Assembly (NCBI GenBank): GCA_001767435.1 | Contig: MEKT01000016.1 | Location: 106,783-152,385, forward strand | From: Acidobacteria bacterium RIFCSPLOWO2_02_FULL_65_29 | GTDB taxonomy: Bacteria; Acidobacteriota; Vicinamibacteria; Vicinamibacterales; CAVVIG01 | Direction: 5' to 3' | Length of the DNA: 45,603 nt | In this document: piece by piece, positions 1 through 45,603 of the stretch | How positions within the stretch are numbered: position 1 is the first letter of the stretch | How the letters are laid out: every line of letters starts with the position of its first letter | The notes under the pieces: model-generated | Databases searched by the model: none | Told to the model about the DNA's origin: nothing | The model's input: only the letters and a program-made list of their open reading frames with translations | Position numbers and translations under genes: made by a program

Positions 1-231
1 CCAACGAGGGACACGCACCCGTATTTCATCGGAGGCCAGGCGTCCCTGAAGCCATCCCGCTCACCTCGCAGACGATCGGGGCTCGCCGCCTACGCGGCTC
101 CGCCGCTTCGGCGTGCCACGCCGTCGCTCGCCCGACGAGAACGCGAGCGGAGGCGGGGGACTTGGGATTCGGGACTTGGGATTCGGGATTCGGGATTCGG
201 GACTTGGGATTCGGGACTCGGGATTCGGAAT
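1..231. repeat. Intergenic repeat cluster at window start
   Basis: No gene is recognisable here. Bases 80-124 form a 45-bp GC-rich, hairpin-prone segment that recurs without change at 1726-1770, inside ybeY. Bases 156-231 are a degenerate tandem array with a 7-nt period (GGGATTC / GGGACTT units) that begins directly at the stop codon of the next gene on the minus strand. I see no promoter or RNA gene. Bases 1-79 show nothing I can name. Confidence 0.75.
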
Positions 232-1479
232 TCACGTCGTCTCCTGGTGGTCGACTTCCGCCGGCTGGAGGCGCGTCAGACGAACCTTGTGAATGCGGCG
301 CCGCTCCACTTCGAGCACCTCCACGTGGAGCTCGCCGATGTCGACGTGCTCGCCCACGGCCGGCACGCGGCCCACATGCGCGAGCAGGAAGCCGCCGACG
401 GTCTCGAACCCCTCGCGCTCGATGTGCACGTTCAGCCGCTCCTTCACTTCATCGATGTCCACCTTGCCGTTGAACACGAACCGCCCGGCGCCCTCGTCGA
501 CGATCGGCTCCGATTCCACGTCGTATTCGTCGCGAATCTCTCCGACGATTTCCTCGAGCATGTCTTCGATGGTCACGAGGCCCGCCGTGCCGCCGTATTC
601 GTCGACCACGACCGCGATCTGCGCCTGCTGGCGCTGGAATTGCTTCAGGAGCTCGGGCACGCGCTTGCTCTCGGGCACGACCACGGCCGGCCGTAGAAAC
701 TGCGCGATCGGGCGCGCGTCGTCGGCGGCACTGAGCGCCACCAGGTCTTTGACGAACACGAAGCCCGCGATGTTGTCGACGCTCTCCCTGAACACCGGAA
801 ATCTCGAATACTCCTGCTCGCGAAAGAGCGCGCGCAAGTCGGCGACCGTGGCGCTGTCGCGAATGCCGACGATGTCGGGCCGCGGAGTCATCACTTCGCG
901 GACGAGCGTGCCGCCAAAATCCACGATGCTCTGCAGAAGGCGCCGCTCCTCGCCTTCGATGGCGCCCTCGGGCTCATCGGGTGCTCGAAATGTCTTGCCG
1001 GCGTCCTCGACCGCGTCGGCGGGTGTGTCAGTGCCCGACACGACCCGCCTCGGCACCAGCGCCCGTGCGGTCCACGTGACGACGGGGCCCACGGCCCGGG
1101 CCAGCGGGCTGAAGCTCGGCAGCAGCAGTTCGAGGGCCCGCTCAGGATCTCGTCCGACGATCAAGAGCGGCAGCAGCATCTCGAAAACCACGACGAATCC
1201 CAGCACGCTCAACGCCACGAGCGTGATGGTGTGCGACGCGTCCACGCCAATCAAGCTCGCCAGAAGCACCGTGGCGGCCCCGGTCGTGAAGCCGAGGAGC
1301 AGCCGCACGGGCGCAAAGAGCAGGATCGGATCGTCGAGGTACGCAGAAAACGTGTCTGGCCGGTCGCTCCGCTCAGCGCTCAGGCGGAGCGACAAGCGCA
1401 TGAGCCCGCTGAACGCCATCTCGATCGCGCCCAGGTAAACGCCCACGCACGCCAGGAGAAACAAGAAAAGCGGAATCAT
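232..1479 (-). CDS. CNNM/CorC (HlyC) family membrane protein with CBS pair
   Basis: This 415-residue protein has the CNNM/CorC layout. Residues 1 to about 150 form a hydrophobic DUF21 region starting with several membrane helices. A tandem CBS pair follows (around the segment [14 protein letters not shown] and the later [19 protein letters not shown]). The C-terminal CorC/HlyC acidic domain contains the [12 protein letters not shown] stretch typical of the family. Members are linked to Mg2+/Co2+ efflux or resistance; the old haemolysin label is not functional evidence. Its ATG overlaps the ybeY stop by 4 bp (ATGA), so the two are probably translationally coupled, and phoH-ybeY-corC is a conserved gene order. 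A heptanucleotide repeat array starts at its stop codon. Confidence 0.93.
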
Positions 1480-2084
1480 CGCTCGAGCAGGCTCTCGCGC
1501 AGGCCGCCCTTCCGCCGGAGCGAGCGCTCGACGCGCGCCATGGTCCCTGCATCCCGCTCGTGATCGTAGCCCAACAGGTGCAGCAGCCCGTGCAAGGCCA
1601 GCACGCGAAGCTCGGTCAGCTCGGAGTGCCCCGCGGCACGCGCCTGACGCCGCGCCACGCCGAGCGCGATGACGATGTCTCCCAAGTAGGGACTGGAGGC
1701 TGGAGGCTGGAGGCTGGGGATTCGAGGCTCGCCGCCTACGCGGCTCCGCCGCTTCGGCGTGCCACGCCGTAGCTCGCGAGACGCAGGTCCGAGCGAAGGC
1801 GGGGGCTCGGGGCTCGGGATTCGAGCTGGCAATGTGTAGGGCGGGTCCTTTGGACCCGCCATCGGGAACGACAGCACGTCGGTCGCGTAGTCGCGCCGGC
1901 GGTAGCGCTTGTTGAGCGCGCGGACACGCGCGTCGCCGACGAGCGCGACGCCCACCTCGCCGCGCGCGCGAGCGGGCGCCACGCGCGCGAGCCAGCCCGC
2001 CAGGCCGCCCGCAGACAGCGCCCGGCCGCCGCCGTCGGCGACGTGCACGCGAAGCATCCGGCCGCGTTGGCCTTCAGGAGGCAT
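1476..2084 (-). CDS. ybeY: Endoribonuclease YbeY with a 58-residue internal insertion
   Basis: YbeY is a zinc-dependent endoribonuclease needed for 16S rRNA 3'-end maturation and ribosome quality control. The family motif [12 protein letters not shown], with its three zinc-binding histidines, is intact near the C-terminus, as are TDVLSFPM and LGDIVIAL. In ordinary YbeY proteins those two segments are nearly adjacent. Here 58 Pro/Arg/Ser-rich residues lie between them, encoded by intergenic-type repeats (1686-1859), so the protein is 202 aa against the usual 140-170. The reading frame is kept. Removing the insertion would give a normal-length protein. The ATG at 2084 overlaps the phoH stop by 11 bp; an alternative ATG lies at codon 10. 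Whether the enlarged protein is active cannot be told from sequence. Confidence 0.9.
1686..1859. repeat. In-frame composite repeat insertion inside ybeY
   Basis: Exactly 174 bp (58 codons) separate the YbeY segments DVLSFPM and LGDIVIAL. The block holds three repeat types seen elsewhere between genes: a GGAGGCT heptad array (about 1690-1718), the 45-bp GC-rich segment identical to bases 80-124 (1726-1770), a GGGCTCG/GGGATTC heptad stretch (about 1805-1823), and a perfect hairpin GGCGGGTCC-TTT-GGACCCGCC at 1840-1860. It looks like a repeat cluster copied or inserted into a coding sequence at a tolerant loop. Confidence 0.88.
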
Positions 2085-3033
2085 GTGAACCGTTGTTGGT
2101 GAACACCTCGTACGCTTTGACGATCTGCTGGATCAGCTTGTGGCGGACCACATCGCGTTCGTCGAAGTACACGAACGAGATGCCCTCGATGCGGCTGACG
2201 ACCTTCATCGCCTCGACCAGCCCGGAGGTCTTGCCGTGCGGCAGATCGATTTGCGTCACGTCGCCCGTGATCACCGCCTTCGAGCCGAAGCCGAGCCGCG
2301 TGAGGAACATCTTCATCTGCTCGGACGTCGTGTTCTGCGCTTCATCGAGAATGACAAACGAATCGTTCAGCGTCCGGCCGCGCATGAAGGCAATCGGCGC
2401 GATCTCGATCGTGCCACGCTCGAGGTACCGCCCTACCCGCTCGACGTCGAGCATGTCGTACAACGCGTCGTAGAGCGGCCGTAAGTACGGGTTCACCTTT
2501 TCCTGGAGGTCGCCGGGCAGGAACCCGAGCTTCTCGCCCGCCTCGACGGCCGGCCGCGCCAGTATGATGCGACTGACCTTCTTCGCCACCAAAAACGACA
2601 CGGCTTGTGCCATTGCCAGGTACGTCTTCCCCGTGCCGGCCGGGCCGATGCCGAAGACGATGTCGGTGCCGTCGATCGCCTCGAGGTAACGACGCTGATT
2701 CAAGGTCTTGGGCGCCACCCGACGCTTACCGGCCGGCGTCACGCTGCCTTTCAGGAAGTGCTCGCGTAAATCGACCAACTCGTCCTGCGCGACCAGGTCC
2801 GAGGCGGTCTTCACGTCGCCGTTCGACAGCTTGTAGCCCTCTTTCATCAGCGCCGACAGTTGTCCGACCACCCGGTCCACCTTCTGTGGCCCCGGATCGT
2901 CACCCTCCACCAGCAGGTCGTGGCCCTGCGTACGGATTCGGACGTTGAAACGCGATTCGAGGTGTTTGAGGTTCTCGTCGTAGGACCCGAAGAGCGTCTC
3001 AATGCCGTCTCCGGTGACCGTAATGCGTTTGAT
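2074..3033 (-). CDS. phoH: PhoH-family ATPase (YbeZ type), probable non-ATG start
   Basis: This is a PhoH-like P-loop ATPase, a family proposed to act as RNA helicase/nuclease partners of YbeY. Visible are Walker A (GPAGTGKT), Walker B (FVILDEAQN) and the [17 protein letters not shown] segment. The first conventional start is a GTG at 2910, but clear family N-terminal sequence ([23 protein letters not shown]) continues upstream in the same frame to a TAA at about 3049. No ATG, GTG or TTG occurs in that extra part. A strong Shine-Dalgarno (AGGAG, 3043-3047 on the minus strand) lies 9 nt before an ATC codon at 3033, which I chose as start, giving 319 aa, the normal family length. ATA (3042) and ATT are other candidates, and a sequence error is possible. 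Confidence 0.82.
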
Positions 3034-3072
3034 TGCCTGTATCTCCTTTAATTACAACTACTTAACACACCC

Positions 3073-3097
3073 ATTATATCACAGTGACAGCTGTCAC
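3073..3097 (-). promoter_or_regulatory. phoH promoter with 14-bp palindrome
   Basis: On the minus strand a perfect TATAAT (3078-3073) lies about 40 nt before the phoH start. Directly upstream is the perfect 14-bp palindrome GTGACAGCTGTCAC (3084-3097), which covers the spacer/-35 zone and also contains the aspS stop codon (3094-3096). This is the layout of a repressor operator for the phoH-ybeY-corC operon. The binding protein is unknown and no good -35 hexamer is visible. Confidence 0.5.
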
Positions 3098-4878
3098 CTC
3101 TTTCGCGGCTCGACCGGCCGGATATGGAGCTCCCGCAGCTGCATGTCGGACACCGTCGACGGCGCGTTCATCAGCAGGTCTTCGGCGTTCTGCGTCATCG
3201 GGAAGGCTATCACTTCGCGCAAGTTGGGCTCCTGGGCGAGCAGCATCACGATGCGATCGATGCCCGGCGCCAGGCCGCCGTGCGGCGGGGCACCGTATCG
3301 GAACGCGTTCAGCATCCCACCAAATCGCCTCTCGACCTCCTCGGGCCCGTAGCCCGCAATCTCGAAGGCGCGCAGCATGATGTCGGGCCGATGATTTCTG
3401 ATCGCGCCGCTCGACAGCTCCACGCCGTTGCAGACGATATCGTACTGAAACGCCTTGAGCGACAACGGATCTTTGGTGTTCAGCGCATCGAGCCCGCCTT
3501 GCGGCATCGAGAACGGATTGTGGCTGAACGCAATCTGACCCGAATCGGGGTCGAGCTCGTAGAACGGAAAGTCGGTGACCCAGCAGAAGCGGTACGCGTT
3601 GGTTTCGATCAGCCCGAGCTCGCGGGCCACGTGATTCCTCAGGCCGTCAACGGCCCGCGCGAGGCCTTTGGGCGTGCCCGACGCGAAGAACACGGCGTCG
3701 CCCTTCTCGACCCGAGCGGCCTGAAACACGCGCGCGCGCCGATCGTCGGGCAGATACTTGGCCAGCGGTCCTTTGGGCGTGTCTGCCGCAACGATGTAAG
3801 CCAGCCCGCCCAAGCCGAACGATTCCGCGAGTCCGACGGTCTTGTCGAAGAAGCTTCGCGACCGGTCGGCGGCACCCGGCGCGCGAATCGCCCGGACCAC
3901 GGCGCCGTCCTCGATCGCTCTGGCAAACACCGCGAACTCCGACCCACGGAAGGCCTCCGTCACATCCGCGGCCCTGAGAGGATTCCGCAGGTCCGGCTTG
4001 TCGCTCCCGTACATCGCCATGGCATCGTCGTAGGCAATGCGAGGAAACGGCGGCGAAGTGACCGTCCAGTCCGAGAACTCCCCGAAGACGCCCGCCAGCA
4101 CGGGCTCGATGGCCGCAAACACTTCGTCCTGCGTGACGAACGACAGCTCGACGTCGAGCTGATAGAACTCCCCGGGCGAGCGATCCGCTCGGGCATCCTC
4201 GTCGCGGAAGCAGGGGGCGATCTGGAAGTACCGATCGAAGCCGGCCACCATCAACAACTGCTTGAACTGCTGCGGCGCCTGGGGCAGCGCGTAAAACTTG
4301 CCGGGATGAATGCGGCTCGGCACGAGGTAGTCTCGAGCGCCCTCTGGGGAGCTCGACGTCAGGATCGGTGTCTGGAACTCGAGAAAGCCCTGGTCGTGCA
4401 TGCGGCGCCGGATGCTCGAGATCACCTTCGAGCGAAGCACCACGTTGCCGTGAATCTTCTCGCGGCGCAGATCCAGGAATCGATAGCGAAGCCGCTGCTC
4501 TTCGGGAATGTCCTGCGAGCCCGACACCTGGAACGGCAGCGTTTCGGCCGCCGACAAGACCTCGATGTGGTCGACGACGACCTCGACTAGTCCGGTCGGC
4601 AGTGTGGGGTTGACATTCTCCTGGGTGCGCGCGATGACGCGGCCCGATATCGCAATCACGCTCTCGAGCCGGGTCGATTCGGCGATGCTGAACGCGCTCG
4701 AATCCGGCGTGAACACGCACTGCGTGACGCCGTAGTGATCGCGCAGGTCGATGAAGAGCAGCTGCCCGTGATCGCGTTTGCGGTTGACCCAACCGGCCAG
4801 CCGCACCGACTGGCCGACGTGCTCGGGCCGGAGCACGGCGCACGTATGGGTTCGATAGGTTCCTGTCAGGTCTGCCAC
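3094..4878 (-). CDS. aspS: Aspartyl-tRNA synthetase
   Basis: Aspartyl-tRNA synthetase, class II, 594 aa, the usual bacterial length. The N-terminal OB-fold anticodon-binding domain (about 1-110) includes [23 protein letters not shown]. Class II motif 2 is seen as [19 protein letters not shown], and motif 3 as [13 protein letters not shown] near the C-terminus. The bacterial GAD insertion lies between motifs 2 and 3. The start is GTG at 4878, sharing one base with the hisS stop (TAGTG), so hisS and aspS form a coupled pair, a common gene order. Whether it also charges tRNA-Asn cannot be decided here. Confidence 0.96.
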
Positions 4879-6209
4879 TATTGACGCCTCGATCGGATGT
4901 GCTCGGCGGCCTCGCCGCGGGCCACGGTGTGTTGATCGCCGCTCCGCATGTCCTTGATGGACACCATCCCCTTCGCGCGCTCATCGTCCCCGAGGATGGC
5001 GACAAACGGCGTGCTCCGGCCCGCCGCGTACTTGAGCTGTTTACCCAGCTTGTCGGCTTCCGGATAGAGATCCACGCGCAGACCGTCGCGCCGGAGCTCG
5101 GCGGCGAGCGCGAGGCCTTCGGCGCGCGAGTCCTCGTTCCACATGGTGACCATGACGTCGACGGCCGCACCGCCGACCTTCGCCGGGAACATGCCTCGCT
5201 CGGTCATGACCACGATGATGCGCTCGAGACCGAGCGAGAAGCCGCAGGCCGGCACGTCCCGGCCGAGGAACATGCCCACCAGGTTGTCGTACCGTCCGCC
5301 GCCGCCGAGGCTGCCGGCGAGGTCGGGCACGGCAATCTCCATGATCGCGCCTGTGTAGTATGACAGGCCCCGCGCGAGGCTCGGATCGATCCGGATTCGA
5401 CCGGCCGCGGCCGTGTGTGCGGCGAGCGTCACGATCGACTGAAGGTTGCCCACGGCTGCGTCCTGCTCGCCCAGCGCGCTCCGGAGGCGGCGCAGCGTGT
5501 CGTCCGGACGCTCCGCCTGGCCGACTTCGAACGAGGCCAGGCAGCGTTCGGCGGCCGCTCCGTCGATGCCCCGCGTCACGAACTCGGCCCGCACGCCGCC
5601 GGCGCTAATCTTGTCCAGCTTGTCGAGCGCCACCAGCGCCTCGCTATGCTGTGGCGGCGGCACGCCGGCCGCATCGAGCAGACCCGAGAGCACGAGCCGA
5701 TGGTTCAGGCGGAGCGAGAAGCCCTCGAAACCGAGCTGACCCAGCACGTCGCACACCGCGCCGATCACGTCGGCTTCCACCGCCGGCGATGTCGATCCGA
5801 TGGCGTCGATATCGCACTGATAGAACTCGCGGAACCGCCCGCGCGCCGGGCGGTCGGCGCGCCACACGGGCTGAATCTGGTACCGCTTCCAGAACCTCGG
5901 CAGCTCGTTCTGGTATTGCGCGACCACGCGCGCGAGCGGCACCGTGAGGTCGTAGCGCAGCGCGAGGTCGGCTTCGCCGCTCGTTTCGTGCTCGCCCCGC
6001 TTCAGGATCTTGAAAATGAGCCTGTTGCCCTCCTCGCCGTACTTGCCGAGGAGCGTCTCGATGTTCTCGAACGCGGGCGTCTCGAGCGGCTCGAACCCGT
6101 AGCGCTCGTAGACCTGGCGCACGATGCGAATGACGTGCTCGCGCCGGCGGACTTCGTCGGGCAGAAAGTCGCGGGTGCCAGCCGGCGGCTTGGTTGAAGT
6201 GGAGGACAA
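4878..6209 (-). CDS. hisS: Histidyl-tRNA synthetase
   Basis: Histidyl-tRNA synthetase, class II. Recognised by [11 protein letters not shown] at the N-terminus, motif 2 [27 protein letters not shown], the histidine-specific segment [14 protein letters not shown], and GFSLGLERI (motif 3), followed by an anticodon-binding domain. The reading frame stays open upstream to 6422, but homology begins at about residue [14 protein letters not shown], so I place the start at the TTG at 6209 (443 aa). No convincing Shine-Dalgarno precedes it. A TATAAT at 6273-6268 on the minus strand, 59 nt upstream, is a plausible -10 box and lies inside a dispersed repeat (6214-6281). Confidence 0.93.
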
Positions 6210-6213
6210 GGCG

Positions 6214-6281
6214 TTATGGGTGGAACCGGGGCATGCGTCCCCGGCGGGACCGGCACATTCTGCCTTGATTATATCGGGTCG
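6214..6281. repeat. 68-bp dispersed repeat, copy 1 (hisS upstream)
   Basis: This block aligns without gaps to 9576-9643, with 52 of 68 bases identical by hand count. The last 11 bases (ATATCGGGTCG) are fully conserved. On the minus strand the conserved part contains TATAAT here and TATGAT in the second copy, so it could carry a promoter. It fills the space just upstream of hisS. Confidence 0.7.
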
Positions 6282-6623
6282 AGAACTCGCCGAACTCCTG
6301 CAATGAAGACTCGAGCTCACGCACGCGTCACCTCGGCGCATGAGGCGCAAGGTGCATGCCCCCACAATCCTCACGCGTCCCTCGTTCCCGCAACACGTTA
6401 CGGATGCAGCGACACGGAGCACCCCCGTTCGGTGTCAACCCCGGTTACGCGTGTGCCACCCACGTTGACGCGAATCCTGGGAATGGCGCCTTCCGCCCAT
6501 CCCCGGATTTCCCGGCAATTGGCGCCAGGACCAATTCCCGGGTCCGGACGCTGGCGAATTCAGGTGAATCGCACGGGCAGAAGGACTTGCCCGCGGACCG
6601 AAGGGCGGCAATAATGCCGGCGA
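6282..6623. other. Non-coding gap with one strong hairpin
   Basis: No coding signal was found. The one clear structure is an inverted repeat at 6503-6547 with arms containing CCCGG-AATTGG and CCAATT-CCCGGG around a short loop. It has no T-tract, so it is not an obvious terminator. The region separates the hisS-aspS operon from the decayed accessory segment. Confidence 0.5.
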
Positions 6624-6830
6624 GTGGCGGGTGGTGCCCGAGCACGAGCGGAGGCGCACCGGCTCTACAAGCGCTCGCTGGCGATCAATGAGAAGGCCCT
6701 TGGCCCGGATCATCCCGATGTGGCCACGAGCCTTGAGATTATGGCTGTGGTCTACAGAAGAACTGGCCGGGAAAAGGAAGCGGAGGCGCAGGAGAAACGG
6801 GCGGCGGCCATCCGGGCAATAAAACGATGA
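6624..6830 (+). pseudogene. 3' remnant of a tetratricopeptide-repeat protein gene
   Basis: The translation contains one and a half TPR units of the kinesin-light-chain-like type (AEAHRLYKRSLAINEKALGPDHPDVATSLEIMAVVYRRTGREKEAEA) and ends with RAAAIRAIKR and a stop, as C-termini of large TPR proteins in acidobacteria often do. Everything upstream of about 6630 is missing, so this is a gene tail and not a complete gene. The stop codon (6828-6830) is immediately followed by IS110-family sequence on the other strand, so a rearrangement boundary lies there. Confidence 0.7.
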
Positions 6831-7501
6831 AGTTGAATGTGGAACGCATCGGCATCGTGGCGCTTCGCCTCCCGCACGATCGTGAGTTCGAGGTCATTGA
6901 TCAGGCCGTCGTAGGTGTCCACGAGCGTCACGTCAACATCAATACTCTTGCGGACGCTGGGATCTGAGAACCGATCGGCCACGCCCTCGCGATTGGCGGG
7001 ATACGCGAGGCGCCGCTCGAAGGCGGGCAGGTTGTATTGGGCCCGCGTATTCTGAATGTGCGCCAGGAGCTGACCGCGCTTGCGCACGATCTGCAGCCGG
7101 CGCCGAAGGAGATCCCGGGTCGACCGCATGCCCGCTGGGTACACGTAGGCCTGCGGCAGCAGGCCGCCGCGCAGCAGGCTTGCGATCTTGTGCGAGTCGA
7201 TCTTATCGTTCTTCGCCTTGCCGCCGTGAATCGCCTTCATCGCGAGTGCGTGGCCGAGGACGAAGGCGATGCCTTCGGCGGCGCACAAATCCGCGAGCCA
7301 GTACCATGTGAACATACACTCCGCCGCGACGACGAGATCGTCACGGTACGGAGCGATCGTCGCGAGGAACGCCTCGGGAGTCGAGTTCACGTTCCGGTGC
7401 ACGAGCACCTGGCCGTTCGCGTCGAGCATGCACACGTACATGGTCTTCACGTGGAGATCGATTCCGCAATAGTGACGATGCTGACGGTTGTAGAATCTCA
7501 T
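6752..7501 (-). pseudogene. IS110-family transposase, C-terminally truncated
   Basis: The first ~223 residues match an IS110-type DEDD (RuvC-like) transposase: GIDLHVKTMYVCML (first D), AAECMFTWYWLAD (E), and KNDKIDSHKIASLLRGG (last two Ds). Full-length relatives have about 340 residues and carry a C-terminal Transposase_20 domain that starts with a PGIG motif. Here similarity stops after RHDADAFHIQ at about 6831, exactly where the TPR remnant ends, and the remaining residues are read from that remnant's antisense strand. The serine-bearing C-terminal domain is lost, so it should be inactive. The ATG at 7501 has a strong AGGAGG Shine-Dalgarno. Confidence 0.88.
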
Positions 7502-7584
7502 TCGGCTCTCCTCCTGCGCGTGTCGCGCATTTTCCCTGCGTCAGCCTACTGGTTGTCAGTAGGGGCAGGGGAGGGCTGAATGAG
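6831..7584 (-). mobile_element. IS110-family element remnant with 5' non-coding part
   Basis: The element keeps its left part: transposase 5' portion plus 7502-7584 upstream of it. In IS110 elements this upstream stretch encodes the bridge RNA that pairs target and donor DNA. Here it contains two tight inverted repeats, CCTACTG-GTTGT-CAGTAGG (7545-7563) and GCGCG-TGT-CGCGC (7516-7528), compatible with a bridge-RNA remnant but not proof of one. The right end is lost at 6831. The preserved end abuts an attC-like site (7585-7641). Confidence 0.65.
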
Positions 7585-7641
7585 CATCAACCGGTTGCAG
7601 CGGACAGCGCTGCGCGCCGCCGCTGAACCGCAGCGTTGGGC
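7585..7641 (+). other. attC-like integron recombination site 1
   Basis: The 57-bp segment has attC architecture. The right core GTTGGGC (7635-7641) fits GTTRRRY exactly. The inner arms fold so that CGGTT, CAGCGG and GCGC of the left arm pair with the right arm, leaving two unpaired bases (G, then A) on one strand only. Such extrahelical bases are the hallmark that directs the integron integrase. The left core CATCAAC is degenerate (consensus RYYYAAC), perhaps altered by the adjoining IS110 end. A coding sequence starts 35 nt downstream, as in gene cassettes. Confidence 0.7.
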
Positions 7642-7663
7642 CGACAGGATCGGTTGACGATGC

Positions 7664-7669
7664 TATGCT
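7664..7669 (+). promoter_or_regulatory. Putative -10 box, leaderless DUF4160 start
   Basis: TATGCT lies 6 nt before the ATG at 7676, with CCGACA 17 nt further upstream as a weak -35. No Shine-Dalgarno is present. The spacing would put transcription start at or next to the ATG. Confidence 0.35.
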
Positions 7670-7675
7670 CGATTC

Positions 7676-7935
7676 ATGCCTGTCATTTCGATCTTCTTCG
7701 GCATCGTGATCCGGATGCACTATCGGGAACACGAGCCGGGGCACTTTCACGCGGAACATCAAGGCCAGCAGGGAAAGTTCGAGTTTGCTGGAGAAATGAC
7801 GGTCGGCAATATTCAATCCAGGACGGCGCTACGATTGATTCGAGAATGGGCGGTGTTGCATCGGGCTGACTACAGGCCAATTGGGAACGCATGAAGGCGG
7901 GCCAGCCGCTCAGCCGCATTGCGCCCCTGGAGTGA
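7676..7935 (+). pseudogene. DUF4160 protein, frameshifted near its 3' end
   Basis: DUF4160 is a small domain of unknown function usually encoded next to DUF2442; a toxin-antitoxin-like role has been suggested for such pairs but is not established. The N-terminal part is typical (ISIFFGIVIRMHYREHEPGHFHAEHQGQ, then ALRLIREWAVLHRAD). After GCTGAC (ending at 7870) the frame is wrong: the annotated frame gives YRPIGNA and stops at 7894. Shifting by one base restores LQANWERMKAGQPLSRIAPLE, the expected family C-terminus, ending at 7935. One base appears lost at 7870/7871. This is either a real inactivating mutation or a sequencing error. It is the first gene of a cassette bounded by attC-like sites. 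Confidence 0.82.
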
Positions 7936-7945
7936 GGATTCCAAC

Positions 7946-8242
7946 ATGGACATCGTTCCTTCGGTGATTCGCGCCACGTACGAAGGTGACTTCCGAATCC
8001 ACGTGACGTTTCACGACAATCTGCAAGGCACCGTCGACTTTCAAGCGTGGCTCGAGGGGCCGGTCTTCGAACCGCTGAAGGATCGGACCTACTTCCAGCA
8101 ATTCTTCATCGATGGCGGCACGGTGGTTTGGCCGAACGGCGCGGACGTTGCGCCGGAAACGCTCTATGACGCAGTTCAAGCCACGCGGTCTAGCCCGGCG
8201 CTGCAGCCGACGGCGCCTGCGAGAGTGAAGCGCCGTGGCTGA
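7946..8242 (+). CDS. DUF2442 domain protein
   Basis: A 98-residue protein with the DUF2442 pattern (RATYEGDFRIHVTFHDNLQGTVDFQAWLEGPVFEPLKDRTYFQQFFIDGGTVVWPNGADVAPETLYDAV). I chose the ATG at 7946, 10 nt after the end of the restored DUF4160 frame; the open frame extends upstream to 7919 but without family similarity. The last ~18 residues (from about ATRSSPALQP) are encoded by the attC-like site, and the stop codon lies within it, as happens in integron cassettes. The function is unknown; the pairing with DUF4160 suggests the two products act together. Confidence 0.8.
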   Translation: MDIVPSVIRATYEGDFRIHVTFHDNLQGTVDFQAWLEGPVFEPLKDRTYFQQFFIDGGTVVWPNGADVAPETLYDAVQATRSSPALQPTAPARVKRRG

Positions 8243-8256
8243 GCGCCAGACGGGTG
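8188..8256 (+). other. attC-like integron recombination site 2
   Basis: The left core GTCTAGC (8188-8194) differs from RYYYAAC at one base. The left arm (8197-8216) pairs with the right arm (8230-8247) as GGCGCT / CAGCC / ACGGCGC, with a single extra G bulged after the first block and another after the second, all on the left arm. This two-bulge pattern is what integron integrases recognise, and it matches site 1. The right core has decayed (CGGGTGA in place of GTTRRRY). With site 1 it encloses the DUF4160-DUF2442 cassette. Confidence 0.72.
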
Positions 8257-8727
8257 AGCCGCAGCCATACAATGACGCCTCGTTCTCGCCCGGCCGCACC
8301 CATCTTCGCGGTGCGGACGAGCGCCACGGGCGACATCAGCCTCGCCGAGGGCATCCAGACCAGCGCCCACGTCGCCTGGAGTCAGCAACGAGAAGGCGCC
8401 TACATGCAAACGCCGGTCGTCTACGGCGGTCATCTCTACGTCTGTCGAGACAACGGCGTCCTGAGTGTGTATGAAGCGGCGACAGGCAAGCGCCTGTATC
8501 AGCAGCGTCTCGGCGAGGGCCGCACCAGCTTCTCGGCTTCGGCTGTGGGCGGCGATGGGAAGCTCTACTACTCGAGCGAAGACGGATCGGTCTTCGTCAT
8601 CAAGGCCGGACCGATGTTCGAGCAGCTTGCGGAGAACGTCATGGGCGAGACGGCCATGGCGACGCCAGCGATCTCCGAAGGGATCATCTTCAGAACGCGC
8701 ACGCGTCTGGTCGCAGTCGGCAGGTAG
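8254..8727 (+). pseudogene. 3' fragment of a PQQ-like beta-propeller protein gene
   Basis: From about 8290 the translation matches the C-terminal third of a secreted PQQ-repeat (BamB-like) beta-propeller: AWSQQREGAYMQTPVVYGGHLYVCRDNGVLSVYEAATGKRLYQQRL and later GETAMATPAISEGIIFRTRTRLVAVGR. Complete members exceed 400 residues and start with a signal peptide; here only ~145 residues remain, and the first 12 are unrelated. The fragment begins about 40 bp beyond attC-like site 2, so its 5' part was probably removed in the rearrangement that left the cassette here. There is no plausible start with ribosome binding site. I take it as non-functional. Confidence 0.72.
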
Positions 8728-8839
8728 CGCGGGTCGGGCGAAAACTGTCGGAGGCAACCGGGGTGGAAAGTGATTTCGCGCGTCCTGGAGTTCTGGCGGT
8801 GCTTGTTCGACAGGGGCATTACCTCACAGGAGCTAGACC

Positions 8840-9575
8840 ATGAAATTCTCGCCGGCCGTCCTTGTAGGAATTCTGCTGTGCGGTGTCGTAGGCGCGGCTC
8901 AACAACGCCCTGCCGCTGACCCAGCCCTCGATCCGAAAACGCTGGAAGCCGCGCTGGCGGCCAAATCCCAAGGCGCCGAGGCTGAACGTCTGGCCGAGCG
9001 TATCGGAAGCGCCTTCGGAGGCCGGGACGCGCTATTGCGAGGCGCCGCGCCAAAGATAGACGAATTGAGCGTCGCTTGGGCGCTGGAGCTCGCCGAGCCG
9101 CTGCCACCCGCGCGGCCGCGCCCAGGGTCGCTCGCGACACCGACAACGCCAGCTGATGCAGGTGGGCACCACCGGGGTCTATGCGCTCGTCAGAACGCTT
9201 TCGCATGGAACGGCTTACACGTGGCACTACGAGGCCGGCAATCGCCGCTTCGGCGGATCTCAACTCGAAGTATGGGAAACGCATCCCGACAGCCGCGAGC
9301 ATCCCGGCGTGCCGAAGGGGATCGTCAAACAGATGCCGCCGTGGGAGAGCAAGATTTTCAACGGGACGAAGCGTGATTGGTGGATTTACGTGCCGGCACA
9401 ATATCGCGCGGAGAATCCCGCGGCCGTCATGGTCTTTCAGGACGGCAACCGTCCGAGAACCTGGGCGCCAACCGTCTTCGACAATCTGATCGCAAAGAAA
9501 GACATGCCCGTCACCGTCGGCGTGTTCATCGAGCCGGGCGGAACGAAGGTGCCGAGAGACAATCGCAGTTTCGGC
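8840..9575 (+). pseudogene. Enterochelin-esterase-like secreted hydrolase, frameshifted and truncated
   Basis: The start is good: AGGAG at 8830-8834, ATG at 8840, and a signal peptide (MKFSPAVLVGILLCGVVGAAQQ). The frame stays open to 9376, but family similarity jumps to another frame between about 9115 and 9156. The second frame continues with MQVGTTGVYALVRTLSHGTAYTWHYE, DWWIYVPAQY, AAVMVFQDGN and MPVTVGVFIEPG, which is the esterase (alpha/beta hydrolase) fold of enterochelin-esterase relatives. At about 9575 similarity ends inside NRSFG, where the 68-bp dispersed repeat begins; the catalytic serine and histidine regions are absent. There is at least one frameshift (probably two compensating ones near 9122 and 9148) plus loss of the 3' half, so the gene is dead. 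Confidence 0.8.
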
Positions 9576-9643
9576 TTATTGGTGGACCCGGGGCCCGCGC
9601 CCGCGGCGGGGCCGAGGTATTCGGCCCCAATCATATCGGGTCG
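9576..9643. repeat. 68-bp dispersed repeat, copy 2 (in broken esterase)
   Basis: Second copy of the block at 6214-6281, gapless, 52 of 68 identical. It replaces the 3' half of the esterase gene. A TATGAT on the minus strand and a hairpin (GGGGCCGAGGTATTCGGCCCC) fall in this copy. 9644-9703 shows nothing further. Confidence 0.7.
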
Positions 9644-9703
9644 GCGTCGGCCATGACGAGGAGGCCTCGGAACGCGCAACTCGCGCTGACGCCCCGCGAC
9701 GCG

Positions 9704-9709
9704 TAGAAT
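9704..9709 (+). promoter_or_regulatory. Putative -10 box, leaderless start of MNIO operon
   Basis: TAGAAT ends 6 nt before the ATG at 9716. There is no Shine-Dalgarno in the intervening CCCCGC or upstream. No good -35 is visible. The layout suggests a leaderless transcript for the four-gene operon. Confidence 0.35.
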
Positions 9710-9715
9710 CCCCGC

Positions 9716-10471
9716 ATGGCTTCAACCGGATCGCCAGGTTCCACAAGCGCGAATGGTGTCGCAGCCTGGCAGAGGACGCTCGACGACACCGTCGCGGCAC
9801 TCCGTGCCGCGTTGGATCACAACCTCTGCAGCGTCGTCCTCTACGGAAGCGCGGCGCGGGGCGACTTCGTGCCGAGTGTGTCCGACCTTAACGTACTGAT
9901 CGTTCTCGACGAGTCGGGCCCGACGACACATGAGGCTCTCGCCGGCGTATTGCGCAGTCGTCCGGAGGTTGACGCCTTCGCCATCGGCCGACCCGGTTTG
10001 CTGCGTACCGCGCGCGCCTTCCCTGCAAAGTTCGCAGCGATCCGACGCACCGGGCGTACTGTATACGGCCCCGACCTACTGGCGGATGTGCCGCGCTTCC
10101 CGGCGCTGGAGCGCTTCGCGGCAGAGCAGGCGCTGCGCAACGTGCGGCTGCGGCTCGTCTACAACTTCATCAGGCGCGGCGGCGACCCGCCCTCGTACAC
10201 ACGATTCGCGCTGGGTTTCGTCCCTGCGCTCCATAGCGCCTGTAACACCGCGCTCGAATTGGAGGACCAGACGATTCCCCGCGGCCGTGAGGCCCAGGCG
10301 GCGCTCTACGCGTCAGTGTTTGGCGTGGAAGCCGGCGTGCTGCGCGAGCTGGCGCAGCTCAAACAGAAACCCCAGCCGCTTAGCGCGGCCCGGGTGAGCG
10401 CCACCCACGCGCGTCTTTTCGCGCTCGTGATGGGCGCGCTCGTTTGGGCCGAGAGGCGCTGGCCGGTATGA
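9716..10471 (+). CDS. Nucleotidyltransferase-domain protein of MNIO operon
   Basis: A 251-residue protein with a Pol-beta-type nucleotidyltransferase core: VVLYGSAARGDFVPSVSDLNVLIVL (residues 40-64). The G-S pair (44-45) and first acid (D57) are present, but the position that is normally Asp/Glu two residues later is Asn (N59), so catalytic metal binding may be altered. The C-terminal two thirds are helical and not recognised. Its stop overlaps the next ATG by 4 bp (ATGA), tying it to the membrane protein and MNIO genes. The substrate is unknown. It could modify the pathway product or a tRNA, or be a regulatory pseudo-enzyme; sequence does not decide. Confidence 0.82.
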   Translation: MASTGSPGSTSANGVAAWQRTLDDTVAALRAALDHNLCSVVLYGSAARGDFVPSVSDLNVLIVLDESGPTTHEALAGVLRSRPEVDAFAIGRPGLLRTARAFPAKFAAIRRTGRTVYGPDLLADVPRFPALERFAAEQALRNVRLRLVYNFIRRGGDPPSYTRFALGFVPALHSACNTALELEDQTIPRGREAQAALYASVFGVEAGVLRELAQLKQKPQPLSAARVSATHARLFALVMGALVWAERRWPV

Positions 10472-10992
10472 CCGACGCAGAAGGTCGGCGTCACGTCCCG
10501 CTCCGCGCAGCGGACATATGGTTGGTCATCGGCGGCGGAGTTGCGCTCTATGCCCCGCTCAGTGTCATCGGTCCCGGTCTGAGCGGCCCTGCTTACCTCG
10601 GGGTCTTCGCACTGATCTGGGCACTGTTGATGGCGGCCCACGTGACTCTGCGACACGTCTGGCGCGACAGCTTCGCGGTCTCCGGCGTCGCTGCGGCCGT
10701 GCTTGCCGGGCTGGCCTTCTCCCGCTACTTCTGGGGCGTGCAACGCGGCATGCAGCGGTGGACCTTTCTCACGATCATGGCCGCGCTTGGCTGCGCGAGC
10801 TTTTTCCTGCGTGCGGACTACCCGAGCGACCACGGCGGTGCCACCTGGAGACGGTCACTTCGTCGAGACGGCCGCGCCCGTTTGTGGACGGGCGGCTGCG
10901 GCAGCGCAAGCGGCAGTTGCAGCAGTGGCGGTGGTGGCTGCGGTGGAGGCGGGTGTGGTGGAGGAGGGTGCGGCGGATGCGGCGGGGACTGA
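10468..10992 (+). CDS. Membrane protein with Gly/Cys-rich C-terminal tail, candidate MNIO substrate
   Basis: The 174-residue product starts at the ATG overlapping the upstream stop. Four hydrophobic segments (about 17-35, 41-62, 68-87, 97-113) precede a short basic linker (RRSLRRDGRAR). The last 32 residues are almost only Gly, Ser and Cys, with six Cys at 144, 151, 158, 163, 168 and 171, mostly spaced as C-GGGG-C. Glycine codons vary (GGC, GGT, GGA, GGG), which argues for selection on the peptide and against simple DNA slippage. Membrane proteins with such tails (for example TIGR04222-type proteins) are known next to DUF692 genes, and MNIO enzymes modify Cys in peptides; that this tail is the substrate is inference. 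Confidence 0.85.
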   Translation: MTDAEGRRHVPLRAADIWLVIGGGVALYAPLSVIGPGLSGPAYLGVFALIWALLMAAHVTLRHVWRDSFAVSGVAAAVLAGLAFSRYFWGVQRGMQRWTFLTIMAALGCASFFLRADYPSDHGGATWRRSLRRDGRARLWTGGCGSASGSCSSGGGGCGGGGCGGGGCGGCGGD

Positions 10993-11774
10993 TCGGCCTC
11001 GGCCACCGGCCGAGTCTGGCGCGCTGGCTGGCGGGCGGGGTACCCGAGGTGGAATGCCTCGAACTCACCGCGGAACACTTCTTCGATGCGCCGGACGCCG
11101 CGATCTCGGCGATCGGCGAGCGCTATCCCTGTTCTGTCCATGGCCTCGGCCTCTCGCTGGGCACACCAGGCCCGCTTGACTCGGCTACATTCACCGGCTA
11201 CTCACGCGTCGCACGGCTGGCCCAGGCACGCTGGGCGACAGAGCATGTCGCCTTCACGCGCGCGGGAGGCATCGATCTGGGGCATCTCAATCCTCTTGCT
11301 CCCACGCGCGACAGCCTACAGCTGCTGACCGAGCATGCCTTGGAGGTACACGAGGCGACCGGCCTCCCGGTCTGTCTGGAGAACATCACGTCGCAGCTCG
11401 AGATCGCGGGCACCATGAGCGAGCCGGAATTCCTGAACGCGCTGTGCTCGGCGCCGCACGTCGGCCTGCTGATGGACGTGACCAATCTGTTCATCAACGC
11501 GCATAACCATGGGTTCGACGCGCGGGGATGGCTGTCCGAGCTGCAGCCGGGGGTCGTCAGGCAGATTCATGTCGTGGGCTACGGGGAGCAGGGCGGACGG
11601 TTGGTGGACGATCATCGCGTGGCAATTCAGACCGAGTTGCTCGATCTAATGGCTGCCATCGCCATGCGGCACGAGGTCGAAGCCGTCATCCTGGAACGCG
11701 ACCTGGACATTCCGGGCCCGGTGGAGTTGCTCGGCGAGCTGTCTCGCGTCGGGAGATCCCTTGGCTGGAGTTGA
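10977..11774 (+). CDS. DUF692 / MNIO-family multinuclear non-heme iron oxidative enzyme
   Basis: DUF692 proteins such as MbnB are TIM-barrel enzymes with two or three iron ions that oxidatively modify cysteines of ribosomal peptides. This 265-residue member begins IGLGHRPSLARWL and has the expected ligand-type residues: H55 (SVHGLGLSLG), H90 (TEHVAF), E135 (CLENI), D167 and N170 (LLMDVTNLFINAHNHGFD), H198 (QIHVVG), D212/H213 (VDDHR) and E240 (VILERD). The ATG at 10977 lies inside the end of the Cys-tail gene (16-bp overlap) with a GGAGG site in that gene. Such tight coupling supports enzyme and substrate being made together. The partner protein follows with a further overlap. Confidence 0.9.
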   Translation: MRRGLIGLGHRPSLARWLAGGVPEVECLELTAEHFFDAPDAAISAIGERYPCSVHGLGLSLGTPGPLDSATFTGYSRVARLAQARWATEHVAFTRAGGIDLGHLNPLAPTRDSLQLLTEHALEVHEATGLPVCLENITSQLEIAGTMSEPEFLNALCSAPHVGLLMDVTNLFINAHNHGFDARGWLSELQPGVVRQIHVVGYGEQGGRLVDDHRVAIQTELLDLMAAIAMRHEVEAVILERDLDIPGPVELLGELSRVGRSLGWS

Positions 11775-12291
11775 GCTGACGTCGGCACTGGCTCGTCTGC
11801 TGAGCGACCGCACACTGCGTCTGCGCTTCAACGCCGATCGAGGTGAGGTCGCTCGCGAGTTGGAACTGACGACGCGCGATGCCGCCATCCTCTGCGCGGT
11901 CGACGCGGCGGGGTTGGAGGCTCAGGCACAGACGCTCCTCGACAAGCGCCGCAGCGAAGCCACGCGGATCATGCCGCGAACCTGGAAGCTGCTGGCCCCC
12001 GCGGGGACGGGGCTCTTCGAAGAGTACGCCTCTGACCACTGGCCCACGGGCCACCTGCGCCATCCGATGGACGCATTGGCCTTCATGCGCTTCCTGGTTG
12101 AGCGTGGCCTGCCGCACGATCGGATCGAGCGGCTGCGGATGGAGACGCGCCTCTCGGATCGGCGCCGTCGCATCAGCGTCGTGCCGAGCGGGAGCCGCTG
12201 GAAGCTGCCGGCGCTCTACGTTGCCTGGCTCACCCCACGAGGCTGGAGCGAGCGTCTCGTGCACGTCGGTCCCCGAGCGCGAGCGCTGTGA
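11761..12291 (+). CDS. MNIO partner protein (HvfC/MbnC-like role)
   Basis: A 176-residue soluble protein. I recognise no catalytic motif. The segment IMPRTWKLLAPAGTGLFEEYASDHWPTGHLRHPMDALAFMRFLVERG recalls partner proteins encoded beside DUF692 enzymes (DUF2063/HvfC, MbnC), which bind the peptide leader and activate the iron enzyme; this assignment rests on position and size more than on firm similarity. The start is a TTG at 11761 with GGGAG 7 nt upstream, overlapping the MNIO stop by 14 bp. It ends the operon. 12292-12400 is a short non-coding gap with a few CTACCCG-type repeats. Confidence 0.65.
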   Translation: MAGVELTSALARLLSDRTLRLRFNADRGEVARELELTTRDAAILCAVDAAGLEAQAQTLLDKRRSEATRIMPRTWKLLAPAGTGLFEEYASDHWPTGHLRHPMDALAFMRFLVERGLPHDRIERLRMETRLSDRRRRISVVPSGSRWKLPALYVAWLTPRGWSERLVHVGPRARAL

Positions 12292-12400
12292 TTCAGACGA
12301 AAAGCAAACTCGATCTGCCGACCCGACCCGCCCTGCCTCATCTACCAGAGCTACGTGGCTTACCCGACCTACCCGGCTTACCCGACCTGGCGGCCGAGTG

Positions 12401-15286
12401 TCAGTTGTTGTTCGTCGTGGCGGATCGCGCGGCGCCCTGCATGGGACTCGGCCCGCCTCGAAGCGTGAGCAGATAGTCGCGGATGGCGCGAACCTGCGCC
12501 TCGGCGCTGCCGCCCATCTCGGTATAGTACGACTTCGGGTAGTCGGGCCAGAAGGCCGGCATGCGCGTGCCCGGGAGTATGGTTGCGGGCACTCGCAGCC
12601 ACTGCAGGATCCAATCCGGCTGCAGCCGTTCGGCGGACATGCGCAGGTCGGGCGCGAGGTTCGATGTCGGCTGGTCCTTGGGAATCGCGCCCAGCACGTG
12701 GCACTGCTGACACTTCAGCAGATCGAACAGCGCTTTGCTGCCCGCGTCCGCCCCGACCGACGCGCTGACGACCTCATGCGTCTGGAACGGACCGATGGTG
12801 TTCGAGATCGCGCCGAAGTATCGGATCACGCCGTTCCAGCCCGCGTCGTCGAGGCCGAAGGTCGGCATGCGCACCTCGAGCCACGGACGGATGGTGATCG
12901 GCCCGCGGAGAAACGCGTACAGCCAGTCGGGCTTGACGCGCGCGCCTTCCGGCGTCAGCATCGGCGGTCCGAGCGACGGGTCCGAGACGAGCTTGAGGAA
13001 ATCGCCGCCATCGCCTTCGATGATGTGGCACCCGACGCAGTTGCGCCGGTGGACGAGCGTCCGGCCCTGCACCAGATAGTCGTAGCGCGCGGTCTTGACC
13101 GGCATCGCCTGCGCCGGCTGAATCTCGCGCTGGAAGCTCATGATGGCCGTCAGCAGGCGGCTGATCTCTTCGTCGGCGAAATCGAAGTTCGGCATGCGCA
13201 GCTTGTCGAGCGGCTGCAGCACACGCCCCTGATCGAAGATGCGCGGATCGTGCAGCTTGGTCCTGAACCATTCGATCTTCGAGGTGTGCGGAATCCCCTC
13301 GACAAACGCGAAGTCGAGGCGCGAGACGAGCTTGCTGCCCTCCTCGGAGAGCTCGGTGCCAATGGGCCGCGTCGTCTCGAAGCCCTTGATCTCGTGGCAG
13401 CTGTAGCAGCCGTACCGGTTGATCACGAGCCGTCCCAGTTCGACCTGCTTGGCCTTCGCGTCGAGCTTCGAGACAGCGGCCTTGGCGTCCTCGAACGGCA
13501 TCAAGTTCGGGTAGTAGTAGCTCATCAAGGTCGCGTCGACCGCAGTCTGGTCTGGTGTCGCTTTGGCCGCATCGCCGCCGCCGCCTTTCAGCCCCGACAG
13601 ATACGTCGCCACGTCGGCCACTTGCGCATCGGTGAGCCGCAGGTCTGGCATGTAGGTGGCCGGGCTGTAATGCTTCGGATCGCGGACCCAGTTGTAGATC
13701 CACTCGTAGGTGGTCTTGTTGCCGATGTTCTGCAGCGGTTGGCCGAAGGTGCGGTTCGGGCCTGCCTCGACGCGCGTTTTCTCGTCCACGGCGTGGCAGC
13801 CGAGGCAACCGACCGACTTCACGATCGGCTCGCCTCGCTTGGCGTCCCCGCGAGGCGGGCTCTTCACCGCGGGCTCGTGGGGAGCAGCATTGGCGAACAG
13901 ATACGCCACGGCGGCGTCGATCTCCACTTCGTTTCGCGCCGCGTCTTCCGGCGCGCTCGAGTTCGAGTTGTACCAAACCCGTGGCATCCACGTCGTCGGC
14001 TTCACGGCCCGTGGATTGCGGAGCCACGTCTTCACCCAGTCGGGGGTCAGCTTCGAGTCGATCTTCGTCAGAATCGGCCCCGGTTTCTTGACGTCTTCGA
14101 ACCCGCGCGTCTTGTGGCACGCGTAGCAACCCGCCCGCTCGAAGGTGGCGTAGGCCACGTTGAGCTTGTCGGCCCTCGGCACGAACACTTCGCTCTTGTG
14201 GCACTTGGCGCACGACGCCTCGGTCATGTCCGCGGGCAGCATCGGAAAGTCCCACAGATGCGGCTCCTCCCAGTCGTGCTCCTCCTCCCACCTGATCTGC
14301 TTGGCTTCGCGCTCCTCCTCGTTCGCGCCGCTCGGCATGTGCGAGGCGTCACGGAAGCTCACCGACTGCCCCATGCCCTCGTGACACACCGTGCAGCCGA
14401 CCTGGTCCATCGGGTGCGGCGAGTTGCTCGCCAGGTACGTCGCCAGGTTCGGGTGCGGCTTGTACGGCTGCGGGTATTTCTCGTAGAGCGGATCGGCCCG
14501 GTCAATCGCCAGGTGGCACGTCGTGCAGCGGTCCATCTTGGCGACCCTCGTGAAGTTCACGTCGTCCACGACGTTCGGCAGCAGAATCTGCTGAATCTTG
14601 ATCGTCGGCGCCATGAAGTCGAGCAGCGGCGCGTCGCGGAAGAAGTCCTTCAGCACGCTCGGCTGCAGCACGTCCAGCCGCCTGTCGAGCCGCGTCCCTT
14701 CGGCGTGAAGCTCGGCGATCTGCTTCTGCACCGCAGCCAGCGCTCCCGTGAACTGCTCCTGCTGCTTGAGGAGCGCCCCACGCTCGGCTGTCGTCTTCTC
14801 GACGATCAGGTTGAGCCCGGCGAGCTCCCGTTCCTGGGCGGCGACCGATTCGCCCATCCTGGCGGCGCTCGAGCTGCCGGCGACGCGAGCCGCCTCGAAC
14901 TCGTAGCGGTCCTGATCGTAGGTGGCCTTGGCAAATTGCGCCGCCTGCGATTCGCGGTAGAGACGGGCCTCGACGGTCCCGAGCTGTGACTGGATCTCGC
15001 CGACTTTCTGCTGGTTCGACGCGATGTTCTGCTCGGCTTGGGCGAGTCCGGTCTCCAGCGTCTTCAGCTTGTTCTGATCGACGCCCCGCTGCGCCCTCTC
15101 GAGGCCGGCCTGCGTCACCTGGATCTCCAGGTTCACGAAACGCCGCTGCACGTTCTTCCATTCGCGGTCGTAGTCGTCCCACACCATCCAAATGGTCGAC
15201 AGGAGGAGGAAGATGCTGGACGCCGCGAAGACGACGTTCAGGAAATCGATGTTGTAGGCGTGTCCGACGCCCTTCTTGTCAGCCAT
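12401..15286 (-). CDS. Octaheme c-type cytochrome with N-terminal anchor and coiled coil
   Basis: A 961-residue cytochrome. Residues 12-35 form one membrane helix, presumably leaving the rest outside the membrane. Residues about 50-205 are a long coiled coil rich in Ala, Glu and Gln. Eight CXXCH haem sites follow at 254, 298, 359, 387, 494, 627, 750 and 859, several embedded in mono-haem cytochrome c folds with downstream Met ligands (WMPRVW, YMPDLR, RMPNF, RMPTF, RMPAFW). It lies in an operon with Rieske and split cytochrome b genes, so it most likely takes the place of cytochrome c1 and passes electrons towards a terminal acceptor. Its ATG follows immediately after the structured element 15287-15458. 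The last residues (TTNNN) are variable-looking. Confidence 0.92.
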   Translation of the reverse strand: MADKKGVGHAYNIDFLNVVFAASSIFLLLSTIWMVWDDYDREWKNVQRRFVNLEIQVTQAGLERAQRGVDQNKLKTLETGLAQAEQNIASNQQKVGEIQSQLGTVEARLYRESQAAQFAKATYDQDRYEFEAARVAGSSSAARMGESVAAQERELAGLNLIVEKTTAERGALLKQQEQFTGALAAVQKQIAELHAEGTRLDRRLDVLQPSVLKDFFRDAPLLDFMAPTIKIQQILLPNVVDDVNFTRVAKMDRCTTCHLAIDRADPLYEKYPQPYKPHPNLATYLASNSPHPMDQVGCTVCHEGMGQSVSFRDASHMPSGANEEEREAKQIRWEEEHDWEEPHLWDFPMLPADMTEASCAKCHKSEVFVPRADKLNVAYATFERAGCYACHKTRGFEDVKKPGPILTKIDSKLTPDWVKTWLRNPRAVKPTTWMPRVWYNSNSSAPEDAARNEVEIDAAVAYLFANAAPHEPAVKSPPRGDAKRGEPIVKSVGCLGCHAVDEKTRVEAGPNRTFGQPLQNIGNKTTYEWIYNWVRDPKHYSPATYMPDLRLTDAQVADVATYLSGLKGGGGDAAKATPDQTAVDATLMSYYYPNLMPFEDAKAAVSKLDAKAKQVELGRLVINRYGCYSCHEIKGFETTRPIGTELSEEGSKLVSRLDFAFVEGIPHTSKIEWFRTKLHDPRIFDQGRVLQPLDKLRMPNFDFADEEISRLLTAIMSFQREIQPAQAMPVKTARYDYLVQGRTLVHRRNCVGCHIIEGDGGDFLKLVSDPSLGPPMLTPEGARVKPDWLYAFLRGPITIRPWLEVRMPTFGLDDAGWNGVIRYFGAISNTIGPFQTHEVVSASVGADAGSKALFDLLKCQQCHVLGAIPKDQPTSNLAPDLRMSAERLQPDWILQWLRVPATILPGTRMPAFWPDYPKSYYTEMGGSAEAQVRAIRDYLLTLRGGPSPMQGAARSATTNNN

Positions 15287-15458
15287 AAGTAACGAAGCTC
15301 CGCTTCACACCTCTGAGTTGCATCGAAGTCCGTGATGGCAACGGATCTTCGTTACCAGTCGCGCGGCCGCCGGATCAGCCGCGCCTGAGACAGCTTCCAA
15401 GGCTCGCCGACAGAAACGTGCTTCATGTGTCACGATCATGGCCTCAGAAGATGTCTAG
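15287..15458 (-). ncRNA. Candidate structured leader element, copy 1 (octaheme cytochrome)
   Basis: Reading on the minus strand, 172 nt run from CTAGAC (which includes the stop codon of the upstream cytochrome b gene) to the base before the octaheme ATG. The first ~113 positions are about 80% identical to 35386-35498. Helices supported by both copies are TTCTGAGGC with GCCTTGGAA (all pairs kept, two by G-U), GCGCGGC with the following GGCCGCGC, and GTAACGAAG with the terminal CTTCGTTAC. The last helix closes over a GGAG that could serve as ribosome binding site. It may be a cis-regulatory RNA or a mobile leader. No ligand or factor is known. Confidence 0.55.
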
Positions 15459-16531
15459 ATATTGAAGAAGAATTCCGGGATCGCAACGATGTACTTCAAA
15501 TTGAACAACCATCGCAGCAGCATCTTCGCCGGCAGCGACATCATCATCAAGAACAGGAACACCGTCACGTAGTAGCGCGGCGGCCCGAGCTTCTCGTAGT
15601 ACTTCTTGAACGCGGATTTCGCCAGGATCGGCGGCAGCGCGAACGTGTAGACGATCACGAACAGAATGCCGAAGATCTCACGCAGGAACCAGTTCCCTGG
15701 CAGCCCCGTTCGAAGCGCCCGCACCCAGATATACTCCGACAGGTTCACGTTGACGAGCGCCTCGAGCTTGTGCACGTCCCAGTACTCGAACGGCCCAAAG
15801 AAGTTCCAATTCGGCCCGCGCAGGAACGTGCCGAGCACGATGAGCGACACCCACAGAATCACGAACCCGAACAGGAAGATGACGATCTCGGCCTTGCGCT
15901 CGTTGAACGTGTAGTAGCCGTTCCCCTTCGGGTTCTTGTCGATGTAAGGAATCGCGATGAGCCCGACGATGATCAGGCCCGGCAGCACCACGCCGGCCAG
16001 CCACGGGTCGAAGTAGACGAGCATCTCCTGAAGGCCCAGGAAGTACCACGGGGCCTTCGACGGGTTCGGCGTCACCGATCGGTTCGCCGGCTGCTCGAGC
16101 GGCGCCTTGAGCACGATCGACCAGACAATCAGAATCACGGAACAGACGACGAGCGAGATGAGCTCGGTGTAGACGAGGTCCGGCCACACCCACACGCGGT
16201 CCGACTCTTCTTTCTCGATGGGCCCCTTCCCCGCGGCGATGCGCCGGTCGTTCCGCACCGCCTCCCGCATCGCATACCACGTGAGAAACAGGAGCGAGAA
16301 GATGAGCCCGATGATCGGCACGTTGTCGGGCTTGCCGATGATCAGCTGAAAGTTCGGGTCGAAGGCGCCAAACACGAAGAACGCCGTCAGCAGGCCCATC
16401 ATGCTGTAGCCGAAGGCGTTCGACGCGACCTTCTCGCGCTTCCACACCATCACGATGAGCGACAGCACGGCCACGATGAAGTACAGCCGCGGATCGGCCA
16501 GGGCGTTAATTGTCCCCTTCAAAAGACCCAT
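15455..16531 (-). CDS. Cytochrome b C-terminal subunit (subunit IV-like)
   Basis: A 358-residue multi-spanning membrane protein with the quinol-oxidation-site segment PNPSKAPWYFLGLQEML, which corresponds to PEWY-containing cytochrome b C-terminal domains and PetD. It is longer than PetD (about 160), with two extra N-terminal helices and a hydrophilic linker (about 105-120) before the core and several helices after it. With the preceding haem-binding subunit it would form a split cytochrome b. The start is the ATG at 16531 with GAGGA 10 nt upstream; an in-frame TTG at 16549 is less likely. Its TAG stop is part of the repeated leader element that precedes the octaheme gene. Confidence 0.9.
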   Translation of the reverse strand: MGLLKGTINALADPRLYFIVAVLSLIVMVWKREKVASNAFGYSMMGLLTAFFVFGAFDPNFQLIIGKPDNVPIIGLIFSLLFLTWYAMREAVRNDRRIAAGKGPIEKEESDRVWVWPDLVYTELISLVVCSVILIVWSIVLKAPLEQPANRSVTPNPSKAPWYFLGLQEMLVYFDPWLAGVVLPGLIIVGLIAIPYIDKNPKGNGYYTFNERKAEIVIFLFGFVILWVSLIVLGTFLRGPNWNFFGPFEYWDVHKLEALVNVNLSEYIWVRALRTGLPGNWFLREIFGILFVIVYTFALPPILAKSAFKKYYEKLGPPRYYVTVFLFLMMMSLPAKMLLRWLFNLKYIVAIPEFFFNI

Positions 16532-16632
16532 CGGTGACGATCCTCGCAATCAAGAATTCACGATCAAGAATTAAGAATGCGCTGCCGGCGCACGCGACGA
16601 ATTCTTACTTCTTAATTGTCAATGGTAAATTC

Positions 16633-17448
16633 CTAGAGTGGCCCACTAATCCCGCCGTCCTTGCGCACGCGCCAGAAATGCACGGCCATGAGCACCGCGA
16701 TCACGAGCGGCAGGCCGACGCAGTGCAGTACGTAGAACCGCAGCAGCGCGCCCTCGCCCACGAACGACCCGCCCAGCAGCGCGAACCGCGCATCGTCGTA
16801 GGCATGAATGAGCGGCACGTCGCCAAGGCGGAGCAGCGCCGCGCCCGGACCTTCGTGGCCGAGAAACGGGGTCGCGCGCGCCATGTTGGACCCGACCGTG
16901 ATCGCCCAGATGGCCAGCTGGTCCCACGGGAGCAGGTACCCGGTGAACGACAGCAGCAGCGTGAGCACGAGCATGATGACGCCGACCGACCAGTTGAATT
17001 CGCGCGGCGGCTTGTAGGAGCCGGTGAGAAACACGCGGAACATGTGGAGCATCACGGTGATGACCATCGCGTGCGCGCCCCACCGGTGCATCTCGCGCAT
17101 GATGCCGAGCGGCACGTGCTCGCGCAGCGCCACGATGTCGGTGTAGGCGTACTCGAGCGTCGGCCGGTAGTAGAACATCAGCAGCAGGCCGGTGAGCGTC
17201 AGCGACAGGAAGAGGAAGAAGCTCATCCCGCCCATGCACCAGGTGTAGCGCAGCTTGACGCCCGACTTCCGCATCCGCACCGGGTGCAGGTGCAGGAAGA
17301 CGTTCGACAGCATCACGAGCACGCGCGTGCGGTCGCTGTCGGGCCGATCATGGCGGAACACCGACTTCCAGACCTGCGTCTCGGTCAGCCAGTTCCAGAG
17401 CCGGGTCGCCGCTGTCTCTTTCGGATCGATCGTTTTTGTCTCAGCCAT
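16633..17448 (-). CDS. Cytochrome b N-terminal (b6-like) subunit
   Basis: A 271-residue membrane protein with the four-helix haem-binding core of cytochrome b/b6. The two histidine pairs are visible in [21 protein letters not shown] and [28 protein letters not shown], and the loop [23 protein letters not shown] is highly typical. It carries the two b haems that move electrons across the membrane in quinol oxidation. It lies between the Rieske gene and the C-terminal cytochrome b gene, separated from the latter by 101 nt that contain a short inverted AATTAAG/CTTAATT motif. Confidence 0.95.
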
Positions 17449-17461
17449 AGTCGCTAACTTC

Positions 17462-17528
17462 GCCAGATCCTCGGATTCGCCAAATCATCAGATTCTCAAA
17501 TTCTCAAATCCTCAAATCCTCAAATTCC
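17462..17528. repeat. Octanucleotide (TCAAATCC) tandem array after Rieske gene
   Basis: Degenerate array of 8-9-nt units (TCAAATCC, TCAAATTC) ending 4 nt before the Rieske stop codon at 17533. It fills most of the space between the Rieske and cytochrome b genes. Confidence 0.8.
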
Positions 17529-17532
17529 AGGA

Positions 17533-18264
17533 TCAGCTTCTCAGGAATGCCTCCGAATCGGCCCATTGCCCGAGCTCCCACTGAAACTTCCGCGCCTTGT
17601 CGACGAGCAACTGGCCATCGTCGGCGAGCACGATGCGCGCACGCTCGAGCGGCCGCGGCGCCGGACCCTCGAAGTTGATGCCCGTGGTCCTGAATCCGCT
17701 GCCGTGGCACGGGCACTTGAACTTGCCTTCGGCCGACAGATAGTTGGGGGTGCAGCCGAGATGTGTGCACGTGACGAGCAAGGCGTAGAACCCGCTCGCC
17801 CGCTGCACGAGGTCGTCGGGCGTTCGGACGATCCAGACGCCGAACTTCTCCTTCCAGCGCTCGTCGACGCCCATGCCGTACTCGTTCGGAAACCCCGCCT
17901 TGAACTGCTGCGGCGGCTCGTTGAGCACGTTGGGAAACATGAAGCGGCCGGTCGCCGCGAGCGCGGCCGCGGAGGCCGCGGTGAACGCGCCCCACGCCAG
18001 ACCCATCCAGGCGCGGCGCGTGAGCAGCGGCGACATGTCGTCCGGATCGCGCGTGGCCGCGGCCGCCGCCTTTGCCGGCGCGGCGGCGGCTTTGGCGGCC
18101 CCACCGCCCAGCGAGGCCGCCGTCGTCGTCTTGCCTGCAAGATCGGGGAGGGGCACGGCCGGGGGCCGGGGTGCGGCCGGACGCGGCGCGTGCGCGGCCG
18201 CCACCGGTGTGGCGGGCGCCGGGCTGGCCGGTTGAGTGCCTTCGGGTTTGGTGTCGTCTGCCAT
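17533..18264 (-). CDS. Rieske iron-sulfur protein of bc-type complex
   Basis: A 243-residue protein. The [2Fe-2S] ligands are in CTHLGC (166-171) and CPCHGSGF (184-191). A single helix after RRAWMGLAWGAFTAASAAALAA (about 83-105) anchors it and resembles a twin-arginine signal anchor (LTRRAWM). The first ~70 residues are an unusual Ala/Pro-rich low-complexity extension that the cofactor domain does not need. It accepts the first electron from quinol and hands it to the c-type cytochrome, here most likely the octaheme protein of the same operon. 18265-18327 is a short CACTAC/TCACGAC repeat stretch. Confidence 0.94.
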   Translation of the reverse strand: MADDTKPEGTQPASPAPATPVAAAHAPRPAAPRPPAVPLPDLAGKTTTAASLGGGAAKAAAAPAKAAAAATRDPDDMSPLLTRRAWMGLAWGAFTAASAAALAATGRFMFPNVLNEPPQQFKAGFPNEYGMGVDERWKEKFGVWIVRTPDDLVQRASGFYALLVTCTHLGCTPNYLSAEGKFKCPCHGSGFRTTGINFEGPAPRPLERARIVLADDGQLLVDKARKFQWELGQWADSEAFLRS

Positions 18265-18327
18265 GTCAGTGGATTCTCAACGGTGGACTATTTCACGACT
18301 TCACTACGGCACTACATCACGACATCA

Positions 18328-19218
18328 CTACAGGGTGCGAAGCGCTTCGAGCGCGGCCTGGCGGACTTTCAGGCTTCGGTCCCCCCGGCTGAGGCCCTCG
18401 ATCGAGGGCCGCAGGCTCGTATCCTTCAGCGTGGCCGCCGCACGGAGACCACTAATGATGACGTCGGCAATCGGGTCCTGGTCGCCCGCCTGGTCGACCT
18501 CGCGCGTGACGACCTGCTCGACGTAAGCGCGATCCAGCATTTGCTTCAGCACGGCCACGCCTTCGGATCGACCGTGGCGCGCCAGCGCGACCGCGGCATT
18601 CCAGCGCACGTCGGGGGCCGAATCCTGAAGCGCCGTTCGAAGCGTCACGGTCTGGGCGTCTCCAGGAAGCGCGCCCAGCGCGTAAACAGCCATCTTCCTG
18701 ATGCCGGCGTCGCTCGATTCGTACAGCGGCTGCAGACGGGGCACCACGCTCTCGTCGCCCGACGAACCGAGGGCCCACATCGCACTGATGCGCGTCTCGC
18801 TGTCGCCCTCCTCCAGAGCGCTCGCGAGCGTAGCGACCGCCTCTGGCGGCAGCGGCGGGTCGAGACGGCCAATCGCGAACGCCAGATAGCGGCGCACGCG
18901 AGGGTCGTCGTCTTTCGCTTCTTTGAAAGCCTTGACGAGCTCGGGACCGAGCGTCTTGTCGGCGCGGACCTTCGGATCGGACATCAACTGCGACAGCTCG
19001 TAGGCCGCGGGCCACTGCCGGTACCAACCGCCGTAGCGGATTTCACCGAGGTAGCCTTCCGCGGAGCGTTCGTCCGCGATGAGCGAACGGAAGCCGAGGA
19101 ACACGAGGACCGCGACGGCGACCACGGCCAAGGGGATCAAGAAAAACTGAACAGCCAGGGCGGGGGCTGCGACGAGTGGATTTCGAGTCGCGGCTGCGCG
19201 CTCGACAAGTTTTTCCAT
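18328..19218 (-). CDS. Membrane-anchored HEAT-repeat protein of bc operon
   Basis: A 296-residue protein with one membrane helix (about 22-44) and then five or six HEAT/PBS-lyase-type repeats (for example ETRISAMWALGSSGDESVVPRLQPLYESSDAGIRKMAVYALGAL and APDVRWNAAVALARHGRSEGVAVLKQML). HEAT repeats are protein-binding scaffolds. As first gene of the bc operon it may assemble or brace the complex; that is inferred from context only. The ATG is at 19218. Upstream (19219-19315) a TTGACC with a weakly spaced -10 on the minus strand may be the operon promoter. Confidence 0.85.
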   Translation of the reverse strand: MEKLVERAAATRNPLVAAPALAVQFFLIPLAVVAVAVLVFLGFRSLIADERSAEGYLGEIRYGGWYRQWPAAYELSQLMSDPKVRADKTLGPELVKAFKEAKDDDPRVRRYLAFAIGRLDPPLPPEAVATLASALEEGDSETRISAMWALGSSGDESVVPRLQPLYESSDAGIRKMAVYALGALPGDAQTVTLRTALQDSAPDVRWNAAVALARHGRSEGVAVLKQMLDRAYVEQVVTREVDQAGDQDPIADVIISGLRAAATLKDTSLRPSIEGLSRGDRSLKVRQAALEALRTL

Positions 19219-19315
19219 GTTAACGGGATCTAAGCGGCGGACCGTCTGGACTGGCCCTGGACTGGCGAAGTTTTACTACGTATCTCCTTCATTGGTCAAG
19301 AGATGAGCTCAAGGC

Positions 19316-19870
19316 TCAAACCTTTGGCAGCGTCACCCCACGCTGCGCCTGGTATTTGCCCTTCTTGTCCTTGTATGACACGTCGCAGGGCTCGTCGCTC
19401 TGGAAGAACACGACCTGCGCGATGCCCTCGTTGGCATAGATCTTGGCCGGGAGCGGCGTGGTGTTCGAGATCTCGATCGTCACGTGCCCTTCCCACTCGG
19501 GCTCGAAGGGGGTCACGTTGACGATGATCCCACAGCGCGCGTAGGTGGATTTGCCCAGGCACACGGTGAGGACATCGCGCGGAATACGGAAATATTCGAT
19601 GGTGCGCGCCAGCGCAAACGAGTTGGGCGGGATGATGCAGACGTCGGCCTTGATATCCACGAATGACTTGGGGTCGAAGTTCTTGGGATCGACGACCGTG
19701 TTGTAGATATTGGTGAAGACCTTGAAGTCGTCGGCCACGCGGATGTCGTAGCCGTACGACGAGACGCCATAGGACACGACGCCCTCGCGCGTCTGGCTTT
19801 CCACGAAGGGCTCGATCATCCGGTGCTCGAGCGCCATTTTCTTGATCCAGCGGTCGGGTTTGATGGACAT
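19316..19870 (-). CDS. dcd: dCTP deaminase
   Basis: dCTP deaminase makes dUTP for thymidylate synthesis. The 184-residue protein has [24 protein letters not shown], the [29 protein letters not shown] core with the catalytic-region residues, and [37 protein letters not shown] with the catalytic Glu. The open frame runs to 19897, but the family start is MSIKPD, so I use the ATG at 19870. TATAAT (19886-19881) lies 10 nt before this ATG and no Shine-Dalgarno is seen, so the transcript may be nearly leaderless. Confidence 0.95.
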
Positions 19871-19880
19871 GAGACCGCAG

Positions 19881-19886
19881 ATTATA
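19881..19886 (-). promoter_or_regulatory. dcd -10 box
   Basis: Perfect TATAAT on the minus strand, 10 nt before the dcd ATG, preceded by TGCAC. A consensus -35 is lacking. Confidence 0.45.
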
Positions 19887-19906
19887 GTGCAGTCCAAGCC
19901 TTGTTC

Positions 19907-20101
19907 TCACCGCCGGAATAGGGCGAACAGGAGCGTGAGAAGGATGCTCACGACGATGGAGGTCGCCAGCGGAAGATAGAACGAGAAATTGCCGCGCTTG
20001 ACGACGATGTCGCCGGGGAGACGGAAGATCGGCACGCCGAGCATCACGACCAGCCCGAGGGCCGTGATGGCGAGGCCGATCAGCACCAGTGTCTTACCCA
20101 T
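19907..20101 (-). CDS. DUF2905 small membrane protein
   Basis: A 64-residue protein with two membrane helices (LVLIGLAITALGLVVMLGV and FSFYLPLATSIVVSILLTLLFALF) around the conserved loop PIFRLPGDIVVKRGNFSFYLP, which identifies DUF2905. Its function is unknown. I start at the ATG encoding MGKTLVLIG at 20101; the open frame to 20140 reads into an inverted repeat. It lies 36 bp before dcd on the same strand. Confidence 0.85.
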   Translation of the reverse strand: MGKTLVLIGLAITALGLVVMLGVPIFRLPGDIVVKRGNFSFYLPLATSIVVSILLTLLFALFRR

Positions 20102-20110
20102 GAAACTCTG

Positions 20111-20228
20111 CACCACAAAAGACACAGAGGACACGAGCACCTGTGGGCTGGCCTTGGACAGGACCCGCGCCGGTTGTGAGACCGGCTGTAACGATTTTCA
20201 ATCTGTGTCCTCTGAGTCCTCCGTGGTG
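20111..20228. repeat. Long interrupted inverted repeat
   Basis: Arms CACCACAAAAGACACAGAGG (from 20111) and the opposing CTGTGTCCTCTGAG...CCGTGGTG (to 20228) are complementary with a few mismatches around an ~80-nt interior. It occupies the space between ndk and the DUF2905 gene. Two other long inverted repeats in this window (24797-24865, 37506-37587) also sit between genes. Confidence 0.7.
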
Positions 20229-20257
20229 GCGATGTTACGCGACGATGACGGCTGATC

Positions 20258-20674
20258 TCAGGCCAGGTCCACACCTGCGAAAAAGTACCCGATCTCGTAC
20301 GCTGCCGTCTCGGGCGCATCCGAGCCGTGTGTGGCGTTTCGCTCGATCGACTGGGCGAACTCCTTACGGAGCGTGCCGGAATCGGCCTTGGCCGGATCGG
20401 TCGCGCCCATGAGGGTCCGCCACTGCCTGATGGCATCGGGCGCCTCGAGCACCATGACGATCGCGGGCCCAGACGACATGAAACTCGTGAGGCTGGCGAA
20501 AAACGGCCGCTCGCGATGCACCGCGTAGAAGCCTTCGGCCTCGCGCTTCGACAGTTGGACACGACGCATCGCCCGGATGGTGAATCCGGCGTCCTCGATG
20601 CGCCGAATGATTCTCCCCGTGACGCGTCGCTCGACCGCGTCGGGCTTGATGATGGCAAGCGTGCGTTCGCCCAC
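20258..20674 (-). CDS. ndk: Nucleoside diphosphate kinase
   Basis: Transfers the terminal phosphate between nucleoside triphosphates and diphosphates through a phosphohistidine. The 138-residue protein has [15 protein letters not shown] at the start and the active-site histidine H116 in NATHGSDA, with [17 protein letters not shown] in between, all typical. I choose the GTG at 20674, whose first G is also the last base of the korB stop (TAGTG), so translation is coupled to korB. The same TAGTG junction joins hisS and aspS. Confidence 0.95.
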
Positions 20675-21696
20675 TACCTGAGCGACTCCATGATCTCTTC
20701 GAGCGCCTCGCGTCCTGGTCGCACGCGCTCCAACGGCAGAAACGCGAGCGGCTCGTCCACCGTGTTGAGCTGTTCCAGGAAATCGTCCCGATCCGGCTCG
20801 ATGTAGACGATCCCGGTGGCGAACTCGCCGCGTCGTTGTGTCTCGTGCAGCCGCTTCAGCGCCGCGATCTTGTCGGTCGGGTCGTAACCGTCCTCGAGCT
20901 TCTTCAAATACAGCTTCGACCCGTCGTGCATCGTCACTTCCTGTGTCGTGCCGGGCGCATAGTCGACGCTGATGTCCTCGAAAAACGGCACGAAGCTGAC
21001 CTCTTCGAGCGGATCGTCGTGGTCCTTCACGTAGGCGTAGCTCTTGGTCGACCCTTCGTGATCGTTGAACGTGACGCACGGCGAGATGACGTCCAGCATC
21101 ACCGTCCCGCGGTGCGCGAGCGCGGCCTTGAGGATCGCGAGCAGCTGCTTCTTGTCGCCCGAGAACGACCGCGCCACGAAGGTGGCGCCGAGCTCGATGG
21201 CGAGCGCGCAGGTGTCGATCGGCGGCAGGTCGTTGACGACCCCGGTCTTGAGCCTCGACCCGAGGTCGGCGGTGGGCGAGAACTGGCCCTTGGTCAGGCC
21301 GTAGCACCCGTTGTCTTCGATGATGTAGATGATCGGCAGATTTCGGCGCATCAGGTGCACGAACTGCCCGATGCCGATGGCCCCCGTGTCGCCGTCGCCG
21401 CTGATGCCGATGGCGATGAGCGTGCCGTTGGCCAGCAGCGCCCCCGTCCCGACCGATGGCATGCGGCCGTGGACGGCGTTGAACCCGTGAGCGGAACCTA
21501 GAAAATAGGCCGGGCTCTTGCTCGAGCAGCCGATCCCCGACAGCTTGACGACGCGGCTCGGCTCGATGCCCATCTCGAAGAAGGCGTCGACGATGCGCTC
21601 GGAAATGGCATTGTGGCCGCAGCCAGCGCAGAGAGTGGTCTTGCTGCCTCTGTAGGAAACCGCTTCCAGTCCGATTCGATTCGTTTTTCCAGCCAT
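20674..21696 (-). CDS. korB: 2-oxoglutarate:ferredoxin oxidoreductase, beta subunit
   Basis: The thiamine-diphosphate-binding beta subunit, 340 aa. CAGCGHNAI near the N-terminus, [12 protein letters not shown], the TPP/Mg motif [41 protein letters not shown], and [11 protein letters not shown] are characteristic of the OFOR family. With korA it converts 2-oxoglutarate and CoA to succinyl-CoA, CO2 and reduced ferredoxin. Pyruvate or another oxoacid cannot be excluded by sequence alone, but the neighbouring sucCD genes favour 2-oxoglutarate. It lies 4 bp after korA. Confidence 0.92.
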
Positions 21697-21700
21697 CTTC

Positions 21701-23593
21701 CTACTCTCCCCCCGTCATGCCCGAACGGGAGACGCGCTCCGTGTCCTTCTTCGCCACTTCGAAGCCTTCCTGCGCGAGCACGCTGTCGGTGACCGTGCGC
21801 GCGTCGAGCGGGAGGCCGTCGTAGTGGAGCACGCTCCGCAGCTTCTTCTGGCGATCCGGGCTGAGATCCAGGCGCATCAGCTGCAGGAGCTGCGCGTCTC
21901 GGTTCTGCTCGATCACATAGATACGGTCGTGCGCGTCGATGAACGTCGCCAGATCGTCGGTGAACGGATACGCGCGCAGGCGGTAGTACGACGTGCTCAC
22001 GTCGGTCTCTTCACGCAGCTGATCCCGGCTCTCGGTGATGGCCCAATGGGACGTGCCGAAGCCGAGGAGTCCAATATCGGCGCCGGCCCTCAGATCGATC
22101 GCCGGCTTCGGCACGAACGCGCGCGCGGTCTCGAACTTACGCGCCAGCCGGTCGACGTTCTCCACGTAGTCGTTCGGGCGCTCGCTGTACTGGGCCTTCG
22201 CGTTATGGCCGGACCCTCGGGTGAAATAGGCCGGCATGCCGTCGCCCGGCACCGAACGGTACGGGATGCCGTCGCCGTCGACGTCCTTGTATCGGCCCCA
22301 TTCGCCCAGCGTTTTGAGCGTTTCCGCATTCAACCGCTTGCCCCGGTTGATCGGCGTGGTGGGGTACGTGAATGCGCTCGACATCCAGTTGTTCATACCC
22401 AGGTCGAGATCGAGCATCACGAACACCGGCGTCTGGAACTGCTCGGCCAGGTCGAATGCCTCCTGCGCCATCGTGTAGCACTCCTCCACCGAGGAGGGCA
22501 TGATCATGATGTGCTTGGTGTCGCCGTGGGAGAGAAAGGCGATCGTGAGGAGGTCGCCCTGCGCGGTGCGCGTCGGCAGGCCCGTGGACGGCCCGACGCG
22601 CTGGACGTCGAAGATGACCGCCGGCGTTTCCGCGTAGTACGCCAAGCCGCTGAACTCCGACATGAGCGAGATGCCCGGGCCAGATGTCGCGGTCATCGCG
22701 CGCGCACCCGCCCAGCTGGCGCCGATCACCATGCCGAGCGACGCGATCTCGTCTTCGGCCTGGACGATCGCAAACGTGGCCTTCCCCGTCGCCTTGTCGA
22801 CGCGGTACTTCTTCATGTAGCCGATGAGCGACTCGCAGAGCGACGAGGACGGCGTAATCGGGTACCACGCGACCACCGTGACGCCCGCCATCATGCAGCC
22901 AATCGCGGCCGCCGCGTTTCCTTCGATCAGGATCTTGCCGGCGGTCTCGTTCATCGGCTCGATCGCAAACGGATCCTGCTTCGCGAGTTTGGCTTCGGCG
23001 TAGTCCCAGCCCGCCTTGAGCGCCCCCTGGTTGAGGGCAACGGCCTTGCCCTTTTTTCCGAACTGCCTGCTGAGCGCCTTCTCCATCAGCGCCATGTCAA
23101 TCCCGAGGAGCTTGGCGAGGACGCCGTCGTAGATCATGTTGCGTACGAGCCGGCGCAGTTTCGCATCGGGGCACACCGGGCCGACCAGCTTGTCGAACGG
23201 CACCGGATAGAACACGAGGTCGGTGCGAAGCGCGTTCAGCTTGAGCGGCTCGTCGTACACCACCGCCGCGCCCGGATCGAGCGTCAGCACGTCCTCCTTG
23301 GCCGTCTCCGGATTCATCGCGACCAGGAAGTCGACTTCCTTCTTCCTGCCGATATAGCCGCGCGTGCTCGCGCGAATCGTGTACCAGGTGGGCAGTCCCG
23401 CGATGTTGGACGGGAACATGTTCTTGCCCGAGACGGGGACGCCCATCAGCAGGATGGACCTGAGCAGCACCATGTTGGCTGTCTGACTGCCGGACCCGTT
23501 GACGGTGGCCACCTGGATGCTGAAATCGTTCACGACGCGCTCGGCGCGTCCGTGCGCGCGGTTCTCCTGAACGGTGAGGTCTGTCGGTAGCAT
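21701..23593 (-). CDS. korA: 2-oxoglutarate:ferredoxin oxidoreductase, fused gamma-alpha subunit
   Basis: A 630-residue subunit in which the gamma domain (about 18-195, GSGSQTANMVLLRSILLMGVPVSGKNMFPSNIAGLPTWYTIR) is fused to the alpha domain (from ILIEGNAAAAIGCMMAGVTVVAWYPITPSSSLCE). YPITPSS and ATSGPGISLMSEF are hallmark segments. The frame stays open to 23776, but the family start is MLPTDLTVQEN, so I use the ATG at 23593, which has AGAGGA about 11 nt upstream. A TATAAT at 23671-23666 gives a leader of roughly 65 nt. It forms an operon with korB and ndk. Confidence 0.93.
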   Translation of the reverse strand: MLPTDLTVQENRAHGRAERVVNDFSIQVATVNGSGSQTANMVLLRSILLMGVPVSGKNMFPSNIAGLPTWYTIRASTRGYIGRKKEVDFLVAMNPETAKEDVLTLDPGAAVVYDEPLKLNALRTDLVFYPVPFDKLVGPVCPDAKLRRLVRNMIYDGVLAKLLGIDMALMEKALSRQFGKKGKAVALNQGALKAGWDYAEAKLAKQDPFAIEPMNETAGKILIEGNAAAAIGCMMAGVTVVAWYPITPSSSLCESLIGYMKKYRVDKATGKATFAIVQAEDEIASLGMVIGASWAGARAMTATSGPGISLMSEFSGLAYYAETPAVIFDVQRVGPSTGLPTRTAQGDLLTIAFLSHGDTKHIMIMPSSVEECYTMAQEAFDLAEQFQTPVFVMLDLDLGMNNWMSSAFTYPTTPINRGKRLNAETLKTLGEWGRYKDVDGDGIPYRSVPGDGMPAYFTRGSGHNAKAQYSERPNDYVENVDRLARKFETARAFVPKPAIDLRAGADIGLLGFGTSHWAITESRDQLREETDVSTSYYRLRAYPFTDDLATFIDAHDRIYVIEQNRDAQLLQLMRLDLSPDRQKKLRSVLHYDGLPLDARTVTDSVLAQEGFEVAKKDTERVSRSGMTGGE

Positions 23594-23665
23594 GCGTGGG
23601 AGTTCCTCTAGGACCTGAACTCGGGTGATCCCTGCGGCCCGAGTGGCAGGGAAACGATCCAACTG

Positions 23666-23671
23666 ATTATA
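23666..23671 (-). promoter_or_regulatory. korA -10 box
   Basis: TATAAT on the minus strand, about 73 nt before the korA ATG. The matching -35 is weak. 23594-23759 otherwise holds degenerate CAGCTCTCAGC-like repeats (23707-23745). Confidence 0.4.
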
Positions 23672-23759
23672 ACATGCGGGTTTGCGGCGACATTTGATAG
23701 GGGCCATCCAGCCATCAGCGCTCAGCTGTCGGCTCTCAGCTTGCACCGAACGTATCAAC

Positions 23760-23866
23760 GTGGGGCTCCGCCCCACACCCCGGCTCGGTCGCTTGCGGGG
23801 ACCCCTACGCCCCGCGCCGCTCCCTCGCAGGCGCGCCGTGCGCGCCTAGCCCGTTATCGGGAACGA
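23760..23866. repeat. Multi-hairpin composite repeat, copy A
   Basis: Begins with the hairpin GTGGGGC-TCC-GCCCCAC, followed by CCCCGGCTCGGTCGC, a GGGGACCCC/ACGCCCCGC section and the hairpin GGCGCGC-CGT-GCGCGCC, then CTAGCCCGTTA. The terminal stem found in copies B and C is cut short here. It lies between sucD and korA. Confidence 0.85.
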
Positions 23867-23898
23867 ACTCTGCCCTAATGCTCTTTGCCCTATTGCCC

Positions 23899-24780
23899 TC
23901 AGCCTTGAGCCCTGAGCCCTGCTTTGATCGCGCTCCCCATATCGGCCGGACTCTTGACCACCGTCACGCCCGCCGCCGCGAGCGCCGCCATCTTCTCGGC
24001 CGCCGTGCCCTTGCCGCCGGCGATGATCGCGCCCGCATGCCCCATGCGGCGCCCGGGCGGGGCCGTCTGCCCAGCGATGAACGCGACCACGGGCTTCCTG
24101 AAATGCGCTTTGATCCAGGCAGCGGCTTCTTCTTCGGCGCTCCCGCCGATCTCGCCAATCATGATGACCGCTTCGGTGTCGGCGTCCTCGGCGAAGAGCT
24201 TCAGCGCGTCGATGTGCGTCGTGCCGATCAACGGGTCGCCTCCGATGCCGATGCACGTGGTCTGTCCCAGACCGAGCCGCGTCAACTGATGGATCGCTTC
24301 GTAGGTGAGCGTGCCGCTCTTCGACACGATCCCGATGCGCCCCTCCTTGCAGATGTGGCCAGGGATGATGCCGGCCTTGGCCTTCCCCGCCGAGATGATG
24401 CCGGGGCAATTGGGGCCGACCAGACGCGTCGCCGGACGCGTTTTGAGAAACGTCATCGCGCGCATCATGTCGATCGTGGGAATGCCTTCGGTGATGCAGA
24501 CCACGACGCCGATGCCCGCGTCGGCGGTCTCCATGATGGCGTCGGCCGCGAACGCCGGCGGCACGAAGATCACCGACGCGTTGGCGCCGGTCTTCTCGAC
24601 GGCCTGGCGGACGGTGTCGAAGATTGGCCATCCTTCGTGCGTCGAGCCGCCCTTGCCAGGCGTCACCCCGGCGACGACGGTTGTGCCGTAGGCCGCCGCC
24701 TGCTTGGCGTGAAACGTCCCTTCGCGTCCCGTGAGGCCCTGGACGATCAGCCGCGTGGATTTGTCTATGAGGACAGACAT
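23899..24780 (-). CDS. sucD: Succinyl-CoA synthetase, alpha subunit
   Basis: The CoA-binding alpha subunit, 293 aa, which carries the phosphohistidine ([16 protein letters not shown]). Other landmarks are [41 protein letters not shown] and [11 protein letters not shown] start at MSVLIDKST (24780); the upstream seven codons to 24801 lack similarity and no good ribosome site is visible for either. The C-terminal codons (GLRAQG) and stop run directly into degenerate GGGCTCA heptads (23870-23920). sucC lies 86 bp upstream, separated by a long hairpin. Confidence 0.95.
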
Positions 24781-24796
24781 GCGTGTCTCAAATACA

Positions 24797-24865
24797 GCCA
24801 CGAAAGAACGAAATCACGAAAAAGAATTCCATTCTGAATTTTTCGTGTTTTTTTGTTTTCGTGGC
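24797..24865. repeat. Long AT-rich hairpin between sucC and sucD
   Basis: A 69-bp near-perfect palindrome: GCCACGAAA at one end opposes TTTTCGTGGC at the other, with inner arms TCACGAAAAAGAATTC and GAATTTTTCGTG. It starts one base after the sucC stop codon (minus strand). It could attenuate sucD relative to sucC or stabilise the sucC message. Confidence 0.85.
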
Positions 24866-24866
24866 G

Positions 24867-26027
24867 TCATCCTGCCAGGTGAACAACGCTCGTCGCGGCC
24901 TCGCCCATCGAGTCCGCCGTCGTGAAATTCATGCCGCTCTCGCGCAGCAGGCGCTTCCCTTCCTCCACGTTGGTGCCTTCCATCCGGATGACGATCGGCA
25001 CCGGGACACCCAGCTCCCTCACGGCGGCAATCACACCCTGGGCGAGCACATCGCAGCGGAGGATGCCGCCGAAGATATTGATGAGCACGGCCTTGACGTG
25101 TGTGTCGGACATCAGGATCTTGAAGGCGTTGCGAATCTGCTCGGCATTCGCCCCGCCCCCAACGTCCAGGAAGTTCGCCGGCTCCCCGCCCGCCAGCTTG
25201 ATGATGTCCATCGTCGCCATCGCCAGGCCCGCGCCGTTGACCATGCAGCCGATGTTGCCGTCGAGATGGATGTAGTTGAGCGAGAACTTCGACGCTTCGA
25301 TTTCGAGCGGGTTCTCCTCGCCGAGGTCGCGCAACTCCTTGATGTCGGGATGGCGGTACAACGCGTTGTCGTCGATGCTCATCTTGGCGTCGAGCGCGAG
25401 CAGATCGCCCGAGGCGGTGACGACCAACGGGTTGACCTCGATGAGCGAGGCGTCAGTGGCCAGAAAGGCACTGTAGAGCGCGGTCATGAGCTTGACGGCC
25501 TTGGTCACCTCCGCGCCGTCGAGACCGATCCCAAAGCCGAGCTGGCGAGCCTCGAACGGCACCAATCCGACGCCCGGCTCGATGTAGACGCGAATGATCT
25601 GCTCGGGCGTCTTCGCGGCGACGTCCTCGATGTCCATGCCGCCGGCCGCGCTCGCCATCATCACGGGCTTGCCCGACGCGCGGTCGAGCACGAGGCTCAG
25701 ATAGAGCTCGCGCGTCATCTGGAGCCCTTCCTCGATGAGCACGCGCGAGACGACGCGACCCTCGGGTCCGGTCTGGTGAGTCACGAGCGTCATGCCCAAG
25801 ATCGTCGCGGCGAGTCTCCCGGCCTCGTCCGGCGACTTCGCGAGCTTGACGCCGCCGCCCTTGCCGCGACCGCCCGCGTGAATCTGCGCTTTCACGACGA
25901 CGACGCTGCCTCCAAGCCGGCGCGCGATGTCGGCGGCGTCGGCGGCGTCGAACGCGACTTCGCCGCGCGGCACCGGGACGCCGTAGCGCGCGAGAATCGC
26001 TTTGGCTTGATACTCGTGGATTTTCAT
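24867..26027 (-). CDS. sucC: Succinyl-CoA synthetase, beta subunit
   Basis: The ATP-grasp beta subunit, 386 aa, typical length. It starts [22 protein letters not shown] and has [58 protein letters not shown] (metal binding), and the C-terminal [19 protein letters not shown] and [10 protein letters not shown] segments. With sucD it makes ATP or GTP from succinyl-CoA, downstream of the kor enzyme. It is divergent from sdhC, with the 206-bp space almost filled by a composite repeat. Confidence 0.96.
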
Positions 26028-26040
26028 GGCGACGACTCAC

Positions 26041-26181
26041 GTGGGGCTCCGCCCCACACCCCGGCTCGGTCGCTCGCGGGGACCCTACGCCCCGCGCCGC
26101 TCCCTCGCAGGCGCGCCGTGCGCGCCTAGCCCGTTGTGCGGAAGGAGTACACGATTCTCGTTTCAACCAGCATAACGGGCC
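26041..26181. repeat. Multi-hairpin composite repeat, copy B (sucC/sdhC divergent region)
   Basis: The most compact complete copy, 141 bp: GTGGGGC-TCC-GCCCCAC, the GGGGACC/GCCCCGC section, GGCGCGC-CGT-GCGCGCC, and a terminal stem GCCCGTT...TAACGGGC enclosing GGAAGGAG and CTCGTTTC. It covers most of the region where the divergent sucC and sdhC promoters must lie. TTGCGC (26194-26199) and GCGCAA (26209-26214) form an additional short inverted repeat before sdhC. Confidence 0.85.
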
Positions 26182-26233
26182 AGTGATGCTAGCTTGCGCA
26201 TCCCGTGAGCGCAACAGTAAACTGAATTCCTCC

Positions 26234-26905
26234 ATGCCCTCGCGTCCGCGTTCGCTCGACAGCTCGATCGGCACCAAGCTTCTCGTCGGCTTCACCGGCT
26301 TCCTGCTGTTTCTGTATTTGATCCTTCACATCGGCGGCAACGTGATGGTGTTCCTCGGCCCGGACACCTTCAACGGATACTCGGACCTGCTGCTGAGCAA
26401 CCCGCTGATCATCCCGATCGAAATCGGGTTGGTCATGATCTTTCTGGTCCATATCTACAAGACGGTGGCGATGACGCTGGACAATCGTCGCGCGAGGCCC
26501 GTGAAGTACGCGCGGAAGAAATCAGCGGGCGCACCCAGCCGCAAGTCCGTCGCGTCTTCGACGATGATCGTTTCGGGGCTCTGGCTGCTGCTGTTCATCG
26601 TCATTCACGTCAGAACGTTCAAGTTCGGCCCGGAATACGAAACAGCGAGCGGCGTTCGCGATCTCTACCGGCTGGAGATGGAGAACTTCAGCGACCCGAT
26701 CACGGTGGTCTTCTACCTGATCAGCATGCTGGTCGTCGGCTCGCATCTGTGGCACGGCGCGTCGAGCGCGTTGCAGTCGCTCGGCATCGACAGCCAGACG
26801 TGGACGCCGAGAATTCTCCTTTCGGGGAAGGTGGCGGCCGTCCTCATCGCCGGGGGGTTCATCGTCATCACGGTGTGGGCGTTCTCGCAGGGGGCGCGGA
26901 CATGA
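26234..26905 (+). CDS. sdhC: Succinate dehydrogenase cytochrome b558 subunit
   Basis: The membrane anchor of a type-B succinate:quinone oxidoreductase, with five helices in one 223-residue chain and no separate sdhD. Likely haem ligands include H32 ([19 protein letters not shown]), the His in [18 protein letters not shown], and [15 protein letters not shown], all typical of the b558 family. I start at the ATG at 26234 ([13 protein letters not shown]); the frame is open from 26183, but that part overlaps the repeat boundary. No clear Shine-Dalgarno is present. The stop overlaps the sdhA start by 4 bp. Confidence 0.92.
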
Positions 26906-28815
26906 AGCTGGACGCGAAGAGTCCGTCGGGCCCGATCGCCGGCAGGTGGGACCGCCACAAGTTCGAGATGAAGCTCGTCAACCCGGCCAATAAGCGGAAA
27001 TACACGCTCATCGTGGTCGGGACCGGGCTGGCGGGCGCATCGGCGGCCGCCTCGCTCGGCGAGCTCGGCTACAACGTCCTGAACTTCTGCATCCAGGACA
27101 GTCCCCGCCGCGCGCACAGCATCGCGGCGCAGGGCGGCATCAACGCCGCGAAAAACTACCAGAACGACGGCGACAGCGTGTACCGCCTCTTCTACGACAC
27201 GGTGAAGGGTGGCGACTATCGCTCCCGGGAGTCGAACGTCTATCGGCTCGCTCAGCTGAGCGTCAACATCATCGACCAGTGCGTGGCCCAGGGCGTGCCG
27301 TTCGCGCGCGAGTACGGCGGCCTGCTCGACAACCGATCGTTCGGCGGCGCCCAGGTGTCGCGCACGTTCTACGCGCGCGGCCAGACGGGCCAGCAGCTGC
27401 TTCTTGGCGCCTATCAGTCGTTGATGCGCCAGGTCCACGAAAAAACGGTCACGCTCTTCCCGCGCCGCGAGATGCTCGATCTGGTCCTCGTCGACGGCAA
27501 GGCCCGCGGCATCATCGTCAGAAACCTCACAAACGGGAAGATCGAACGATACGCGGGCGATGCGGTGATTCTCGCCACGGGCGGCTACGGCACGGCCTAC
27601 TACCTCTCGACCAACGCGGTGAACGCGAACGTCACGGCGGCTTGGCGTGCTCACAAGCGCGGGGCCCTCTTCGCCAACCCGTGCTATACGCAAATTCATC
27701 CAACGTGCATCCCCGTGAGTGGCGAACACCAGTCCAAGCTCACTCTGATGAGCGAGAGCCTCAGAAACGACGGCCGCGTGTGGGTGCCGAAGAAGAAGGG
27801 CGATGCGCGTCCACCAGCGCAGATCCCGGAAGCCGAGCGCGACTACTACCTCGAGCGGAAGTACCCGAGCTTCGGGAACCTCGTGCCTCGCGACGTCGCC
27901 TCCCGCAACGCCAAGCAGGTCTGCGACGAAGGCCGCGGCGTCGGCGACAGCAGGCTGTCGGTGTATCTGGACTTCACCGACGCCATCAAGAGGCTGGGCG
28001 TCGACGAGGTGAAGGAGAAATACGGCAACCTGTTTCACATGTACAAGAAGATCACCGACGAGGACGCTTATAGAGTGCCGATGCGCATCTATCCGGCCAT
28101 CCACTACACGATGGGCGGGCTTTGGGTCGATTACAACCTGATGAGCAACGTGCCGGGCCTGCACGTGCTCGGCGAGGCGAATTTCTCGGACCACGGCGCC
28201 AACCGCCTGGGCGCCAGTGCCCTCATGCAGGGCCTCGCCGACGGCTACTTCGTCATCCCGTACACGATTGGGCATTACCTCGCCAGCAGCCCCCTGCCGA
28301 AAGTGACCACCGACCACGATGCGTTCAAGCAGGCCGCCGACAACGCACAGCAAGGCATCAACCGGCTGCTGGCTGTGAAGGGCCATCGCGGCATCCGCGA
28401 GATTCACCGCGAGCTTGGCCGGATTCTGTGGGACGACGTTGGGATGGCGCGCACGGAAGCGAGCCTGAAGCGCGCGCTCGCCGCCATTCCAGGGCTGCGC
28501 GACGAGTTCTGGCACAGCGTGTCGGTGCCGGGCTCGCCCGACAATCTCAACCAGAGCCTTGAATACGCGGGCCGGGTTGCCGATTACCTCGAGTTCGCCG
28601 AGCTCCTCGCGTTTGACGCCTTGGACCGCCGGGAGTCGTGCGGCGGCCATTTCCGCGAGGAAAGCCAGACGCCCGACGGCGAGGCGCTGCGCGACGACGC
28701 GAACTTCACGTACGTCGCTGCCTGGGAGTTCAAGGGCGTGGGACGGCAACCCGAGCTGCACAAGGAGCCGCTCGAGTTCGAGGAAGTGCACCCGACGCAG
28801 CGATCGTACAAGTAG
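26902..28815 (+). CDS. sdhA: Succinate dehydrogenase flavoprotein subunit
   Basis: The FAD-carrying catalytic subunit, 637 aa. It has the Rossmann start [25 protein letters not shown], the flavinylation segment [22 protein letters not shown] (His in HSIAAQGG), [14 protein letters not shown], and the catalytic region with [22 protein letters not shown]. The sequence is of the Bacteroidetes/acidobacterial type-B kind. The ATG at 26902 overlaps the sdhC stop (ATGA). A hairpin (GCGGGACTTTAGTCCCGC) begins one base after its stop codon, and 151 bp of repeats separate it from sdhB, unusual within an sdh operon. Confidence 0.96.
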
Positions 28816-28945
28816 CGCGGGACTTTAGTCCCGCCAGGCAGCGGGGGACTCGGGGCTTGGGACTCGGGATTCGGGGCAAGGTTCAGGGCTCGGGACTCAG
28901 TTCCACAGGATTCGGTTGTAGTGCAGGACTGCAGTCCTGCTCAGG
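28816..28945. repeat. Hairpin and heptad repeats between sdhA and sdhB
   Basis: Two perfect short palindromes of one kind, GCGGGACTTTAGTCCCGC (28817-28834) and GCAGGACTGCAGTCCTGC (28923-28940), flank a GGGACTCGGGATTC heptad array (28845-28900). The hairpin inside ybeY (1840-1860) has the same design. The structure could alter the sdhA:sdhB ratio. Confidence 0.8.
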
Positions 28946-28966
28946 CAGCACGGAGACATCGATTCC

Positions 28967-29710
28967 ATGCGTCTCACCCTCAAGATCTGGCGCCAAGCCG
29001 GCCCGAACGTCGCCGGCCGCCTCGTCGTCTACGCGGCCGACCACGTGTCGCCCGACATGTCGTTTCTCGAGATGCTCGACGTCGTGAACGAAGGGCTCAT
29101 CAAGAAGGGCGAAGACGCGATCGCGTTCGACTCGGACTGTCGCGAAGGCATCTGCGGCATGTGCGGCCTCGTCGTCAACGGCATCCCGCACGGCCCCGAC
29201 CGCGGCACCACGGTGTGCCAGTTGCACATGCGACGTTTCAAGGACGGCGATACGATTACGATCGAGCCCTGGCGCGCGAAGGCCTTCCCGGTCGTGAAAG
29301 ATCTGGTCGTGGATCGGAGCGCGTTCGACCGCATCATCGCGGCCGGCGGATATGTGTCGGTGAACTGCGGCGGCGCGCCCGACGGCAACGCCATCCCGAT
29401 TTCGAAGGACGTCTCCGAGCTGGCGATGGATTCCGCCGCGTGCATCGGCTGCGGCGCGTGCGTGGCGGCGTGCAAGAACGCGTCGGCGCACCTCTTCATG
29501 AGCGCCAAGATTTCCCATCTCGCGCTCCTGCCCCAGGGTCAGGTCGAACGGGCGCGCCGCGTCGTGCAGATGGTCACTCAGGCCGACGCGGAAGGGTTCG
29601 GGAGTTGCTCGAACGAGGGCGAGTGCGAGGCCGTCTGCCCGAAGGAAATCCCGATTTCCAATATCGCGCGGATGACAAGGGAATACCTGCGGGCTGTCGT
29701 TCGAATTTGA
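28967..29710 (+). CDS. sdhB: Succinate dehydrogenase iron-sulfur subunit
   Basis: A 247-residue iron-sulfur subunit. The [2Fe-2S] site is [15 protein letters not shown] with a further Cys in TTVCQLHM; the second cluster motif is [13 protein letters not shown]; and the third is [17 protein letters not shown]. These match type-B SdhB/FrdB. It links FAD in SdhA to haem and quinone in SdhC. The start is the ATG at 28967 with GGAG about 11 nt upstream. The last codons and stop (RI then TGA) merge into the GAGGATTT repeat array, so the array supplies the stop codon. Confidence 0.95.
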
Positions 29711-29912
29711 GGATTTGAGGATTTGAGGACTCGAGGATTTGAGGATTTTGCGGGATCTGAGGATTTTGCGGGATCTGAGAATCTGACGATCACCACACCG
29801 CCGCGCCGCTGGGATCTCATCAAAAATTCTCAGATCCCAAATTCTCAGATCCTCAAATCCTCAAAATCCTCCAAATTCTCAAGTCCTCAAATTCTCAAAT
29901 CCTCAAATTCTC
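29705..29912. repeat. Opposed GAGGATTT / AAATCCTC arrays forming a giant hairpin
   Basis: Left arm 29705-29785: tandem 8-nt units GAGGATTT and variants. Right arm 29820-29912: the same units reversed (AAATCCTC). The two arms can pair over most of their length, with a ~35-nt GC-rich centre. It begins in the sdhB stop codon and ends at the stop codon of a converging gene fragment, so both gene ends are capped by the array. Confidence 0.88.
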
Positions 29913-30022
29913 CTATCTGGTTGCCCCGAGTCGCTTGAGCTCCTCCGACCAATTCTGCACGAACACGATCTGGGCGGCGCCAGCCTCGCTGTCGAGTCGG
30001 CCCTCAGACTTCATCACCGCGG
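29913..30022 (-). pseudogene. 3' remnant of a beta-propeller or kinase-propeller protein gene
   Basis: The minus-strand translation ends ...IVFVQNWSEELKRLGATR-stop. NW-x-EELKR followed by a short tail is the usual C-terminus of large acidobacterial Ser/Thr kinase or TolB/WD40-type proteins (inference from familiarity with such tails). Nothing upstream of about 30022 continues the similarity, so only the last ~35 codons remain. 30023-30142 shows nothing I recognise. Confidence 0.4.
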
Positions 30023-30142
30023 GGCGTGCAGATTCTGCAGCACTCTCACGCTCGATCGCCGATTCCCAACGACTTACGGGCTGGCACGCCTCTCGCTTGG
30101 CGACTCCGGGCGCGAGTCTTCACAGAGCCGACGAGGCTACAC

Positions 30143-30334
30143 TTGAGCGACCGGCAGCGAGCGATGTTCACCGACAAACTGCCGGACACGGCCAATGTCG
30201 TGATGGCCGGGACGGTCTTTGGGCAGGCGATCGGCGGCGAGGCGTTCTCCAGAGCCTTGGCGGCCGCCGGCATTGCGCTGTGGGCAGGCTTGATTGCGTC
30301 GAGTTTGTGGCTGACGGGAAGGAGTGTCAAATGA
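30143..30334 (+). CDS. Small membrane protein
   Basis: A 63-residue product starting at TTG 30143 with GAGG 6 nt upstream (an internal ATG at 30164 is the alternative). The N-terminal segment LSDRQRAMFTDKLPDTANVVMAGTVFGQ is amphipathic, followed by one or two helices (AGTVFGQAIGG and ALAAAGIALWAGLIASSLWL). It resembles a set of uncharacterised 60-70-residue bacterial membrane proteins, but I cannot name a function. The stop overlaps the next ATG (ATGA), so the two small proteins are probably made together. Confidence 0.6.
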   Translation: MSDRQRAMFTDKLPDTANVVMAGTVFGQAIGGEAFSRALAAAGIALWAGLIASSLWLTGRSVK

Positions 30335-30585
30335 ACGGCGCCAACACGGGCTACTTCATCGTCTACGGCGGGATTCTGCTGTTCGTCTCCGTCATCTGCG
30401 TCATCGATTCGATCGACCGACGGCGCGAGCGTCGCGAGCAGCCTGTGGCGACAACGCCAAAGTTGGCCCGCCCAATGCCCGCGGATCAATGGCGAGCGCC
30501 GCGGCAAGCGCTCGATCCAACTCGGCGAATCGGGACTCGTCCAGTCGCCCGACAAAACGGGTCAGCGCGGGCTTGGGCAGGCTGA
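30331..30585 (+). CDS. Small single-helix membrane protein, doubtful 3' half
   Basis: Begins MNGANTGYFIVYGGILLFVSVICVIDSIDRRRERREQ: one helix followed by a basic stretch, translationally coupled to the preceding gene. Related small proteins usually end shortly after the basic stretch, at 45-50 residues. Here the frame continues to 84 residues through DNA that encodes, on the other strand, the end of the MazF-like toxin (overlap 30401-30585). The natural stop has probably been lost or the two genes truly overlap tail to tail. Function unknown. Confidence 0.5.
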   Translation: MNGANTGYFIVYGGILLFVSVICVIDSIDRRRERREQPVATTPKLARPMPADQWRAPRQALDPTRRIGTRPVARQNGSARAWAG

Positions 30586-30808
30586 CGAGCTCGTCGCAGT
30601 GCACGCTGCAGTCGTGCCGCAGGCCTTCGTCCGGACCCACTGGAATCTGCGTCGAGAGGCCGTGCCGCGCGAAGTAGACAGGCGCGCAGATCGCGGTCGA
30701 GAACTTCGAGTCGATGAGCACCTGGCGGCTCACGACCAGAAACACCCGAAACGGCCGGGGATTCCGCGCGGCCGGCTTCGACACGCGATAGAAGTCGCCG
30801 CGGGTCAC
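30401..30808 (-). CDS. mazF: MazF/PemK-family toxin
   Basis: A sequence-specific mRNA interferase family. It begins MTRGDFYRVSKPAARNPRPFRVFLVVSRQVLIDSKFSTAICAPV, with the conserved basic/aromatic N-terminus and the VVS and APV strands, then HCDELVSLPKPALTRFVGRLDESRFAELDRALAAALAI, the usual MazF C-terminal helix region. At 135 residues it exceeds the ~110 expected; the extra ~25 residues after DPRALGG look like read-through into converging DNA. The GTG start at 30808 overlaps the antitoxin stop by 4 bp. The toxin should be active as far as sequence shows. Confidence 0.87.
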   Translation of the reverse strand: MTRGDFYRVSKPAARNPRPFRVFLVVSRQVLIDSKFSTAICAPVYFARHGLSTQIPVGPDEGLRHDCSVHCDELVSLPKPALTRFVGRLDESRFAELDRALAAALAIDPRALGGPTLALSPQAARDARAVGRSNR

Positions 30809-31035
30809 GGCTCGACCTGGTAGGCCAGGACATCGTCCGCCTCCGCATTCAGGCGTTTGGCGTGTTGGTTGATCAGCGCAAGGTCTTTCGCATCGGCGGC
30901 GCGGCGGGCGCGCGTGGCCAGCGCTTCGCGAACGAGCCGCTCGATCGTTTCGGATCGGCTCTCCCCTCTCTGGCCCACCCGGCGGACTGTCTTCAGGATA
31001 TCCTCCGATAGTGTGACAGACGTCTTCAGTTTCAT
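30805..31035 (-). CDS. Ribbon-helix-helix antitoxin
   Basis: A 76-residue protein: MKLKTSVTLSEDILKTVRRVGQRGESRSETIERLVREALATRARRAAD has the ribbon (KTSVTLSED) and two helices of an RHH DNA-binding domain, followed by an acidic C-terminal tail (KRLNAEADDVLAYQVEP) suited to binding the toxin. I use the ATG at 31035 with GGAG upstream in place of the ORF start at 31053. TATAGT and TAGTAGTAG just before the ATG may be the -10 box and operator for autorepression. It precedes the toxin with a GTGA overlap. Confidence 0.88.
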   Translation of the reverse strand: MKLKTSVTLSEDILKTVRRVGQRGESRSETIERLVREALATRARRAADAKDLALINQHAKRLNAEADDVLAYQVEP

Positions 31036-31127
31036 ACTACTACTATACTCCACACCCTAATCTAGTCGGCGGGTCCACACGCGCCGCGCCTGGGCGGCTG
31101 AAGGGCGCCTGACCGCGCAGCTGGAAC

Positions 31128-32399
31128 CTACCGAAGGCCGGCGACTGCAAGCAGGATCGCCAGGCTGACGGTGACGCCCTTCACGGCCGACGTCTTGTCC
31201 ACGTCGATGAATTCGTCCAGGGAGTGGCTGCGCCCGCCGCGACCGCCGGCGCCGATCGTGACCGCAGGGATGTCCATGCTGATCGGGATGTTGGAATCCG
31301 TGCTGCTCATCCCGAACGACGGCTTCATGCCGAAGGCCATGATGGCGGCGCTCACGGATTGAATCAGAGGCGAGCTGATCGACGTCTCGCCCGACGGGCG
31401 GTCGCCCATCAATTCCATCTTCACCGCGATTCTGCCCTGGGCCGTGGAACGGCTCAGGTTTTCTTCCTCGACCGCCTCGCGCATCAGCGCCATAAACGTC
31501 TGGGCGAGCTTCTCGAGCTCGGGCCTCGATTCCGACCGCATGTCCACTTCCATCCACGAGGCGAACGGGATCGAGTTGACCGACGTGCCGCCTCCGACGA
31601 CGCCCACGCTGTACGTCGTTTTCGGGGTGGATGGCACGCGCAGCCTCGAGAATCTTCCAATGGCGTTGGCCAGGGCGTACGCGGGGTTCACCAGACCGAA
31701 CGCCCCGTAGCTGTGCCCGCCAGGCCCCGAGAACGTGACCCGGTAGCGTTTGCTTCCCACGCCGCCGTTCGTCAATCGATCGCTCGCGCCACCTTCCATC
31801 GCGATGAACATCTTGATGTCGTTCTTGTAGCGGCCCTGCTGAAACAGGTGCTTCATCCCCCGCAGGTCGCCCGGGCCTTCCTCGCCGACGTTGCCGACAA
31901 AGAGAATGTCGCTCGTCGTCTCGATCGTCGCCGCGTCCATCGCCCGAATCATCGACAGCAGAACAGCGAGACTCCGCGTGTCGTCCCCGATGCCCGGCGC
32001 GGAAAGCACCGTGCCATTCCGCTTCACCTTCACATCGGTTCCTTCGGGAAACACCGTGTCCAGGTGCGCGGAGATGGCGACCAGCGGACCGCCGCCCGCG
32101 CCTTTCCGGATTCCCATCACGTTGCCTGCGGCGTCCATCTCCACGTTGGTCAGGCCGTGGTCGCGGAGCATCTCGAGGTAAACCCTGGCCCTCTTTTCTT
32201 CCTTGAACGGCGGCGCCTCGATTTCCGTGAGCTGGATGATCTCGTTGACGAAGCGGTCGTAGTCCTTCTCGACGACGGCCTGGGCGGCCTTGAACCGTTC
32301 GTGATTGACGATGCGCTGAACCGCCACGTCGGGCGTCTGAGCGGATGCGGCCCGTCCAAGGAGAACCAGCGCGAACGCGGCTGTGGCGGCACCCTTCAT
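31128..32399 (-). CDS. Secreted M20-family metallopeptidase
   Basis: A 423-residue protein with signal peptide MKGAATAAFALVLLGRAASAQ. The M20/M28-type dinuclear zinc site is seen in SAHLDTVFP (His and Asp), GIGDDTRSL (bridging Asp) and GNVGEEGPGDLRG (catalytic Glu). A dimerisation-domain segment FSGPGGHSYGAFGLVNPAYALANAIGRF follows. It resembles tripeptide aminopeptidase/PepT-like exported enzymes; the actual substrate is unknown. TATGAT and AAGGAG lie upstream of the ATG. It is followed by a gap to the antitoxin gene (31036-31127) with nothing notable. Confidence 0.9.
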   Translation of the reverse strand: MKGAATAAFALVLLGRAASAQTPDVAVQRIVNHERFKAAQAVVEKDYDRFVNEIIQLTEIEAPPFKEEKRARVYLEMLRDHGLTNVEMDAAGNVMGIRKGAGGGPLVAISAHLDTVFPEGTDVKVKRNGTVLSAPGIGDDTRSLAVLLSMIRAMDAATIETTSDILFVGNVGEEGPGDLRGMKHLFQQGRYKNDIKMFIAMEGGASDRLTNGGVGSKRYRVTFSGPGGHSYGAFGLVNPAYALANAIGRFSRLRVPSTPKTTYSVGVVGGGTSVNSIPFASWMEVDMRSESRPELEKLAQTFMALMREAVEEENLSRSTAQGRIAVKMELMGDRPSGETSISSPLIQSVSAAIMAFGMKPSFGMSSTDSNIPISMDIPAVTIGAGGRGGRSHSLDEFIDVDKTSAVKGVTVSLAILLAVAGLR

Positions 32400-32581
32400 G
32401 GGCGAAGCTCCTTTCAGTGCGCCCTATCATACCGTTCCGCCGAATCGGCCGTGCCCGTCGCTCGACCGGCACGTCGATCACCAGAGCGAGAGTTCCAGAT
32501 CGATCGCTTCGAAGGGTTGGGCGCGAAGAACCGCCAACCCGGACCACGTGGACACAATCGTCCAGCGGCCGCCCTCCAGCT

Positions 32582-32704
32582 TCAGATTCTCAAATCCTCA
32601 AATCCTCAAATCCTCAGATCCTCAGATCCTCAGATCCTCAGATCCTCAGATCCTCAGATCCTCAAATCCTCAAATCCTCAAATCCTCAAATCCTCAAATC
32701 CTCG
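32582..32704. repeat. Octanucleotide (TCAAATCC/TCAGATCC) array after mdh
   Basis: About 15 tandem 8-nt units, TCAAATCC at both ends and TCAGATCC in the middle, the most regular array in the window. It abuts the mdh stop codon (32705). 32400-32581 carries the peptidase promoter region and no gene. Confidence 0.92.
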
Positions 32705-33631
32705 CTATACCTTGATCACATCGACGAGCTCTTTCACGGCTGCGGCCGACTTCTGCAGCGCGGCGTGTTCCTCGGCCGTCAGCGTGATCTCCATGATCTG
32801 CTCCATGCCGCGGGCGCCGAGCTTCGCGGGCACGCCGACAAAGAGATCGTGGATGCCGTATTCGCCCTGCAGGAACACCGAGCACGGCAAGATCTTCTTC
32901 TTGTCCTTCAGGATGCACTCGACCATTTCAGTCGCCGCCGCGCCTGGCGCGTACCACGCGCTCGTGCCGACCAGTTTCGTGATCTCGGCGCCGCCGTCGG
33001 CCGTCCGCTTACAAATCGCGTCCACGCGATCCTTGGGCATCAACTCGGTGATGGGCACCCCCGCCACGGTCGAATAGCGCGGCAACGGCACCATCGTGTC
33101 GCCGTGGCCGCCCAGCACGAACGCGTGGACGTTCTCGACCGACACGCCGAGCTCCATGGCGATGAAGGTCCGCATACGCGCCGAATCGAGCACGCCGGCC
33201 ATGCCAATGACGCGCTCCCTCGGGAAGCCGCTCAGGCGGTACACGGCCTGGCACATCGCGTCGAGAGGGTTGGCGACTGGCACGATGATGCAGTTGGGCG
33301 AATGCTTCACGACCTCGGCCGTCACCGCCTTCATGATGGCGAAGTTGACGTTGAGCAGGTCGTCGCGGCTCATCCCCGGCTTTCTCGGCACACCAGACGT
33401 GATGACGACGATGTCGGAGTTGGCGGTCTGCGCGTAGTCGGCGCCGCCAATCACACGGCTGTCGGAGCCGGTGATCGGACACGACTCCAGCATGTCGAGG
33501 GCGACGCCCGCCGCCTTCTGGCCGGCGATGTCGACGACCACGACGTCGGCCAATGCCTTGTCGGCGATGCACCGCGCGACCGTGGACCCGACGTTTCCTG
33601 CTCCACCGACGACTGTGACTTTTTTGTTCAT
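32705..33631 (-). CDS. mdh: Malate dehydrogenase
   Basis: NAD-dependent malate dehydrogenase of the lactate-dehydrogenase-like (type III) kind, 308 aa. [19 protein letters not shown] is the nucleotide-binding loop, [17 protein letters not shown] ends strand 2 with the NAD-specific Asp, [13 protein letters not shown] carries the substrate arginines, and [10 protein letters not shown] contains the catalytic His. I start at the ATG at 33631 with GAGGA 7 nt upstream; the frame is open much further only as antisense-like read-through over icd. It follows icd by 77 bp and lies in the same direction. Confidence 0.96.
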
Positions 33632-33643
33632 CGAGATATCCTC

Positions 33644-33708
33644 AGGCTTTGGGCTTTGAGCTTTGGGCTTTGGGCTTTGGCCAAATCCTAAAGCCGAGAG
33701 CCCAGAGC
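33644..33708. repeat. Heptad (GGGCTTT) array between icd and mdh
   Basis: Tandem 7-nt units GGCTTTG/GGGCTTT at 33645-33681 with a degenerate opposed arm (CTAAAGCC...GAGCCC) at 33688-33708 that abuts the icd stop codon. The arms can pair as a hairpin. Confidence 0.8.
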
Positions 33709-35034
33709 CTACATATTTCTTATGATGGCGTCCCCGAATTCCGACGTCTTGAGCTCTTTGGCCCCGTCCATGAGTCGCGCGAAGTCGTAGGTCACCTGTT
33801 TGGCCGCAATGGCGCCATCCATGCCCTTCACGACCAGATCGGCCGCTTCGTTCCAGCCGAGATGGCGCAGCATCATCTCGCCCGACAGGACGACCGAGCC
33901 GGGATTCACCTTGTCCTGATTGGCGTACTTGGGGGCGGTGCCGTGTGTCGCCTCGAACACGGCGTGGCCGGTCACATAGTTGATGTTCCCGCCCGGGGCG
34001 ATGCCGATGCCGCCCACCTGTGCGGCCAACGCGTCCGACAGGTAGTCTCCGTTCAGATTCGGCGTGGCGATGACGTCGAACTCGTCGGGGCGCGTCAAGA
34101 CCTGCTGCAAGGTGATGTCGGCAATCGCATCCTTGATGAGCAGGCCCGCGCCCGGTTTCCCCTCGGGAATCCGGCACCACGGCCCGCCGTCGATTTCGAC
34201 CGCACCGTAGAACTCCTTCGCCACCTTGTAGCCCCAGTCGCGGAAGGCGCCCTCGGTGAACTTCATGATGTTGCCCTTGTGCACGAGCGTCACGCTCTTG
34301 CGCGCATTCTTGACGGCGTAACCAATCGCACTGTGAACGAGACGTTCGGTGCCCAAATAGCTCATCGTCTTGATGCCGACGCCCACCTCGACGCCCATCT
34401 CTCGTGCCGGAGCGCCGATGGCTTCGAGCTGCGCTTGCCATCGGCCGGTCGCTTCGATGCTGCCGAAGCGTATCTTCCGAAACTCCTTCGGAAACTCTCT
34501 GGCGAAAAAGTCGAGCACCTTTTGCGCCTCCGGCGTCCCAGGGGCGTACTCGATGCCAGCGTAAATGTCTTCCGTGTTCTCCCGGAAGATCACTATGTCG
34601 ACTTTCTCGGGATGCTTCACCGGCGAGGGCACGCCTTTGTACCAGCGCACAGGCCGCAGGCAGACAAAAAGGTCGAGCATCTGGCGAAGCGCCACGTTCA
34701 ACGACCGAATGCCGCCGCCGACCGGCGTCGTGAGGGGGCCCTTGATGCCGACCATGTACCGGCGGAACGCGTCGACCGTTTCGTCGGGCAGCCAGTTGTT
34801 GAACTGCTTGAAGCTCTTCTCGCCCGCGTAGACCTCCATCCAGGCGATCTTGCGCTTGCCGTCGTACGCCTTCCGAACGGCGGCGTCGAGCACGCGCACG
34901 CTCGCCCGCCAGATGTCGGGACCCGTGCCGTCGCCTTCGATAAACGGAATGATCGGATCGTCGGGCACCACCGGTCGTGCGTTCTTGATAGTGATCGCGG
35001 TGCCAGTGGCCGGCGTTGAAGCGGTCGATGACAT
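33709..35034 (-). CDS. icd: Isocitrate dehydrogenase (NADP type)
   Basis: Oxidative decarboxylation of isocitrate to 2-oxoglutarate. The 441-residue protein matches the E. coli Icd type: [25 protein letters not shown], the substrate-binding and regulatory serine region [79 protein letters not shown], and the coenzyme-binding [11 protein letters not shown]. Some basic residues beyond that suit NADP. Whether a kinase/phosphatase acts on the serine is unknown; none is in this window. It feeds the kor enzyme. Confidence 0.95.
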
Positions 35035-35047
35035 TGTCGTCGCTCTC

Positions 35048-35140
35048 AGTTGACAGTTGACAGTCGACAGTTGATTTAACAGCTCAGCTGACAGCGTGAG
35101 GTTGACGTAGCTGTCAACTGTTGACTGTCAGCTGTCGACT
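35048..35140. repeat. TTGACAG heptad inverted repeat
   Basis: Left arm (35048-35074) is heptads of TTGACAG/TCGACAG; right arm (35110-35140) is the complement (CTGTCAA). They would form a stem of about 27 bp with some mismatches. It lies upstream of icd. Confidence 0.8.
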
Positions 35141-35385
35141 CGTTTGCGTTGGCGATTAGGTCAGTTCCCCCGAACCTTCCGGATGATTCTCACAGAAACT
35201 GTGGAAAAGCCTGTGGAAAAGACCGGCCGTTCACTGCGTTGTGATGCGCCATTTGGAACGTTTTAGCGTTTTGCACTACGGCAGGGCGGACTCACAGTCG
35301 CCAGTCGCCAGTCTCAGTCGTCAGTCGCCAGCCTCAGTCACCGGGCCCGAAGCTCCGATTGGTGAAACCTCCGGATTATACTCAT
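35141..35385. other. Intergenic region upstream of serA leader
   Basis: No gene is seen. Two direct copies of CTGTGGAAAAG (35199-35209, 35211-35221) resemble weak DnaA-box-like sequences; too few for an origin. A CAGTCGC/CAGTCTC heptad array lies at 35298-35340. CCGGATTATACTCATC just before the serA leader contains a weak TATACT -10-like box (35377-35382). Confidence 0.55.
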
Positions 35386-35560
35386 CTAGACATCTTCTAA
35401 GGCCGGAGTTGTGACACATAAAAGCAAGTTTCTGTAGATGAGCCTTAGAAGCGGTCTTAGGCGCGGCCGCGTTGGCGGCCGCGCAACTAGTAGCGAAGCG
35501 CAGCCTCACCTCGCTTCGTTCCTTTACTCGTCGGTTTGAGGCGGAGCTTCGCTACCAGCT
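35386..35560 (+). ncRNA. Candidate structured leader element, copy 2 (serA)
   Basis: 175 nt ending at the base before the serA ATG, in the same orientation relative to its gene as copy 1. Helices: TTCTAAGGC (35395-35403) with GCCTTAGAA (35442-35450), fully paired; GCGCGGCCGC-GTTG-GCGGCCGCGC (35461-35484), perfect; and GTAGCGAAG (about 35490-35498) with CTTCGCTAC near the 3' end. In the last helix copy 1 has A-T where copy 2 has G-C, a compensatory change. A GCCTCA/TGAGGC stem lies inside it. GTGACACAT and GTTTCTGT are conserved unpaired blocks. Confidence 0.55.
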
Positions 35561-37222
35561 ATGGAGCATCGACAAAGCGCCACGCCGCCACGTGCCCACA
35601 CGCAGCAGACGCCTGTAAGACTCGTCAAGATTGTCGTCGCCGACGATCTGCCAGCGTCGGCCCTCGAACTGCTGGGGTCGGAGGCCGGGTGGCACGTTGA
35701 CGCCAAGACCGGACGCAGTCTCTCGGACCTGGCCGGGGCACTCGCCGACGCCGACGCGCTCCTCGTGAGGAGTGCGACGAAGGTCACCGCGGATCTCTTG
35801 AAAGCCGCGCCACGCCTTCGGATTGTCGGTCGCGCCGGCGCCGGCGTCGACAACATCGATGTCACCGCGGCCAGCAGCCGCGGCGTGCTTGTCGTCAACG
35901 CGCCCGGCGCCAACAGCATCAGCGTGGCGGAGCACACGTGCGCGTTGATGCTCGCGCTAGCACGGGCCGTGCCTGCGGCCGATCGGGCGATGAAGGACGG
36001 TAAGTGGGAGAAAAAGAAGTTCCTGGGCAGCGAGCTCCGGGGCAAGACGCTGGGCATCGCGGGCCTTGGGCGCATCGGCCAGGAGGTGGCCCACCGTGCG
36101 CGCGCGTTCGGCATGCGCGTCGTGGCGCACGATCCGTTTCTCTCCCAGGAAATCGCGGCCGGTTTGGGCGTGGCGCTCGTGTCGCTCGACGAGATCCTGG
36201 CCGAGGCCGACTTTCTGACGCTGCACCTGCCGTCGAACGCCGAGACGCGGCACCTGATCGACAGCGACCGCCTGGCCCAGATGAAACCCGGCGTCCGGAT
36301 CATCAACACCGCCCGCGGGGAGCTCATCGACGAGACGGCACTGGCCCGTGCGATCGAGGACGGTCACGTGGCCGGAGCCGGGCTGGACGTGTTCGAGCAC
36401 GAGCCCCCCGCCGACTGGGCGCTGGCACGGCTGCCGCAGGTGGTGGCCACGCCGCACATCGCGGCCTCGACCGAAGAAGCACAGGAGCAGGTCGGCCTGG
36501 ACACGGCCGCAGCTGTTCGAGACTTCCTGCGCGACGGCATCGTTCGCAACGCCGTGAACTTCCCCTCCGTGCACCCCGACGAGCTGCAGCGGCTGCAGCC
36601 GTGGATTGGTCTGACCGACAGCCTCGCCTCCATCGCCGTGCAGATGGGGATCGCGAGGATCGAGGCCATCGCGCTCCGCTACTACGGAGCGCTGGCCGAC
36701 AGCCGCGCCGCCGGTATTCTGGCCGCGAGCGCCGCGGCGGGTGTGCTTCGGCCGATTCTGTCCGGCGGCGTGTCGATCGTCAACGCGGTGTCGGCCGCCC
36801 GAGACCGCGGCATCGAAATTCTCGAGACCCGCAGCACGCGGCCGCGGCACTTCACGAGCCTGGTGTCGCTGAAGGTGCTCACCAGCGACGGCGAGCGCTG
36901 GGTGGAAGGCACCGTGTTCGAGCCGAACACGCCGCGGCTGGTGTCGGTCCGCGGCGTCGCCGTGGAAGCCCCGCTGGCGGGCACGATGCTCATCATCGCC
37001 AACGACGACCAGCCGGGCGTGATCGGCGAGGTCGGGACAATTTTGGGACGTCTCGGCGTGAACATCGCGAACTTCGCGCTCGGCCGCGGAGACGCGGGCG
37101 CCATCGGGGTGGTCAACGTCGACGAGGATGGCAGCGCGCCCGGCGCCCTCGACAGCGCCATCGACGCGATCCGCCGCATCCCGGCGGTTCGGGACGCCTG
37201 GCTCGTGCGCTTGCCCGTCTGA
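35561..37222 (+). CDS. serA: D-3-phosphoglycerate dehydrogenase
   Basis: First step of serine synthesis. The 553-residue protein is the long SerA type: substrate/NAD domain with GKTLGIAGLGRIGQEVA (GLGRIG at 168-173) and catalytic R252 (NTARGEL), E281 (EHEPP region) and H299 (TPHIAAS), an intervening domain (about 330-470), and a C-terminal ACT domain (LIIANDDQPGVIGEVGTILGRLGVNIANFALGR) that usually binds serine for feedback control. The first ~20 residues are not conserved; the ATG at 35561 lies right after the structured leader. A composite repeat begins just after its stop codon. Confidence 0.95.
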   Translation: MEHRQSATPPRAHTQQTPVRLVKIVVADDLPASALELLGSEAGWHVDAKTGRSLSDLAGALADADALLVRSATKVTADLLKAAPRLRIVGRAGAGVDNIDVTAASSRGVLVVNAPGANSISVAEHTCALMLALARAVPAADRAMKDGKWEKKKFLGSELRGKTLGIAGLGRIGQEVAHRARAFGMRVVAHDPFLSQEIAAGLGVALVSLDEILAEADFLTLHLPSNAETRHLIDSDRLAQMKPGVRIINTARGELIDETALARAIEDGHVAGAGLDVFEHEPPADWALARLPQVVATPHIAASTEEAQEQVGLDTAAAVRDFLRDGIVRNAVNFPSVHPDELQRLQPWIGLTDSLASIAVQMGIARIEAIALRYYGALADSRAAGILAASAAAGVLRPILSGGVSIVNAVSAARDRGIEILETRSTRPRHFTSLVSLKVLTSDGERWVEGTVFEPNTPRLVSVRGVAVEAPLAGTMLIIANDDQPGVIGEVGTILGRLGVNIANFALGRGDAGAIGVVNVDEDGSAPGALDSAIDAIRRIPAVRDAWLVRLPV

Positions 37223-37223
37223 C

Positions 37224-37501
37224 GTGGGGCTCCGCCCCACACCCCGGCTCGGTCGCTTGCGCCGTTCGACAGACTCACGGCGCCCTGAGCTCGTCGAAGG
37301 GCGGGGACCCCTACGCCCCGCGCCGCTCCCTCGCCCTTCGACCCTTCGACCCTTCGACTGGCTCAGGGTCGTTCCGAGCCCAGTCGAGGGACGACCATGC
37401 TCAGGGCGTCTCGAGCATCGTCGAGGGACGCAGGCGCGCCGTGCGCGCCTAGCCCGTTATACGGAACGAGTACAAAATTCTCGTTTCGACTGGTAACGGG
37501 C
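37224..37501. repeat. Multi-hairpin composite repeat, copy C, with two nested inserts
   Basis: Same backbone as copies A and B, starting GTGGGGC-TCC-GCCCCAC two bases after the serA stop and ending with the GCCCGTTA...TAACGGGC stem around GGAACGAG and CTCGTTTC. Two TTCGAC-type repeat inserts interrupt it, about 37262-37302 and 37334-37428, at the same places as in copy D. Copies A and B lack both. Confidence 0.85.
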
Positions 37502-37505
37502 TCAT

Positions 37506-37587
37506 ACGACGATCACCGCGGAGCTCGCAGAACTCGCAGAGCCAAGTATTCTTCCGCGAGCTCCGCGGTTTCTGCGGTGATCGTCGT
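37506..37587. repeat. Inverted repeat upstream of lipid kinase stop
   Basis: ACGACGATCACCGCGGAGCT at the left is complementary, with small interruptions, to the right arm ending GGTGATCGTCGT at 37587, one base before the stop codon of the minus-strand gene. It may act as a bidirectional transcription terminator between converging serA and the lipid kinase, although there is no T-tract. Confidence 0.75.
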
Positions 37588-37588
37588 G

Positions 37589-38473
37589 TCACCCCACACA
37601 GACGCGGAGCGCGGCCGACAGCACCCGCGCCTCGAGGCGCGTGCCGCCCTCGACCGGCTCGCCGTCGACGTGAAACAGCATCGGCCGATCGCACTCGATC
37701 GTGGCCCGTTCGATGCGCTCGATGGACAGTCCGCGCGCGCCGGCGGCCCGCCCGGCAAACAGCCGCGGCAGCGCCGCGATCGTTCGCAGACGCGACGTTT
37801 CCTCGAACACCACGAGATCCAGCCGGCCATCGTCGAGCCGCGCGCCGGGCGCAATCTGCATCCCATTGCCGAACTGCGACCCGTTGGCCACGGTGATGAG
37901 CAGCGCGTCCAGCATACGCGCCGTGGCTCCGCCGCCGATGCGATAGCGCTCCGGCCGATACGTCAGCAGCTCGCGAACCGAGATCCTGAGATAGCCGGCG
38001 AGCCCGCGACCGCCGGCCAGGTCGCGGTCGAAGCACGCCGCAACGCGCGCATCGAAGCCGATGCCGGCGAGATTGAAGAACAGGCACCCGCCGATCTCGC
38101 CCGCGTCGATCGATCGCGGCGCCGCACGCGTCGCCTGGGTGAGCGCCCGATCCGGCCGGCGCGGAATCCCCAGATCGCGCGCGAGCCCGTTGCCGGAGCC
38201 CGACGGAACGATCGCCAGAGGCGTCGCGGTCCCGACGAGCGCCGAGCCGACCTCGTTCACGGTCCCGTCGCCGCCCCACGCCACAATGAGACGGCAGCCA
38301 CGAGCGAGAGCGCCGAGCGCCAGTTCCCGCGCGTGCCCTCTACGCTCGGTGACGAGAATTTCCCCCGGTTCGGCGATCGACGACAACACGGCCGCCGCCA
38401 GCTCGGCCCGGGCGCGCGCAGACTCGCGACGGGTGCCCCCGGAAATCGGATTGATGATGACAGCGACGGACAT
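37589..38473 (-). CDS. Diacylglycerol/sphingosine-type lipid kinase
   Basis: A 294-residue DAGK-catalytic-domain protein (YegS/DgkB relatives). It begins with INPISGG and has the ATP-binding glycine motif VAWGGDGTVNEVGSAL and PSGSGNGLARDLGIP, then GEIGGCLFFNLAGIGFDARVA and a C-terminal FHVDGEPVEGGT region that is typical. It presumably phosphorylates diacylglycerol or a related lipid at the membrane. It shares a strand with the membrane protein upstream, but 333 bp of repeats separate them. Confidence 0.92.
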   Translation of the reverse strand: MSVAVIINPISGGTRRESARARAELAAAVLSSIAEPGEILVTERRGHARELALGALARGCRLIVAWGGDGTVNEVGSALVGTATPLAIVPSGSGNGLARDLGIPRRPDRALTQATRAAPRSIDAGEIGGCLFFNLAGIGFDARVAACFDRDLAGGRGLAGYLRISVRELLTYRPERYRIGGGATARMLDALLITVANGSQFGNGMQIAPGARLDDGRLDLVVFEETSRLRTIAALPRLFAGRAAGARGLSIERIERATIECDRPMLFHVDGEPVEGGTRLEARVLSAALRVCVG

Positions 38474-38477
38474 TATT

Positions 38478-38789
38478 CACGGCTCGCGGGGCCCCACCCC
38501 CGCTCGCTCGCGCTGCGGCGCTCGAAGACTCGCTCTCCTCGCGCGGGCCGCGGGCGCTTTCCACGGCTCGCGGGGCCCCATCCCCCCGGCTCGGTCGCTT
38601 GCGCCGTTCGACAGGCTCACGGCGCCCGGAGCTCGTCGAAGGGCGTGGACCCCTCCGCCCCGCGCCGCTCCCTCGCCCTTCGACCCTTCGACTGGCTCAG
38701 GGTCGTCCCGAGCCCAGTCGAGGGACGACCATGCTCAGGGCGTCCCGAGCATCGTCGAGGGACGCAGGCGCGCCGGGCGCGCCTAGCAG
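38478..38789. repeat. Multi-hairpin composite repeat, copy D, with nested inserts
   Basis: Diverged copy lacking the first GTGGGGC hairpin and the terminal stem. The core CCCCGGCTCGGTCGC...CCCCGCGCCGCTCCCTCG...CAGGCGCGCC is present with the same two TTCGAC-type inserts as copy C. A ~19-bp segment CACGGCTCGCGGGGCCCCA occurs twice at its left end (about 38478 and 38561). Confidence 0.8.
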
Positions 38790-38806
38790 CTTGCCAGAGG
38801 GTCCGG

Positions 38807-39334
38807 CTATTTCAGGACGAGCGTGATCGACGTGTTGTCTCCGAGGTCTCGCAACTCCGCCGCCTCGCCGGAAATCCGAGCCATCTCGTAGCGATCGGTG
38901 ACGCGCTCGCCCGGCTTGGCGAAGAACAACTGCCCGAAGCCTGAAATGATCGCCGTGCGAACGGGTCCGTCGGGGCCCGCGTCTTCCGCAATGCCAACCA
39001 GTCGCAAGGGGGGCGGCGCGGGAGCGGCGGGCGGCGGGACGGGTTCATCGCTCACGGCAAGCCTCGGGTCGGCTGCAGCACGCGCGCCGAGCGGAGCCGT
39101 TCGAGAAAACTCGAACAGATTTCGGACCGGCGCCTGAGGCGAGGCCGTCGGACGCAGGCGCTCGCGCAGGCGCGCAATTTCCGCGGCGAGCTCCGCGCCG
39201 CGCATCTCGACCGTTGTCGGGATGAGTACAGGATTGTGCGGGACGGGTCGCCGGCCAGTGGTCGAGGCGGCCGCAAACCACGCGGCCAGCGCGGCGCCGA
39301 CGACGCCAAGCGTGAGCGTTCGCTTGAGTTGCAT
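38807..39334 (-). CDS. Membrane-anchored protein, GspC/PilP-like
   Basis: A 175-residue protein. Residues 5-25 form a membrane anchor (LTLGVVGAALAAWFAAAS), followed by a short coiled coil (EMRGAELAAEIARLRERL), a motif VRNLFEFSR, a Pro-rich linker (PVPPPAAPAPPPLRLVG) and a small beta domain (RTAIISGFGQLFFAKPGERVTDRYEMARISGEAAELRDL). This order resembles the periplasmic parts of type II secretion GspC or type IV pilus PilP. No other secretion genes are nearby, so the assignment is tentative. The ATG at 39334 (MQLKRT) is preferred over 39358. It diverges from kdsB with 54 bp between starts. Confidence 0.65.
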   Translation of the reverse strand: MQLKRTLTLGVVGAALAAWFAAASTTGRRPVPHNPVLIPTTVEMRGAELAAEIARLRERLRPTASPQAPVRNLFEFSRTAPLGARAAADPRLAVSDEPVPPPAAPAPPPLRLVGIAEDAGPDGPVRTAIISGFGQLFFAKPGERVTDRYEMARISGEAAELRDLGDNTSITLVLK

Positions 39335-39377
39335 CGGAGTCAGCACGGATCGTAGCACGTGGTCTTCTGCGTTGTGC

Positions 39378-39383
39378 TATTAT
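39378..39383 (+). promoter_or_regulatory. Putative -10 box, leaderless kdsB start
   Basis: TATTAT ends 5 nt before the chosen GTG at 39389; no Shine-Dalgarno precedes it. The divergent gene starts at 39334, so both promoters must lie in 54 bp. Confidence 0.35.
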
Positions 39384-39388
39384 TCGTC

Positions 39389-40171
39389 GTGCACCCTCCA
39401 TCGACCCTGTCGACGGTCGATTCAGCGTTCCCCCTGCAAGTTGTCGCCATCATCCCCGCCCGATTCACCTCGACGCGTTTTCCCGGCAAGCCGCTCGCGG
39501 ATCTCGACGGCCGCCCGATGATCGAGCACGTCTACCGCCGCGTCGAAGCGTGCCGAGACATCTCGCGCGTGATCGTCGCGACCGACGATCTCCGGATCGC
39601 GACCGCCGTGTCGGACTTCGGCGGCCACGTCAGGCTCACGAAGGCCACACACCGCAGCGGCACCGAACGGCTCGCGGAAGTCGCCTCCTCGCTCGACTGC
39701 GACATTGTCGTCAACGTGCAGGGCGATGAACCGCTCATCGATCCGCGTGCGATTTCTGAAGCGCTGATCCCGTTTGCCGACTCCTCGGTGCAGATCACGA
39801 CGCTCTACCGCCGCATCTCGACTCCCTCGGAGCTGTCGAACCCGAACGTGGTCAAAGTCGTGCTCGACCGCTCGGGCTTCGCGCTGTATTTCTCGCGAGC
39901 GCCCATTCCCCACTCGCGTGATCCGCGCGGCGGGTGGCCGCCCCTTTACAAACATATCGGTCTCTATGGGTATCGCAGGAGCGCCCTGCTGGTGCTGGCG
40001 TCGCTCGACCAAACGCCGCTCGAGCAGGCCGAATCGCTCGAACAGCTCCGGGCCCTCGAACACGGCATCCGCATCCGGGCCGTCGAGACCTCGTACGAGT
40101 CGATCGGTGTCGATACACCGGAAGATCTCGACGAAGTGCGCCGATTGCTGGCGACGCCGGCGTCGGGCTAG
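39389..40171 (+). CDS. kdsB: CMP-KDO synthetase (3-deoxy-manno-octulosonate cytidylyltransferase)
   Basis: Activates KDO with CTP for addition to lipid A. The 260-residue protein has the nucleotidyltransferase start VVAIIPARFTSTRFPGKPLADLDGRPMIEHVYRR, VATDD, HRSGTERLAEVA, NVQGDEPLI (metal Asp/Glu), and YKHIGLYGYR with SLEQLRALEHG, all diagnostic for KdsB. The frame is open from 39359, but the first ten codons overlap the promoter zone, so I use the GTG at 39389. The remaining residues before VVAIIPARF (HPPSTLSTVDSAFPLQ) are not conserved, so a later start cannot be excluded. It leads an operon with pyrG and kdsADC. Confidence 0.94.
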   Translation: MHPPSTLSTVDSAFPLQVVAIIPARFTSTRFPGKPLADLDGRPMIEHVYRRVEACRDISRVIVATDDLRIATAVSDFGGHVRLTKATHRSGTERLAEVASSLDCDIVVNVQGDEPLIDPRAISEALIPFADSSVQITTLYRRISTPSELSNPNVVKVVLDRSGFALYFSRAPIPHSRDPRGGWPPLYKHIGLYGYRRSALLVLASLDQTPLEQAESLEQLRALEHGIRIRAVETSYESIGVDTPEDLDEVRRLLATPASG

Positions 40172-41821
<1,650 letters not shown>

Positions 41822-41849
41822 TTCAGGGCGACCCGCCCACGCGCCCTCA

Positions 41850-41855
41850 TATAAT
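41850..41855 (+). promoter_or_regulatory. Internal -10 box, leaderless kdsA start
   Basis: A perfect TATAAT ends 6 nt before the kdsA GTG at 41862 in the 40-bp gap after pyrG. No Shine-Dalgarno is present. This would allow kdsA-kdsD-kdsC-lapB to be transcribed separately from pyrG. Confidence 0.5.
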
Positions 41856-41861
41856 GAGCGC

Positions 41862-42701
41862 GTGCCCCCCGTAACAGTCGGCGACGTCGTCTTTGGCGGC
41901 GAGTGCCCCTTTGCCCTGATTGCCGGGCCTTGCGTGATCGAAAGCGAGCGTCAGGTGAGCGAGCTTGCCGCACGGCTCGCCGACACGACCCGCCGGCTCG
42001 GTGTGCCGTTCATTTTCAAGGCCTCGTTCGACAAGGCGAATCGCACCTCCGGGCGCTCGTTCCGCGGACCCGGGCCGAGCGAAGGCCTGCGCATACTGGC
42101 GGCTGTCAAGTCGAGCCTGAAGGTGCCGATGCTGACCGACATTCACGAGGTCTCGCAGGCAGAGAGGGCCGCCGAGGTCGCCGACGTGCTGCAGATTCCC
42201 GCATTTCTCTGCCGTCAAACCGATCTGCTGATCGCCGCGGCGAAGACGGGCCGCGTGGTGAACATCAAGAAGGGCCAGTTCCTGGCTCCCGACGACGTGA
42301 AGCACGCCGTCGCGAAGGTCGTGGACGCCGGCAATCCCCGCGTCATCATCACGGAGCGCGGCACGAGCTTCGGCTATCACAACCTGATCGTCGACATGCG
42401 CGCGTTTCCCATGATGCGCGCGCTGGGCGTGCCCGTGGTGTTCGACGTCACGCACAGCCTGCAGCTCCCGGGTGGCGGAGACGGCGTCACGGCGGGCCTC
42501 GCACAGTTCATCGAGCCGCTCGCGTCGGCGGGTGTCGGCGCGGGCGTCGACGGCGTGTTTCTCGAAGTGCACGACGACCCGCCACGGGCGAAGAGCGACG
42601 CGCAGAACGCCCTGCGTCTGGATCTGCTCGAGCCATTGCTCAATCGCCTGATGGCGATCGACGCCATCGTCAAGCGCACAGAGGTCCGCGCGCGTGGCTG
42701 A
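41862..42701 (+). CDS. kdsA: 3-deoxy-D-manno-octulosonate 8-phosphate synthase
   Basis: Condenses arabinose-5-phosphate and phosphoenolpyruvate to KDO-8-phosphate. The 279-residue TIM-barrel protein has LIAGPCVIES, FKASFDKANRTSGRSFRGPG, TDIHEVSQA, VLQIPAFLCRQTDLLIAAAKTGRVVNIKKGQFLAP, ERGTSFGYHNLIVDMRAF and DVTHSLQLPGG. PCVIES contains the Cys that is present in metal-dependent KdsA, so a metal-using enzyme is likely. I start at the GTG at 41862; the open frame upstream overlaps pyrG and has no similarity. Confidence 0.95.
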   Translation: MPPVTVGDVVFGGECPFALIAGPCVIESERQVSELAARLADTTRRLGVPFIFKASFDKANRTSGRSFRGPGPSEGLRILAAVKSSLKVPMLTDIHEVSQAERAAEVADVLQIPAFLCRQTDLLIAAAKTGRVVNIKKGQFLAPDDVKHAVAKVVDAGNPRVIITERGTSFGYHNLIVDMRAFPMMRALGVPVVFDVTHSLQLPGGGDGVTAGLAQFIEPLASAGVGAGVDGVFLEVHDDPPRAKSDAQNALRLDLLEPLLNRLMAIDAIVKRTEVRARG

Positions 42702-43656
42702 TCGAGCGCTGGCACGTAAGGTCCTGCAGACGGAAGCCTCGGCCATCCTCGCGCTCGTGGCGCGGCTCGATGAGCGCTTCGACCGGGCGGTCGATCTGCT
42801 GCACCACTGCCAGGGCCGGGTGATCCTCACGGGCATGGGTAAGTCCGGCATCATCTGTCACAAAATTGCCGCGACGCTCGCCAGCACGGGCACGCCCGCG
42901 TTCTTTCTGCATCCGGCCGAAGCCCTGCACGGCGATCTCGGCGTCATCCGCAGCGACGATGTGGTGGTGGCCTTGTCGTACAGCGGCGAGACGGGCGAGG
43001 TGCTGCGGCTGCTGGAGGCCATCCGGCGACTGGGTGCGAAGCTCATTGCCATCACCGGCGACCCGGCGTCCACGCTGGCCCAGGCAGCCGACGTGGCGCT
43101 CGACTGCAGCGTCACCGAGGAAGCGTGCCCTCTCAACCTCGTGCCAACCGCCAGCACGACGGCGGCGCTCGCGATGGGCGACGCGCTGGCGATGACGCTG
43201 CTCGCGCAGAAGGGCTTCAAGGAGGAGGATTTCGCGAACCTGCACCCGGGCGGCAAACTCGGCAAACGCCTGATGCGGGTCGAACACCTGATGCAAGCCG
43301 GCCACGACTGTCCCGTAGTCGGCGCGACCACGACGCTCAAGGACGTCATCTACGAGATGAACAGCAAGAAGCTGGGCATGACTTGCGTGGTCGACGGCGG
43401 ACTGGCGCTCATCGGCATCATCACCGACGGCGACCTCCGGCGGCACATGGACCGCGCGACCGACATCTTCAGCCTGACGGCGTCCGAGCTGATGACGCGC
43501 CATCCGGTGACGATTGCGCCGTCGACGCTCGCGGCCGAGGCGCTCAACATCATGGAGCAGCGAAAGATCACGTCGCTGGTCGTCGTTGCCGATGGCAGCC
43601 GTCGGGTTGCGGGCGTCGTCCACCTCCACGATCTATGGCGAACGGAGATGGTCTAA
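42694..43656 (+). CDS. kdsD: Arabinose-5-phosphate isomerase
   Basis: Supplies arabinose-5-phosphate to KdsA from ribulose-5-phosphate. The 320-residue protein has the sugar isomerase (SIS) domain (VILTGMGKSGIICHKIAATLASTGTPAFFLHPAEALHGDLG, ALSYSGETGEVL, LVPTASTTAALAMGDALA, FANLHPGGKLGKRL) and then two CBS domains (from about residue 205: LMQAGHDCPVVGATTTLKDVIYEM and LMTRHPVTIAPSTLAAEALNIMEQRKITSLVVV). This is the KdsD/KpsF layout. The GTG at 42694 overlaps the kdsA stop by 8 bp. Confidence 0.95.
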   Translation: MADRALARKVLQTEASAILALVARLDERFDRAVDLLHHCQGRVILTGMGKSGIICHKIAATLASTGTPAFFLHPAEALHGDLGVIRSDDVVVALSYSGETGEVLRLLEAIRRLGAKLIAITGDPASTLAQAADVALDCSVTEEACPLNLVPTASTTAALAMGDALAMTLLAQKGFKEEDFANLHPGGKLGKRLMRVEHLMQAGHDCPVVGATTTLKDVIYEMNSKKLGMTCVVDGGLALIGIITDGDLRRHMDRATDIFSLTASELMTRHPVTIAPSTLAAEALNIMEQRKITSLVVVADGSRRVAGVVHLHDLWRTEMV

Positions 43657-43726
43657 CAGACTGCTGAACAACGCAGCCTGAAGTGACAACTTGGAACTGA
43701 GAAGTGAGAAGTCGCAATCACACACG

Positions 43727-44251
43727 ATGTCAGTGAAATCGAAGGCCGCGGGCGTGAAGCTGCTGCTGTTTGACGTCGACGGCGTGTTCACCGACGGGAC
43801 CGTGACGATTCACGCCGACGGGACCGAAAGCAAGACCTTCGGGATCCGCGACGGGATCGCTATCGTGTGGGCCGAGCGCGCGGGGCTGAGAGTAGGCCTC
43901 CTTTCGGCGCGGACGTCGGCCACCACGCCGCATCGCGCGGCGCAGCTCGGTATCACGATCGTGCAGCAGGGCGTCTCCAACAAACTCCAGGGGTACGAGC
44001 GAATCCTCGCCGCCCAGCACGTCACAGACGCCGAAGTGGCGTACATGGGCGACGACATCGTGGATCTGGCCGTGCTCGGCCGCGTGGGACTTTCGGCGGC
44101 GCCAGCCGATGCGGTGGCGGAAGTGCGAGCGCGGGTCGACTGGGTGAGCCGGGCTCCCGGGGGCCGGGGCGCCGTCCGCGAGTTGATTGAGGTGATCCTG
44201 CGGGCCCAGCGTCGGTGGAAGGCGATCGTGGCCGCCTCGGGCGTTTCATGA
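43727..44251 (+). CDS. kdsC: 3-deoxy-D-manno-octulosonate 8-phosphate phosphatase
   Basis: Removes the phosphate from KDO-8-phosphate. The 174-residue HAD-superfamily protein has no cap domain: LLLFDVDGVFTDGTV (nucleophile Asp and acid-base Asp), LLSARTSATTPHRAAQLGI, and AYMGDDIVDLAVLGRVGLSAAPADAVAEVRARVDWVS are typical of KdsC. I use the ATG at 43727 (MSVKSKAAG); the frame is open from 43691 but those codons lie in repeat-like AACTGAGAAGTGAGAAG sequence. It is 70 bp after kdsD and its stop overlaps the next ATG. Confidence 0.95.
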   Translation: MSVKSKAAGVKLLLFDVDGVFTDGTVTIHADGTESKTFGIRDGIAIVWAERAGLRVGLLSARTSATTPHRAAQLGITIVQQGVSNKLQGYERILAAQHVTDAEVAYMGDDIVDLAVLGRVGLSAAPADAVAEVRARVDWVSRAPGGRGAVRELIEVILRAQRRWKAIVAASGVS

Positions 44252-45477
44252 GCGACTACGCCCTGCTCCTCGCCGCGCTCGTGTCCCTTCTGGCGGGACT
44301 GGCCATCGGCAAGGCCTGGGAACGATACAAGCTCAGAGGCGGCACCTGGATCGACCGCCGGCGCGCCCGCGAATCGCCGCACTACATCCTGGGCTTGAAC
44401 TTCCTGGTCGCCAACCAGATCGATCTGGCCATCGAGGAGCTGACCCGGGCGGCCAGCCTCGACGCCGACGCGCTCGAAGTGCACATGATTCTCGGCAACC
44501 TGCACCGCGAAAAGGGCCAGGTGGGTAAGGCGATTACGGTCCATCAGGCGCTCCTGCAGCGGTCGCGGCTTTCGAAGCTCGAGCACGCCTACGTGCTGCT
44601 GTGCCTGGGGCTCGACTACAAGCGCGGAGGGTTCGTGGACCGCGCGCACGAAGCATTCAACGAAGTCCTGCGGCTCGATCCGGACAACGAATACGCGCTC
44701 GTCAACCTGCAGAAGATGCAGGAAGAACAGCACCAGTGGGTCGCGGCGTACGACACGCGCCAGCGGCTCACGAAGCTGGCGGCCGCCGGTGCCCAGCCGC
44801 AGAACCAGGCGATTCTGGCGTTCCTCGAGAACGAGATCGGGCTCGAGGCCGTGCGCCGCAAGGACTACGCCGAGGCCGCGCGCCGGTTCCAGGACGCGAT
44901 CGACCTCGACGCCCGCGCCGTGCCCGCGTACCTCAATCTGGGCGATGTGCGCGTGGCCGAGGGCAACGAAAAGGACGCAGCCAGCATCTGGGAGCGGCTG
45001 GTGCACGTGGCGCCGGACCGTGCGTACCTGGCGTTCGATCGAATCGACGCGCTCGCGAAACGGACGGGACACCCAGAACGGTTCACACGCCTCTGCCGAC
45101 GGCTGATCGACGAGAACCCGCAGGAATGGCGCGCCCGTCTTGCGTTGTCGCGGCATCTCGCCGCGGGAGGCCACAACCAGGAGGCGCTCGATCTGTTGTT
45201 CGCGGCGCTCGTCCAGAATCCCCACGCGCTCAGCATTCACCAGGCGATTTGGCGCGCGCTCGCCGAGCTGCGTCACCCGCCGGCGCTCGTCGATCGGTAC
45301 GGCGATCTGACCGAGCACGCGGTCTTTTATCTCGACCCGCACGTGTGCATGCGGTGCCGCTACCGCAGCACGGAGCTGCTCTGGCAGTGCCCGCACTGTC
45401 ACGACTGGAATACGTTCGTCGAAGAACGCATCGCGCCGGCGCAGGACGCATCTGAATTTGAGGATTTGAGGATTTGA
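44248..45477 (+). CDS. lapB: LapB-like TPR protein with C-terminal rubredoxin-like domain
   Basis: LapB (YciM) tunes lipopolysaccharide synthesis in enterobacteria by acting on LpxC degradation. This 409-residue protein has an N-terminal membrane helix (YALLLAALVSLLAGLAIGKAWERYKL), the hallmark HYILGLNFLVANQIDLAIEELTRA, eight or so TPR units, and a rubredoxin-like metal site CMRCRYRSTELLWQCPHCHDW. Its position after kdsC fits. The ATG overlaps the kdsC stop (ATGA). The last residues, EFEDLRI, are encoded by the GAGGATTT repeat array, which also gives the stop, so the native C-terminus has been replaced or extended by repeat DNA. Confidence 0.9.
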   Translation: MSDYALLLAALVSLLAGLAIGKAWERYKLRGGTWIDRRRARESPHYILGLNFLVANQIDLAIEELTRAASLDADALEVHMILGNLHREKGQVGKAITVHQALLQRSRLSKLEHAYVLLCLGLDYKRGGFVDRAHEAFNEVLRLDPDNEYALVNLQKMQEEQHQWVAAYDTRQRLTKLAAAGAQPQNQAILAFLENEIGLEAVRRKDYAEAARRFQDAIDLDARAVPAYLNLGDVRVAEGNEKDAASIWERLVHVAPDRAYLAFDRIDALAKRTGHPERFTRLCRRLIDENPQEWRARLALSRHLAAGGHNQEALDLLFAALVQNPHALSIHQAIWRALAELRHPPALVDRYGDLTEHAVFYLDPHVCMRCRYRSTELLWQCPHCHDWNTFVEERIAPAQDASEFEDLRI

Positions 45478-45501
45478 GGATTTGAGGGATTTGAGGATCT
45501 T
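45454..45501. repeat. GAGGATTT array at the lapB 3' end
   Basis: About five 8-nt units GAGGATTT, starting inside the lapB coding region (codons for EFEDLRI) and running past the stop. Because 8 is not a multiple of 3 and the unit contains TGA, each reading frame meets a stop within 24 nt. Confidence 0.9.
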
Positions 45502-45544
45502 GCGCTTCACATTTCGCTAGATCCTGCACATTTCGTTGAACACC

Positions 45545-45603
45545 TACCGGCTAAAGCCGGTAGACTCCAATTCCGACTGAAAGTCGGCTTGCGGCTGAAG
45601 CCG
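45545..45603. repeat. Three tandem small hairpins at window end
   Basis: TACCGGC-TAAA-GCCGGTA (45545-45562), CCGACT-GAA-AGTCGG (45573-45587) and CGGCT-GA-AGCCG (45592-45603) follow each other, sharing the pattern GGCT-AA-AGCC. They probably continue beyond the window. No gene is seen in 45502-45603. Confidence 0.8.

Follow-up and report, generated by a model that had tools for sequence, protein, structure and literature searches.

A four-gene acidobacterial operon with an MNIO enzyme and a membrane-anchored Gly/Cys tail as its putative substrate

Results

The window, by which we mean the whole 45,603-nucleotide stretch of DNA that was analyzed, carries a four-gene operon encoding a nucleotidyltransferase (NTase)-fold protein, a short membrane protein with a Gly/Cys-rich C-terminal tail, an MNIO enzyme, and a partner protein. 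Our preferred reading, to which we assign a probability of roughly 55%, is that this operon is a divergent and pared-down form of the TIGR04222-MNIO-PME type 2 clusters, in which the MNIO and the partner would oxidize the cysteines of the tail at the cytoplasmic face of the membrane and the NTase-fold protein would be a pseudoenzyme. In the literature that we searched, we found no precedent for an anchor this short that does not match TIGR04222, for a partner with the character of a leader domain, or for an S-D-x-N pseudo-nucleotidyltransferase, either by itself or in association with Gly-tailed membrane proteins.

All four genes lie on the forward strand. The gene for the NTase-fold protein (exact coordinates 9716–10471, 251 aa) overlaps the gene for the membrane protein (10468–10992, 174 aa), the putative MNIO substrate, by 4 bp in an ATGA. 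The membrane protein gene in turn extends 16 bp into the MNIO gene (10977–11774, 265 aa), which belongs to the MbnB/TglH/ChrH family (PF05114), and the MNIO gene shares 14 bp with the partner gene (11761–12291, 176 aa, TTG start). These coordinates and overlaps exactly reproduce those of a first-pass annotation, which had described four genes overlapping end to end. All four frames are open, and the GC3 across the genes is 0.74 to 0.80. Upstream of the operon, at 8254–9656, the window contains fragments of a PQQ-propeller gene and an esterase-like gene that is split across frames, which suggests that these are pseudogenes. An IS110-type transposase ORF (6752–7501, PF01548, E=1e-16), apparently shortened, adjoins the pseudogene stretch.

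The known system that the operon resembles most closely is that of the TIGR04222 proteins, for which Antoine et al. (2025, PMC12452194) proposed a role as MNIO substrates, with partners of PME type 2. The Gly/Cys-tailed membrane proteins beside DUF692 genes that the first-pass annotation had mentioned correspond to this published group. According to that study, the TIGR04222 tails are predicted to be periplasmic and an MNIO is absent from a third of the genomes with TIGR04222. It shows tail modification for no TIGR04222 protein and raises the question of whether entire membrane proteins are among the targets of MNIO enzymes. Shared with these clusters are a membrane protein that lacks a signal peptide, a Ser/Gly/Cys C-terminal tail, and an adjoining MNIO with a candidate PME type 2-like partner. 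Unlike TIGR04222 proteins, the window protein is 174 aa long, does not match TIGR04222, seems to lack TM1, the soluble domain, and TM4, and has a tail that is predicted to be cytoplasmic. The operon is also headed by an NTase-fold gene, none of which is mentioned in the main text of PMC12452194. The order NTase-TIGR04222-MNIO-partner was found in three genomes (G298, G084, and G382) and, with the MNIO and partner fused, in two more (G098 and G434); the presence of the four-gene order in five further families of the phylum speaks against a chance arrangement. The possibility that the four genes would not co-occur in relatives, raised with the first-pass annotation, is countered by these genomes. 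As in the window, the NTase and membrane protein genes of G382 (L110) overlap by 4 bp.

The MNIO of the window matches PF05114 over the whole barrel (residues 6–259, E=9.1e-59, 199 bits against a cut-off of 25). The iron ligands of TglH are H71, H107, E151, D184, N187, H216, D229, H231, and E258 (PMC10880893). In an alignment with TglH and relatives, the corresponding positions are H55, H90, E135, D167, N170, H198, D211, H213, and E240. All nine are present and are invariant across 10 aligned relatives, which bears out the MNIO ligand-type residues reported earlier. The best NCBIfam match is the bufferin maturase BufB (NF050167, E=5.5e-50), with a score of 170 bits that is below the curated cut-off of 310 bits. 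Beyond this nearest model and Cys-Gly targets, the resemblance to the bufferin and captophorin systems (BufABC, Hvf, and Fon) ends: the window has no signal-peptide precursor and no EGKCG repeats, and the partner is not DUF2063. The enzyme fold, the iron ligands, and a partner, which those systems need for substrate recognition, are shared with TglHI and MbnBC, but the similarity is low, a methanobactin or pearlin precursor is absent from the window, and the tail is fixed to a membrane anchor.

Only one PF05114 gene, that of the window, was found in its own genome. A genome-wide scan by exact-seed matching, which is too strict for a query this divergent, returned only 8 relatives (28–36% identity). 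The closest MNIOs in 396 genomes of the phylum come from four genomes, share 33–36% identity with the window MNIO, and lie directly 3' of TIGR04222 membrane proteins with near-identical Gly/Cys tails. In a tree of 99 MNIOs, the window MNIO was placed in a tail-associated clade (support 95/84) and did not group with MNIOs from the same family and order. Its branch is long (2.66), and a tree with the window MNIO outside of the tail clade was not rejected by an AU test (p=0.09). Near a tail-clade MNIO of another genome (G401, L058:3558–3818), a small ORF with a DLNDASGGG leader and a CTGCEGCDRCNGCDG core was noted as a candidate RiPP precursor.

The membrane protein has four hydrophobic segments (residues 19–35, 44–60, 68–84, and 98–114), in agreement with the four-helix protein described previously. 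It had no match at E<1 to Pfam, NCBIfam, or TIGR04222, and no TIGR04222 protein was found in its own genome at E<=0.001. With the anchor as query, 193 genomes of the class yielded no homologue beyond E of about 1e-3; the weak matches were mostly in larger ORFs. By hhalign, TM3-TM4 of the anchor aligned with the TM2-TM3 hairpin of TIGR04222 with a score of 27.8 (E=0.0016) over 37 columns only. This score was reached by 1 of 400 segment shuffles and by none of 110 unrelated membrane ORFs. The window membrane protein may thus represent a TIGR04222 protein from which TM1, the soluble domain, and TM4 are missing, which would leave the TM2-TM3 hairpin. TIGR04222 proteins are themselves detectable relatives of DUF2207_C (PF20990, E=9e-11, L045:5347–6309).

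The distribution of charges was used to predict the orientation of the tail. Full-length TIGR04222 relatives have few Lys/Arg before TM1, 5–9 after TM3, and 0–4 after TM4, which places the tail outside, after TM4. The window protein has a basic N-terminus, four segments, and WRRSLRRDGRAR immediately preceding the tail, with 7 Lys/Arg after TM4 as compared to 0–4 in TIGR04222 proteins with a called TM4. With the TM4 of TIGR04222 apparently missing and WRRSLRRDGRAR in front of the tail, the tail is predicted to be cytoplasmic and the protein to be N-in/C-in. The first-pass annotation had suggested a tail at the cell surface; the positive-inside charges and the hairpin homology point instead to the cytoplasm. 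The alternative of a modified tail that lies in the periplasm or on the surface and there binds copper or some other metal, as proposed for TIGR04222, is consistent with the periplasmic prediction for that family (PMC12452194), with the charge counts of the full-length relatives, and with the binding of copper by related MNIO products (PMC13097082). Set against these points, the apparent absence of TM4, WRRSLRRDGRAR before the tail, and the N-in/C-in prediction make an exposed tail unlikely for the window protein.

The tail itself, LWTGGCGSASGSCSSGGGGCGGGGCGGGGCGGCGGD (10882–10989), contains six Cys with a spacing of 6-6-4-4-2 and a C-terminal CGGC. Its glycine codons (GGC 9, GGT 4, GGA 4, and GGG 3) are varied, as had been noted along with the six Cys. 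Part of this variety is accounted for by a Shine-Dalgarno-like GGAGGAGGG (approximately 10960–10969) just 5' of the MNIO ATG, in which some non-GGC glycine codons of the tail double as the ribosome-binding site of the MNIO gene. A sequence-repeat artefact was ruled out by the mixed codons and by the conservation of the tail in relatives. Nearly all tail proteins encoded next to an MNIO retain the C-terminal CGGC despite having different anchors, and the window protein has the C-terminal Gly/Ser tail, six Cys, and CGGC end in common with the MNIO-linked subset of TIGR04222. Together with the recurring gene order, this supports the original proposal that the Cys/Gly tail is the likely substrate of the MNIO operon.

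The relation between tail Cys and MNIO was assessed in the 18 genomes with a protein over the TIGR04222 cut-off by counting Cys in the last 50 residues. An MNIO adjoins TIGR04222 in 14 of the 18, and every one of these 14 tails contains 5–9 Cys, nearly always with a terminal CxxC. The other four genomes have no MNIO anywhere, and their tails contain 7 Cys (G117), 3 Cys (G114), at most 1 Cys (G410), or an unrelated CHSA repeat (G192). In G192, a TIGR04222-like protein (L169:1–2334) ends in a CHSACHSACHSAC repeat. G117, the genome of which is 99% complete, encodes an NTase-TIGR04222 pair with the 7-Cys tail. The association of Cys tails with MNIO is strong, but a full Cys tail is possible without MNIO and, as the NTase and tail of G117 indicate, does not require it.

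G117 and the third of TIGR04222 genomes that lack an MNIO (PMC12452194) are what would be expected if the tail were unmodified, with a structural or metal-binding role, and the MNIO and partner acted on some other substrate, or if the partner itself were the precursor. We consider this improbable for the window operon. No further precursor ORF was noted in the operon. The helical N-terminal domain of the partner, which is followed by a C-terminal extension, resembles NHLP/Os17, LigA, and Frankia_peptide domains. Elsewhere, these domains are RiPP leaders, which speaks for the partner as a precursor. The match to NF038399 (NHLP/Os17) has an E of 0.002 in the window and of 1e-8 to 5e-9 in homologues; no match to Pfam was found for the partner. 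However, the domain is fused to the MNIO at three loci and a Cys core is lacking from the short partners, which argues for a role in recognition and not for a precursor. The core of the partner is common to the partners of other tail loci. Partners of PME type 2 are encoded beside an MNIO and have a DUF2063/TglI-like fold but no DUF2063 signature; the window partner agrees with this in its position and in the lack of a Pfam match. An AF2 model of the partner (pLDDT 70) gave a top TM-score of 0.48, not significant with a Foldseek E of 6.4, to a chain of 8hci (TglHI) that we take to be TglI by its length, and a TM-score of 0.37 to 3dee, the E of which was also not significant.

The first gene product had been called a nucleotidyltransferase, and as regards its Pol-beta-type fold this designation stands. 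It matches PF01909 with E=1e-3, which is below the cut-off, and a profile search matched the structure of an ANT(3'')(9) aminoglycoside adenylyltransferase (7uy4, E=5e-5). The designation fails at the catalytic residues. The motif reads G44-S45 ... S56-D57-L58-N59 where S-D-x-D is expected, so that the second catalytic Asp is replaced. The carboxylates of the Pol-beta-type GS...[DE]-x-[DE] pattern are therefore incomplete, and no third carboxylate is conserved. The position of Asn59 is Asn in all of the family members read, and one homologue (L204) has lost the first Asp as well. Judged by these residues, the protein is a probable pseudoenzyme. An apparent match at another locus (L096) proved to be another, larger ORF in which the S-D-x-D is normal, and was discarded.

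The surveys of NTase and MNIO homologues sampled one phylum. The NTase profile search returned a first tier of seven homologues (E<=1e-68), two of which (G117 and G434) had no part in building the profile, and a second tier from E=3e-43. All seven tier-1 homologues, from seven families of the phylum, adjoin a Gly/Cys-tail membrane gene, and one of the seven genomes (G117) has no MNIO. At each of the 24 tier-2 loci examined, a Gly-rich-tailed TPM-domain protein and a LemA gene (PF04536 and PF04011) lie alongside, and the second catalytic position is Asn wherever the motif was read. These LemA-TPM operons thus share with the window an S-D-x-N NTase homologue beside a Gly-rich-tailed membrane protein, but their tails are GGFGGGGASGxW-like and not of the CGGC type, and no MNIO was noted alongside. 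G117 and the 24 LemA-TPM loci led us to abandon the idea that the NTase is a component of MNIO systems in general. What the first-pass annotation had taken for an addition to the described MNIO systems is a recurrent component, but the company that it keeps is that of Gly-tailed membrane proteins (of the TIGR04222 or TPM/LemA kind) and not of MNIO. From this genomic company, the family is probably a non-catalytic handling factor for Gly-tailed membrane proteins.

Discussion

We infer a mechanism for the operon, including its enzyme activity, substrate identity, chemistry, tail topology, and metal binding, in which the MNIO and the leader-domain-like partner would form a cytoplasmic complex that oxidizes the cysteines of the C-terminal Gly/Cys tail of the membrane protein. 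The product would probably contain sulfur heterocycles of a thiooxazole or oxazolone-thioamide type, and the modified tail would be membrane-anchored and probably metal-binding, by analogy with the 5-thiooxazole captophorins (PMC13097082). Since the tail is most likely on the cytoplasmic side of the membrane, as is the MNIO, export of the modified tail would be unneeded. The NTase-fold pseudoenzyme would carry out no nucleotide transfer; its probable role is to bind or manage the Gly-tailed membrane protein. More broadly, and only as a tentative suggestion that we regard as somewhat doubtful, S-D-x-N pseudoenzymes could handle Gly-tailed membrane proteins of both the LemA/TPM and TIGR04222-like kinds, with MNIO and partner recruited to some of these tails. 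The conversion of Cys, here at the cytoplasmic face, would then take place on a fixed tail and not on a released peptide.

At 174 aa, and with a ligand-complete MNIO and a partner next to it, this candidate substrate offers a smaller target for testing than the TIGR04222 proteins, which are about 300–400 aa. In addition, the link between the pseudo-NTase and Gly tails across two operon types provides a handle on both the LemA/TPM and TIGR04222 systems.

That the operon is instead a decaying, horizontally acquired remnant with no present function, comprising a truncated TIGR04222 gene and a fast-evolving MNIO, would fit the long MNIO branch, the reduced anchor, the esterase and PQQ fragments and transposase upstream, and the lack of a close relative in the family or class, but stands only a slim chance given four open and tightly overlapping frames, their GC3 of 0.74 to 0.80, and the retention of the MNIO ligands, the partner core, and the CGGC end.

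Two minor observations concern the regions 3' of such operons. In the window, the gap 3' of the operon contains a degenerate short 9-bp repeat, TACCCGACC (12361–12388). In two other families, the tail operon is followed by the gene for an RCK-domain potassium channel (TrkA_N and Ion_trans_2, with a TVGYGD filter; L103:4364–5863 and L175:6008–7849), one of these genomes having an MNIO (G084) and the other none (G117).
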